Part shown: positions 1 to 64,000 of the stretch, in pieces
How the letters are laid out: every line of letters starts with the position of its first letter
Numbering within the stretch: position 1 is the first letter of the stretch
Source: Calliopsis andreniformis
Lineage: Eukaryota > Arthropoda > Insecta > Hymenoptera > Andrenidae
Direction of reading: 5' to 3'
Assembly (NCBI RefSeq): GCF_051401765.1
Contig: NC_135071.1
Span: 11,944,961-12,008,960, forward strand
Length of the DNA: 64,000 bases
The notes under the pieces: model-generated
Told to the model about the DNA's origin: nothing
Seen by the model: the letters and a program-made list of their open reading frames with translations, nothing else
Database searches by the model: none
Program-made: the position numbers and the translations under genes

Positions 1-527
1 CACTTTCTCTATACCTTAGATGTCACCAAACTATTGCATAACGCACATTAAGCTTCTAAGCAATTTCTCGTACACTTTAACACATGACAGAGTCCATTAG
101 AGCTTTTACCTTGCTTATAATTTCTTCTGGTCAAACACACGGATTCCTATTTCCCTGTCAAAATTTTTCAAACCAACGCTATCATGTTCTCTCACCCGCG
201 TCATTTACACCAACTCTCAGATTAGATTAATACTATAAATAGTTCCCACTGAATTGTAACCAAGTTTGAGCCCGTGCAAAAAAAGAACACGTATTCTCCG
301 CGCGTCTATAGTTTCTTCTGACTTCTATTTATTCTGATACTATATTTTCTAGAGCTAACCTCAAGCTTTAAACTGATACGTCACAAGTGTCATCTGATCT
401 CACTTTTAACTATCAAACTCTAAACATCTGTTCCCCTGTTCTGAAACCGGCCGCTTCATGTGCAACAACCTAACGCTAACACGACCTCCGCAGCTGGATT
501 CCCAACGCCTAACAATGCCTGTTGCAG

Positions 528-1271
528 ACCGACAGCCTATACAACTATAAAGAACACTATCAGCAGCAGCACCGGCAGGAAATGCAGCAGTACAGCTACC
601 CGTTACCGAGCAACAGTTCCAGCCAACTAACACTGCCACTAACGCGCAGCCTCTACCATTCCTCGATAGTTAGCCCCTTGCAGACCTCTTTCGTTCACGC
701 TAACAACCGTCCGTCCGCCGTGACGCACCACGAGACCGTCAATCACCTGTCCGCGGTGCATCCGGACGAGGAGCAGCAGAACTATACGAACCACGACGCG
801 CGACAGTCGCGTCGCCACGCCAGTCGTGGAACCGAAAGGGGCCAAAAGTACAGGAAGCACAAAAGGAGCGACCGCAAGCAGAAGCAGCGGCGTGGCGACG
901 CGAGGAGGTCCGACGCGTACAACTCGCCCTCCTGCGAGACCAGCTTCCACCAGGTCCAGGAGCTCGGCATACCCGAGACCTATAAAATCTCGTACCCCCA
1001 TTACTACGAGGACGACATCGCGGAGTGTCCTACCGATTATCACAGGCCGAATCCCCCCAGCTCGCGTCAGCAGGTCTGGGACGGGGGGAGACAGTCGAAC
1101 CGCTGTCCTGGCGAGAGCACGCATTACGCGGACCCAGGGGACGCGAAGAACCGCAACAAATCTAAAAGACTGTCGTCGAGTCTCGGTGACGGACGGTCGC
1201 CGTCCGCGCCGACGATAATGCAGTACGCCCAGCTGCACTTCCGGGACGTCGGTCAGGAGATCGATGTCTAA
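528..1271 (+). CDS. Terminal exon A: cytoplasmic-tail-like C-terminus ending in a PDZ-ligand motif
   Basis: A 3' splice site ending in gcctgttgcag at 527 opens a phase-0 frame of 247 codons that runs to a TAA at 1269-1271. The protein is hydrophilic. It has a Gln/His/Tyr-rich start (QQQHRQEMQQYSY), a strongly basic centre (KYRKHKRSDRKQKQRR) and several Tyr-centred motifs (KISYPHYYEDD, MQYAQL). It ends in EIDV, which fits a class II PDZ ligand. There is no signal peptide or membrane segment, so this is best read as the last exon of a larger protein whose other exons lie to the left. The composition suits the cytoplasmic tail of a cell-adhesion receptor. Drosophila Echinoid ends in a similar class II PDZ ligand, but I cannot assign the family. 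The CpG-rich coding stretch contrasts with the AT-rich surroundings. Confidence 0.6.
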   Translation, partial: TDSLYNYKEHYQQQHRQEMQQYSYPLPSNSSSQLTLPLTRSLYHSSIVSPLQTSFVHANNRPSAVTHHETVNHLSAVHPDEEQQNYTNHDARQSRRHASRGTERGQKYRKHKRSDRKQKQRRGDARRSDAYNSPSCETSFHQVQELGIPETYKISYPHYYEDDIAECPTDYHRPNPPSSRQQVWDGGRQSNRCPGESTHYADPGDAKNRNKSKRLSSSLGDGRSPSAPTIMQYAQLHFRDVGQEIDV

Positions 1272-1757
1272 AAGGTCAGTGGACGCCGAAGGAAGCCACG
1301 AGGTCCGCGTGAACCTCTACGCTTGGTGCGCTCCGCTGACAAGATGAGCCCTGAAACCAATAGGTCTGTGTTGTTGCCAAGACTCATCATGCCAGCGGAG
1401 CACTGTAATCTGGACGGTGCGATTTTTTGATCGATTTTGTAATTTTACCGAGTCGATAATAAGGCAGCGTTCATACGATATCGTGTCTTCACTGAAATTC
1501 AACTTTCACACGTATTGGGATTTGACGTAAATGCTAGGATGTCTGTTGACAGAAATGGAAAACGTTATTCAGACTGCATTGAGAATATGTTTTCCTTGAA
1601 TAATGTTTTTATATGAAGGATTTGTCTTCGCCTAAGGAGGGATTTCTTCGATTTTAATTAACATTTTCATGTTACTTAAGATAATTACGTGTATTTCGCT
1701 GTCACTGCAGCGTTATTTGTCGTCACATTTTGTATATATTAGTTAAGCCTTGACACC

Positions 1758-1883
1758 ATGTCAAATTCCAGTGTCCACTTCCTCCTGTTTGCTTGTTTAA
1801 TTTCTTGTGTGAACGCTACCTTCAATAATTACGGATTCGATAGAATTAGTGAATTGGTCGAAGAACTGCATCATCTGAACTAG
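1758..1883 (+). CDS. Possible 41-aa secreted peptide
   Basis: An ATG in good context (A at -3) opens a 41-codon frame. It begins MSNSSVHFLLFACLISCVNA, a clean n-h-c signal peptide with a likely cut after VNA. The mature part would be about 21 residues, TFNNYGFDRISELVEELHHL followed by N, with an amphipathic acidic helix-like segment. It lies about 490 bp downstream of terminal exon A, so it could sit in that gene's 3' UTR or be a separate small gene. A TATATATT run lies only about 20 bp before the ATG, too close to serve as its TATA box. I know no family for it. Chance is possible for a frame this short, but the signal-peptide shape is unusually good. Confidence 0.35.
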   Translation: MSNSSVHFLLFACLISCVNATFNNYGFDRISELVEELHHLN

Positions 1884-2487
1884 CTGCTAAAAGTGTTCCT
1901 GGTCGTGGTGGGACAGATGCTTTTGTTTAGACTATAGGAGTAGAAAGAGAAAGGATTCTTATGAGGCATTATTCCAAAATTTCAGTTTGTGATTTTGATG
2001 AAAATTAGCGAGTTTGTAGAATAAATGGAAAAATTATGTATTTTTTTGTGGGCTGAGGTTTATATTAAAAGAATAGAAGCTTCGAGGAAGGTTGGGGGTG
2101 GAAAACCAATTCGGTTTAATATAAAAATTTATATATTCTTTGCTTGTTTATTGAACCGTTCACACTCTTTTGGGCTGTGGTACTCTCGTACAAATATGCG
2201 GAAAACCCAATCAACATACTGTGGAAAAAAACGAAATTATATTATCTTTTAACATATTTTTTAAACAAATAGGTGTTCGTTAAAACTGTTATAAAACTAT
2301 GCACGCAATGGTTTCGAGAATTAACGAGTTTTCCACTCAAACTTTGACACGGTTTCCACCCCTTTAACCTGAATGTCAGTCGATAAAAAAAATACGTGTG
2401 GAGAATTTTTGGTGACTCTACAAACCTGCTAAGTATCATAAAAACGGGAGACTGACACTTCTGGAAAAGTAGTAGAGACCTAAATGT

Positions 2488-2579
2488 GCCTGACTTAGAG
2501 ACATGTCCTACTGCGGGCGCTGCATTAGTCAAGTCGAACGCAGCGATCTCAGTAGAATTAGTCTCCAAGTCAGACACAT
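2488..2579. repeat. Imperfect 18-bp inverted repeat, transposon-end-like
   Basis: The arms start tgtgcctgacttagagac (from 2488) and end gtctccaagtcagacaca. They match at about 16 of 18 positions and are separated by roughly 55 bp of GC-richer sequence. This looks like the remnant of a foldback element or MITE end. The minus-strand 118-codon frame across 2242-2598 is a consequence of this sequence and is not a recognised gene. Confidence 0.35.
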
Positions 2580-2599
2580 TATACGGATATTCAGGCATA

Positions 2600-5139
2600 T
2601 TTTAATGTTAAATATTTAAAGCCTTAGAATCGAAGTCTGAAACGCAATTTCGTCATGTTTTATTTTCGCTTTATTTTGACATGACAAATTCTATGGGTGT
2701 TTAGTTTTAACAAACTTTATAGATTTAAAAAAAATCTAAAAAAAATCCGAATTTTATAGATTTTGGTGTTATTTTAAAATTAGTATATCAGTTTTTCATA
2801 CATTTAGTTTTTCATTCTGCTTCAATGCAGATAGATCGGTATTTAATATGCTGGAATTTTTGTTTTCATGTATTATTTTACGAAGTTCTAAATTCAACAG
2901 ACAAGTCAGAACTCTGTTAACTTATTAAACCGAAGGGTTATAAACATATATTGAACTATGAAATTGAGAACGTTTATTGATTCTTAACAAATATAGAATT
3001 CAGATAGACATGAAAAGTAGAATTGATAGATATGTATACGAATTGATCATCAATTTCCAACGCAGTTACAGGTAGGAAAGTCGCATATTTTATTTTTCTA
3101 CATTATTTCACTGTTTAAATATTTACGTTCCTCTTTGTTGCTAGAATTGGCATTTAACCGTGATTGTGTTTCAGCGTTTGTGCCTGTTTGTTTGCTTTAT
3201 TTTTAATGGCATTCGAAATTTAATTTCAAGCCTGCTCCCTCCTACTTTGTCATTATTTTGCATTCTCAACAACTATGTCTAATTGATTTCACTTTTTTCC
3301 TATTTTTCTCTCTTTCTCGATGATGAACATCATTGGTAAGTATTTTAATTAAAACCAGTCGATGGAAAATCGACGACAATTACATGACATAATGTGAAAT
3401 AAAATACAAATCGTAGGTAGCTAATGGGACCATTACAATTTGTATTGTCTGATTTCAAATAATCTCTTTCACGACAAATCGTAAAATCTGTTTAAATATT
3501 AAACATTGAACAATTATCGAATTTGTTTGAATATTAAAAGTTACTATGACAAAAAATGCAGAATTCATAATAATTCAGTTCTTAATTTGGATCAAAATTC
3601 ATGCGAAAATGTTTTCAAATTTACGATAAAGGTGAATGAAACCTTAGGGTCAGTAATCATAAATAAAAGATTAAAAACAAAAATTAAATGTAAATTAATA
3701 TACATCCATAATTGTAATAGGAGAAGTTTACAATACTAAAATTGAAAGATGAAACTTGTACTCTGGCATACATGTCAATTGTATCTAAATGTTTGTTCAT
3801 AGGAGGGTCAGCAGACAAAGAGCGATACGTACATTTACTAGGACCTTTTGGCGTCCGACATGCCTTGTAGGTACATTGTATTCTATGAATTACGTCGTAT
3901 TGCTTAGATCACTCGATCAGTATGCCAATCGATCCAAACAAGAACACCAAAAACCAGAGGGTGCAGTCGAATTTATCGTGCAACAATAAAAAGAGTAACT
4001 TTTTATGGAAAACTGAATCGAAAATGAAGAATAAAATTTTTATCGTAATTAAGCTTTTTCGAGAGTAATTCTCAGTGTAAAAAATTTTATTCCACATTTT
4101 CGACTGATCTTTGTTAAAGGAATCACTCTTTTCTTGGTTGTAGTACGAATTCGACTACGCTCTATAGATTATGAAATGATCTATTCACAGAAGAGGCTTT
4201 CGATATGTAGCGTTTAGTATCGAACACTTTACTCGCAACAGTAAATATTCCTCATGGTTTCAATATTCATCACCATAATTTATCTCATTGAATAGTCTAG
4301 GAAGTATGAACCTTACAATATTTTATACAATATACAAAGTGTTTTAAAATTATGGTTAAAGAGTTAAGTGGCTAATAGAATTCATGAATACAATTCAGTC
4401 AGCTCTGATGAATATAGGTTCATAAAACAATTCCCTGGGGGTATTGAAATTCTCATTTCGTTAATTGTTTTTCTTTCCATTATACAACAACGTACTGTCG
4501 ACAGTTTGACCACATATTTTAACGTATTAATTACAGTGCATTTGTAACTGCGCATTAAGAAATACTGGCGAATTAATTAATATTCTTTACAGTAACTGCT
4601 ACGTGTGTATTTTCCTTTTTGGTATGAGCATCAGAATTAAATTTACACAGTGAATTCGGTTTGTTCTCATTAAACTGTCCAAAATCTCTATCACATTAAC
4701 CAATTCACTTACTCATCAAATAATCCAGACAATATACCGCAAACTAAAAATTCGAAGAATTATTTCACAGGCCCACGTCAATCTACTATCTTTCATTTTT
4801 ATCTTCTATCTTCGTTAATTAATTAACTCTTCACCTATAATTCTGAAACACCATGTATCAGCCTGCATTATCATCGTTTCCCAAAATAATGTATTACACC
4901 TGATTTTCACCAACTCCACAGGCTAAACCCTAAAACATGTTCATGATCGGAGTAAATAAATTCCTCCCAGTCGACATGCAACTTTGCAACAAGTACTCTC
5001 AAAAAGGAATGCTTTGCCTATTTCGATAGCAGTTGAATAGGCCGTGGCGCAATCGTCGAAAGAGTCGCCAAACGCCCAGCACGCTTAACGTGTAATCGAA
5101 GTGAACTAAGGTATACGTTGTAATGTTCTGTTTACGCAG
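2600..5139. other. AT-rich intron or intergenic sequence between two alternative terminal exons
   Basis: If both terminal exons belong to one gene, this is intronic for the distal isoform. It is AT-rich and no convincing open coding region was found. The one item of note is a possible third acceptor at 3802, listed separately. Confidence 0.5.
3803..3841 (+). CDS. Possible third alternative terminal exon (12 codons)
   Basis: The sequence tttgttcatag at 3792-3802 resembles a 3' splice site. In phase 0, the phase used by both neighbouring terminal exons, it reads EGQQTKSDTYIY and then TAG. A 12-codon C-terminus is plausible for an alternatively spliced receptor tail, but the frame is short and the polypyrimidine tract is weak. 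Without transcript evidence this is only a candidate. Confidence 0.15.
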   Translation, partial: EGQQTKSDTYIY

Positions 5140-5331
5140 CCCTTCAAGCCGGAATTTTCGGATCTCGACTACGCAGACGTGGACTACCGTTCGTACGGGC
5201 CGATCAACTACAAAGCTGCCAGCATCGCCTTACTTCAGAAGCAGCAAGCCGAGAAGCAGAGGCAACAGCAGCTGCGAGAACGACGGCCCCAGATGTACGG
5301 TGTCACGGACGAGAACGAGGAGCTTCTTTAA
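5140..5331 (+). CDS. Terminal exon B: alternative C-terminus of the same upstream gene
   Basis: A strong acceptor (tgttctgtttacgcag) ending at 5139 opens a phase-0 frame of 63 codons ending in TAA. It starts PFKPEFSDLDYADVDYRSYG, continues with a Gln/Lys/Arg-rich helical stretch (LLQKQQAEKQRQQQLRERR) and ends DENEELL. Clustered acidic-Tyr motifs (DYADVDY, GPINY) look like phosphorylation or SH2-binding sites in a cytoplasmic tail. The phase is identical to terminal exon A, so the two are best explained as mutually exclusive last exons that swap a PDZ-ligand tail for an acidic tail. It could alternatively be the end of a different gene. High GC compared with its surroundings supports real coding. 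Confidence 0.6.
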   Translation, partial: PFKPEFSDLDYADVDYRSYGPINYKAASIALLQKQQAEKQRQQQLRERRPQMYGVTDENEELL

Positions 5332-5578
5332 CCCTTCCCACGTACCTTTTTTCTCCCCCAAGATATCTCGTGGCCATACGTTCTCGCCATGTGTGCGAAC
5401 TGTCGTTAACGATTCTTCACGTAAGCTCCTCCTGTAAGCTTTAATCATTGATTGTACCTCCTTTTTTTAACAGTTGCTTCGACAATTTCGCTGCGTGAAA
5501 CGTGGGTTTTCGTCAGTGGTGCTACTTCACCCTTTGGATACTTTTCTGAGGGAGTATGTAGAACTCTGGTTTTAGATA

Positions 5579-6343
5579 TTAGCCCTTTGCGTTTGTGTGT
5601 ATGCAGTTAGGGTTGACGATTAATTCGCGTGAATTAGGAAGGAGTATGAGGGTTTTTAAATGTTTCGTGAGATGTGGAGTCACTCTTCAGGAGTAATTTC
5701 TTTCTAGGTGAAACTTGAATCACAATATTATATTTGCTGTAATTTGCATTTATTTGGAGTACATGAATCTTCTGTTACGCACTTTTAGAGAAATGAACAC
5801 CTGTATTGCTCTTAGAAACATCTACGCTATAAGGTCATCATGGAATCTTGAAATCAGAGTGAAGAAGTACTATGTTATGTTTACTTATATTTAAACACAT
5901 ACAAGGATAAGTTAATGTCACAATATTCAATTTTACTAATTTAATTTTACTTATTAACATAAAGTATTAAGATAATCTACCATTTCGTCAATATTAATTA
6001 ATCAAGAAGCCCCAGGCCTTTTCCAGAATTCTGTATTTGAGAAACAAACTTCAGGTTCATTTAATTTCGAAATTGAATTTTATATCCCATTTCACTGTTT
6101 CCTCTTTATTTTATTAAAACAATAAGAATTTAGCTGAGTCACGATATAAACACACAAGATTTAATTTAATTTAAAACTACCTTGAATGTAATATTCAGAA
6201 ATGTGTGATCATATTTGTTTTTCCAGTTGATTAATTTATTATTCATACATCTGAATTGAACTATAATTTAAACACTTTTAATTTAGTAATAAATATTAGC
6301 ATCGATACTCTAGAGTCCATCTGCTACAACTGCAAAGGGTTAA
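5579..6343. mobile_element. Candidate TTAA-type (piggyBac-like) nonautonomous element
   Basis: The left end reads TTAGCCCTTTGCGTTTGT. The right end, read inward on the minus strand, is TTAACCCTTTGCAGTTGT, matching at about 15 of 18 positions. TTAA-type flanks and CCCTTTGC starts are typical of piggyBac-related nonautonomous elements. The interior is AT-rich and has no transposase frame. The two ends could be unrelated copies, so the pairing is tentative. Confidence 0.4.
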
Positions 6344-9300
6344 GATGTAAGAATCCCTATTGACAAAACTGATGAAGCCTGCACCCAAAGTTCACAGCGA
6401 ACTTGTCAGCGCGCGTCTCTTGATACCAAAGAAATTTCTAGTTGTTTTAGTTGCACACTGGGGAGACTTGCAACAAGGAAATCGCCACTTTCTTCCAGCT
6501 GTTTTCGCTCTTCGAAGACTATAAAACTTCCGAATCGCTGTGTCAGGTATTAAAAAAAAAACGATCTCTTCGAATTCAGAACCGAAAACAATAAGTTTGC
6601 ATCCCCTTCTTGCAAGTCTCTCGAGTTTCCTTTCGTACGATCGAACTTCACGTCGATTATTCTAGCTCGAAGGACTAGATAGTTGGTAGGATCCACGAGT
6701 TGGACGCAAGCCACGATACCTGTAAATTTATACATAATATACATATATACATAAATTCTGATATTGAAATTATAAATAAAATTGTACGTTTATAAACGAT
6801 TGCCATGTGTTCTGGGATCAAATTGTCTAATTAAAGAACGACTCGGGGGCGATGATCGATAAACGTTATTATTGTATCTTGTTACATACGTCAAAACACG
6901 AAGATGACACATATCGCAGCTATTATCGAGCTATCGCGCGCGTATTTCTATCGTGTACAGGTTATTGCCAAGTGATTCGATTAACGTAACGACTACTTCC
7001 TACTCTATCCCCTCCCTCTCTCTCTCTCCCCATCCCCCTTTTGTAAAGCAAACTCTCTCGAACCCCTAATCCATTTGTAAGTTTGTACATTGCGTAAAAA
7101 AAGTTGAAGATGGAGGGAAATCGAAGAGCTCGCGAAGAGCTGCTAAACGTGACGTCGTTGTTTTATAATGGGAAACGTGATAACACGTTTCGCGGTTCCC
7201 AGTCCCTGATTCGCTCGTGACGTTCGCGTAATAATGTTTTTTCTTTTCGAGCCGCCACTTGGAATTTGTGGCAACAGACGACACTAGGGCGGAAGTGGAC
7301 GGACAGCCACGAGCGGCGGTTTATCGGCGAATCGATGGCAGGGCTCCATGAAATAGTATTTTTGCTAGGCAACCGTCGTCGTCACGATGGCTTCCCTGGA
7401 TTCCGAGAAGAAATGGAATCCTCGAAACGTTTCTGGTCGGAACCGCTGACACACACGGCGATACTCAAATCTTTTTTTATTCCTTGGTAGCGTCGACTAC
7501 CTCTGCGAAGCTGGGGATAGGTGGAAGCGACATACAGTTGCGCTTTTGAACGCCATTTGCACCCTTCGGTTAGTCTGCTGTCGTCGAAATTAAACGGCTG
7601 AATGGCTGATAAACTTAGACGAATTAAAGTGGGAATTTTAGTATATGTGCAGAGAGTCTTGTAATACGTGGGCAATACTTCAGGGATTAGTTCAGAATTT
7701 AAGAAGAATAAAAAAGATTCATATAAACATATATCCTGTTTAACCTTGTTTATGAGATATAGCGAGTTTTGTTTTCTGTTATTTGGCATCTGACTAGCTT
7801 TATAAGAGATGCTCAGTTAGAATGACTATCTTGCATTTCAAAGTGTGTTTGGAAACGCCTTGTCATCGACTATATATGTGACTATACTTTCAATATTCCT
7901 TGATGTTCTCCGAATTTGTTCAAACCCCTGTTTAATTTTGTATCGTAGTACTTCAACAGTTTCAACAGGCCTTGCGTACACTAGGGATTTCAAGCATCCC
8001 TTTATGTCTCATGAATAAGGTCAATAGGACGTATGTTTATATAAACTTTTTTCATTGTTTTTATTTTCTGAATCAGTCACTAAATTATTGGCCATTTATT
8101 AGGGACACTCTGTGTATGGCCTTTTTTGGAACAAAATTGTAAAAAGTAGATGATGTTTGAGGTTTGAAATTGTAGACAGTGTTTAAGAAAAAGAAAATCC
8201 AAATCTGATTGATATAGTACATGAGAAGGAAAATATTTGGTCTAATGAGTTCTGAGTGTCTTTGACATCCAATCAACTGTTTTTTGTATAATCAAAAAGA
8301 ATTTCGTTGTGAGATCACTTTTTTTTATTTAATAACGGATTACTACCCAATAACATATAAAATAATTATGAGATTAGAATGAATGAATCACAAGGGTAGA
8401 CAAGATTACTTAGAGTTAATTACTTTCAGAGTAGATTACCTGCAATTGTGTTAAATGATTGTTCAGTAGTCCCATTTGCATAGTCACAGACTTTAGCGAG
8501 GGGATCATAAAATCTAAGGTTTATCTTAAACATGTCAACGCGGGAAACCAGGGTGTTGTATACTGAACGTGAAGATGCATTAAAATTGATAAGCAGAAGT
8601 AATTAAGTTTTAATGATACCAAAATTAATTTCTAAGAGAATTTTTCTCTAGGGTTGCAAATGATTAGAAGAGACTGTAGACGATTGTTTTAAGTAACAAA
8701 TTCATAACGCAGGTCCAAGTTACACAAGAAGTTTGACAATGACAATAAATCAACATTCTTTTTGGTAGAATTATTATACATTACCAGTTCGTACTCATCT
8801 TTATTTTGTAGTATTTTATTATCACTAAAAGGCTAACTCCTTATCATGTAAAATTTTGTTTTCATTAATATTTTACAAAAAATTACCATGTTTCTAAATA
8901 TTATATTAAATTTCTCAGCATTTTTAATATTATATTTCACCATAATAGATGATAGTCAGAGACAAATTATCTCAAGCATACCCAGGACAAATATGTATTC
9001 AAATAGCTATTGAAATTCTCAATAGAAGCTTAGATCATTAAATTGAATTAGTTGTTTTCACAAATCCTTCAAGAATCTCTCAAGAATACTAATCGAACAT
9101 CAGAATTTAATATTGAACACCGCAAACTCTGGCCAGATTTTCATATTAACACAAATAAAAGAAAAATTCCTTCGCAACGGAGAATTCCCGCACGTTCACA
9201 ATCTCGTCAGCAGGAAATTTACAAATCCAATTAGATCCTTTTCGTCTACGCCAGCGGGAACCTGTCGTCGAGCATCGGCGAAAATATTTCAACTTCTAAT

Positions 9301-10512
9301 GGAAAATCGTGCTGAATTTCACTGGTTCTGGCAATCAGCACGAATTTCCATCTCACCGCTGCGCAGGCTGTCCGGAAACTGGAAAGTCCTCTAATGGCTC
9401 GTGTATCGTTGACGAATATGACAGAGCACGGTGTACTCTCGCTATAAGCTCCCAGTTCACGATCAGCAACGATGAAACCTAACAGATTCGTTTGAAAGCA
9501 CCTCGAAAAATTGACAGAAAAGATGATTCATAGATTAACCCTCAGCGTTCAAGCGAGCTCATATCGAGACTACATTATGGATTGTTAGAATTGTTGAAGC
9601 CTTTAGAACGTTACGCAGGAACTTGTACAGTATTTATTCTACTAAAAACAGCGAGAAATTGTACAGAGGTGGTCGCCTCCACGCACACGTCGGACACGTG
9701 CCAAATAATATTATCGAAACGATCAGGCGTTTTCGAGGGATTTTACCATGGTGTTAAGGCGACGAGAAATATCGCGCCACCTCGACGCCCTTCCCTGGAA
9801 ACGGAATTCGATTTCCGCGGTGACACGCGTTACAGTATTTCGTTCTGTGCGCTTCCCATTGTTCGACTCGTCGAAAGTCTTTCGGTTAACCAAACGACAG
9901 CAAGACTACGTCTCGACGTTCGATCTCTGACGTTGGATCGGAGAAAGGAAGTTTTGAAGGGCTTTCGTGGACTCTCCTGAAAGCGACATTAGCAATTTGC
10001 GATTGGATTCTGCGTTAGTTTTCATTGCTCGCTGTATGCTTTTTGCTCGGCATAAATGTTAGAAGTTGGGAGCTACCGAGACTGTTGACTGTCTTTGGAG
10101 TTAGAGCTTAGTAACTTCGAGGTGGTACTTGGTCAGTTGTTTCTTCAAAGTCTGGTTTTAGTGAAAGCACATTGTAAAGTGTAACTGTAGTATCGTTGCA
10201 ATTTTTAATTGCAATGGTCGTTTGAATAGTTTCGAGATATCAGTATTGATGAGTGAGAATATGAAAAGGGGTTACATTTGAGAAGGGTGCAATGTGAAAT
10301 CTATGGAAATTTAAGTACATATAAATACAGAAGGCATTAATATGATTGTACGGCTGCGTCAATGCAGTTGAAAGATACTGAATTCCACGCATTCAATATT
10401 TAATATCATGCATTCAGTATTTTCATGAAGGGAAAAATAATATGCAATTTAAACTTGTCCGAAAGAAAAAGTTGCTATTTAATGAATCGTACCTACGTCA
10501 ACGCGGTCAGCT

Positions 10513-10604
10513 TCAAAAGGGACTTAGAGAATGTTATTTCTCATTAATGAGGGAAGGGATCAAAAGGGACTTACATAATGCTATTCCCCATTAATGAATG
10601 TCAC
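10513..10604. repeat. Two-copy tandem duplication of about 48 bp
   Basis: Two adjacent copies both start tcaaaagggactta and both contain a cattaatga core. They diverge by a few substitutions, so the duplication is not very recent. It lies in noncoding sequence. Confidence 0.6.
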
Positions 10605-12790
10605 TGTTAAATTTCCTTTAGTAGTTAAACGTCTGAGAATTAAAAAGAAATCACAATTGGCTTTCGGAACCAATCTATGGAAAGATTCTTATAAACGTGA
10701 TTAAAATACGACCAATTATATTTTTCAATTAATTCATTAAATAAGAAGTTCTCCTTGTTATAAATAATTATTTAAGGTTTTATGTTCTTTTCCAATTTAA
10801 TTTTGGTATTACATTGGTGCTATAGTTATACACTCTCAGAAAACTCTTTTGTAGCTTATATGTAAATGGATTTCAATTAATATTGCTTTACTGTTCTTCA
10901 ATATAATTCTATTTAGTGCTCATTCACATAATAATCTCAAAATCGTTCTTTAAACGATTAGATCTTTCAAAATTGCCGTGTTGCTATAATTATGTTCTGC
11001 TGTTCAAATGATTTAAAAGGATATACGTATTACATACAGTAGCTAATTTGTTACACTTTATGATATCAGATTGCTGCATAAGTTCTGTACCTTATTTTGT
11101 ATAAATTGTCGATCAGTATTATCACTTCTGAGAAATTGTTCTTATAGATAATGGTTATAAACATTGGCACTAGATATTTATGAAAGTTTCAACCTGATGA
11201 TACCAAAGCAAAAAAATCATCAGAATTGCAATAGGATTTTATTTCTTGTCCATTATTTCGTAGGATTTAACAGCATAATATTTTCTCCTTCTCGACTACT
11301 ATAAAACACTTTAGTCGGAAATAATTTCAATAGTTTTGAAGTCGTAGAATGTGAATTAAGTGTTTTAATAAGAAACGCGAAGATTTTTATAAAAAAAACA
11401 AAACTTAATTTTCACATAGACGAAAAATTACAGTAACCCTAAATAAACGAAATTGCACGTAATTGAAAGTTCGGTTAATCGAGATTTTATTATACATATA
11501 ATAATTTGAGACAGGTATAAATCATTTTGAATAATCAAATTTGTTGATGTATTCTGGCAGGCAGAAATTATGGACCAATTTAGTATATTATTTCTGAGAT
11601 CTATTTGCAAACTTCTTTATATTGAATTCTAGATGCAAACCATCTTATGTACCTATTGTTATTCGGTTTTCATTGAAATAAACGAAAGAAGAATCTGAAA
11701 AAGCGAGCAATATGTTTCCATTCAAAAAGCGTCGCAGTATAGACGAAAAACCAGCTAGCAATCACTGATATTGCCAACCATAGAAGTGAAAAAAATCTTG
11801 TCAGGTCCAGCATTGCATTCAAACCCAAAGCCTTAATACATATACAATATGAATTTCATCGAAATTTGCGTAGCGTGCTACTTCGTGGAGGAATGGCTTC
11901 AAAAACACATTCAATTCCAATGGAATATTTCTTTTATTCTTGAACCTTTATTAAACTTCAAAGGTTGGGCACTGTTAGTCCCTTCATATTTGAAAGATGA
12001 TATACAAAGGACAGTTGAGAATATTCATTAATAAAAATAAAATCATTGCATCTTTCATGTCGTAGCGTCAATGCTATTTTTCATGAATTTTTATAGGAAA
12101 TTTTATAGAGTCTCCAAAATTATTGACTAACTATTGTAAACCAAAATTTATTTTTAACCAATTTGTGTAAACTACCAAACACAATCACATAACCTCTATA
12201 AGACACCAAAAGAAGTCTCATCATCAATGCTTGGAGGTCCACTGAAAGTTCCCTTCAAGAAGTCAGTTCTTGGATTCAATTCTCAGAAGTAAACCTCGCG
12301 AGACGCAGTAAATGAATTTTACGCCTCGTCATTTTATAATCGAACACGTCTTTCGATGTCGTCACTGTTCGAAAAAATCAGCGTGCAACTTGACCGGAAG
12401 TTGAATTCTCCGCCAATGAGGGCCCAGATTGTTTCCTTAAGAAGAAATTGATTAATTTAGAATGAAAGTACTCTTATATCGAACGTTGGTGGATGCTAGC
12501 CAAAGGTAACTGTTATCGCGCAAACACTGTACACAGTGTTTGATATAAAACACGAGCGTACGAAAAGTTGTTTTTCCACGTGTTTTTATATTCAAAGTGT
12601 CGCCCGTTGAACTGTTGCTCGGTGAATTGAATAGTTTTTAATATACACGTACACAAAGGACACATACACTGTATACAAGTTAAACACGTTAAAGTATCGA
12701 TTGTACCGACTTACGGTCCCCAAAAGCGTTACATACATAGTGCTACTAAACAAACAAAAATTGTATACAATACGAATAATCGTTAGACTA

Positions 12791-12888
12791 TGTGTATAGA
12801 TATATAAATATATAAATATATATATGTATACATTTATTATAATTATATGTATATATATTTATTATAATTATATATATATATATAAATG
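12791..12888. repeat. TA-rich microsatellite
   Basis: About 100 bp of interrupted TA/TATAAA repeats. The short hydrophobic Tyr/Ile-rich frames on the minus strand are artefacts of this repeat. Confidence 0.85.
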
Positions 12889-14299
12889 AGACACTTAATA
12901 TTAACTGGTACAGAACTTGTTCTTTCGACTTCGTGTAACGATAGCGATCCGTCGTTTGTAATATATTTCCGAGGGCTTGTTTCAAGGACAAATGATTTAA
13001 GGGTTCTAATCGAAACACTGTGTGTATAAATAAATGATTCTTGCGAATGCAAAAATACGAACGTATTACGTGTTACGTGTTACGTATGTGTAATGTAAAG
13101 TACCCGCGTTGCGATCTGGTGAAACACCAAAATTTCCAATCCGATCGATTTAGAATTCTATTGTATTATGTTTTTATGTACGCTAACAAAATTTAATATG
13201 TGATATATTTTTTATTAAAGTGTAGAAAGTCTTTTGCTGTTGAATAATTTATACCATTTAACGAAAAGCAACCTATTACCAGAAACAATAGTAAACGTAA
13301 AATCAATCTCATGAGTCTTGTATGTGGCTCCTTTTACTTTATCAAAGCTGACGGAAGTTTCCACCAAAGGTGTTCAAGTTTATATAATTCTTGACCGAAA
13401 ACTGTTCCAGATCAATTCTTCAGATAATTCACTACTCATCTTTCATGTGTAAGAGCCTTCAATTCCTGCTCAGTGCCAAATTCATATTCAACAAAATATT
13501 TCTGTTACTGTAGAATTGTAAATATAGAACACAAGTGCAAATTTTTGTGTAATAATTCTACATCACACTGCATAATTCAAAATCTTACCTAGATTTAGTG
13601 AGGTAGTTAGATTTAAATCAGATTCAATAAAATTACTCAGAGACTAATGAAATGTTTGCAAGAGTCAAGAAAGTGATATGCAGCGTAACAATAAAGTTAA
13701 TTGGAAATAGTTACTGTTATTGAACTTTTATATACCGTTTCATCCGTGCATGTAACAAACCAATGTGTATGTAAATGTTTATTTAAATCGTGCTTGATGG
13801 TACGAAGTTTTGGTATTTCACCATACGCGAATGTCACATATTTTTACAATGAAAAAATTTCCGTGTTCACCGTTCAGTCATAGTTTATCCCGACGTTTTT
13901 TAACGTTACCATTAAAAAATCGATGCATTTAAGGACGTGGCGAAGTTTACAGACAGGATTAGGACGGAGATGTTTAATTTTGCAATAAATTGTAAACTTA
14001 TGTAACTCAAGGAGCCTCAGATTTGCATTGTCTTAATTGTTAAAGTGTAATATCTAATAAACTTCTGTTACATTCATTGTACTGATACTTCTTTACGCAA
14101 CTTCTAAACGACTATAAGAACTATTACCAAAATACTTTCTTCATTCAAAATTGGCTGTACATATCTCTCTATAAGCCAGAGGAACCGCACCCTTTATTCC
14201 CAACGTTACACAATATCCATTGTCTGATTAGAACCAGCAATACTTCAATACACAATTTACTTCAAATTACCCTTTTCGTAGAACCATAATATTTGACTC

Positions 14300-15236
14300 C
14301 ACCTTGCAAAATCTCCTCCTCATCGTTTACTTAACGTCCCGTATCATAGACAGCGAAGAATCCACGACGACGACAGTCTCCGGAACTTACGAGATCAGAA
14401 ACGCAGCTTGGAATCTCGGCGAAAGAAAATTGCAACATTCGTTAAACCCCGAGGTCTATATTCTGGCGCCAGAGACTTTCTCGTCACAACAGTCTTGTCT
14501 TCCGCGACGAAACGGGATTAACATGCACACCTCGCTCAACTGTTTACCCAAGGAATTATGCACCAGATACATCTGACGGATGTCGGGAGCGCTGTCGAAC
14601 TTCCTTCGCCGAAAACCTCGCGCCAGACCAGCAAGAATTGCCCTGAGACGTAATAACTTCATCGAGAGTCGAACGAGGACAAGGGATTCTTCGATGTCCG
14701 ACAGAGACGAAGAAGCGGCCGCGATGGATTGATCAAGCGATTTCGATGGCGCCTAATATCGCGGCGAATCGCGATAAAAATCACGATAACGACTGGCTTG
14801 TAATACGGAAGGTAGTCGGCCGCAAATGCTTGACGCAAATAAGACGATAATGACGATTATAATTGCCGAAGATAAAACAAAGCAGCGGCTGCAGATAAAG
14901 CAATACAGAATGACGGAGTGCAGTCTGTCGGAAGTCGAAGAGCAGGAGAGACATCTCCACCTTTCGAGGGACTGTCGCGTTGCAGAAGTGGAGGAAAAGG
15001 GAACAGTGTTGAACTCGGGGGTCCTCGAATGAAAGTCAACGACGAAGTTCCAGTGTCTAATATTCGACGGATGGCAAAGGAGGAACTGGAATTCGAGGAG
15101 CCCTGTGACTGAAGACAGAGAACCTGCTGGAAGTATTTTTCGTGGAAGAGTTTTGAAACTGAGGACGTTTATAGTTTAATGAGGGCATAGAGTACTAGCA
15201 CAAGAAGCATATTAATACTAAAGAAGGATCGTCAGA
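14300..15236 (+). promoter_or_regulatory. GC-richer 5' flank or 5' UTR of the FLVCR-type gene
   Basis: Composition shifts to CpG-rich for about 850 bp before the transporter start codon. Short frames here (14304-14576, 14826-15032, 14918-15112) are not recognised proteins. Those nearest the start could act as upstream ORFs if transcribed. No clear TATA/initiator pair was found. Confidence 0.35.
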
Positions 15237-18200
15237 ATGACACGAGAGAAGGAATTGAAGGAGGTAGTATGCGCGAATGTGAAGGTAGTAAATGGCAAGA
15301 ACCATGATGATGGTGATTTGTTGGAGACGAAAGTGTACAAGAGGAGATGGCTGATGCTGGGATTATTCACTCTGTACTCAGGACTAAGCAATTTTCAATG
15401 GTTGCAATACTCTTCAATCGCCAACATCGTCTCAAGGTATTTCTGTTTTTTTGTTTTTCTTTATTTTGATAGTGTTTTGTTGATATGTGATCTGTTATTG
15501 TATTTTGAATAGGATCGTGTGGGGCCTAGTTAAATTGGGAACTTTAAGTACTATTATTATGTGTACAGACTATTTCCAGAAAGGAATTAAAAGCTTGATC
15601 TATTGAAGATGCGAAATTGGATAGAAGTTACATAGTAGTATTTATCATCAAAATCCCTTATCATTCATTAGCACCCGACTGATTAGATAAGGTGGAAATT
15701 CGACTGCACGCGTCGATTTGAAAATTTATCAACAAGATTACTATTGATACGAATTTAAAAATCGGTGTTTATCATTTTTATTGAAAACAAGCAGATAGCG
15801 ATGAAAATTGTAATTACATAGATTGCACAATGTATAGTTAGACCCGCTGAATGGAATTCATTGAACTTAATGAAGGTATTATTCAGGTACTATGGTGTCT
15901 CTTTATTGGCTGTTGACTGGACAGCGATGGCGTTCATGGGTTATTACACAATTTTCATCTTCCCTGCAACGTACATAGTAAACCGATGGGGACTCAGGTG
16001 GAGCAACATTTTGGGGTGCGCCATTTGTTGCCTCGGTTCCTGGATAAAAGTGCTGTCTGTCAGTCCTGACAGGTTTTACATCACCTTCATTGGTCAATCC
16101 CTTGTGGCTTCTATACAGGTTAGAACCAGGCGCACTTAAATGTTAAATTAAAATATTAAATTACCCTCGCCTGTGGGCTTAACAGAAAGTTAAATAAATT
16201 AGAACTGCGGGGTAAATAGAAATCAGTAATAAAATAAAAAAAATTCTGCAATAGTTAGATTTCCAGTAAGTTAATTGCAATTACTAGACTATAGAATTTT
16301 ATGCAATTTTATATTTTTATAAGCACAGTTAAACGGATGGAATCTTAATAAAAATTTGCTTCAGCTTTCAAGTATTACAATTTTCACTGTATTTTTCATA
16401 TTTTATAAAATCGAATATTATAAAATATTATAAAAATCGTCAGTCTAGTAATTACTTTAATTGATCACTTCTAAATTTCAATTTAATTAAAAAAGTATTT
16501 CGGTACTCGACAGTAATAGGGACAATGTACTGCAATTTTTGAAAAATATCTTTGCAGTAATTTTAATAGTAAAATTCACCCTTCGCTTCGTAGTGATCGT
16601 GGACATGCATAAGAAAGAAAGCATTTTCAATCCATTTCAGTAGAAAGGAAAATATTCATTCAAGTAGTATCACACCAGTTATGTCAGACAATTCCAGTTC
16701 TAAGTAGCGCAAGCCAACATTAACTGCACTATAAATCACCATGATATCTAGCACCGCAGTTTACTTAAAAAAACAAGCCTGTTATCAATTCGCTATGCCA
16801 ATTAGTCTTCATGAATTGTACGCGTCAAAGTTTTCAATGAAAACATTGGAGATAGCGGTCCATAGTATTAGTAATTGAATATCGGTCACTGTTTTACATG
16901 GAAACACTAGAATCGTCGGGATAGATCGAAAGGAAAAAGAGTCATGCAAGTTCGCAAGTATGATAGGAACGAGGTTCTGAGAATATGTCATAAATTATGG
17001 CTAATACAAGGCATTACGAGACTAGTCAGACTTTTATAGACCCAAAGCTTAAATTCGAAGCGAATTATTGAAGCGGGCGTCTTGCAGGGAGATTTATGCG
17101 CGCACGTTTACTGAGCGCATCTTCTGGCTTTGTGAAATCTCTATGATTTCTGGCTAAAGAACTCTCATGCTACTTGAAATAATCGACAGGCTTCGTATTT
17201 GGAGCACGAGAGATCTCGAAGTTGATTCTTAAAAGTGAATAGGGTATTAGGAACGAAGGAGGAAATATTTACTTATTTATTTATTCACGGGGTAGATCCT
17301 TCAATATAAAGCAATAGATGCATAATAAATAATTACATATGAGCCCTTAGTCATAAGTCAAAGTGATTAACTCCACTTTTTGAATTTTGTCAAATTTTAG
17401 TGTCAAAGCACGTGATTGATACTTACTCTTTAGATTTAAGATAAATGCAAATATTTTTGTTTTAGGAGTTAATCTATTTGACTAATGAGCTGTGCGTGCA
17501 TAGGCTAGAAAGGTAGAAAGATTCATTTAAAAAAGATTAAAGTATTGCATGACTGTTGAAGCATAATCTTAAACAGAAGATGAAAAACGCAAACGTTATT
17601 AACTAATTTAGATATGTGTTCGATACTGTTTGCCATTCTGTGTGCAATGAACTTTTAAATGAAATAACTTATAATGACGAATGTTTCTGACAGATGTAGA
17701 GAAGTTGAGAAAGCTCGATAAAATATGAGGAAAATAACCTAGGATGTCTTTCTCTATAAATAAAATGTCCAACAGTTTTCGTCTTTTTCCTAAGATTGAT
17801 AAATTAATCTGGGATAAAATAATATCATAGTTATGACAAGGCATAGATAATGAGTTGCCTAACTGGTAAGCTACAAGACGTGGGAGACGAGATAATACTT
17901 AAAATAACATGACTAAATTATTGAACGATACTCTGAACGATACTCTATTTTGGTGCTCTGTTCATTTTGGAAAAAAAACTTTTAAATACTTGAAACATAA
18001 TAGTGCAATAATGATCGCTAAATGTGAAAACGAAAGACAGTGTTATCTATAATCTACGTACAGCACAAATTTTCTTCACCGACTAAAATAACGTGACTCA
18101 GAGTATAACTAAAGATAGATTGTTTCTCTCATGAATGAATATGGCAATACCTTGACATTTACTTAGATTAAGAGAGAGTTTATTACAAATGCAGCAATCT

Positions 18201-20900
18201 TAAAGTCGCAAAAGATACTTTTATGGAGCACACTCTCTTGATTATCAATTATGTGGAAAATTTGTAGGTCATCAGTGTGCAATGAAACTTTGAAAAACAA
18301 AAGGACATTATTTATAACCACATTAAAAAGCAATGAACTTAAGTAAGATAAGAAACCATCTGAAACTACTTGTTCACTTTACGCTAACAATAACTGTTTC
18401 ATTTCTAATGTATCTATTTGCTTTAGAAATGGAGAACAAGAAAGATATTCATGTTTATAGGGTTGTTCTGTAGAATATCTATTAAAGAAATTGAAAGCTA
18501 GTATTATTTGCAAATTAATTAGTCGAAGAGGAAATATTTCCAGAATGATAAGCACATGTGACAGTAATACTTCATTATCGTATCAGACCATAGTTCTGAC
18601 TGTGCCTGGACGTCTAACGGCGCAATGGTTCCACGCCAAGGAAATATCCACAGCCACGTCATTAATCTTTTGCGGTAATCAATTGGGAATAGCATTGAGT
18701 TTCTTGCTCACGCCGATAATCGTTAAAAACCACGAGAACCTGGAGGACATAGGTGCTGCCATGTCGTCCCTTCTCTGGACTGTCGCCATCATCGTCTCGA
18801 TTACGTTTTTACTAATCATAATATGTAAGTCTACCTTAATGGGCTACAATAAGGGTCGGCAAACCAGAACCTGCCATTTATTTTTTCCTGTCCATAAGTT
18901 GAAAATAGCTTTGCACTCTTCAAATATTAGATATTAAAAAAAAGCATTTTATTCATTTCATTAGTAAAAAGGTACATATTACAAATAGTTTCACTTATGA
19001 AACATTATTTAATTTCATGAATAATGGATTTGTAGAAACGTTTTTCGTTTCATAAACGTAATATCTTTATCACAGTTTTTGGTTCGCAAGAATTAAATAT
19101 ATCTAATATTTGTCTCTTTAGAAGAAAGGTTTGTCGACCTCTGAAACAGAATAACGTATCGCAATTTAATGCACTACGTATAGCATATCACAACTTATGC
19201 AATCGCTCTTGTGCAAATCTCATACTGGATTTTCGCGTAATTATTGCCATGAAATGAAATTTCAGAATTCTCCTTCAATTTTACAAGAAACTGTTTCAAA
19301 TAAAATCTTAACTATTTTTAATTCTGCATAGCTCTCATAATTTAGATTCTTTTTTATCTACACTTTTTCGGAAATACAAGCACTGAATTTTATTTTTAAA
19401 TATGTTGTAAAAACACTTAAGTAGGGTATAAAAATCAATACAACTTGCGCAGTGATCAAACTCACAAAACTATCCAGAATGCAAAATAATCTCGTCTCTG
19501 ACTTGTCTCTGGTCTCGAGTCGTGATTCTATATCGAGAAAATACATAACAATTATTTTAAATAATTATTTTATCGCTAAACATCGCTGCATTTTATACAG
19601 TGTTCGAAGACGACCCCAAAGTACCACCAAGTACTGCTCGAGCACTGCAAAAGTTGAATCAACTGGAGGGGGAAGAGAACTTCGTGGAACCTATTAAAAG
19701 ACTATTAAAAAATAAACAATATTTATTATTATGTAATACGTATGGCTTGAACGTTGGTGTACTGAATGCAGTGGGAACGTTACTGAACCAGATATACCTT
19801 AGACACTTTGAGGTGAGCTAAAGAGAAACTGGCCCAAGAATTCTTTCAATATTTAAAAATGTTAAAGAATACTTGAGTTACCTTCGAACAAGTGTGAGGA
19901 CTGTTCGTGTGAGTTATAAGGGAAGCTAATTGTTTAATATTATATGTTTTCCAGAATGGTGAGGAAGACGCGGGTAGAATTGGTTTGGCCATGATTATTA
20001 CTGGAATGATAGGCTCTTTCTGTTTTGGAGTCATTCTTGATAAAACGCACAAATACAAGTAAGGGAATTTCTCAAGTGTTGTGAATCTTTTTTACTTTCT
20101 TTTACACTTCTTCAACTTTCGATATTTGCACAATAATCTTTCCAATTTTTCTTGTCTTCCACTTTCGTCTTTATTCTTCTACTATGATATTTCTTCTGTT
20201 TTACTTCAGTTTCTTCCATTCTCTTCACTTCAGCAACGTTGAATCTAATCTCAAAATTAGAATTCTCTTTACTATTTACACTCCACTGACGTATTTCTTC
20301 TTCTGATTGTATAATAAAATTGAATTTACGTATTTCCAGGGAAACGACAGTGATTGTATATTTCCTTTCGTTATGCGGGCAAATTCTCTTTGCTACGTTC
20401 ACTTGCCTCGAGATAAAGTGGATGATCTACCTGAGCGCTACTTTTCTAGGGTACTACTTTCATTCTCTTAGTTTGATCTATTTTAGAATTGATTCCTAGA
20501 ATTTTCAAGAATTTAGTAATATTAAGGAGACTTGAAAATTTATCCCCTCTTTCTCATCTAGAATATTTTCCACAGGTATTTCATGACTGGTTACGTAGCA
20601 TTGGGATACGAGATGTGCGCGGAATACACGTATCCAGAATCAGAAGGAATAGCGGCGGGAATTTTAAACGTAACAAATAACATTTACGGGATGTTGCTCG
20701 TCTTAATATTTGGCAGATTGTTTGAAGTCTATGGTGATATTCCTGTGCACGTGGGATCTTGTTTGGTGCTTTTTGTTGGATTTATCATGACAGCCCTGAC
20801 GAAAGACGTGCAAAGACGTCAGGCTGCTAAGAAAGGAGCTCAGTACCATGAAATCAATCAAACCGAAAAGAGCGAGAGCAATGGACTTGAGAATAAATGA
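15237..20900 (+). CDS. FLVCR: FLVCR-family major-facilitator transporter (choline/haem type), complete, 7 exons
   Basis: Predicted exons are 15237-15436, 15887-16118, 18587-18824, 19601-19812, 19955-20058, 20340-20450 and 20576-20900. All have GT-AG introns with matching phases and join to 1422 nt, or 473 aa, within the usual range of a 12-TM major-facilitator protein. A charged N-terminal tail of about 40 residues precedes TM1 (LMLGLFTLYSGLSNFQW). Exon 3 holds the family-typical segment VPGRLTAQWFHAKEISTATS followed by GNQLGIALSFLL. Exon 4 carries the central cytoplasmic loop with FEDDPKVPPS. Exon 7 has YPESEGIAAGILN and a hydrophilic C-tail. FLVCR proteins are plasma- or organelle-membrane transporters; vertebrate members move choline/ethanolamine and have been linked to haem. 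The substrate here is inferred from family only. The start was chosen because it gives a normal tail length and is the first ATG in the frame of exon 1. Confidence 0.92.
16119..18586 (+). other. Intron 2 of the FLVCR-type gene (2.47 kb)
   Basis: AT-rich, with no nested coding frame I would support. Positions 17345-17500 resemble 23630-23790, suggesting an old dispersed repeat. Confidence 0.75.
17345..17500. repeat. Old dispersed repeat, copy 1
   Basis: Shares an ordered series of blocks with 23630-23790, including aaagtgattaa, aaagcac followed by ttgat, and gttaatc/gctaatc near the end. Identity is roughly two thirds by eye. Both copies are in the same orientation in noncoding DNA, which suggests an ancient interspersed element. 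Confidence 0.4.
18825..19600 (+). other. Intron 3 of the FLVCR-type gene
   Basis: Bounded by a gtaagt donor and a tttatacag acceptor. Nothing else was recognised inside it. Confidence 0.75.
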
Positions 20901-23900
20901 GCAATTAGTACTTTTGTCATCGAGATTTTGTTCTGACGATTGTTTGAGGTCCACTATGTTTTCAAATTTAGGCAGATATGCAGGACGTATCAAGAAAGTT
21001 GCTCAGGACATTGGGTATGAGCCTTAACCACAGCAATGAGCTGTAAAGTAAATTACAATGATAGGAACAAGTGGATGAACTGAATTACAAAAGAGATATT
21101 ATGTGTAAGTTCGAGTTAATGTGAATTTCTGTGAGAGGTGTAACTTTTTACACAATTTCATTTATGAAAGACACGATCAACCGAAGGATCAACAATATTG
21201 AGAAATATTTCATGTACAAGGTGTGGTAATAATGATGGTAGAATTGAATAATTTTTGGTGAAAAGATAAACAAAACTGTAGAATGACTTTTACAGAAAAG
21301 AGGAATTTTATTTTTACATGAAGATTCGTCATATATACTATTGTATAATTATTACCGTCACTAGGTTGCATATTTACTAGCAAGTGCGAAAAAAGAGAAA
21401 TGAATACAAATACAATAATGAAATATTACTTACAATTTTTTGAATATTTATTAGATACGATAATCTGCAAAGTTTAATCATTTTTAAGTATTTCTGAATT
21501 CAATCAACCTTTCCTTGCCTGTATGCTCTCACTCCACACATAGACACACATAAAATACACTAATGCATTCATTCAAAACTGTTTTTATTTTTCGATACAT
21601 TCTGGTTTTTGAAATTTCAATTTTAATTTTGTTTGGCGTATCTGACGAAATACGCGAAAGAGTAGACAAAACAATCAAGCAGATTTTGTAATAAAAACGG
21701 ACGTACGAGAACCAAAAATGAAATTGTAAAAAATAAAATTGCTTGACGTTTCCGATCTAAAATTCGTTATCAGATTTAATAAAAGATTCGTCAATATACC
21801 TGAAACTTTGCTAAATTATAGAAATACATATTCCTAATTATCGCAAATCTACTTATTATTGTAAATATTAGTAAAATATTAATTAGCGAAAGATTAAGAA
21901 AATTAATAAAAGAGAGAATATGTAGAGCGTAAGAAATACAGATCACTTTTTATATTAAATTTTTGGTTTTCATTTCCATTATTTCTTTCGTCTATTCTTC
22001 ATTTTGCCAATAACACGGAAAAGCTGACTTCCATCGGTAAACTCGACGGCGAATTCGTGGGTAAATAAGAAATAGAACAGTGGATGTTAAACAATCGACC
22101 AGGCTGGGCTTTCATTGACAAAAGAATGCTGGACCTTGTTCTTGAATAAAAGACGGGGAATCGAAAGGGGTTGTGTGCTCTGTGTATGACACGTGACATG
22201 ACGCGTGCACCACTTGTTACTCGACCAGAATACTTGATATACTCGATCAGAGAACAAAAGTACCCACTGCAGGGACTATTATATTTTGTGCTTTCGATCA
22301 ACCCGACACTACTATCTGTCCTATTCAGAGCATTACGTGGATATTCCGTCTGGAATCATGGAGTAGGTATTCATCCTTCATCTATTTTTACGTAGTCTGT
22401 GACCAACGAATTATAGAGATCGAAAGAAAAGGTTCGTTTTTCTGGTAATGATATTTCCTTTACAGTATTTTTAGTACAAATCATTTACAAGCAATAATTG
22501 TATGGATAATGTTTGATAAATACCTTAGATACTTAATTTCGTAAATCAAAATGTTCACTACCCTGAAATGTTAAGGTGAACAAGCTTTTAGATATTTTAA
22601 TAATGCTATTATGTGTTCTTAGTCTTATAGAATGTGTCTGATAATGAATTAGGTAAATTTTAGGAAGATAATAGGAAAGGTACTTTTGTTGAGGGTGGAG
22701 CAACTTTATATTTTCATTTTGAAAGATTAAATATTTAATTTTTCTAAAAATGCTCTGTTGTTTTTGAAAGTGCAATAAAATATGTAACACATTTTTATTT
22801 AAAATTCGTTAATATTTTTTTAGAGCAGTAAACTTTTAAACAATTTCTTACTTTAAAAGAAATCCATAATATAAAAAGCAATATCGTACATAATATCGAT
22901 AGTAACCATAATATAAAAAACCATAATGTCCCCTATTAACATTATTGTTCCGTCTACGTGAAAGAAAATCGATGAAACGACAACTAATGGAACAGCTTCT
23001 ACAACTCCCTTCCAATTGCCAATAAAGCGCAATTTTTGGAAAGAAATAAACGTCAGGGGAAATTGTCCGTGTTCCTTTTCGGAAACCTTTTGTAGCATCT
23101 TTTAGCGGTTTGCAGACGATGTCAAACACATCCGCTGGAAAACGATATTGATCTATAGACAGTGTGGACGCGTTTCGAATGGGATGCTAGGGTCGCCTTC
23201 GTATCCGTCGAGATTGCGATTATCACAAAGGGACTTATGGATTATCGATAACGGGCGAGAATGAAAAGCGGAAACGACAGGTCGCCGCAAATGGACTCGA
23301 GTGGACGGGACGGGAACGTAGATCGATAGATTCCATTTAATTCATTCGAGAACGCACCGTCGCTCGACGATAATACATGAGAAAGTTTATATAAACATTT
23401 TGTATGGCTGTGTACTGCCCCCATACAGAGGTACAAAAAATTCATGGACATATTTTAAGGCAACATTTTATAAGTACCCGAAGTGAATTAGAAATTACAA
23501 TATGAAAGGAAGAGGAATTTCCCGTTTTGAAATGTTATATTTTTAATGTTTTTATGGAGTAATTATGGAAGAAGTAGATGACAAAGAGCATGGGATATTA
23601 GGAAAGCAATAGAATTACCATCTGAACCATTCACAAGCCAAAGTGATTAATTCTACTTTAAAATTGTTTAACCTTCTTTTGACTTTTAGCTTAATGTTAA
23701 AGCACTTAATTGATGCTTACCTTTCCATGTTTAAAATATGTATATAAACGTTTTCATTTTGTTGGGCTAATCTTAGTTGACAAGCTAACGACTCATTTTA
23801 TAAATGCCTTATTATGACGAGGGTACAATGTTGTTTTTAATTTTGATGCCTCAATACATATACCTACATATGATGCATGAAACTTGTATAATCAGCTGGT

Positions 23901-26535
23901 TTAGAAAATACAGAAGCAATATTTACTAGTAAAAGGCCCCCTGTATGGTACCAAAAATTGGACACATATAAAAGTAAAAATTGTAGAGAATCTATATGTA
24001 TAGAGAATTATGTATTGTATCAACAGAATTATGTGAATGCTGTATTATTATTGATTTGCCAAAATTACCGAATTAGTAAAAAGACTTCACTTTCTGAACT
24101 AGCTGTTATAATATTATTATTTTATCAAAATATTTCCAGTTGTAGCCGCTACATAAACCAACACATACCATAACTAGAGTAATTCAACAAAGATAATGAA
24201 AACAAAAATAAAATCTCATCAGCTACCAAATATCATAATGTATCCCTGTATACTTTACATTTAATATTTCATACTACCTTCATGTACACTTAAACTTTTC
24301 TGAAATGCATAAATATCCTCAGAGTCCCCATAATCTCTATTCCAAAAATATACTTCAGTGTATGGAATCTGTCCAAATATCAAAAGTGTCCTCCAGTCAT
24401 TCACTAGTAGCCAACCGAGACACCACTCACGTTTACTATGTCCACTATGTTACCAAAAATTTGACTGATATTCTGTGGCTGTTGCACATAGGATTCCACG
24501 CAACCATCAAGCAGCCGGCAAGTTCTAAGCGGACCGCAGACGGAATCCAGATCGGAGACAGGTGAGCTTCACTGTCAATACGGTAATTAGCTTGCGTGCC
24601 ACGTTTTTGGACCAGGCCGATCGAATTCGTGCGCGTAAGAGCGGCGACGTCTGCCGATCTTGCGAATTCATAACGCATCGTGGATTCGGGACACGTTCCC
24701 TGCTCACGTAAGCCATGACAAAATTGTGTACTACAACGGGTGCTTTCGCTGGTAAATTTAAAACACCCCATCCAAAGGGATAGGAAATTACCCCTATCTA
24801 GCGGCGATAGACGCGCCAGGGTGTTTTCATCGTGACCCATCTATTGTTTGCAACTAAAGCGTTCTACAGGGGGTTATAGATGGTAACTGATGAAGGATCC
24901 TGAAGGAAGTATTTTAAACGCTTGTTGCTTGTTTATTGATATCACAGAGACATGATTTGTGTATTAGGAATGCTTCTCTAGCTTCACTTTGATGCTTTCC
25001 AGGGCAGTTTTTACTAGTTTTGAATGTTGAATGAATTGTTAGTTAATGAATGTTAATTAGAAGATTTAAGTTTCCATGACATAAAGTTATTTGAGTTATT
25101 TAACCTAAATCTAATATATTTTCGTTCTATTCTTTCTGTCTTTTTTCTCTTCTTTCTTTTTTATCTTTGGTCGCTAATAACCAATATAAGGAGTTGATGC
25201 GACATTAAACTTTAATTTAAAATAAAAAATTTATAGAGGAGTTTTTTAATATTTTCTTAAGGTATGAAGAATTTCTTTCATTATTGATGAAGAAGGAATT
25301 GAAGTAATTTAAATTTCTTTGTTTTTTATTTTGAATGTATTTGGTTTTATGAGGAAATACCTAGACACTTCTCAATTTTTTTACTTTAAATATAATATTT
25401 AATACAATATTTTGTAAGTAATATTATGGACTATTTTAAAGCGAAAATGATTAAAAGTATGAAATAGAAAGGCTGCTAAAAACTAGGACACTTACTCGAG
25501 ACTTTCATTCATTATCACTATGATACTCATTCAATATTCTATTCAATGCGTAATTTCTTATGCTTCGAGCCTCCCTAAACTTTTTCTACTTGCGTGTCTT
25601 TCGTAGAAACTTATTCGTTGCGTATTATATGTACTCACTACTTCTCACGACATTACCAATTCGTATTCTGCTTGGAAATTTGCTACTGATTAAATGTCAC
25701 TCTTCTACTAATTATTAATTAACAGCAGTTATCCCAACGATCCTGCAATCTACAAGAAATTTTAAATATAAAACGTAATAATAAAAATTTCAATAACTTC
25801 GAAAAACATTTTGCAATAGTAGTAGGTATACGTGATTTTAGTTTTGTAACTTTTATTTCCATGAAAAAACACGGAGTAGCTTGGAAATTAAATATAGCAA
25901 AAATATTGAAACCCTGATACACTACTTCAATCAGAATATCCTTTCATTCCTCCTAGTCTAACCTTTCATATCACATTGCAATTACACTCAAACATTCCAG
26001 GTACCTACTCGTAACAGGAGAAACACATATAATACTTCACTATCAAAGGAATCAAAGCAGCAGAAAATCCAACTCTGCTGCTTCAAACAAAAAAACCATT
26101 AAAGAAGCTTTGAATTAAAATCGAATGAATAATCCTTCCAGTTGCAGTGTTGCTTGTAATCATTATTTTAATGAAATCATATTCTGCTATCTTGGCTATC
26201 CAAGAAGACAGCGATTCGCCAGTACAACAAAAGCTACATTGAACTCTTCTCGGGTCCTGACCTACGTTGATTGTGAATACACATTAATCAATTTCACAAA
26301 TTCGATGAAGGCTCTATAGCACAATCTAATAGTAAAACAGAAATAACAAAAAGACAGCAATAAACATAAAGAACTCGTGGACATCGTGACACTTGGGTCT
26401 AACCGATGGCCATTCCCGACACGTAATATAGGTCTACAGTCGTTACGAAACAGTAAGCAATAACCAACGAAACGAAATCGTTTCGTATCGCTTCGTATTC
26501 CCTATGCATTCCCACTGTCCAGCAAACGTGCACTC
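20901..26535. other. Noncoding stretch downstream of the transporter
   Basis: It includes the transporter 3' UTR; a possible poly(A) signal AATAAA lies at 21690-21695, and nearer ones were not obvious. GC-richer islands at 23150-23350 and 24480-24840 have chance frames on both strands. A good GTGAGC donor-like site lies near 24561 but no exon could be built from it. No gene was recognised. Confidence 0.45.
23630..23790. repeat. Old dispersed repeat, copy 2
   Basis: This is the partner of the block at 17345-17500, in the same orientation, diverged, and without coding potential. Confidence 0.4.
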
Positions 26536-26538
26536 GCA

Positions 26539-26574
26539 TATAAAGACGGATGAGAGACACGGGCAAAGGCCAGT
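26539..26574 (+). promoter_or_regulatory. TATA box and initiator of the small secreted-protein gene
   Basis: TATAAA at 26539-26544 is followed by an initiator-like CAGTC. The predicted start A is at 26572, 33 bp from the first T. The ATG of the two-exon gene follows 44 bp later, leaving a short 5' UTR. This spacing is canonical for an insect TATA promoter. Confidence 0.6.
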
Positions 26575-26615
26575 CAAAATTTTCGGCGCGGAGTTAACGG
26601 TGTTGGTCTGGAACA

Positions 26616-28197
26616 ATGTGGAAAACGGTAACGTGTCAAACTCGTTGCGCGTGGATCTGTTGTATTTTTTAACTCTTTAATCCTCAAGTGTGTTTTCTAC
26701 GATCCTTTTATAAATAGCTGGGCTGCTTTTTCCATTTTTGTTCTAAAGTTAGGGTGAAGTATTGGCACCATGTAATCGGAATTTTGAACAGAATGTAGCA
26801 AGTTACTTGCTTGTCAAGAATTAATGGTATAGTGGTGAAGCCACTGAGGTTGATTTTTAGAAATAAAATTTTTAAATGAATCTCAAACTGAGACCTTAAG
26901 TTAAAGTTCAATTTGTAGAAAGTATCAATGACTGGATCAGTGTCGATTTCTGAAGACTTTATCCTTTACTCTTTATCTGAGTGTGGGCACTTTCTGTTAC
27001 ATTTTATTTGCTCTTAATAGACTACAAGGTACCTTTGTGATGTGTCACAAATTTTAAAAAATTAGCTCGTATGTTGTATGGGTGTATGTGTTAAAGGATT
27101 GAGAGTGATTCATCGTTTCTTTATTACAATTTTGTTTAAATTATATATTTCTCTTTTCCTGTGATGATAAATTAGAAATTGATGGTGTTGAATTGCAGTG
27201 ACAGAAATAGATCTAAGATTTAGAGATGCTTTGTGAATTGAATGTTTTGCTAGCGTTAGTTATTTTATACAGTGAGACAAAAGTTATTTCCATATTATTT
27301 TTGACTGTCAATTTTGTGAAAATGGAGATATAAAATTTATTATGGAAATTATTTGTTAGTTTAAATAGTGTCTTTATAATTAAGTCAAGCTCCGTTTAAA
27401 TTCTGAAGACAACTTCATCCCCAATAGAATCCTTAACATAATAACCTTGCTAAACAAAATTACTAAACAAAATTGCTAAACAAATTGATTTAAATTTCAA
27501 TCGCAAAGAAGTTCCCTCTTCCTCTTCCCTTTACCGCTAGTACCAATTCTAAGCAATTAATGCGACATAAAATTCTATTAAAAAAGAGGAAAAAATCTAT
27601 AAATCACCGTAATTCCGATTCACGTACCATCGCAGGGGTTCAATCCCTTTACACTCCTGTTTTCTCATCAAAAGCAACCCTCCGCCCGACAGAAACGCAG
27701 CCCTGACAAGTGACTCCGCAGAACGTTTCCTCCGCGTCGTACAATCGAAAACGATAGCAGGAAAAGAGCGCGACAGCCGACTCATTAATTGCTTTTCCAT
27801 TTTCCAGTTGACCCTCGTGCTACTCTGTATCGGACTGGCAACGTCAGATTTATCGCCATATAAGCCAAGGGGATGGCGTCCTAATGGTCAACGCTTTAAT
27901 CCCACCAGCAATCGATTGCATGCGTATTACGGACCCCCTGGATTACCAGCCTATGAACCTCCGCCCTCGACGAACCACCCCCCAGTTTTCACCACCACTC
28001 CAGCGCCGACGACAACGACCACCGCGACAACAACGATGACCCCGCGGTCCAGGGAGCCGACCACGCCATCCGCCGTTCCTGAAGAGGACTTTGAGTCGAA
28101 CCCAGCTCTGGCTATTGCCAACTCCTTCGCCTTCAATCGACCAGTCTACATCTACAACGCCTTTCCCTTCATACCTGGCCACGTTCTGGTGAAATGA
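26616..28197 (+). CDS. Small secreted Thr/Pro-rich protein, 2 exons, 133 aa
   Basis: Exon 1 (26616-26627) encodes only MWKT before a gtaacg donor. Exon 2 (27808-28197) follows a textbook acceptor (cttttccattttccag) in phase 0. Joined, they give a signal peptide reading MWKTLTLVLLCIGLATSD, with cleavage expected near ATS-D. The mature chain has a basic/Gly/Pro part (YKPRGWRPNGQRF, YYGPPGLPAYEPPP), then a mucin-like Thr block (PAPTTTTTATTTMTP) that is a likely O-glycosylation site. It ends in a hydrophobic/aromatic segment (PVYIYNAFPFIPGHVLVK). The composition resembles extracellular-matrix, peritrophic or cuticle-associated proteins, but I recognise no domain. The gene has its own TATA promoter. 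Splitting the signal peptide after four codons is common among insect cuticle and secreted genes. Confidence 0.75.
26628..27807 (+). other. Intron of the small secreted-protein gene (1.18 kb)
   Basis: AT-rich, with no nested feature recognised. The 67-codon minus-strand frame at 27597-27800 is not supported as a gene. Confidence 0.6.
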
Positions 28198-28461
28198 TTG
28201 CTGATAAATATTCGGTCATTCGAAAGAGAAGACAATTTTCTAGGGAAACTAAGGGGTCTCTGAGTCACAAATTCTCTCTTTCGCTGCATATCACTCACTC
28301 TGGTTGCTAGAATTTTTTAACTGCTGTGAATTCTTAAAATCTTAATGTAATTTTCAGGAATTTTTGACACATGAGATTCTAGATGTTTTCGAGATATACG
28401 TTTGAGAGAACGAGAGTGTGCTTTCTTAAACTCAGCTACTAGCTATTCGAAAGAGAACAAG

Positions 28462-28605
28462 TTAATCCTTTGCAATCCAATTTTGTTTTAATAAAGTGGC
28501 TTCTCTAGTCCAATTAATTTTTATAGAAATATTGAAGAGGAAGGGAATGATGGATTACAAATAGTAGGTCTGACTGTGAGACGAATTGGGATCGCAAAGG
28601 GTTAA
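28462..28605. mobile_element. 144-bp piggyBac-like MITE with TTAA flanks
   Basis: The element starts TTAATCCTTTGCAATCCAAT. Its right end, read inward on the minus strand, is TTAACCCTTTGCGATCCCAA, so about 20 bp of terminal inverted repeat bounded by TTAA on both sides. It is too short to encode a transposase. It lies in the 3' UTR region of the secreted-protein gene, and an AATAAA at 28490-28495 inside it may supply that gene's poly(A) signal. Confidence 0.65.
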
Positions 28606-29602
28606 AGATGCAAGTGGCGATGAATCAAAATTAGTTTAAAACTTTCAATAATTTGAAATGGAGTCTTCGTGCATCTCGTTTCTATTAAAGTGGTTACTGT
28701 ATAAATAAGAATTTTAGTGGCGTTTTAATGAATGGAATGATGGTAGATTTTGTTGAGTTATCCATAGCGTCTTCGTTAAGGTTCTATTTTCGAAATATCT
28801 TTCAATTGGCACTGTAAATAGTATGCATATCTTAAAATATTATTTTGAATGTCGCTTCCTGGTAACGGTGAAGTTGTTCCTACTTATCTGAGATTATTTT
28901 GAATCTGTTAGTTTAATGCACGTGAAATATTGTACTACGGAATGTGAAAATTGTAAAGATAATAGTATATTCATAAACATATATTTTATACCCTTTTGTA
29001 CGTCTTGGAGGCGGAAAACTTTTGTGGATATTTGTCGTGTTGGAACTGTTAATATTTTAATGTTAAAATAAATGAATCAGACAATAGCGTACCATAAATG
29101 CGTAATAAATAGTCTAGAATAAACTATTGTCTTCGTTATAGTATGTGCATCGAATTTTAATAAAAGTGAAGTACAATAGAAAAATTATTTTTTCTTTTCC
29201 ATAAAGTAATTTGATATTCGTCTCTCAAAACTTGGAAATATTTGAAAATAAAGTACTTCTTTTACTAGATACTAAAGTGTTCCATGTCTAGAGAAATTTC
29301 GAAACCATATTTTACCATTTACTGTAATGTATCGAACAATTTTATTAATGCCCGTCACCGAAATGAACCATATTGTAAAAAATAAATCGTTAAGACAGAA
29401 AACAAATTTAAGAGTAAAAGATTCTTTAATATTATCTCATGTAGCTCAATGTTTCAGCTTTCCCAAAAATTCAGTTTAATTTAAATTTCAATATAAACTG
29501 AATTTATGCATATTATCTTATTTTTGTTATTGGCATGTTCATAAGCAAAGTGTATGCATTGGTAATAAAGTCTATCTCATTTAAATAATCTCATTTAAAT
29601 AT
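28606..29602. other. AT-rich spacer before the ribozyme array
   Basis: No coding or structured feature was recognised in about 1 kb. Confidence 0.5.
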
Positions 29603-29782
29603 TGCCACTCTGGTATAAATTTTTTGCAACAACATACTTTTTGGGAATAGCACTTTCGTTTATTACTTAAAATTATAGGGATGACTAAGAAGCATCGTAT
29701 AGTGGATCACCTTATATATCGGGTGGTATGGTAGGAATATTTTCTCGTTTGTAGGTACTACCAGCGTGAAACAATACGTTTC
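29603..29782. repeat. Direct repeat flanking the ribozyme array, left copy
   Basis: About 180 bp that realign with 39012-39192 in the same orientation at roughly three-quarters identity by eye. Shared blocks include cactctggta, attatagggat and a nearly perfect ggtaggaatattttctcgtt. A minus-strand AATAAA (plus TTTATT, 29659-29664) inside this copy could serve as the poly(A) signal of a transcript crossing the array right to left. Confidence 0.6.
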
Positions 29783-29787
29783 CTGTG

Positions 29788-29851
29788 CCGACTACACCGA
29801 TAGTCGGTGGTTTTACCACAAGGAAGTTACTACGAGAGCAGGTACACAGAG
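29788..29851 (-). pseudogene. Degenerate HDV-like ribozyme relic
   Basis: Positions 29808-29830 (ggttttaccacaaggaagtt) align with the P1'/P3/L3 part of the intact copies (ggtctcaccacgaggaggtt). The bases after it align with the sequence that follows each type B copy. A 7-bp hairpin CCGACTA/TAGTCGG sits where P4 is expected, but P1 and P2 can no longer pair properly. It looks like an inactivated eleventh copy marking the old left edge of the array. Confidence 0.45.
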
Positions 29852-30114
29852 AAATAGATGAAATCAATATTCCACAGATCTCCCTTTAGAAACATATTAA
29901 AAAAATCTTCTGAAAAGAAAGCACTGATATCCCTCGGCGGATGCTATTAAGATGCGGAAGCGTAAAGAGAAAACCATCGAAGAAACCCTAGAGTATCAAG
30001 AGAAATACACCAATAATTAAGGGAGCTTCCCCAAAAACTAACAAGAAATGATAGACCACCAACAAAAAAAATATGTTACAACACTAAGCCTATCTTTAGA
30101 TCTAATACAAAATA

Positions 30115-30181
30115 CACAGCCATTAGCACGGACAGAGCCGCCCCAGGTCTCACCACGAGGAGGTTGCTGTGCTGGAGACCC
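30115..30181 (-). ncRNA. HDV-like ribozyme, type B, copy 1
   Basis: Minus-strand reading: P1 GGGTCTC pairs with GAGACCT (a G-U wobble at the cleavage pair, as in the classical ribozyme). P2 pairs over 6 bp because its outer base is altered. P3 ACC/GGT closes L3 TCCTCGT, and J4/2 is GCTAATG. Predicted cleavage is immediately 5' of position 30181 on the minus strand. Confidence 0.8.
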
Positions 30182-30235
30182 ACAGGGAGATAGATGGAGC
30201 CAAAGTTCCATCGATCTCCCTTTACAAAAATCTTA

Positions 30236-30745
30236 AACTAACAAGCCAAAGACATGAATGGAAGCCAAGTTCCATGCATGCCTTTAGCTTCGACCTTAGA
30301 GTAGAAAATTGTCGAGTTATCATTAGGAAGGGTTTGGTTAAATTAGACTCTACCGCTAATGCAACCGTGAAATAGACGAGCGATGGTGTGAGCTCTACCA
30401 CCTTGAAGGCCGGTAGGTCGGAGAGGCGCACGGCACTACATGATTCAGTCAGTTGTCCATTGCTCCCTGCTGCCACACAGGAGCTACCGAAGTAGACCTG
30501 ATTCCGACAGGCTGGTAAAGAGAATGCGCAAAAGGCGGAAACGTGTAGTTTCCACAGTCGAGTGTGTCTTTCCACACACCCTACTGTGTCCGTCGCGTCA
30601 CTCCTAGTACAGACCTCCAAGGGGAGAACACACTCCACCGACCGACGATTCCACGGTTGGTCACATGCTTCTACCAAGAGAAGCAGAGGTGACTTCCTCA
30701 CCAAAGATGAGGAACAAATTTCAAGAAAAGAAGTTAAGAAATGAC
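30236..30745. repeat. Alpha module, copy 1 (structured)
   Basis: About 510 bp, distantly related to the beta modules. Potential hairpins include ATGGAA/TTCCAT (near 30259-30277), GTGTG/CACAC (near 30565), TGCTTCT/AGAAGCA (near 30668) and TTCCTCA/TGAGGAA (near 30695-30716). A 193-codon minus-strand frame spans this copy but is interrupted in copy 2, arguing against protein coding. Confidence 0.55.
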
Positions 30746-30775
30746 AACTCGACAATTGCACAGTGATTTTAAGGT

Positions 30776-31200
30776 AGAAAGGCAAAGACATGGATGGAAG
30801 CAAGTTCCATCCACGCCTTTGCCTTGGATCTTAAAGTAAAGAGGTGCCAAGTACTCATTGAGAAGGGATTGGGAATGTTTAGAGTCTACCGCGTAAGGCA
30901 ACCATGAAATGGACAATCGGTGGTGCGAGTCCTTCCACCTTGAAGACGGGTACTAGGAGAAGGCGACTGGCACCTCACAGCCCAGACAGTTGCCTGACTG
31001 AACTGTGGGGTTTCCACCTTCAAGTGTGTCATACCACACACCATCGAGTGTCCACATCGTCTCTCGCTAGTACAAACCCCCAAGGGAAGAAGAACAAGCT
31101 CCATCGACTGCCAATTCCACAGCTGCTAGTTGCTTCTACTAAGAGAAGCAGAGATCACCTCCTCACAGAAGGTGAGGAGCAAATGATCGAGCAAAGATGA
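30776..31200. repeat. Beta module, copy 1 (structured)
   Basis: About 425 bp. Hairpins match those of alpha but with different stem bases: GGATGGAA/TTCCATCC, GGTGG/CCACC, a CAGACAG/CTGACTG stem with TTGC loop and one A-A mismatch, GTGTG/CACAC, TGCTTCT/AGAAGCA and CTCCTCAC/GTGAGGAG. Confidence 0.55.
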
Positions 31201-31397
31201 CTAAGATGTGACTACTCGGCAGTGTTACAAAGATTTTACAATACAATCTTAAAAGTAGGGTCTTAAAAATATTCTAAGCCATTGCGACTAATATACTAGA
31301 TGCGGTGAATCCCTCGGCGGATGCGACGTCTTCGTTCTGCAATCTTCAAGTTAATATGAATGATTGGGGGAGCCTCCCCGAAAATACCCCAACGATG

Positions 31398-31465
31398 GCA
31401 CAGCCATTGGCCCGGACAGAACCGGCCCGGGTCTCACCACGAGGAGGTTGCTGTGCTAGAGACCC
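31398..31465 (-). ncRNA. HDV-like ribozyme, type A, copy 1
   Basis: P1 GGGTCTC/GAGACCC (7 bp), 2-nt J1/2, P2 GCACAGC/GCTGTGC (7 bp), P3 ACC/GGT with L3 TCCTCGT, GG available for P1.1, P4 CCGG-TTCTGT-CCGG, and J4/2 GCCAATG. Predicted cleavage is 5' of 31465 on the minus strand. Confidence 0.82.
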
Positions 31466-31842
31466 ATATGGTAATCACAGATATAAGAAAGGATTGATAG
31501 AACACTCCGTACTCCGAATTAAGACAGAACATATTTGGACAGAAAATAGAATGGAACGACATTAGCATTTGATTGAATACTTCTTCGATGTTCATCTGAA
31601 CCCTGAAATGTTGAAAATTAGAAATGCAAATGAAGACTCTCGTGGTATACGATTTCTTCGTTCGATCAGTGATCTCTGTGTAAATGAAATAGGAATGATA
31701 ATTCTAACCAGTGATAAAATTTACAAGAGAATAGAGAGACATGCAGCAAAGAGAGAATGGACGAATAACAGAAGCATATCAATGAACGTAGAAAGTGAGA
31801 GGAACCACCCCTACCTAACTACCCTTATATCGAGTACAAAAT

Positions 31843-31910
31843 GCACAGCCATTAGCACGGACAGAGCCGCCCCAGGTCTCACCACGAGGAGGTTGCTGTG
31901 CTGGAGACCC
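31843..31910 (-). ncRNA. HDV-like ribozyme, type B, copy 2
   Basis: Complete 7-bp P2 and P1 with the G-U closing pair, P3/L3 as in all copies, and J4/2 GCTAATG. Predicted cleavage is 5' of 31910. Confidence 0.82.
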
Positions 31911-31964
31911 ACAGGGAAATAGATGGAAACAAAGTTCCATCGATCTCCCTTTACAAAATTCTTA

Positions 31965-32474
31965 AATTAACAAGCCAAAGACATGCATGGAAGCCAAGTT
32001 CCATGTATGCCTTTAACTTCGACCTTAGAGTAGGAAATTGTCGAGTTATCATTAGGAAGGGGTTGGTTAAGTTAGACTCTACCGCTAATGCAACCGTGAA
32101 ATAGACGAGCGGCAGGGTGAGCTCTACCGCCTTGAAGGCCGGTAGGTCGGAGAGGCGCACGGCACTACATGATTCAGTCAATTGTCCATTGCTCCCTGCT
32201 GCCACATAGGAGCTACCGAAGTAGACCTAATTCCGACAGGCTGGTAAAGAGAATGTGCAAAAGGCGGAAACGTGTAGTTTCCACAGTCGAGTGTGTCTTT
32301 CCACACACCCTACTGTGTCCGTCGCGTCACTCCTAGTACAGACCCCCAAGAGGAGAACACACTCCACCGACCGACGATTCCACGGTTGGTCACATGCTTC
32401 TACCAAGAGAAGCAGAGGTGACTTCCTCACCAAAGATGAGGAACAAATTTCAAGAAAAGAAGTTAAGAAATGAC
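31965..32474. repeat. Alpha module, copy 2
   Basis: Close copy of the module at 30236-30745. In the hairpin near 32108-32133 the third stem pair is C-G where alpha copy 1 and the beta copies have T-A, a compensatory change. Confidence 0.55.
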
Positions 32475-32507
32475 AACTCGACAATTGTACAGTGATCTTA
32501 AGCTAGA

Positions 32508-32937
32508 GAGGCAAAGACATGGATGGAAGCCAAGTTCCATACATGCCTTTGCCCTGGATCTTAAAGTAGAGAAGTGCCAAGTAATCATAGAGTGGAGATT
32601 GGGAATATTTAGAGTCTACCGCGTAAGGCAACCATGAAATAGACAATCGGTGGTGCGAGTCCTTCCACCTTGAAGACGGGTACTAGGAGAAGGCGACTGG
32701 CACCTCACAGCCCAGACAGTTGCCTGACTGAACTGTGGGGTTTCCACCTTCAAGTGTGTCATACCACACATCATCGAGTGTCCACATCGTCTCTCGCTAG
32801 TACAAACCCCCAAGGGAAGAAGAACAAGCTCCATCGACCACCGATTCCACGGCTGCGAGTTGCTTCTACTAAGAGAAGCAGAGATCACCTCCTCACAGAA
32901 GGTGAGGAGCAAATGATCGAGCAAGGATAACTAAGAT
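32508..32937. repeat. Beta module, copy 2
   Basis: Same hairpin set as beta copy 1 with a few substitutions, followed after about 100 bp by a C motif at 33041. Confidence 0.55.
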
Positions 32938-33170
32938 GTGACTACTCGGCAGTGTTACAAACATTTTACAATACAATCTTAAAAGTAGGGGCTTACAAAT
33001 AGTTTCAGCGATTCAGACTTATATACTAAAAGTGGTGAATCCCTCGGCGGATGCGACGTCTTCGTTCTTCAATCTTCAAATTGAGGATAAAAAGAGAACT
33101 GGCGAAGAAAGAGTATGAAGAGTAATATACGAATAGTCGGGGAAGCCTCCCCAAGAATATCCCAACGATG

Positions 33171-33238
33171 GCACAGCCATTGGCCCGGACAGAACCGGCC
33201 CGGGTCTCACCACGAGGAGGTTGCTGTGCTGGAGACCC
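33171..33238 (-). ncRNA. HDV-like ribozyme, type A, copy 2
   Basis: All helices of the type A consensus are intact. A GGGGA-AGCC-TCCCC hairpin lies about 20 bp away on the left side. Predicted cleavage is 5' of 33238. Confidence 0.82.
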
Positions 33239-33616
33239 ATATAGGAATCACAGAAATAAGAAAGGATTGACAGAACAATCCGTACTCTGAATTACGACAG
33301 AACATATTTAGACAAAGAACAGAATGGAACGACGTTGGCATTTGATTGAATTCTTCTTCGATGTTCACCTAAACCCTGAAATGTTAAAAGTTAGAAATGC
33401 AAATAAAATCCCTCGGGGGATATGATGTCTTCGTTCGATGAATGATCTTCATGTGAATGAAATAGAAATGATAATTATAACCAACGATGTAATTAACAAG
33501 AGAATATAGAGACGTGCAGCAAAAAGAGAAAGGATGAATAATAGAAGCATATCAATGATCGCAGAAACACAAGGGGAACCACCCCTACCTAACTACCCTT
33601 ATATCTAATACAAGAT

Positions 33617-33684
33617 GCACAGCCATTAGCACGGACAGAGCCGCCCCAGGTCTCACCACGAGGAGGTTGCTGTGCAGGAGACCC
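33617..33684 (-). ncRNA. HDV-like ribozyme, type B, copy 3
   Basis: J1/2 is CT here instead of CA, and all paired regions are intact. Predicted cleavage is 5' of 33684. Confidence 0.82.
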
Positions 33685-34408
33685 ACAGGGAGATAGACGA
33701 AATCAAAGTTCCATCGATCTCCCTTTACAAAAATCTTAAACTAACAAACCAAAGGCATAAATGGAAGTCAAGTTCCATCCACACCTTCAGCTTGGTTCTT
33801 ATAGTAGAGATGTGCCAAGTAATCATTGAGTTGAGTTTGGGAATATTTAGAATCTACCGCGTAAGGCAACCATGAAATAGACAAGCGGTGGTGCGAGTCC
33901 TTCCACCTTGAAGACGGGTACTAGGAGAAGGCGACTGGCACCTCACAGCCCAATCAGTTGCCTGATTGAACTGTGGGGTTTCCACCTGCAAGTGTGTCAT
34001 ACCACACACCATTCGGTGTCCACATCGTCTCTCGCTAGTACAAACCCCCAAGGGAAGAAGAACAAGCTCCATCGACCACCGATTCCACGGCTGCGAGTTG
34101 CTTCTACTAAGAGAAGCAGAGATCACCTCCTCACAGAAGGTGAGGAGCAAATGATCGAGCAAGGATAACTAAGATGTGACTACTCGGCAGTGTTACAAAC
34201 ATTTTACAATACAATCTTAAAAGTAGGGGCTTACAAATAGTTTCAGCGATTCAGACTTATATACTAAAAGTGGTGAATCCCTCGGCGGATGCGACGTCTT
34301 CGTTCTTCAATCTTCAAATTGAGGATAAAAAGAGAACTGGCGAAGAAAGAGTATGAAGAGTAATATACGAATAGTCGGGGAAGCCTCCCCAAGAATATCC
34401 CAACGATG

Positions 34409-34476
34409 GCACAGCCATTGGCCCGGACAGAACCGGCCCGGGTCTCACCACGAGGAGGTTGCTGTGCTGGAGACCC
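34409..34476 (-). ncRNA. HDV-like ribozyme, type A, copy 3
   Basis: Reference copy used for the fold: P1 7 bp, J1/2 CA, P2 7 bp, J2/3 A, P3 3 bp, L3 7 nt with two Cs for P1.1, P4 4 bp with TTCTGT loop, and J4/2 GCCAATG carrying the candidate catalytic C. Confidence 0.85.
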
Positions 34477-34854
34477 ATATAGGAATCACAGAAATAAGAA
34501 AGGATTGACAGAACAATCCGTACTCTGAATTACGACAGAACATATTTAGACAAAGAACAGAATGGAACGACGTTGGCATTTGATTGAATTCTTCTTCGAT
34601 GTTCACCTAAACCCTGAAATGTTAAAAGTTAGAAATGCAAATAAAATCCCTCGGGGGATATGATGTCTTCGTTCGATGAATGATCTTCATGTGAATGAAA
34701 TAGAAATGATAATTATAACCAACGATGTAATTAACAAGAGAATATAGAGACGTGCAGCAAAAAGAGAAAGGATGAATAATAGAAGCATATCAATGATCGC
34801 AGAAACACAAGGGGAACCACCCCTACCTAACTACCCTTATATCTAATACAAGAT

Positions 34855-34922
34855 GCACAGCCATTAGCACGGACAGAGCCGCCCCAGGTCTCACCACGAG
34901 GAGGTTGCTGTGCAGGAGACCC
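34855..34922 (-). ncRNA. HDV-like ribozyme, type B, copy 4
   Basis: Identical to type B copy 3. Predicted cleavage is 5' of 34922. Confidence 0.82.
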
Positions 34923-35646
34923 ACAGGGAGATAGACGAAATCAAAGTTCCATCGATCTCCCTTTACAAAAATCTTAAACTAACAAACCAAAGGCATAAAT
35001 GGAAGTCAAGTTCCATCCACACCTTCAGCTTGGTTCTTATAGTAGAGATGTGCCAAGTAATCATTGAGTTGAGTTTGGGAATATTTAGAATCTACCGCGT
35101 AAGGCAACCATGAAATAGACAAGCGGTGGTGCGAGTCCTTCCACCTTGAAGACGGGTACTAGGAGAAGGCGACTGGCACCTCACAGCCCAATCAGTTGCC
35201 TGATTGAACTGTGGGGTTTCCACCTGCAAGTGTGTCATACCACACACCATTCGGTGTCCACATCGTCTCTCGCTAGTACAAACCCCCAAGGGAAGAAGAA
35301 CAAGCTCCATCGACCACCGATTCCACGGCTGCGAGTTGCTTCTACTAAGAGAAGCAGAGATCACCTCCTCACAGAAGGTGAGGAGCAAATGATCGAGCAA
35401 GGATAACTAAGATGTGACTACTCGGCAGTGTTACAAACATTTTACAATACAATCTTAAAAGTAGGGGCTTACAAATAGTTTCAGCGATTCAGACTTATAT
35501 ACTAAAAGTGGTGAATCCCTCGGCGGATGCGACGTCTTCGTTCTTCAATCTTCAAATTGAGGATAAAAAGAGAACTGGCGAATCAAGAGTATGAAGAGTA
35601 ATATACGAATAGTCGGGGAAGCCTCCCCAAGAATACCCCAACGATG

Positions 35647-35714
35647 GCACAGCCATTGGCCCGGACAGAACCGGCCCGGGTCTCACCACGAGGAGGTTGC
35701 TGTGCTGGAGACCC
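35647..35714 (-). ncRNA. HDV-like ribozyme, type A, copy 4
   Basis: Type A consensus intact. Predicted cleavage is 5' of 35714. Confidence 0.82.
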
Positions 35715-36092
35715 ATATAGGAATCACAGAAATAAGAAAGGATTGACAGAACAATCCGTACTCTGAATTACGACAGAACATATTTAGACAAAGAACAGAA
35801 TGGAACGACGTTGGCATTTGATTGAATTCTTCTTCGATGTTCACCTAAACCCTGAAATGTTAAAAGTTAGAAATGCAAATAAAATCCCTCGGGGGATATG
35901 ATGTCTTCGTTCGATGAATGATCTTCATGTGAATGAAATAGAAATGATAATTATAACCAACGATGTAATTAACAAGAGAATATAGAGACGTGCAGCAAAA
36001 AGAGAAAGGATGAATAATAGAAGCATATCAATGATCGCAGAAACACAAGGGGAACCACCCCTACCTAACTACCCTTATATCTAATACAAGAT

Positions 36093-36160
36093 GCACAGCC
36101 ATTAGCACGGACAGAGCCGCCCCAGGTCTCACCACGAGGAGGTTGCTGTGCAGGAGACCC
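36093..36160 (-). ncRNA. HDV-like ribozyme, type B, copy 5
   Basis: Type B consensus intact. It begins the last, more diverged unit, whose beta module ends near 36640 and is followed by three C motifs (36752, 36832, 36932). Confidence 0.82.
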
Positions 36161-37038
36161 ACAGGGAGATAGACGAAATCAAAGTTCCATCGATCTCCCT
36201 TTACAAAAATCTTAAACTAACAAACCAAAGGCATAAATGGAAGTCAAGTTCCATCCACACCTTCAGCTTGGTTCTTATAGTAGAGATGTGCCAAGTAATC
36301 ATTGAGTTGAGTTTGGGAATATTTAGAATCTACCGCGTAAGGCAACCATGAAATAGACAAGCGGTGGTGCGAGTCCTTCCACCTTGAAGACGGGTACTAG
36401 GAGAAGGCGACTGGCACCTCACAGCCCAATCAGTTGCCTGATTGAACTGTGGGGTTTCCACCTGCAAGTGTGTCATACCACACACCATTCGGTGTCCACA
36501 TCGTCTCTCGCTAGTACAAACCCCCAAGGGAAGAAGAACAAGCTCCATCGACCGCCGATTCCACAGTTGGACATTTGCTTCTACTAAGAGAAGCAGATGA
36601 CCTCCTCACAGAAGGTGAGGAGGAAGTAACCGAGCAAAGATAGCTAAGAAGTGACAACTTGGCAGTATTACAGTGACTTTACAATGGAAACTTACAAGTA
36701 GGGTCTTAAAAATATTCTAAGTGATTGCGACTTATATATTAGAAGCGGTGAATCCCTCGGTGGATGCGACGTCTTCCTTCATACGAACAATAAAGAGTAA
36801 AGACAGAACTTTACGAACCAAAGGTGGTGAATCCCTCGGCGGATGAGATGTCTTCTGTAGTCTTAAAGATACGATCTTAAAGATAGCCTTAAAGTCTAAT
36901 CGATTGAAGCTTATATACTAGAACTGATATATCCCTCGGCGGATGCGACGTCTTCATTCTTCAATCTTCAGGTTGAAAATAAAGAGAGAAGCATGTATCA
37001 ATAACTGGGGGAGCCTCCCCAAGAATACCCCAACGTTG

Positions 37039-37106
37039 GCACAGCCATTGGCCCGGACAGAACCGGCCCGGGTCTCACCACGGGGAGGTTGCTGTGCTAG
37101 AGACCC
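37039..37106 (-). ncRNA. HDV-like ribozyme, type A, copy 5
   Basis: Same helices, but L3 is TCCCCGT instead of TCCTCGT. This is the first ribozyme met by transcription entering from the right. Predicted cleavage is 5' of 37106. Confidence 0.8.
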
Positions 37107-37286
37107 ATCTAGTAACCACAGAAATGAGAAATGAGTAACAGAACAATCCATACTCTGAATCAAGAGAGAACATATTTAAACACGAAACAGAATTGAACAA
37201 CGTTGGCATTTGATTGAATTCTTCTTTTAGTACTTATATTCGATGTTCATCTATATCTTGAAGTATTAAAAATTAGAAATCGAATT

Positions 37287-37420
37287 GAAATCCCTCGGGG
37301 GATACGATATCTGAAATCCCTCGGGGGATATGATATATCTGAAATCCCTCGGGGGATATGATGTCTGAAATCCCTCGGGGGATATGATGTCTGAAATCCC
37401 TCGGGGGATACGATGTCTTC
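37287..37420. repeat. Five tandem C' motifs (26-28 bp each)
   Basis: Each copy begins gaaatccctcgggggat. The core ATCCC-TCGG-GGGAT folds as a 5-bp hairpin with a 4-nt loop. Elsewhere in the array a single C' follows each A ribozyme; here it is amplified to five. Confidence 0.85.
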
Positions 37421-37925
37421 GTTCGATGAATGTTCTTCATGTGAATGAAACAGGAATGATAATTGTAACCAGCGATGAAATTCACAAGAGGATAGAAAGA
37501 CTTGCAGCAATGAAAGAAGGAACGAATAACAGAAGCATATTAATGATCGCAAAAACCAGAGCAAGGAATCAAGTGTAATATATAAATGATTGAAGGAGTC
37601 TCTTCTATCTTCTTTTACAAAAATGTTAAAGTCTAATCTTAACACTAGTAAACTAAAGTCATGAATAGAAAACAAGTGTAAGAATTCGAAATATTAATCG
37701 AATTCGTTTTTTAATATATTGATTCGATGGTTATTTAAACCATGTGTGGTTTTAAAATAATAGTTAAATATTGACGAAAATATTTGATTGATATTGATGA
37801 AAGTAGGGGGAAGTAGAAAAGAAGGGCATAGTACACGAAAATAAGAGAAGCAGAAAAAAGGGGGCAACATATGTGCAAAATAGGGCTAACAGAAAAATAA
37901 ATTCAAAATTTGTGCAAAAACTCAC

Positions 37926-38090
37926 CGGTTGTTCAAGATGACCACTGGTCATCGGCCAGCTGACCACTGGTCTGGGGTGTCCAGGGGCCCAGGGGTCCAG
38001 GGTGGTCCGAGGTCCAAGCAGGTCCAAGACCCAGGAGTCCCTCCACGATCCCCAGAGAGGTCCTCACCCGCCGGAGGACCGGCAACAAGT
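37926..38090 (-). ncRNA. First exon of a minus-strand transcript reading into the array
   Basis: A GC-rich block runs from a predicted initiator at 38090 to a strong donor (CCG then GTGAGT, intron from 37925). The only ATG in it (37952-37950) opens a short frame, MTSGHLEQP, that is still open in phase 0 at the donor, so a coding product with an unidentified second exon is possible. If so, the array lies in an intron, as the known mammalian CPEB3 ribozyme does. No partner acceptor could be fixed. Confidence 0.5.
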
Positions 38091-38149
38091 GAGGCACTCG
38101 TTCTCCTGCAGGGGTATTTATACTGTCTCGAGAAAGATGAGAAACCAAT
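38088..38149 (-). promoter_or_regulatory. Minus-strand core promoter: CCAAT, TATA, initiator
   Basis: On the minus strand TATAAATA (38122-38115) is followed 32 bp later by an initiator-like TCACTT with A at 38090. An ATTGG (CCAAT box, 38149-38145) lies about 57 bp upstream of that start. The arrangement directs transcription leftwards into the ribozyme array, the same strand on which all ten ribozymes fold. Confidence 0.55.
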
Positions 38150-38199
38150 CAGAGAAGTTCTTCGGTTGATTAGAATTTCGAGACCGATCTAACGAACAA

Positions 38200-39011
38200 T
38201 ATTTGGCAAGAAATTGATATTTTTCATAAAATACTCACCCGAGCAACAATTTCTGGCACACATGTTGTTAATAACAATCACACACAAACAACAAATGTGG
38301 AAATTATTAACTTTTCGTATATTATTTATCGTTTGATTAATCTCGCAGCTCTTGAAAACTTCTTAATATTTCTTTAACCAACAATTATAAATGTTAATAA
38401 CTTGCATCAGTCACTGCTTGCGACTGTTATTAACCCTCGGACGACAAATGCTGGGTCAAAAATGACCCTGAGACCGCTGGCTCTGTATATGAATATAAAA
38501 CAATCTACTGCCCGAGGGATAACAATCTTCTGGTCAGTCGCTTCGGAGTTTCCAGCGGCTGTGAATCGTCCTGGTGATCCTCTGGAAGAACTTCCTAGAT
38601 TATCATGGACTACCTTGGGTTACTCTCAACCACTCTGTCCACTAACAGCTTGACCCTTGATCAGATGTTTTTGGCTTACCAGTTTAGATTTCAGACTTCA
38701 AGATTTTAGCGAATGAAGATCGATGGGCCCTCAATTTCGTCTATTTCCCCATGAGCCTCCGTGATTCGTGTACTATCTACCTTTAAAGTTTTCAATCATT
38801 TTTCTTTACCACTTTTACTAAGCCATTCGTATTCTTTGCTGGAATTTCGTATTTCTTGGGTGTACCAAGTAATCCAAAGCATATCTTGATTAATATAACA
38901 TAGATACAACTATTTCGGAATCAGTGAATGTTTCTTAGTACTTTTATATAAAATTCCGTATTCCACTGAATTTAGCCATAAAAAAATAAGCATCTTATTT
39001 AGAATAAATAT
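38200..39011. other. Spacer upstream of the array promoter
   Basis: AT-rich apart from a moderately GC-rich block at 38430-38660. It contains a candidate TTAA-type element listed separately and no supported gene. Confidence 0.5.
38432..38525. mobile_element. Possible small TTAA-type element with internal hairpin
   Basis: Starts TTAACCCTCGG and ends CCGAGGGATAA, a 7-bp inverted repeat. Inside is GGGTCAAAAATGACCC, a perfect 6-bp hairpin of a kind often seen near piggyBac-related ends. Only one side has a full TTAA, so this is tentative. Confidence 0.3.
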
Positions 39012-39192
39012 GATCACTCTGGTACATATTTTTTGCAGCAACATATTTTTTGTAAATACTATTTTCGCTTATTATTGAAATTATAGGGATAAATAAGCAG
39101 CATAGTTTAATGGGACACTTTATATATTGGGTGGTGTGGTAGGAATATTTTCTCGTTTGCCTGCACTATCAGCGTGAAAAGAATACATTTCC
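39012..39192. repeat. Direct repeat flanking the ribozyme array, right copy
   Basis: Partner of 29603-29782, in the same orientation. Both copies are followed on the right by unrelated sequence. The pair suggests that the whole locus was once tandemly duplicated and that the unit right of this copy has decayed. Confidence 0.6.
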
Positions 39193-39439
39193 TACATCCA
39201 CCGGTCAAAAATCGCAGAGGACGCTCGAAAACCAGTGGTTTCTCGAGCCGTCGGTATTTCAGAACGTGAGACACGGAAGTCCATTGAATGTCCCAGTCTA
39301 TCCTGTATACTCACATGTGGTTTCCTACATCCATCGCCCGAAAATCGCAGAGGACTCTCGAAAACCAGTGGTTTTTAAGCCGTCGGTATTTCAGAATATG
39401 AGACACGATGTCTGGTCTGTCCTGTATACCAGTCTGTGA
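39188..39439. repeat. Two-copy tandem duplication (about 133 and 119 bp)
   Basis: Both copies start tttcctacatcca. They share atcgcagagga, a quasi-palindrome centred on ACCAGTGGT (39231-39239 and 39364-39372), gccgtcggtatttcagaa, and cctgtata near the end. Copy 1 has an extended near-palindrome of about 24 bp (CTCGA, AAACCA, G, TGGTTT, C, TCGAG). Confidence 0.65.
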
Positions 39440-40467
39440 TACAAGATACTAAAAGATGACACTGGTCGTACTGTTTGTTAAAGTCACGTTAGCTTAAATA
39501 TTCACCAATTAACTTAAGTACTCGGTTAACAGTAAAAAAATTAATTTTACAATACGAAAATTTTATATAATGTTTCATAGTTTATGTTCTATATAAATAC
39601 TGTGAAGCCTTAGATATGAGATTAATATGAAAATAAACAATTTATTCAGATACACATTAAAATATATACATTAAAATTGTATCATACAATTCTAAGGGTA
39701 TATGATTAATATGACTGAGTGATTTGATTTTCATTCTCCTTTATTATTAAGTATGAACAAACGTGAACAACAATTACAACATATTATTGGCCGAATATAA
39801 GTTTCAGTTAAATGTAAGTACATGATGGTTCAACTTGCTTTGATTATTACAGCGAAATGCATCTCGATAACGCTCGTGTATCGTTAAATAGGACACGTTT
39901 TATTGTTATGTTTGCGATTACACTTTCCAATCACGTTAATGCTATCTTTTTGATTGTTTGTTTCCCTGCTACTGGCTTGATCGAACTATCACGGCGAACG
40001 TACCCGATGTACATTCTTTTCGTTGTCACGTTCAGTTCGCTCACGTCAAACCATTCGTCGCTTCAGCTCGATCACGTTCACGGAATGCCTTACGAGCTAC
40101 CATTCAATACAAAAGAGGTCTGTATAAAAGCGAACATTGCTCACTGTGGGTGCCTTGTAAAACAAACCGATTATAAACGTGCGATTCAAAGCACAAGATC
40201 AACCAAAACGCGTTCATCACAATCGATCACAAACCTAATCGAATAAAATTCTTAAACGAGTACTTAAACAGTTAATTACAGGCGTTTAATTACATAATTA
40301 CACAATCATAATGTACAGGAGAACGTAAAAGATAAAGGCGAAGTGAAAGGGTTCCTCTTCATCTGTGACATGTTCGTTTTTTCAAGGAATGGCTTACTAA
40401 AGGATTTAGGATCATTCATATAAACTGCAAGACTATCTAAAATAATTTGTCCTTTGGTCATAATGTG
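39440..40467. other. Spacer between the array locus and the NSP/BCAR3-type gene
   Basis: Holds a 129-codon plus-strand frame (39857-40246, starting at an ATG). It has a hydrophobic stretch, VMFAITLSNHVNAIFLIVCF, but no recognised domain and no supporting promoter or splice context. I list it here and do not call it a gene. Confidence 0.4.
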
Positions 40468-43400
40468 TTAGGCCGCCACTTCACTTGATGAACACTTGTC
40501 GAACATCGCATCGAGAACTTGTGTGAACTTCAAATGCCTCTCTTCAGGAGCCACCGTGGCTCCCCGACTTCCCCATAGGAATTTTATGTGGAATTCTGTT
40601 CGAAACGCGTCTGAGAGCAATTCGTCGCTCCTAGAACCCTCTAAGACTATCTCAGCGTTTCTACGGAACAGTGGTAGATTCTCCGCCATCTTTCGAGCTG
40701 ATTCCAAATGAGACCAGACAATCGAGAGACCACAGTCTGGAGCAGAGTTCTCCCATGGTGAGAGGATTGCTGCTGCCAAACCGGATGGAGTCACTGTTCC
40801 TATAAAATAATGCATATAATTAAAATTTTAGGACTTTAAGATATGAAGATTCAGAAAACTTATGGAATAACTTCTTGTTATTTCTTAGGAAATTTCAAGA
40901 AGCAACTTAGTTTAAAGTATCTAGAATTCTGGAATTAAAAGTTTTAAGAATTTAGTTGTAGACAATTTTAAGAGACTAAGGATTCACTAAATCAGAAACG
41001 TAAGGATTCAAGAGTTAAGCACTCAAGAATTCAAACATACTTCCAAAACACTTGAATATTTTAGATGTTTACCAATTAGATAGTTCAAAAATTTTTAATT
41101 AAATTTGAAATTTAAATTTGATAGTTCTATGCTACTCAACAATTAAATCTATTATCCCACAATCAACCTACCTAAAACATCCTCAGGCCCGCGCTCCCCT
41201 AACAATGCAATAGGCAGCAAATGAGGAAGGGTAGTATTGGGCGCCTGCGGATTCGTGCACTCGTTCATCGCTCTAAGTGTAGGCCTAAGTTTGGCCTCGA
41301 AACTGAACGCTTCATCAGTATGCTTCTGCCTCAACAGGTGCCACGTGTTCGCTAGTTTCTGTATCTGCGGCAAGCACAAACCCAGCATCACACCGCAAAA
41401 CCCATACAAATTCCCTAGGGCCGTCTTAGTATCAATTGCCACTTTGATCCACTTGCTAATCGTAGCAGCCCTTTCGATCGCTGTAGCTCCAGCCAGCACA
41501 GTCACCGCCACCAGCAGTTTCAAACACTCGGACCTTTCTATCAAATCCATCCTAGCTTGTCTGCCATGTGGCAGAGTAGCCAATTCAATACCACTGAGCC
41601 CATTCCTGTTCCCAGGGCCAGGCTGCAGCGCCAGCTCCAGGTCAATCTTCGTCAAATGCGAAGCTAAGACCCTTGGCGCGGAATCGAGCAGCATTCCTGA
41701 GACTCCTCTTAAAGCAGTTGGGTCCAGGGGCCTGTGGTCCCCAGCTGGCAGCAGTAGAGTCGAGAATCCTTCAATATCCAGCGCCGTGGTGATTTCTAGA
41801 GATGGTGCAGCGACCACCAGCTGCTCCTCTGCCGACAGTTCATACTCGTTCCCGTTGTTCCCATTGGTACCATCATTACTAATCGTATAGTGACTTCTGA
41901 TGACGACACCTTTAATGGGAACCGAAGAGGATGGGTTGCTAGTACCGCCAGAGTTATTCGTTTCGAATTCACTATCCCCAGACCCATTCCCACTGTCGCT
42001 ACCCGAAGCCTGGTAACCCTGATGATGATGATGGTGGTGGTGATGGTGATGGTGTGCGTGATGCTGATGATTTGGAACATAGGGTACCCTCGGTGGCTTG
42101 GGAGGTGCCGTGCCAAGGGAGTTCTGATGGTTCAAACTTGGAGATTGAAGTGGTTGCTGCTGCTGCTGCTGGAGAGCAGGGTCAGAGATCACCCTGGTGA
42201 TCTTCTGGCGACCCAGGGACAGAGAACACGAAGGTGGCTGGTTCTGGATGGGTGGTACCCTTGGCAGAGTGCTGGATTGAATTGGCACATGAGGCGCGGC
42301 CTGCTGGTTCGAAGTCTGGCGACTATCATGCTGATCCGAGGGATGGTGCTGAGCAGTCAGAGAGTGGCTGCGTTGTTGTTTCCGAGGTAGACGAGGCGGT
42401 GAACCGGTCGACAAGGAGGAGGAGGAGGGGCTGGAGCAGTGCTGGCTGTTCGTTGGTCCCGAAACACATGTCAGCGGCACGGATCTCGGTTTTGGCGTGA
42501 TTATGCGAGCTCCACTAGCCTGGCTTATCGGTCTGCCGCTGCCAACGTAGAAGGTTATCAAGTCGGCCACTGTGTCGAACGCCTCGTCCTCGAATTGGTA
42601 CTGCGCCCTCTCGTACACCGTTTCTGGCTGGATGACAACCTGTTGAGACATCTGTGAAGAGCATTGCCTTCGTGGATTGCTTTAGAGCTTCTGTGTAGAG
42701 AACTTACCCTGTTGATGACGAAGTGAAGCGGCTGTCCCTTCCATCTGACCGTGAGGACGTAGTTACCAGGCTGGGAGGCACAGTCACGGACCAGGAAGTC
42801 GCCATCGTTTGGAACTTCCGCCTCGGCACCCTTTCTGCCCCCTCGAAGAGTGTTGCCGTGGTACCAGGCATGCGATCTCAGATCACGAGGGTCCAGAAGT
42901 CGAAGTTCTCGCTCCAAGAGTTTGCGCGTCGACTCTTCCGGTGGCTCCTAAATTAGATGTCCGAGAAGGAGGATCTTAAATTAGGGATTTACGGCGTGGT
43001 GAATGATCAGACTGTCAAGCAAGGCTTTGAGACTGAGTTTAAATGAAGTTTCAAATTAAATGTACAGTATGTTGCATCTAAATTGATACAACGCCAAATA
43101 AATGATAATTCAATTATTTAGATCACTCTTCTAAACTCATCATTTTCTGAAGTGTATAATAAAGTCATATTTCAATAATAATTAATACTGATTACAAAGC
43201 AATTCGGTACTTTAACTTGATAAATACACAAATTGAAAATTCCTTTTCTCTTCTTCTTTTATACTAAACCTGTTTTTCTTTTCATTAGAGTTAAATTACA
43301 TAAAAGACAAATTTTGCAGCCGCTTCGTGTACGTTTCCCAGTAAGACAGACACGCCAAGCAAATGAAGAAGTGCCTCGACCCTGCGAGCTCACGAAATTG

Positions 43401-45719
43401 GCTTAATAAGAACAGCCTTGAGTACTTGGTCTGTGACAGATCACACAGTCGGTGTTTGTGTGCACCACTTATTATCAACTTAGCGTGTCACACGTAAAAG
43501 CTGAATGATCAAGACAGTAGCATAAACGATCCAATTGTCATTGCTCGTAAATCTACGCATTGATGCAAAACCTTATTGATAAATCTATTAACACTGTCAC
43601 TTGCCGACACAAAAATTGCTCTGATATTATACTTTACTTTAACCTGATAGCTATATAATTCTTCACAATTTTGTTTCAATTTAATGTAAAATTCTCTCTA
43701 GACTGAAAACTAAAGCTATTTGAGAATAGTATCCATGTCCTCAAAAATTAATACAGGTATATAATTTAAGAAAGATTCGAAAAATGAAATAAAATGGATA
43801 AATAACAATTATACAAGTTCTTTAAAAAACTTTAGGCCTCTGATAGTTCACTGTACACAATTTTACTTAAATTTCCCCCAAAACAGAAAAAATAGTCCCC
43901 ACTCAAAAGTACCAACAATTCACTCAAAATTCCATAATAAAATAATTCCTCAAAGGGGTGTCGTCACGAAGCGACACCATCTTCCCAGCATCCCCAAATT
44001 TCACGCTGCCAACAGAGCCACGAAAGAAGCCGCCGCAAAACCGAGTTCACTCACCATCGGTAAGTTGGAGTAGTCGTTGCTGTTAACCCTCTTCGTAGAA
44101 GATTCCCTCGAACATGCGTCGCAATCCTCCCTTCTGTCCACCACCGCCTCCTCAGCCTCCTCAGACTTTACCTCCGACGACCTGCGTCGAAAAAGTAGGA
44201 TTTTCACTGTTCGTCACTCACATCTCGCCTCCCCCACGCCCTATCATCCCCCCGCGAGGTATCATCCCCAAAAGTGAAAGGAGCGACGCTTATTTCCACG
44301 AATTCTCGTTCGAAACAATTTTCTCCCAGTCCTCGAGGAATCGTAGGGACAGATAGGGTTTGGCCACACGGCTCACGGGCCGAGCGCGCGCACCCCACTG
44401 AACTATGCGCGTGGAAAGCCATGATACGAGCAGGACCGTATTTTTGGAGGACAACAAGGGGCGCCAGGGGTATTAATAGAAACGCGCCGCGACCAATTCG
44501 TTTCACGTCAGACGGGCCAAGGGAAATATTTTGCTTTGCTGTGCCTTGTGCCTTCTTACAGTGTTCCTTCTCTCCTGTGTTTGCTCTGATTTCTATGTTA
44601 CAGAAATGAGTTTTGACTGTGAAGGGAGGGGGTGATTAGGGAGTGGGGGTATAGATGGGTGGATGAGCCGATGAGCAAGGATAAAATATGTATAATGACT
44701 CATGGCTCTGTTCCTGTTGATTTGGAAGAATAATTTTGTTTGAATCATGTGACAAGAGGAATGAAGGGGATCGTATTAAAAATGAGAGCAGAGTAATACT
44801 TTAACATTCTTAATTCTGGTTCAATACATTAAAATTCTTTTTAATAAAAAATTTAGTATCTTTGTCTATCTAAAATATCTCTGTATATCTAAAATATAGG
44901 AATATTAGTATTACTCGTATGAGAAGTTCTATGGAAAGCATTAGGGATAATGCTTTCCAGGAGATTTCTCATGGGACAGGTATAATGTATGTTCAAGTAT
45001 GAAAAATTGTAGAACTTAACAAAGATTGTTTTTCATTGTGAACAACTGTTAGAGGAGATGAAAAGAAATTAATCATAGTTTATAAATGAAATCGTGAATC
45101 GTTGTACATGATCATGGTAATATAACATAGAGTCACTGATAAATTTATTGTCGAGGAATAATAATTGAATTCCTAATTGAATTCAGTATTTAATTGTAAA
45201 TTGAAGAAAATTCTATAGCTCATCCCAAAGACTCAGTCAAATTCTTCTATCAAAGGTGATCAATTTTCTCTACTAATGATGACACGAAATATAAAACAAT
45301 CCCAAAATACGTAACAGGAAGATGGTTATTCATTAAAAAATGCAACAAATCCTACAGCCATTATTTTTCAGCCTCTGCAATTATTCAATATTTCTAATCA
45401 AAATTAGAATAAAGCGTAGGAGACGCACTTCGTACGTCACTGCGATGGACCCATCGCAGGTCGTCGCGTTCTCACCCACGTCTGTGTTTTCTCGAGTGGC
45501 TTTCAACATCGAGTCGATATCGGCGTACGATGCTGGACAGCTCCAGGACTATTTTTTCAATTTCTTTAGCAATTGGGGGGACTGCTGGCCTAGGATACCG
45601 AGGCTTATCAGACGGCGTTAGACCTAGTCGATACCAAGGGTTATTGATCTGTTTGGGTAGAGGGGGTTGCATTTGGGGGGCTGGCGCGCCTGCGTCGAAC
45701 AAATGCGCTCGATAAGGGC
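40468..45719 (-). CDS. BCAR3: NSP/BCAR3-family adaptor (SH2 plus Cdc25-like domain), 5 exons seen, 5' end incomplete
   Basis: Minus-strand exons, 5' to 3': 45719-45476, 44181-44055, 42947-42708, 42639-41172 and 40799-40468. Phases match at every junction and the frame runs about 803 codons to TAA. The SH2 domain lies in exon 42947-42708 and continues into the next (LRSHAWYHG, then DFLVRD, then PLHFVINR, then VVIQPETVYERAQYQFEDEA). It is followed by a long Ser/Pro/Gln/His linker and a C-terminal Cdc25/RasGEF-like domain (LTKIDLELALQ, ALGNLYGFCGVMLGLCLPQI). In this family the Cdc25-like domain is catalytically silent and binds p130Cas-type scaffolds, linking receptors to adhesion and Rap/Rac signalling. 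That role is family knowledge. The SH2 phosphotyrosine-binding strand reads FLVRD. No start codon was found in the first exon listed, so at least one 5' exon is missing. The family call is firm, but orthology to BCAR3 rather than a pre-duplication NSP gene is inference. Confidence 0.9.
40800..41171 (-). other. Last intron of the NSP/BCAR3-type gene
   Basis: Phase-1 intron with a GTAGGT donor and a TTTTATAG acceptor. It has an A/T-rich, loosely repetitive interior (recurring caagaatt and aaggattca words). Confidence 0.75.
42021..42175 (-). repeat. Coding trinucleotide tracts: poly-His and poly-Gln in the linker
   Basis: Plus-strand ATG/GTG-type triplets at 42021-42060 encode an uninterrupted run of about 11 His on the minus strand. 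GCT triplets near 42155-42172 encode a short Gln run. Both lie in the disordered linker between the SH2 and Cdc25-like domains and may be length-polymorphic. Confidence 0.8.
42948..44054 (-). other. Intron of the NSP/BCAR3-type gene (1.1 kb)
   Basis: Phase-0 intron with GTGAGT donor at 44054-44049 and acceptor TCTAATTTAG. No nested feature was recognised. Confidence 0.65.
44055..44181 (-). CDS. BCAR3: Acidic N-terminal exon of the NSP/BCAR3-type gene
   Basis: Acceptor CTTTTTCGACGCAG followed by a frame reading SSEVKSEEAEEAVVDRRED and ending NSNDYSNLPM before GTGAGT. It needs two bases from the preceding exon, and exon 45719-45476 ends with exactly two (GG before GTGAGA), forming a Gly codon. 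That phase agreement is the main support. Confidence 0.6.
44182..45475 (-). other. Intron between the first two listed NSP/BCAR3-type exons
   Basis: GC-rich at its 3' side (44190-44560), where chance frames occur on both strands; this part could hold an alternative promoter. It also contains a miRNA-like hairpin at 44919-44972. Confidence 0.45.
44919..44972. ncRNA. Long miRNA-like hairpin
   Basis: A 54-nt inverted repeat. An outer 7-bp stem ATGAGAA/TTCTCAT and an inner perfect 12-bp stem TGGAAAGCATTA/TAATGCTTTCCA are separated by a small internal loop (5' GTTCTA, 3' GGAGAT or similar) and closed by GGGA. The arms are long enough for a Dicer-type duplex, although the 4-nt loop is tight for a standard pre-miRNA. 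It lies in an intron of the minus-strand adaptor gene, and the strand is undetermined. Confidence 0.3.
45476..45719 (-). CDS. BCAR3: Pro-rich N-terminal exon of the NSP/BCAR3-type gene
   Basis: Acceptor CATGGGTTCTTAG, then a phase-1 exon reading PYRAHLFDAGAPAPQMQPPL, a Pro/Lys-rich stretch, a helical KEIEKIVLELSSIVRRYRLD and RKHRRG at a GTGAGA donor. It is coding-like and phase-compatible with the next exon. An upstream exon ending in phase 1 is required but was not found. Confidence 0.55.
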
Positions 45720-48700
45720 CTAAGAACCCATGAAACACATCTGTGCTCTTCGCCCCCTCGCGTTTGTTTGAGTAAGGGGTGCAGGGGGATCGGCGACTGT
45801 TGCAATAATGCATTCCCAAAGCGCAGATGCGATTTTATTCGGCAGAAAGTTACGAATTTGTGGCAGAATGAGGTGGAAGATTTTATACTCGATACGCGAT
45901 CCTGTTGACTTTTTGATAAAGTTCTGCGAACGGCATCGGTTTACTGATTCAATGGGTGATAAGAGTCGATGCATCTTGCTGCAATTTATCCAGTTCTTTC
46001 TTCTCTAACTGGTAATATACACTACAATTGAAATCATTTTACGAGTTGGTACAATAGATCTATATATCTACAAACAATAATTTTAAGCAACTAAAAAGGA
46101 TACAATTATTATATCCTATTCTTTTAATTGTATGCAAATAAAATTCGCAATTCGAGTTTAGAAAAATGCTGTCGTAGAATATAACTCTAACAAGAATTTA
46201 TAAACAATTTCCTTCTCAAATATTTCAAATAAATTTGCACGAAAAACTAATTAGAAAGACTATTACTTAAGGCATTATAGAAATATGGATATCCTGAAAT
46301 ATTGAAAAACCAGAAAATACTAAAACAACTACTATCCTTTCAAACTTTATCTATATGTACAAATATCAATTCAATTATATAATATTGAAAAGAATTTGAA
46401 TCTCAGTAGTTTAAAAATTCTCCTACGATAAATCAGTGTTCTTGGAAATTTTGCGATGCACTCAATAAATTTATAGAAAACATACGAAAATATAAGCTTT
46501 ATCGTCACTATTTTTGTATTCTACGTTTTCTGAATGAATATTTGTCGAACCCTATATTTAGAGCCCAATAATAATCATCGCAAATTGCAATTCGCTGAAC
46601 GTTGGAGCACAGAGGGTAGGGGAGTAGAAAACAATTTTCAGGGAGCCGTCAGTGTTATAAATAGCGTCGCGAAAGGGTTCAGATGCAAGCAGATAGCGTA
46701 CACACGGAATACGGTTCGCAGAAGTTCACCTCGTGCCTTATCTTCCTGCGAGTTTCAAGCGCCACAGCGACAGGATCCCGCGTGCAGCTGCGCTATCTTT
46801 TAGCGATTGCAGTCGTGTGCATTTGCATTAGGCGTCTCTACGCACCGTTGGTCACCTTGGCCAATCCTGGCCCTGATGCACGAATAAACTTTCCCGCCTG
46901 AACATTTGCGGAAGGCGCGAGATGAAATGTTAAAAAATTCTGAATTTCAAATTACTCAAGGGAAAGAAGTAGAGAAAGTAATTTGTTAAAAGAAGCACGG
47001 ACTATTGTTTGGAATCATGTGGAATATGGTTTAAGTTAAAGTAATTGTTTGTATCTTTTTCTTAATTTTTAATTCTTTAAGGTGGACCATTTATTCGACT
47101 TTTTTAATGGAGAAAGTGAATCCTCTTTAATATTACATAAAGTACGGATCAAAGGTTTGAAATCATTTGTTAATTTGTATTAAAATATTTTCATTAAAGT
47201 CTGAATTGTGTTATAACCTACTTTTGACTTGAAATTAACAGTGTACTAAAGCAAGTTTCATCAATGTCTGGATTTTTTATTTTTATATTATTACTATTAA
47301 CGAAGTATCCTTTATTTTCCCTAATTCATAAAACAGTTCCAACTTTCCAGTCAACATTAGTGATGATACCTACTAATTAGAATGGAATGATTTTAAGAAT
47401 TTAATTGATTATGAAATTTAAAAAATTCTTAATAGAATGTGAATGTTAATACATGAGATTAAAGGTGGACTTAACCTTCTACAATCAAAGAGCATCACCG
47501 TGATAAGGTTATATCCATAAGCATATAAGCGCAAGTGATGTTCCTTCTGACACAATTGCACTGAAGGAGTGGCTGTATCAGTGCATATACAAATTTCAAA
47601 ATATTCTGACCACATACTTTCCAGGAATTTCTGTTCAAATTCATAGTACCTGCCTCAATAGCAAAAATTAATATCTAAATCTATTTACATTGCTAAGTAT
47701 TTTTAAATACTAAAATAGTATTTAATATTCAAATAATATATGTGTAATACATAATGTAATATTATGTCATTTTAATCCTTCTCTACCCAAAAATTTTATA
47801 TCCAATTTAACGAAAAATGTGTTTATGTCATTATCATATTGATAGCGTACCAATGACTCGATTTTTTAATCCATGCGGTTTAAATAAAGCATGTTTCAAC
47901 ACAAACACTTCACTCTCTTATCACCGAAGTTGATGATCGCTAGATAAATCGTAAATCTCTGCTAAATACTAAAGCTATATAGATCAGGTCAAACTGTTTG
48001 ATATATTTCTTAGAAGGAATTATAAAAAGGGGCTACGAGAGTTCTATGTAGGAATATTCACAGTTTTCCCTATTTTGTTTTTTCTGCCATGGGATTCCCA
48101 ACGTTCGTCGCTGGAGGGAGAACGTCATTTTGAAGGCAAAGATCGAGGAAAACCGGTTCGGGATCTGCCTGCTCCATTATGTTCCCTATACCGATACCTT
48201 GACGTACCCTTTGAACAGGCTAATTCATAACTTATAACAGAAGAATGTCTTTCCTAGATGGAAAAGTCCTTCGAAGACCTCGACTCGTGGGGTCTGCGGT
48301 CATGTAGTCATTTTTCTCGGGATGTCAGGATATCTTACTCTTCTATTAAGTTCACATGTGTGAGGATGTAAAATGAAAGATGATTGGAGATTCGTGTTTC
48401 TCAGGTTGTATATACACTTGCTCGAAGCTGTGGATTCTCTAAACCACTTTGGTCTTTGCATGCAGGATGCAGGTGAATCGATGAAGATTCACTCTCTAGA
48501 GTTATGGTGTTCTAAAGTTCTAAAACTGTAAGTCCTTAAATCTCTAACAATTTATAACTGTACTATAGAAGACTAAAGTCAGTAGTCTCTGAGATTATCG
48601 AATTTTTCAATTGTAGATCTCCAATAATAGGTACCGATTTCTAGAGTTCTTCAAACGGTTGAAATCGATATTTAAAATTAGAGATTTCTGAATCTGTAGA

Positions 48701-49407
48701 AGGTTAAATTTCTAGAGCTATAGATTTTTCTAGCTATACAATTTTAGAGTTATAGATCTCTTGAGCTACAGATTTTTAATGTTATATGTAGAGATTCCAG
48801 ACTTAGAAAGTTAGAGGACAGTCCTACTATTCTAGAACAATAATATTTAAATCTGTAAACTGAAGAAGTTGCAAGTTTCTAGAGATTTACTAATTTTATA
48901 AATCTAAGGGTAAAATTACAGAGTCCTAAACTTGTAGAGATCTAAAACTTTGAAACTGTAAAACTTTTAAACAATAAATTTTTGTAGCTAAACACTTTCA
49001 AAATTCTAACTCTTTAGACCTAAAAAGTTTTAATACTTCAAATTTATGACCCTGCACTATAAAGTTCTAAAATTCTGGACCTGCAACATATTTTTGTGTC
49101 ACAAACGGTACAGATCTCGGACTACATCTCTTTGAGATCTACCAGAGCTACCAGATCCTCGTCTCACAAACTTCTGAAGTTACAGATATCTGGAGCTACA
49201 GATTTCCAACTTTATATTTACAGAACTCAAAAATAATAAGAAAACTATACGAAACTACAAACTTCTAAAAATAATCATATCTGCAAACACAGATCAAATT
49301 CAAATCTCGATAACCTTTTTGCAGAGATTCTCAAGTGAAGAACGTCACGCGGATGTCGACAAGTGTTTAACGATAATCTTGCGGTAAATCGATAGGTTTG
49401 CGGTTAC
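45720..49407 (-). other. Probable long 5' intron with a degenerate word-repeat region
   Basis: Mostly AT-rich. CpG-rich spots occur near 45.8 and 46.6-46.9 kb. Positions 48480-49280 form a cryptically repetitive region (separate entry). No supported exon was found. Confidence 0.4.
48480..49280. repeat. Cryptic simple region built from tctagag/ctacaga words
   Basis: For about 800 bp, variants of ttctagagctacagattt, gagttatagatctc and ctaaaattctag recur without a fixed period. This is the pattern of an old, heavily mutated short tandem repeat. A weaker relative of the same flavour lies in the last intron of the adaptor gene (40830-41080). Confidence 0.5.
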
Positions 49408-49643
49408 CTTCGGTCCCCCTCGGACGAATCCTCCAGCGAATGCGGCGTCACGATGAGAGAGGGCTCCTTCTGAATAATTACTTCCGGTTGTAGGTGGATC
49501 GTGTGTCGCTTTTGACAGAGATCCTTACAAGAGGCTGAAGAGGGTATGTCGTTCCTCTTTCGACGACGGCCACTGGCGCCTAGATTTTGCAGGGTGCCCA
49601 TAGATGGAAACCGGAAGCTCCATGATATGCCTGCCGAACACAT
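49408..49643 (-). CDS. Possible first coding exon, 78 codons plus 2 nt
   Basis: A true ATG at 49643-49641 opens a frame beginning MCSAGISWSFRFPSMGTLQN, with a basic patch GRRRKRND. It ends HSLEDSSEGDR at a donor AAG then GTAACC, phase 2. It could be the N-terminal exon of the NSP/BCAR3-type gene to its left. However, the next known exon requires phase 1, so at least one exon between them is missing, or this belongs to another isoform or gene. The CpG-rich block at 50300-50700 would suit its promoter. Confidence 0.4.
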
Positions 49644-52420
49644 TCATGCATGAATTATTTATCCCTTCAACTCGCGCTTAAATGAATGGACTTCGAGAAC
49701 AGAGACTCTTTATCTACGCTGCCTCTCGATCACACACGTCAATTCTAAATCCACTCTTAAGTTCCTCGACCATTCAATGAAGTAACATTGAAGTAAATGT
49801 AGGGTCAACAGGAAACTATTACCAGATCCTTTTTTGAATTACGAAGTAAGTTTCCTTATTCGTGTGAAAGGAAGCAAATTGTCACAGAAGACAATTGGGA
49901 AAAATTATATGGAATGTACAAAAGATTAAGAAGTATTTAGTATATTAATTCCTCCACTGATCAACTTATTAGTACTCTCTATCTATTACCTAGTTATTTT
50001 ATTACTAAACGTTTTCTGCAATGATAAAATAAAATAACACAAAGTAAAGAAATAAAGAGAAAAATAAAAATTGAACAGAAAGAAATTCTATTATCAATCA
50101 ACTAATATTCATCGAAAGAGGAATATGTACCAAAACTTTTTAACAGGATTTTGAAAATTATTATCATTCCTATCCTTCTCCTTCTGCTTCTCCCTATAAC
50201 ATCGAATTACTCAAATAAAAACAGAAGGTTGAAGGAAGTGATTCAGCACCAGCAGTGGAAGAAAGTATAGATTCTAAAATGATATTGCTCGATCATTCAA
50301 TCGATCATACTCACGCATGCCGCCACTTTTCTGCGCGCGATCCTTCTCGCTCACAATCATTGCAGTCCCGCGCCACTCGCTCGCGATCGAATCGTGTCAA
50401 GCAGTTGCGTCACAGAAAACGTTCTGGCTGCCCGTTAATTAACACTTGGCGTTCCAATATTATTCATACGCGGCGAAGCGACTCGCGGCGACAGGCCGCG
50501 CTCGATCCAAATCGTTTAACAGTTTAACCCGTGGCAATCTGCTATCTCGACGACGGGATACCAGGCCTCTCTCCTATCATTCTGTCAAACGTTTATCAGT
50601 TTTTGTACACACTGGCGATTGGTGCAGTTAATGCTCTTTATCTGTCCCTCTCTGTACCTTTTGTTCCTCGAAACGTGATCGCAGGAGTCTCGATTTTTAT
50701 AGCGAACGGTGCTCGGTTACTGTAATGATGCTGAGTCAGGTTTTGCATATTGTTAGAGATACTAGGTGTGAAAGGTTGAATAGTGGGGATGCAATTTCTG
50801 TTGCATTTCTAGAAACGATCTTGGTTCGTGTTTTGGAGCATTTTTGAGAATGAGAAGAAAATAAATTATTCTATGAATTTTCTGAGGTTTTTAAAATTTA
50901 TTGAATGTTTAGTTGCAATACTCTCTTTTTATTGTCGAGGTTTACTCAGTTTCAGAATATATATGTACTCATTGTTTAGTAGACCCTTAGACTGATCACC
51001 TATTTATACTACATAATATGTATAGGTACATATAAATAGATCCTCTATGATGAAAACATGTCACATTTCATAAACTAAGTGTTTATTATTAACTTAAAAA
51101 GCCTATTAGTAACTTAAAAAAGTTAGAACAAAGTGTAGTAAGTACATACAAATTAAATATGTAATAAAATAACTCAAATTTAGTGGTTAAAAATAGCACA
51201 TAATTCAGGAATTGTTATATAAATTAAACAAATTATTAATTCTATATAAAAATCTATTGATTTTATCTACAATATCTAGCTATATGTAGAACTATTTAGA
51301 CTCTCATTCATAAATTCGATTTTATTCTATTTTGGTATCGAGTTCCAATCAAAATTATAAAGCATCCTTTAATCATTATCGACAGTTTAATATTTGTTGC
51401 TCTTGTCATAAATTACTATCAGTAACCTTATCATCACAATTACCTATCTTAAAATTGTATTATTTTAACAGTTTGCAAAGAGGATGACAAATATTAAGTC
51501 CCTATATCAATTTCCTCTTAACTTCGCATAGCAATAGGCTGTACTACATAATAAATCTCTTTCAAGATTTTAAGAGGAATTAATTTATCTGGCAAAAATG
51601 ATGAAACCATGGAATTCATAAAATGTTCTACTAATTCAAATAACATTAGCAAAGATTTAATTGGGTGCCCTAAAATTCTTAATTCAGAGAAAAGAAGAAA
51701 TTCCATTAAAATGAGCGAACAGAAAACAAGAACTAGATCACTATTTCCTAATTTAACACACAAACTGTCACTCTGTAAACCCAGTGTCCCATCAACTGGC
51801 ACTGCCATCGTTTCCAGAAATGCTGTCCCCCAAACCACGTTTCCACTTCCTTCCTCAACCCCCCAGTCACAATAGCACCTTTCATCCTCCACTAATCTCC
51901 CCCAATATGCTTCCTCCTGCCATTCCTCCTCGTTGCACCGTCGTGCTCCCTACTCATCCTCTTATCTCGTATCGAAGACCATCCGCCGCGAAATCCCTGA
52001 ATCCCATAACGCCCACATCATCGGAACCACCCACAGGGGACATTCTTTTCCCTGGTGAACGGTTTCACAGTCGACAGATGCTATTCACCGCGGACAATGC
52101 AGCTCCCCCTCAGATTCCGCTCTGGATCGCGCGCTCACGCGACTGCAGGTGCAACGAGACGGCCACGCTCGTCGTCGGCTGGTCGAGATCGATTTCTTCA
52201 GTCAATCACACCTGAACGATACAATTTCGGCGATCACTGCGCTAGGTAGACGGTTTTACTTCTTCCTTCGCTTCTGTCGTCTCGCGCTTGCTGGCCACGC
52301 GCGGATCCTGCGAGCAGTTGGCCAGAAACTGAAGTATCCCGGCTCACTTTCGCCTCGATTCGTTTATCTTCGCTCGCCTTCTCGCGCACTGATGTAAACC
52401 TGTTCCTCCAGCCTTTCTAT
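49644..52420. other. Noncoding stretch with two CpG-rich blocks
   Basis: CpG-rich blocks at 50300-50700 and 51900-52400 may be promoter-type islands. Frames of up to 143 codons open there on both strands, but none is a recognised protein. The remainder is AT-rich. Confidence 0.4.
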
Positions 52421-53454
52421 ACCGGGTGATTCATAAGTCCAATCCAGGGGGTGTATTTACTGTGCGTGGCTGGAGAGATGTCTTATGGGATTGCATACTG
52501 TGAAGGAGGTGCTTCTGAGAAAATGGGGGCTACACCATTATGCAAAACCCTCAAGTTTAGCCTACTAGGCACATATCAACCCATATCAATCCATGAAGCA
52601 TCGGAACTGCGTGCTGAAGCTAACAATAAGATGGAAGGATGGAGATACATGGGGAGTATAGAGATCCACCTCTTTTATGCCCCTACGAGCGTAATGCGCA
52701 TGCGTTAGAAAGGTGACGAAAAGAGACAGAGATATATATCTTTATTCTAATGTTGGCTTCATTGGCCTCCCATTAGAAGTATACCCAATGCCCCATATAG
52801 TCTTTTATGTTTAGGCATTCAATTGAATCGATGGATTGAAGAACAGTACAAGTTCAAAATTAGCCAACTTCAAATACTATCAAAGACACATATGTGTTTC
52901 ATAACACAAAAAACAAGTGGTTTAGTACAGTCTGGCTCTGGGGTCCAGATATATAAAAGGAATAGAATTGCACGTTGGGCTTGAATATTTCAGAATGTGC
53001 TTTTTAGACTTGAATTGTTCTTCAATTCACCCATGCAATGTTAACTTCAATAAAAATAGACGTACATAGATTAGCCTGCACAGTTCTAGTATTAATCAGT
53101 CTTAACTCGAAAGCTGAGATACGTACATGCATCTAGAAACCATTTGGAATTATTTTCTAAATTAAGGAAACTGAGATTTTGTTGAACGTGCTTTTTAAGT
53201 CGCTGTAAACTATTGTATTATACAATATTTTATTGAAATACAGTAAACCCTAATAATTATTAAAACTTTAATCTCGAGTCAAAGTATTTTGATATACCTT
53301 ATACAATATTACAATGTTAATACAAATAAAAAAGTAATTGCAGACTCCTGATAGTGCACAATATAGATACTCATATGTCGTTTTTTACTGATTTTAGCGT
53401 ATAGATTTACCCATTGAACTTTGCAGCATTAAAATGCATTTATGAATCACCCTA
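52421..53454. mobile_element. TA-flanked inverted-repeat element of about 1.03 kb (Tc1/mariner-like, nonautonomous)
   Basis: The left end contains GGGTGATTCATAA (52424-52436). The right end contains its exact reverse complement, followed by CTATA (right arm ends 53452). Both ends are flanked by TA, as expected for Tc1/mariner insertions. The interior has short blocks of open frame but no recognisable transposase. Confidence 0.6.
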
Positions 53455-55110
53455 TATATTCGTCGATTCGAACTCGAGCGTTGCCCTTTATAATATTAAA
53501 ATCTGCCATTTTTGCCTCAAAGTTCCCTTTCATGTAAACCTGCTAGAATTCATGGGAACTTCTTTCTCGTCGTGTTTGATCGGGGTCGAAGGAAGTGAAA
53601 ATCTTGGGTGGAGTTTCCTGAAGAGGAGCAGAGGAGTGGACCGTTTTCGCGCGCCTCGACAGTGTGCTAGAGTATCTGTTCCAAAGCGTTTCCGAACACC
53701 GTTCCGCTCTATTTTCAGGATTGTAGAATCCTGGTGCACGTTGCGGAAAAGAGAAATTTATGGCGGTATACATTATAGTTCTCACCTCGGGTCTGATTTT
53801 TCTAAAACACTGTTACACATAGTCATGATCTCGTGGAGCTATAAACTGTACACGTTGCGTTAAAAGTCATTATAAAATTTCAAATGGACTTTTATCACGC
53901 TGGGAATTAGCTCAAGCAAATTTAAAGTTATGTAAATAACTTTTCAAATCGGTTATTTTCAATATCTACATTTTCTGACAATGAGATAAGAGATTGTACC
54001 TTCTTAAGGGAAGCTTCAATCTAGAGCTTTCAAAAGTTCAATTCTTTTTATATCTTTCACTTTTTTGATGTTTTAAGAATTTATAGTCAAAAAGAAATTT
54101 CAAAATGCTAAAAATGGCTAAAATTATAACCTTTCAAGTGGCAGCTACGGTATGAGTTTAATATCAGTGGTTCAATTTCAAAGACACTAGAACGCTATGC
54201 AAACTCAAATAATTCTTATTTTATATAAAATCAGATCCAAATAGGTAGATGTAATTTAACCTCTTGTCTTACGAATCTCTCTCAGACTGTACATGTTCAA
54301 ATTAATTTAAATGAAACAAAGATACACATACTATAAAACAGCTATTCTAAATTATCTCCTCAAACCAATTTCATCATCATATACGTATATCAACAGGAAT
54401 TTCAAAATCAATCTTCACATTTACTCTTTCTCCATTGTTCTCTTTCTATCCCACTCAAACTTTTTGTCGAGCCTGCTCGTTACTCGGGTCCTCGACGAAA
54501 ATTTCACGGTGTCCTCGGGAAGAGAGGAATGGACATCCCGCAGGGAGGTGAAGGAGGCACCCTCGAGAGGAGAGGACAAGCACAGGACACTCGGTGGAGA
54601 GAAAAGGAGCGACTGTGGAGGACAATCGGTGGTCGTGTTTAGAAAAACCCGCATAGCGGAATGCAGGTGTGCTTTGCTTCGTTCGCCGACTCTCGCTCTC
54701 CGACATAATACCTGGCCGACCGAGGCTGATAAGGTCTCGTTTACCAAGATAACTATGCAACACGTTTGGAGAGGCATTATCGACCGAAAAAGGCGCGATA
54801 GACGTCGTTCACGAGGTGGGACGAGCGTCACGAACCAACGCTGTGTTGAGAATATTTTCGCTTATCATTAACTACCTGGTCGATTTGTCTACTTCCGATA
54901 CGGTAGCTAGTGCTCCTCAGACATTTATCAATTTGGGATTCGTTACTGTGCTCTGATACGTTCTTGACATAATAATTTAACAGATTGAATTGTGCGTTAG
55001 TTTTATATACCTCTTTGAAGATAAAAAGGTGTTGTAAATTCTAAATACTTTGAATATAATCATTTATTTATGTTTGCCATTTTTATATATTGTAGAAGAT
55101 ACACTTATTA
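53455..55110. other. Noncoding stretch with GC-richer blocks
   Basis: Blocks at 53550-53780 and 54470-54860 are GC-rich. A 186-codon plus-strand frame (54311-54871) begins in AT-rich sequence and runs through the second block. Its composition changes abruptly midway and a long minus-strand frame overlaps it, so I do not call a gene. Confidence 0.4.
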
Positions 55111-55328
55111 TACAGGGTGGTCTACTTAAGCAAGGCCACCTAAATATCTCTTTTTCTAATTGTGATGAGAAATATAATTCTTTAAAATTCTTGCAATTTG
55201 AATGGTGTCGTGGGACCAATATGCTGCAGGGAATGTTTTCTTTCTCAGAATCTTAAATAAAATATTTTTTATATCATTACAATTGGAATAGATATGTAGG
55301 GGGTTTTATTTAAGTGGACCATCCTGTA
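55111..55328. mobile_element. 218-bp MITE (Tc1/mariner-like)
   Basis: The left end TACAGGGTGGTCTACTTAAG and the right end, read inward, TACAGGATGGTCCACTTAAA differ at only three positions over 20 bp. The element is TA-bounded, AT-rich inside and carries no coding frame of its own. Confidence 0.75.
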
Positions 55329-55770
55329 TTCCATCTATCATTTTTATATTTTAGAAGGGCGAACCATTCATGAGAAAGCTACCCCCCAGAGAATTATACA
55401 TTCTTATTTGTCACTGAAGATTGGAGATTCGACGTGGCGGTTTTTTACACGAGTCTTACAAAAGGTTTTATTCACGCGCGTGGAACGTGCGCTGCGATTC
55501 CTCGTTTCCTCTGTAGCCGCATAATTGTATGCACGTTTACCTCCTGACAGGAATTTCAATTGAACCGAGTTTGTACGCACAGCTGACAGAAGCGAACAAG
55601 TCACCAGGATTTCCAACGTGATTTTGATCAAATTTGAGGACAGGATAAACCGCAGGAAATATAATATCTCTGAAGTAGTAAATGTTTCTACAATTTTGAA
55701 AGGCACTGACACATATTTTTACAGACTCAGTTTTCTAAAATTTGAACACTGATAAATATATCGAAAATAC

Positions 55771-55955
55771 TACTCCTGGCAAAAAGTTTTTGGCCAAATG
55801 AACAATATGAAGTTATTTAAAAATGTGTAGTTTCTGAAAGGTAAATGAGCACTAAACGTGGGTTTGGTATGATAGTATCTTACATTTTCAAGAACTACAT
55901 TTTTCATTAACTTCGTATTCTTGGGTTGGGCCGAAAACTTCTTTTACCAGAGGTA
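55771..55955. mobile_element. 185-bp MITE with long terminal inverted repeats
   Basis: The left end starts TACTCCTGGCAAAAAG and the right end, read inward, starts TACCTCTGGTAAAAG. The arms remain alignable for about 45 bp, ending in TATGAAGTTA and TACGAAGTTA. It is TA-bounded and noncoding. Confidence 0.7.
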
Positions 55956-58900
55956 ATATACAAAATTACAAAAAATAGAAAAATGATGAATATAATACTA
56001 AATTAAATCATTCCTTTGCAATTTTAAGAAGTTGGTCCTTGAACAGATTGAACAAATTTAAAAATTGCAAGATATCTTTTCTGGATACATGCTAATAAAT
56101 CATCTAACTTCTAAATGACTTCGAAAACATCTTGTTTTATTAATATTTTAGCCTGAGTTCTCCGATTTTTTACCTGAACTGTACGCGGAAACATTTTTTA
56201 AATACTTAGTCGTTCCTGACGCACGTAGCAGGTCTTTATCAACCGCGTAAGAAGGAACTACTGTGCGCGACCTACATCCTACGTTTAGCATACTTCGTAC
56301 CAGTTTCGGTTTTGAAATAAAACTCTGACGAGCGACTTCTACACGTGTCTTGCACGTCGATCCACGAGGCGATCCGTCTCGTAGGCGTTGCTCGACGATA
56401 AACCTTTTGCGAGGTCGATTGTTGTTATCTCGATTTCCACTGTTTGACAAACAGTGGGTACCACGTTGGCAATAACATTTCGCCACGAGTTACGTAAGAC
56501 GTCTATGCAAATTCGAGTCTCCGAATTCTTTCTTCTTCGAAGACCTCTCTGATAAGAAACACAATATCTCATCGTTGCAAAGTGATTATATTCACTGGGC
56601 TTCAAAATTATTAGGAAGTCAGAGGAGAAAATTATTATTCATACTTTTAACAAAGTCAAAGTGAGCTATTACTATATGGAATGACCTCAAAAGTGTAATT
56701 TTACAATTATGTCGTTAACAAAAGGCCAGGAAGCTTTAAAAAGGAAATACTGAATTGTGAGTCTGACGTCGAAGACGGAATAGTACTGAAAAATGTACGA
56801 TCTTGCGACCTTACTATGGAATGCTACCACGTGCTTCTTGGATCTCAGCGATTCATCCTTTCACCGCAGTCGTAGAATCATTTCCAGCACACACTCTCAG
56901 CTGTTATGCGGTCCAGTCGCTAGTTAGCAAAATGAGGAACAAGAAACAAAACTCTCACGATGGAAATAACTTAAGAAGAAAAGAAACGTATTTTCTTCCA
57001 CTGTCACTACACAGATAGTGTCCTCATCATCCCGTGAACATCACAAGAATTCCATATCAATCACAGAACACACAACCCCTCGATCACTGAAGAAAAAAGG
57101 AACAGAAACAAGAGAGGATCACCTCAAAAAAGAAAACCATCTTATAGAAACCAATCACCAACGAAACAATTCAAGCAAACCGCAACGAATCCTCCTGTAC
57201 AACGAACCCCACGATCTCTACTCCAAGAATTCCACGCGTCTCGTTCTCTCAAACTCCAAAGTCCAATTCCATTAACCCAACTCTTCTCTGAATTCCACTA
57301 ACTCAATTCCTCACGCAACCCTTTTGAGCACACACGCAACAACCACACGAGCATCTGGAGCACCCACTAAAGGTCGCGACACCGAAACACGTTCACGAAG
57401 CGCTAGAACCAACAGAGGGTGGAATAGAGAATGAAAAATCGTGTTCACTGACTCTGGCTCCTGCGTGATTTCAGTTTGCTGGCGGTCTTCCCCATTTTCC
57501 AAGCGGACGCATGCCATCGACTGCGGGTCACGTTGCGCCGAGTCCAGGTAGCGGCTGCACAACAGGGATGCAACAGCGGTCGGCGGGATGCAGTGGCTGG
57601 CACCGTTGTGACCGTAGCATAATGCGATACCGAGCTGACTGGCAGCGAAACGTGCGAGCAGAGGCGAAGAACGGAGAGGCGAAACCGATGGATAGGCGAG
57701 TGGCAGTCGTCGCTCGAGCCAACGAGCTTGGAGGAGAATGTCAGCTACGAAGGAGAGAGGGAGCGGTTAGAGCACTGACAGAGGACAAGTCCTACGTGAC
57801 GAACAGAGAGGGAGAATGTTTGGCAAGGGAAGAAGTGGGGGCGGCAGAGGGGTTTCTAATAAGCGAGGATGAGCACGAGCTTCGACTGCGAATGGTTAAT
57901 CAACACGATATTAAGGGGACTGTAATTAGGTGATTGACAGGCAGGGGTTAGACTACCCTAGTGATCGGGGTAACGCTGCATTATGTCATTGAATTTTGAA
58001 GCATCGCTCTAAATTGGCTTTCTATTCGATTACTGTATCGATTCGATCTATTCTGGAGCATCAATCCATTAGCCAGGGATGAACCTCTCACGTTGATTGA
58101 AGGACTGGGAAGGGGTTGAGGAGGGTTGAACGCTCTGATCGGTTCTGGATGAGGGTATTTGTTAAGTGGAGTATTTCGAGAGTGAATTAATATTATTTAA
58201 GGATTAAGATATTATGGTAATCTTGATTTTTGGGTAGTTGAAGTGACTTCTGAATAGATTTGAGCACGATTGATTTTTGTAGGATCTGTTATAACAGATA
58301 ACTATAAAGGCCTATAAACCTTTGTAAAATGATCAAAGATAGCTTGATTACGATAAGAACAGCATTGTTAAATCTACAAAGTCGACTCTTACTGATTCTG
58401 TTAAATTCAGGTTTGTGGAGTACTTTTGTATACTCTACAAGAGACTACGATAACTTCAGCTCAAAACATCAAGGCTCAAAAGACAGATTTTTAAATTAAG
58501 CGAATATAAATGAATATATTGTAATATCTTGAAGCATTTTATATTTCAAAAATACACATTAAAATACTAGTGGCACACGTCAGAGCCCTCATTTACTATT
58601 ACTATGTCATTTTTGAATTATGATGAATTATGAATGAATTAGCTTTTCTGCAGTGATGTCCTGAAAAACAGAAGCGACCACGTGTTTCGTAGAAACTTTC
58701 ACAGGTTTCGCACACGTGGAGTGCGTCTAGTGAAAGAGAGAGAAGGCAGAGAATCGAGGGGCAACAGGCCCGCAATTATGCATGTGGCGCGCCAATGGTG
58801 AGGGCCTCGAGAGACATGGAGGGAAAGTTAAACGAGAGGAACAATGGAACGAGATATTGAAGCTCCAGAGCAAGTGTTTAATAAGCATTATCGATAAAAC

Positions 58901-59997
58901 TATAAACAGAGAATGGAATTTGTTCGCTGCTGCGCGCAGCTCGAGTGCAAGACAAAATGACCTCAATGAAATTCATTTATTAAAGTACATAAATTTATAT
59001 TGCAATAAAATAAAGAAGGAAATTTTATTTTCCTCAATTTTAGAAAATCGCTTCAACCTATTTTTTACTTTATCACTCAAAATAATATTCAAATACTAAA
59101 AAGTTTCTTGAAACTCCTTAAAGTGTTCTTACTATTAAAAATAATAGTTTAACGCTAATAAATTTATGTAACTGCTCCACGTTGTTCCTTCCCCTATTAA
59201 AAATAATAATATTTGAGCACTAATAACTATCTCCATTATCAAGAATGATCAATGAACATCGAACAATTACAAAGAAAGGAAATAAAATAAGATAGTAAGT
59301 GGATATGGAGTGGCAAGCAACAAATCGTCGCGCAAAAAGCTGGAAAACGTGCGCGTGACAAGTGTTTCGCACACTGGAGCGTGCGTTAGCTGAAGAACAC
59401 GAGCATGTCGTCATCGTGATCCCGGACTCATTGCAGCCTAAGCGCGGCTGTTCGTTTATTTATGATCGAAGAAAAAACCCGAATGCATCACGTACACCGA
59501 GGATGTTGCAGCTCGCTGCACCAAGGACGCTCGCGCGTGCACGATTATCGCGTTGCATTAGCAGCGTGAAATCGCGCATTCGTTTGACTTTCAATCTCTT
59601 CAGAGAATCCATGACCTTTGTCCTCTCCAATTAAATTATAATAACGATCGTTTCCTCTCGGTGCTACGCCGAAATTACTTTCATTGTTCTATTATTATGT
59701 ATCTGGCGAATAGAATAAAGTAATTTACAATAAAAATAGGTTTCAATGTATCTCAATTCGTTAACGTTTTTGGCATAATATTTGATGATTCAAAAATGAA
59801 TTATTTTTTTACTTTCATGCAAAATTGAATAGGTATGAGACGCTGAAAATAAAGAGATGTGAGTAAAATTTTTGAATAATAAATTCTTCGAAAAATGTTT
59901 AAATATAGATGTGGTAAACATTGTAATATTGTATAATATATGTATAATAGAAAAACTGTATGATAGTATTATTTAGTAGCCATACTAATTTAATAGA
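55956..59997. other. Noncoding stretch with several CpG-rich islands
   Basis: Islands at about 56220-56520, 57320-57900, 58670-58950 and 59320-59600 are surrounded by AT-rich DNA. Frames inside them (up to 140 codons, 57511-57933) are not recognised. The spacing suggests regulatory elements or unspliced first exons, which cannot be distinguished here. Confidence 0.4.
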
Positions 59998-60210
59998 AGG
60001 TTGTTCCATAAATATAGTTCCGAGTGACTATTTTACAGCTTACGTCACATCCAACGATACAAGCAGTTGTAAGCATGTGACCATTCGGTGATCAGACTTG
60101 TCTGAGCGCTCTCATGCGTGTCTTCATATCGTAAAGTGGCAGTAAAGTTGTCAAACACATTTACCTTTGACAACAACGCGGATAATGAAGGTCGGGTTTT
60201 ATGGATTTTA
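59998..60210. mobile_element. Possible mariner-like relic
   Basis: Begins aggttgttccataaatatag, reminiscent of the ends of irritans-type mariner elements. It is followed by about 200 bp of GC-richer sequence and then AT-rich DNA. No opposite end or transposase was found. Confidence 0.25.
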
Positions 60211-63200
60211 AAGCGATTAATTTGAGGTTTCTTCCTTTATTAACATAGCACCAATATTATTAAACGTACTGGCAATTAAATGTTCAATTTTATGGAGTAA
60301 AATTTTTGGATAAAATGATGGCTATATTTGATAATTAAATTGCAAGTAAACCTCTTAAGATGTCATAGTTTTAGAAATTATTGCTTGCATCGTTACACAA
60401 AATAAAAATCAAGAGCAATTTCATATAGAAGTAATAACTACTTTTGTAGAGATGAAGTACATTTTTGTGGAATCCTGTAATATTGCAAATGAGATTGTAG
60501 GGCAAAGACTGATGCAATATTACGAGGTGGAACTCACATTTCATATTATCCCCTAATACTGAGAGTTATATTTCAGCTGAAAGTAACTTCGCAAAGAAAA
60601 AATTTCAGTAGTATACAGAAAAGGAATTATTGGAATAACCATTTTCAAAGTGATCTTTGTGTTACCATAAGTTTTTCTCAAATTTAATTACCATTCAGAC
60701 AATTTCATCCTTTCTGCAGCTGTAGATGGATGAACTAGCTGATCCAAACTGATCATTTTTATCTTCAATAGAAAAGCTAAAATAACATAATTGAGACAGA
60801 TCCAATTTTACATAATTTCAGTAACAGTAAAAAATATAATATCACGAATTGAAAGCATTAATGTGATAATTTGATAATTAATAAATTAATAACCGAGTTA
60901 AAACCCCTGTGCGCAGGCAACCAATTACCCGCCTGAGTATTGCAATCCTTCAGGCGCAAAATTGTGACTACCCATAAAAGTCATAAAGTGTCGTTCACAA
61001 AAAATTTAATTACAGCAGTAGTATACCACAGAGGAGCATAAATAATAAAAAGATATCAAACCTGTTGTGAAGTTTCGCAGGAACTAAAAGGAAAAAATAA
61101 TAAAATAACGAGGCTGCAGAAGGGTGATAGAAATAGGATTCTGCAATTCTTTAGGCCTCTTATTTTTATTGGTGCGAATTTATCAGAATACATCGAGCTT
61201 TACAATCAACATTCTCTATAGAACGATTATTCGCTGGACAATCGTTCGATCTGATTTCTATACAACACACATACGCAGAATAAATGGCATGTATACACAC
61301 ACCCCAGCTACAAGATCATATATTTTATCCTTCGTCGAATTTGTTTTTAAAAAAAGCAAAGTTTAACTATTCCTATTCATCCAACAAACGACTGAACGAT
61401 CTGGAATAGAAAAATCTTAGTAAATATAGACAATGCACATCTTCATCTGACACTGCAGCTTACATACTAATAACCGTATACAATTTTCGACGACGATTAT
61501 ATAGTTTTTCGCTCACATGACCGTGCTTGACTGCGAATTTGACATTTTAAAATTGACATTTTACAACAGCGAAAGACAATACATTTCTTCTCGTTCTTAC
61601 AGAGGATTCTACCATGAATTTCTCTTAAGAATTAAATACCACAATTGCTTCAGAATTTCCAAAATACGGCTGGATTCCTGATTAATTTCATCGTTAGAAG
61701 GATAAAGACAGCCGAACGAAAAATAAATTCTTTCCCTTTTGGATGTTTATTTTCAAACTTCGTCTCTATAGCAACAATTAGCACGTTTCACTCCCATTAT
61801 GCAAATATAATTACCATTTGTCACGCAACCATTCAGTATCCATATTTCGACAACTGCGAGAATAAACTGTTAAGTACGCCACGTACTAAAGACAGATGGT
61901 AACATCGCTTGTTCCCAGCCACTCAGAATTCCAACGACGACGTTAATGAAAAATCCGCGAGTTCAAAAAAATACTGTACACACGTCTCACGTTACTCCTA
62001 TTTTTCTCTGCTCTAGTTACAATAAATATCGTCTTGCTCTCCAAAGTGCACTCTCTGTTCATCCCTTAACGTCTACGACGGCCCATTCCACGCACACACA
62101 TACGCAAGCTTCCAAAAGACTTGGTTAATCGTGAACGGAACGCGTGCAGCCGTGTATAAGTGTGTAAAATGTGTAAACGATCGTGGCGTTAGTAAAATTA
62201 CATATTGTATGATCGTGCGACGAGTTATTCGCGTCGTTGGAAGAAAATACCTTTTCTCAGTAATTCTGCGACAAATATGCTTTCGTGACTAGAAGACCCA
62301 CTCTATAAAACAGCACTGTCCTGAGATAAGACACCTCACTTACCTTTTCCTATTTTTAATCGTTTTTTTAATGCACTGACTTCAAGGAGTAATTCTAGAC
62401 ATACGTAAAAATGAAAGAAAAATAAAGCAGTTAAGACTTTTCTTGTTAATTATAAGTGTTTAGAAGTGAGTAAAATCTGCCTGAAACTTGGCAAATCGAA
62501 TGGAACCGTAGCTGATTAAATGCCTTCTTACGTCAGTGGTTATGATTTATAATTTCTTAAATACTTTAAAAAGTTTAAATACAAATTTATGTATTCATGA
62601 ACACAGTTACAGAAATGGAATCTAAATAAAAATTTGCTAATAATTTATACTTTATATTTCTGTTTTAAATATTATCTGAGCTGTCACTCTCAGCAGATTT
62701 AAAATTTCCATAAATGCATAAAAACCCACAGCACGCTTATAATTAACAGGCGAAGGCTCAAGCACAATTGCTCCTTAAATTTTCTCCCATCTTTAGCCGA
62801 GTACCCTGTATATTTCGTGGTGTATCAGCTTCTTTAAAAACAGAAGCGCTAATGTATCATACCAGGAGTAGGAGATCCTCAAAAGGTTCGTGAGCCCTCG
62901 TTTAGGAAGCGCTGCTATAGAAAAACTTCACAGTCCCAAGAGTTGATCGTGACCTCCTTCTTCTAGTCACTTTTAAAGAGAGTGGAAGGTCGAGTGGGTC
63001 TCCTGACCCTTTGCTGTATTCAATGTGACAAATATACTATATGTTAAGTAGTAAATATACATTACAAATATTGAACATTTAAGTCATGTTTCCTGTGTAT
63101 TTAAGGTAATTGATGCGAGGTGTCAACCTGTTGTTACTTTAAGGGAGAGGTAAAGTTAAACTGATTGACACGTTTCGGCGACTATGCCCTAGGCGGAAGA

Positions 63201-63295
63201 AAATGGCTCCTCGAGGTCACTACCTTCACTACCCTACTCTCCCCACTTCATCTACTTTACATTCGTTCTCAGTTTCCTTCATTTTTTTTTTCAGG
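60211..63295. other. AT-rich noncoding stretch
   Basis: No gene was recognised. A GC-richer patch lies at 62850-63010. The frames listed by six-frame translation here are short and unremarkable. Confidence 0.45.
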
Positions 63296-63331
63296 CATTC
63301 TGGTTTCCCTAGCTCTGCTTGGAACTATCTG
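63296..63331 (+). CDS. Candidate 36-nt microexon encoding a hydrophobic segment
   Basis: A strong polypyrimidine acceptor (run of T then cag, ending 63295) and a consensus GTGAGT donor bracket 36 nt. In one phase these read as a membrane-like ILVSLALLGTI. If real it belongs to a plus-strand gene continuing past the window. No flanking exon could be matched, so this may be coincidence. Confidence 0.2.
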
Positions 63332-64000
63332 TGAGTTTAGGACACTTCGACGCTAGGACAGTGACCCGGACGAGTCAGCTTCCTGATTATGTTTGCTAGG
63401 TCAAGAGAGCTAAGTTTCTCGACGGTGGTGACGCTAAGTTTCTCGAACCACACGAATAACATTTCTCACGAATAGGAAAAAGGTACTTGACGTCTGTCGT
63501 ACAAAAGGATGCTTCTCACCGATAGAAAAACTGATTTGGCAATGGTGGGGAGCGTCGAGGGCTGTTCGTAAGGTCCGACTATATCTCTACGCACTGTGAA
63601 ATATTGTTCGTGTTTCGGCGCGAGGTACAAAAGAACAGTATCTTGAAAAGACAAGTATAGGCAGGTACTGTATTATGTTTCGCTTTGAATATCGATCGAA
63701 TTCGTCTCGCGGACGATCGTATCGTATGTTTCATCGAGGATTTTTCTCTCTTCGTTCCTGTCTTCGACTCTCGAACATCTGAGTTCGTTTTGAGTTGCTG
63801 GACCTTCACATGGGGTCCAAGCTATGGAACCTTTAAAGAACGCAGCGCTGCTAGTCGCGCTGTTCACGTTATACATATTAATGTTGATGGTACTTTCTTT
63901 GAGTACGGTGCTCCCACTGACGATTCAGTGGGGAAAATCACACCGACGTCTGTGATATCAGCTACGACGGTGTGATAGTGTGGGCAAGTAAATTAGATCA
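63332..64000. other. GC-richer right edge with perfect hairpins
   Basis: A perfect 8-bp hairpin CCCACTGA-CGAT-TCAGTGGG lies near 63912-63931. An 8-bp inverted repeat TCACACCG/CGGTGTGA flanks 63940-63976. Overlapping frames occur on both strands and no gene was recognised. Confidence 0.4.

Follow-up and report, generated by a model that had tools for sequence, protein, structure and literature searches.

Minus-strand arrays of HDV-like ribozymes and structured modules in a dispersed repeat family of Calliopsis andreniformis

Ribozymes of the array

The 64,000-nt stretch of Calliopsis andreniformis DNA analysed here, which we call the window, carries on its minus strand ten HDV-like ribozymes, each of 66 nt from G1 to the end of P2' (Table 1). 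The earlier note had described ten copies of about 68 nt on this strand; all ten are present, with the segment order and junction lengths it claimed, and they represent two alternating types, five B and five A. Type B has P1' GAGACCC, P4 CCGG/CCGG and J4/2 CCAATG; type A has P1' GAGACCT, P4 GCGG/CCGT and J4/2 CTAATG. J1/2 is only 2 nt long in most copies. The degenerate eleventh copy listed in Table 1 is absent from the earlier note.

Table 1. Features of the window copy, all on the minus strand; the ten 66-nt ribozymes are assigned by descriptor and sub-threshold Rfam matches
Feature	Position	Remark
Type A HDV-like ribozyme	30116..30181	G1 30181; last intact-looking array site
Type B HDV-like ribozyme	31400..31465	G1 31465
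Type A HDV-like ribozyme	31845..31910	G1 31910
Type B HDV-like ribozyme	33173..33238	G1 33238
Type A HDV-like ribozyme	33619..33684	G1 33684
Type B HDV-like ribozyme	34411..34476	G1 34476
Type A HDV-like ribozyme	34857..34922	G1 34922
Type B HDV-like ribozyme	35649..35714	G1 35714
Type A HDV-like ribozyme	36095..36160	G1 36160
Type B HDV-like ribozyme	37041..37106	G1 37106; transcribed first in the array
Eleventh ribozyme-like copy	29771..29848	degenerate, in 3' tail
Rod alpha, query copy	30766..31250	
Other rod alpha copies	starts 36693, 35456, 34218, 32980	transcription order
Rod beta, query copy	30228..30771	
Second rod beta copy	start 32500	
Cassette 1	36161..37106	B + rod alpha; 946 nt
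Cassette 2	34923..35714	B + rod alpha; 792 nt
Cassette 3	33685..34476	B + rod alpha; 792 nt
Cassette 4	31911..33238	B + rod alpha + rod beta; 1328 nt
Cassette 5	30182..31465	B ribozyme + rod alpha + rod beta; 1284 nt; ends 5' of type-A cleavage site
A-to-B spacer	31466..31910	A ribozyme + ~380 nt; no excess structure, z -0.2
Equivalent A-to-B spacers	33239-33684, 34477-34922, 35715-36160	known by position only
Stable hairpin	30184..30221	directly 5' of type-A cleavage site
Further hairpins	ending at 31950, 33724, 34962, 36200	5' of type-A sites
5' leader	37107..39438	no ribozymes
Outer 5' terminal motif CACAGACTGGTATACAGGACAGACC	39414..39438	inner copy 39293-39319
TATA-like box CCAATATATAA	39120..39130	in leader
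Second, partial leader fragment	29596..29784	3' end of window copy; TATA-like box 29712-29722

A descriptor composed after the copies were known (P1 7 bp, P2 7 bp, P3 3 bp, L3 7-8 nt, P1.1 GG, a P4 hairpin and J4/2 CNRA) matches all ten on the minus strand, in the nested double-pseudoknot order, and nothing else there. It gives no match on either strand of 60 dinucleotide-shuffled windows, and a chance origin of the ten ribozymes is therefore rejected. The plus strand, which the earlier note held to lack the HDV-like order, yields neither a descriptor match nor a match to an HDV model, and a plus-strand reading is rejected as well.

In the covariance search proposed in the earlier note, Rfam gives no match in the window at gathering scores. 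At E≤10 over 8.2 kb, each of the ten minus-strand copies aligns with the whole length of RF00094 (HDV_ribozyme; gathering 50) at 27.5-30.5 bits and E 0.23-0.9, and RF02682 (gathering 44) matches them too, at 21-28.1 bits and E 0.048-2.1, with E-values that cover 4227 families and would be about 4000 times smaller, by our own arithmetic, for one family named in advance. The earlier note would have given up its claim had HDV models matched at no threshold; both match every copy. The gathering score is a curation threshold and lies outside the structural definition of an HDV-like ribozyme. Other models, miRNA and His_leader among them, also match below threshold in the same search; these matches are taken as chance.

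Conservation and compensatory change

In an alignment of 51 distinct ribozymes (53 ribozyme-like strings minus two degenerate ones), pairing holds in 99.1% of 1122 pair cells, and alignments with slid partners pair in just 29-41%. Double changes occur at four pairs of P2 (16 cells), with a mean of 1.4 pairs in shuffles and none of 500 as high, double-change counts being inflated by kinship among the sequences; further pair types number 11 versus 10.6 in shuffles, so that this one measure of covariation does not exceed its shuffles. The outer P4 pair appears as C-G, G-U, U-A or A-U with few misfits. P1, P3 and P1.1 are nearly invariant and so carry little information on compensatory change. The catalytic C of J4/2 and its second A are found in 51 of 51 sequences and the first A in 50, while six of the seven L3 positions are conserved in at least 49 and the fourth in 44.

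Ribozyme identity reaches 0.975 over 48 A sites and 0.984 over 43 B sites, with flanks at 0.49-0.90, in loci that were picked from the top-scoring hits of a single B ribozyme and are thus a non-random sample; leaving out the fetch-anchor sites and the 20-nt search core, the values are 0.964 (31 A) and 0.970 (20 B), with flanks at 0.47-0.92. Damaged copies exist, such as L044:3765-3842, which is altered in P1' and P1.1. The HDV-like identity put forward in the earlier note is supported by the segment order, the chance control, the sub-threshold models, the covariation of P2 and outer P4, the constant J4/2 C, the near-invariant L3 and the stronger conservation of the ribozymes over their flanks.

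These data bear on the view that the array is inert, satellite-like DNA, in which ribozymes that no longer function owe their apparent conservation to recent amplification or to gene conversion. Adjacent 1238-bp units of the window are indeed almost identical, as this view would have it, with no mismatch in one stretch of 1238 bp from 32778 and 3 mismatches between 33593 and 34831, so that homogenisation or fresh duplication does occur; however, the ribozymes are 96-98% identical where nearby blocks fall to 47-92%, and homogenisation does not explain why P2, P4 and the rods described below show compensatory changes, which makes the inert array very improbable. We infer that the ribozymes may be active. 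The 2-nt J1/2 counts against cleavage, because in the mosquito ribozyme drz-Agam-2-1, according to passages in PMC4908430, a 1-nt spacer allows little cleavage and rates rise with 3 and 7 nt.

Array order and the rod modules

The architecture of the array is absent from the earlier note. Array order, open reading frames and termini were studied in 11 loci of 20 kb, where type-B and type-A sites, assigned by hand (J4/2 and flank led to the retyping of one C10 site from A to B, and C9b and C4 each received an added type-C site), take turns along the array. A module of about 500 nt with a conserved fold, the rod, is present in all 31 B-to-A/C intervals (one rod in 5, two in 20, three in 5 and four in 1) and in none of the 23 A-to-B intervals. 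Two rod-bearing intervals outside these 54 break the order, one running from A to A (C9a) and the other from A to C (C4). The B-to-A intervals span about 0.8-2.7 kb.

Over 117 distinct copies and 134 pairs, 97.8% of the cells of the rod fold are paired; 23 pairs carry double changes, in 438 cells versus 14-61 in slid controls, and diversity is 0.041 at paired and 0.119 at unpaired positions. The fold is better on the ribozyme strand than on the opposite one: the consensus energy is -232.9 versus -197.7 with both strands folded alike, single copies have the lower energy on the ribozyme strand in 30 of 30 cases, and the 97 pairs predicted from both strands hold 213 G-U versus 66 A-C cells. A G-U to A-C ratio of 2008 to 87 was discarded as biased, the underlying fold having been predicted with G-U allowed on the ribozyme strand. 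On the ribozyme strand the two halves of the body have folding z-scores of -6.2 and -9.8; the opposite strand also folds well (z -5.7 and -9.1, with 21 double-change pairs). A protein-coding repeat is rejected, since the rods have no codon periodicity and their longest open stretch varies from 59 to 116 aa in alpha and from 90 to 181 aa in beta.

Could the rods be long hairpins from which small RNAs of the endo-siRNA or miRNA-like kind are made, with the ribozymes just trimming them? Tandem hairpin loci that make siRNAs are known in flies, and the conserved pairing of these long imperfect hairpins, better on one strand, would suit such a role; against it, the rods are branched and interrupted and no miRNA family reaches the Rfam gathering score in the window, and we hold it to be unlikely.

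A dispersed family and its proposed expression

The window ribozymes belong to a dispersed repeat family: a 24-nt ribozyme core has 321 exact occurrences in the 1.02-Gb genome (control 0), and by-eye grouping of 100 places listed among them gives 34 loci. Ahead of its first ribozyme the dispersed unit has a leader that contains a TATA-like box and has a shared start. With up to 3 mismatches allowed, the 30-mer terminus has 89 occurrences (control 0), and its reverse complement is found with at most 9 mismatches in 13 of 20 sampled ends of module X, where shuffles never fell below 10 in 300; as its ends carry the inverted terminus, the idea that module X is an unrelated repeat is rejected. Both inverted termini are seen in L074, an internally deleted form; two arrays show both as well, in short paired fetches of their ends. 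The 3' inverted end is clear in only one of the 11 loci, C8, which lacks the 5' one; the window copy has no 3' inverted terminus, and no clear target-site duplication appears in the element ends compared by eye. The family has transposon-like inverted termini, incomplete in most of the 11 loci. A viral source is rejected: a 20-nt core pattern does occur in one IMG/VR contig, but Rfam finds nothing at E≤1 in the surrounding 1.1 kb, and the occurrence is taken as chance.

The earlier note had spoken of a locus without a retroelement, which is incomplete, since the window holds one member of a dispersed family; no reverse-transcriptase-sized ORF was seen in the 11 loci. Twenty-two stop-to-stop ORFs of at least 130 aa overlap the 11 elements, and the two in the window have no Pfam match. 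An origin from the remains of a LINE or R2-like retrotransposon, through amplification of its 5' HDV-like ribozyme, would fit the fact that cellular HDV-like ribozymes are best known from such elements, according to passages in PMC3774820 and PMC7761336; it is extremely doubtful, as the longest ORF of the 11 elements has 268 aa and low complexity, and the ribozymes are internal, repeated and downstream of a ribozyme-free leader.

A retrozyme-like element, the HDV-ribozyme counterpart of hammerhead retrozymes, would have its B-to-A RNA circularised after cleavage and spread by reverse transcription, leaving tandem genomic copies. The bodies are strongly self-paired, and metazoan retrozymes, as passages in PMC7761336 describe them, likewise carry their ribozymes in tandem repeats, the RNAs of which are highly structured. 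On the other hand, the rod-free A-to-B spacer is kept in 23 of 23 cases and counts against such an origin because a reverse-transcribed B-to-A circle would be without it; the leader with its TATA-like box and shared start precedes the first ribozyme; and the B-to-A intervals of 0.8-2.7 kb compare with 150-300 bp in animal retrozymes. No hammerhead family reaches the Rfam gathering score in the window, whose ribozyme is of the HDV type. We regard a retrozyme-like origin as quite unlikely.

The best reading, in our view a probable one, is that the window holds a copy of a dispersed noncoding family whose self-cutting, polycistronic transcript would free structured RNAs by means of paired ribozymes. 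The element copy would span about 39438 to 29596 on the minus strand, its transcript starting probably at the TATA-like box of the leader or by read-through. An HDV-like ribozyme would fold at each B and A site and cleave directly 5' of its own G1, thereby freeing the B-to-A pieces as presumably stable RNAs of about 0.8-2.7 kb, which would consist of a B ribozyme fold at the 5' side, one to four conserved rods and a stable hairpin directly preceding a 2',3'-cyclic-phosphate end. The A-to-B pieces would be discarded as spacers, and the element would spread as a unit with its inverted termini.

More tentatively, the family may be a DNA-transposon-like element that uses pairs of HDV-type ribozymes to process a promoter-driven polycistronic ncRNA and whose rods are under selection. 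The products would be uncapped and unpolyadenylated, with a ribozyme fold at the 5' side and a hairpin at the 3' side, and the rods would be selected either because they serve the cell in some way or because they help the element itself to spread. The probability of this reading is lowered by the inverted 3' ends, of which only one of the 11 array loci has a clear case.

Genomes contain scattered HDV-like ribozymes, although viruses and reverse-transcribing elements are the best-known carriers of such self-cutting motifs; what they do in cells beyond retroelements has, to our knowledge, mostly yet to be worked out. Could ribozyme pairs be an excision device for animal ncRNAs, in an element without visible reverse transcriptase? 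If so, the transposon-like element would represent a mode of gene expression outside both retroelements and viruses. The open-access literature listings, in the entries they give, report neither inverted-repeat DNA elements with HDV-like ribozymes nor arrays in which such ribozymes are paired for excision. In the loci examined, the ribozymes mark the defined boundaries where rod-bearing RNA meets rod-free RNA, so that exact products are predicted and can be searched for in existing RNA data; furthermore, the hundreds of copies are a large natural collection of HDV-like variants on which structure and function can be compared.

In comparison with known systems, the window copies share with HDV (RF00094) and HDV-like ribozymes the segment order, a 7-bp P1 starting with G (first pair G-U or G-C), a 3-bp P3, L3 UCCUCGU, a P1.1 of two C-G pairs, P4, J4/2 C-N-A-A and P2', and differ in scoring below Rfam gathering, in a P4 of only about 4 bp and in their paired tandem arrays. 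The HDV-like ribozymes of R2 and other LINE elements are likewise genomic and act on a co-transcript, and, according to passages in PMC3774820, sit at the 5' end of a reverse-transcriptase element; those of the window family are several per copy and internal, with no reverse-transcriptase-sized ORF seen in 11 loci. Metazoan retrozymes and Penelope-like elements (hammerhead) also combine tandem ribozyme repeats with highly structured RNA, as passages in PMC7761336 describe, whereas the window family has an HDV-type ribozyme, two per unit, together with conserved rods, rod-free spacers, a leader and inverted termini. Finally, the inverted termini of about 30 bp in part of the copies, the dispersal and the internally deleted L074 recall non-autonomous terminal-inverted-repeat DNA transposons; unlike these, most of the 11 array loci have no clear 3' inverted end, and the family carries ribozyme and structured-RNA arrays.

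Ribozymes of the window and their family

The ten HDV-like copies that the earlier note had located are present in the window sequence, and all of them approximate the minus-strand consensus GGGUCUC-CA-GCACAGC-A-ACC-UCCUCGU-GGU-GAGACC[C/U]-GG-P4-J4/2-GCUGUGC. A strict HDV descriptor, composed after the copies had been seen, returned exactly the ten G1 positions (G1 being the first nucleotide, just 5' of which cleavage is predicted) on the minus strand, none on the plus strand of the window and none on either strand of 60 dinucleotide-shuffled windows. At Rfam gathering scores the window gave no match. At open threshold every one of the ten copies matched, on the minus strand, the full length of HDV_ribozyme (E 0.23-0.9 in a search of 4227 families), and every one also matched the F. 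prausnitzii HDV model (E 0.048-2.1).

Exact matches to the 24-nt core CAGCAACCTCCTCGTGGTGAGACC number 321 in the 1.019-Gb assembly (164 forward, 157 reverse); its reversed control has 0. The first 100 of these places, grouped by eye, form 34 loci, each with all its sites on one strand. The sequences fetched were thirty 3-kb stretches, of which several come from shared arrays and one from the array in the window, and 20-kb regions around ten other matches; all were chosen as good matches to one ribozyme of site type B, so that ribozymes are found in them by construction. They hold 146 ribozyme-like instances, overlaps between stretches included, which reduce to 53 different strings of 78 nt; two of these strings are degenerate.

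Among 51 distinct copies, 99.1% of 1122 pair cells are paired, and versions with slid partners pair only 29-41%. Both sides have changed in four of the seven P2 pairs (16 cells), the outermost G-C to U-A or A-U and the others A-U to G-C, G-C to A-U and C-G to U-A; shuffles average 1.4 pairs of this kind, and four is not attained in any of the 500. The further pair types show no excess (11 versus 10.6 in shuffles). The outer P4 pair is C-G, G-U, U-A or A-U, with a few misfits or gaps. The catalytic C of J4/2 is found in 51 of 51 copies and the two following As in 50 and 51, and P1, P3 and P1.1 are almost invariant, so that covariation there neither supports nor contradicts pairing. Type C ribozymes, at some array ends, are joined to P4 by a longer stretch, GCAA, and have different P2 letters, which still pair; damage is seen in a few copies. 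Around 48 A sites the mean pairwise identity is 0.975, and around 43 B sites it is 0.984, both values being inflated by the way the sites were found; flanking blocks have 0.49-0.90. Once the fetch anchors and the 20-nt probe core are left out, identity is 0.964 for the 31 A sites that remain, 0.970 for the 20 B sites and 0.47-0.92 for the flanks.

Array order and rod modules

For the most part, B and A sites take turns along an array, the B sites mostly being preceded by ...AUAU and the A sites by ...CUGU. The window and ten 20-kb loci comprise 31 intervals that run from a B site to the A or C site following it and measure 792-2666 nt, and 23 that run from an A site to the following B site and measure 225-601 nt, the site types being entered by hand, with one script-typed A (locus C10) retyped B and two type-C sites missed by the script (C9b, C4) added. 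A repeated module of about 500 nt occurs in all 31 of the former (5 intervals have one copy, 20 have two, 5 have three and 1 has four) and in 0 of the 23 latter, even at a laxer threshold. Its two versions, rods alpha and beta, are about 65% alike, alpha often being followed by beta. The order is imperfect, since an A to A interval in C9a and an A to C interval in C4 hold modules too. The near-identical 1238-bp units of the window, whose longest identical run at the 1238-bp offset is 1567, may reflect either recent amplification or an assembly effect.

Judged from its sequence, the rod module encodes a structured RNA. In one window cassette (a B-to-A interval), the 1218-nt body has a fold energy of -486.9 kcal/mol; its halves score z -6.2 and -9.8 when read on the ribozyme strand, compared with -5.7 and -9.1 for the opposite strand; one spacer (an A-to-B interval) scored -0.2. 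Over 117 distinct copies the consensus fold contains 134 pairs with 97.8% of cells paired, and double changes in 23 pairs (438 cells) against only 5-12 pairs (14-61 cells) with partners slid; the structure derives from the same alignment as these counts, and many double-change cells represent one change because alpha and beta differ as groups. The 2008 G-U and 87 A-C cells of the ribozyme strand form a biased ratio, since the fold permits G-U on that strand. With both strands folded alike, consensus energy is -232.9 on the ribozyme strand versus -197.7 on the other, paired cells are 97.8% versus 95.8%, and the 97 pairs common to the two strand predictions hold 213 G-U versus 66 A-C cells; single-copy energy is lower on the ribozyme strand in 30 of 30 sampled copies. 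Paired columns of rod alpha vary less than unpaired ones (0.041 versus 0.119), and the rods have no codon periodicity. A stable hairpin, in 30 distinct forms, directly precedes the predicted A cleavage site. The small hairpin motif of the 26-bp tandem copies also stands singly elsewhere in the array.

Features of the window and of one further locus
Feature	Location	Strand	Remarks
Exon-like ORFs	window 15822-20900	+	weak major-facilitator transporter matches, under Pfam cut-off
Near-identical 1238-bp units	window 32778-36162		two adjacent 1238-bp stretches, from 32778 on, differ at 0 positions
Five 26-bp tandem copies	window 37286-37418	-	small hairpin motif, AUCCC-CCGA-GGGAU as read on the minus strand
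Element 5' motif	window 39438 and 39319		two occurrences
BCAR3/SH2D3C-like gene exons	window 40468-42947	-	SH2, RasGEF, C-terminal exon matching 3t6a and 3t6g
Damaged ribozyme copy	L044:3765-3842		

Element ends and coding content

The element begins with a ribozyme-free leader of about 2 kb (40 copies scored of 222 candidates); besides the window's, the 39 scored copies start at query position 8-11 (22), 19-25 (14) or elsewhere (3). The start lies near CACAGACGAGTATACAGGATAGACTGGACA, with 89 matches at three mismatches or fewer (control 0), and a TATA-like box is found about 190 nt inside the window's leader and at the same place in eight aligned leaders, degenerate in some. Towards the other end, module X (40 copies scored of 101 candidates) is followed by the inverse of the element start at 13 of 20 sampled X ends, with at most nine mismatches; shuffled controls never had fewer than 10 in 300. 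Among the 11 array loci, module X is recognised in five, and only C8, which has no 5' start, shows an inverted 3' end clearly; both ends are present in L074, a 1.2-kb internally deleted copy. The window copy has no 3' motif; a degenerate ribozyme and another fragment of leader form its end. No clear target-site duplication was seen in the element ends compared by eye. Element ends abut pieces of another copy's rod in L074 and also in L032, close to where the C10 leader begins; this suggests nested insertions, which may favour that hairpin.

The 11 elements contain 22 stop-to-stop ORFs of at least 130 aa, the longest (268 aa) of low complexity; for the two that lie in the window Pfam gave no match. 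The 5' motif lies about 1 kb beyond the BCAR3/SH2D3C-like exon on the same strand, so that read-through transcription is conceivable.

Proposed processing and comparison with known systems

The anatomy of ribozymes and rods fits co-transcriptional cleavage at every site. The transcript would be cut during its synthesis at each ribozyme, releasing B-rod RNAs that carry a ribozyme fold at one terminus and a hairpin at the opposite terminus, with the spacers as the remaining products; all these chemical steps are inferred from how HDV-like ribozymes are known to behave (PMC4908430 and PMC3774820). The rods could be a trans-acting or structural noncoding RNA, a source of small RNAs, or circular RNA.

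The ribozymes of this Calliopsis andreniformis family are HDV-like by structure. Passages of PMC7761336, PMC3774820 and PMC4908430 describe genomic HDV-like ribozymes mainly in R2 and other retrotransposons, in the mammalian CPEB3 gene and in virus-like RNAs; there, animal elements whose ribozymes stand in tandem are hammerhead retrozymes. The open-access literature searched contained no comparable arrangement. By the features tested, the family differs from R2/LINE elements and from hammerhead retrozymes; it is similar to a non-autonomous inverted-repeat element, with putative transposition.
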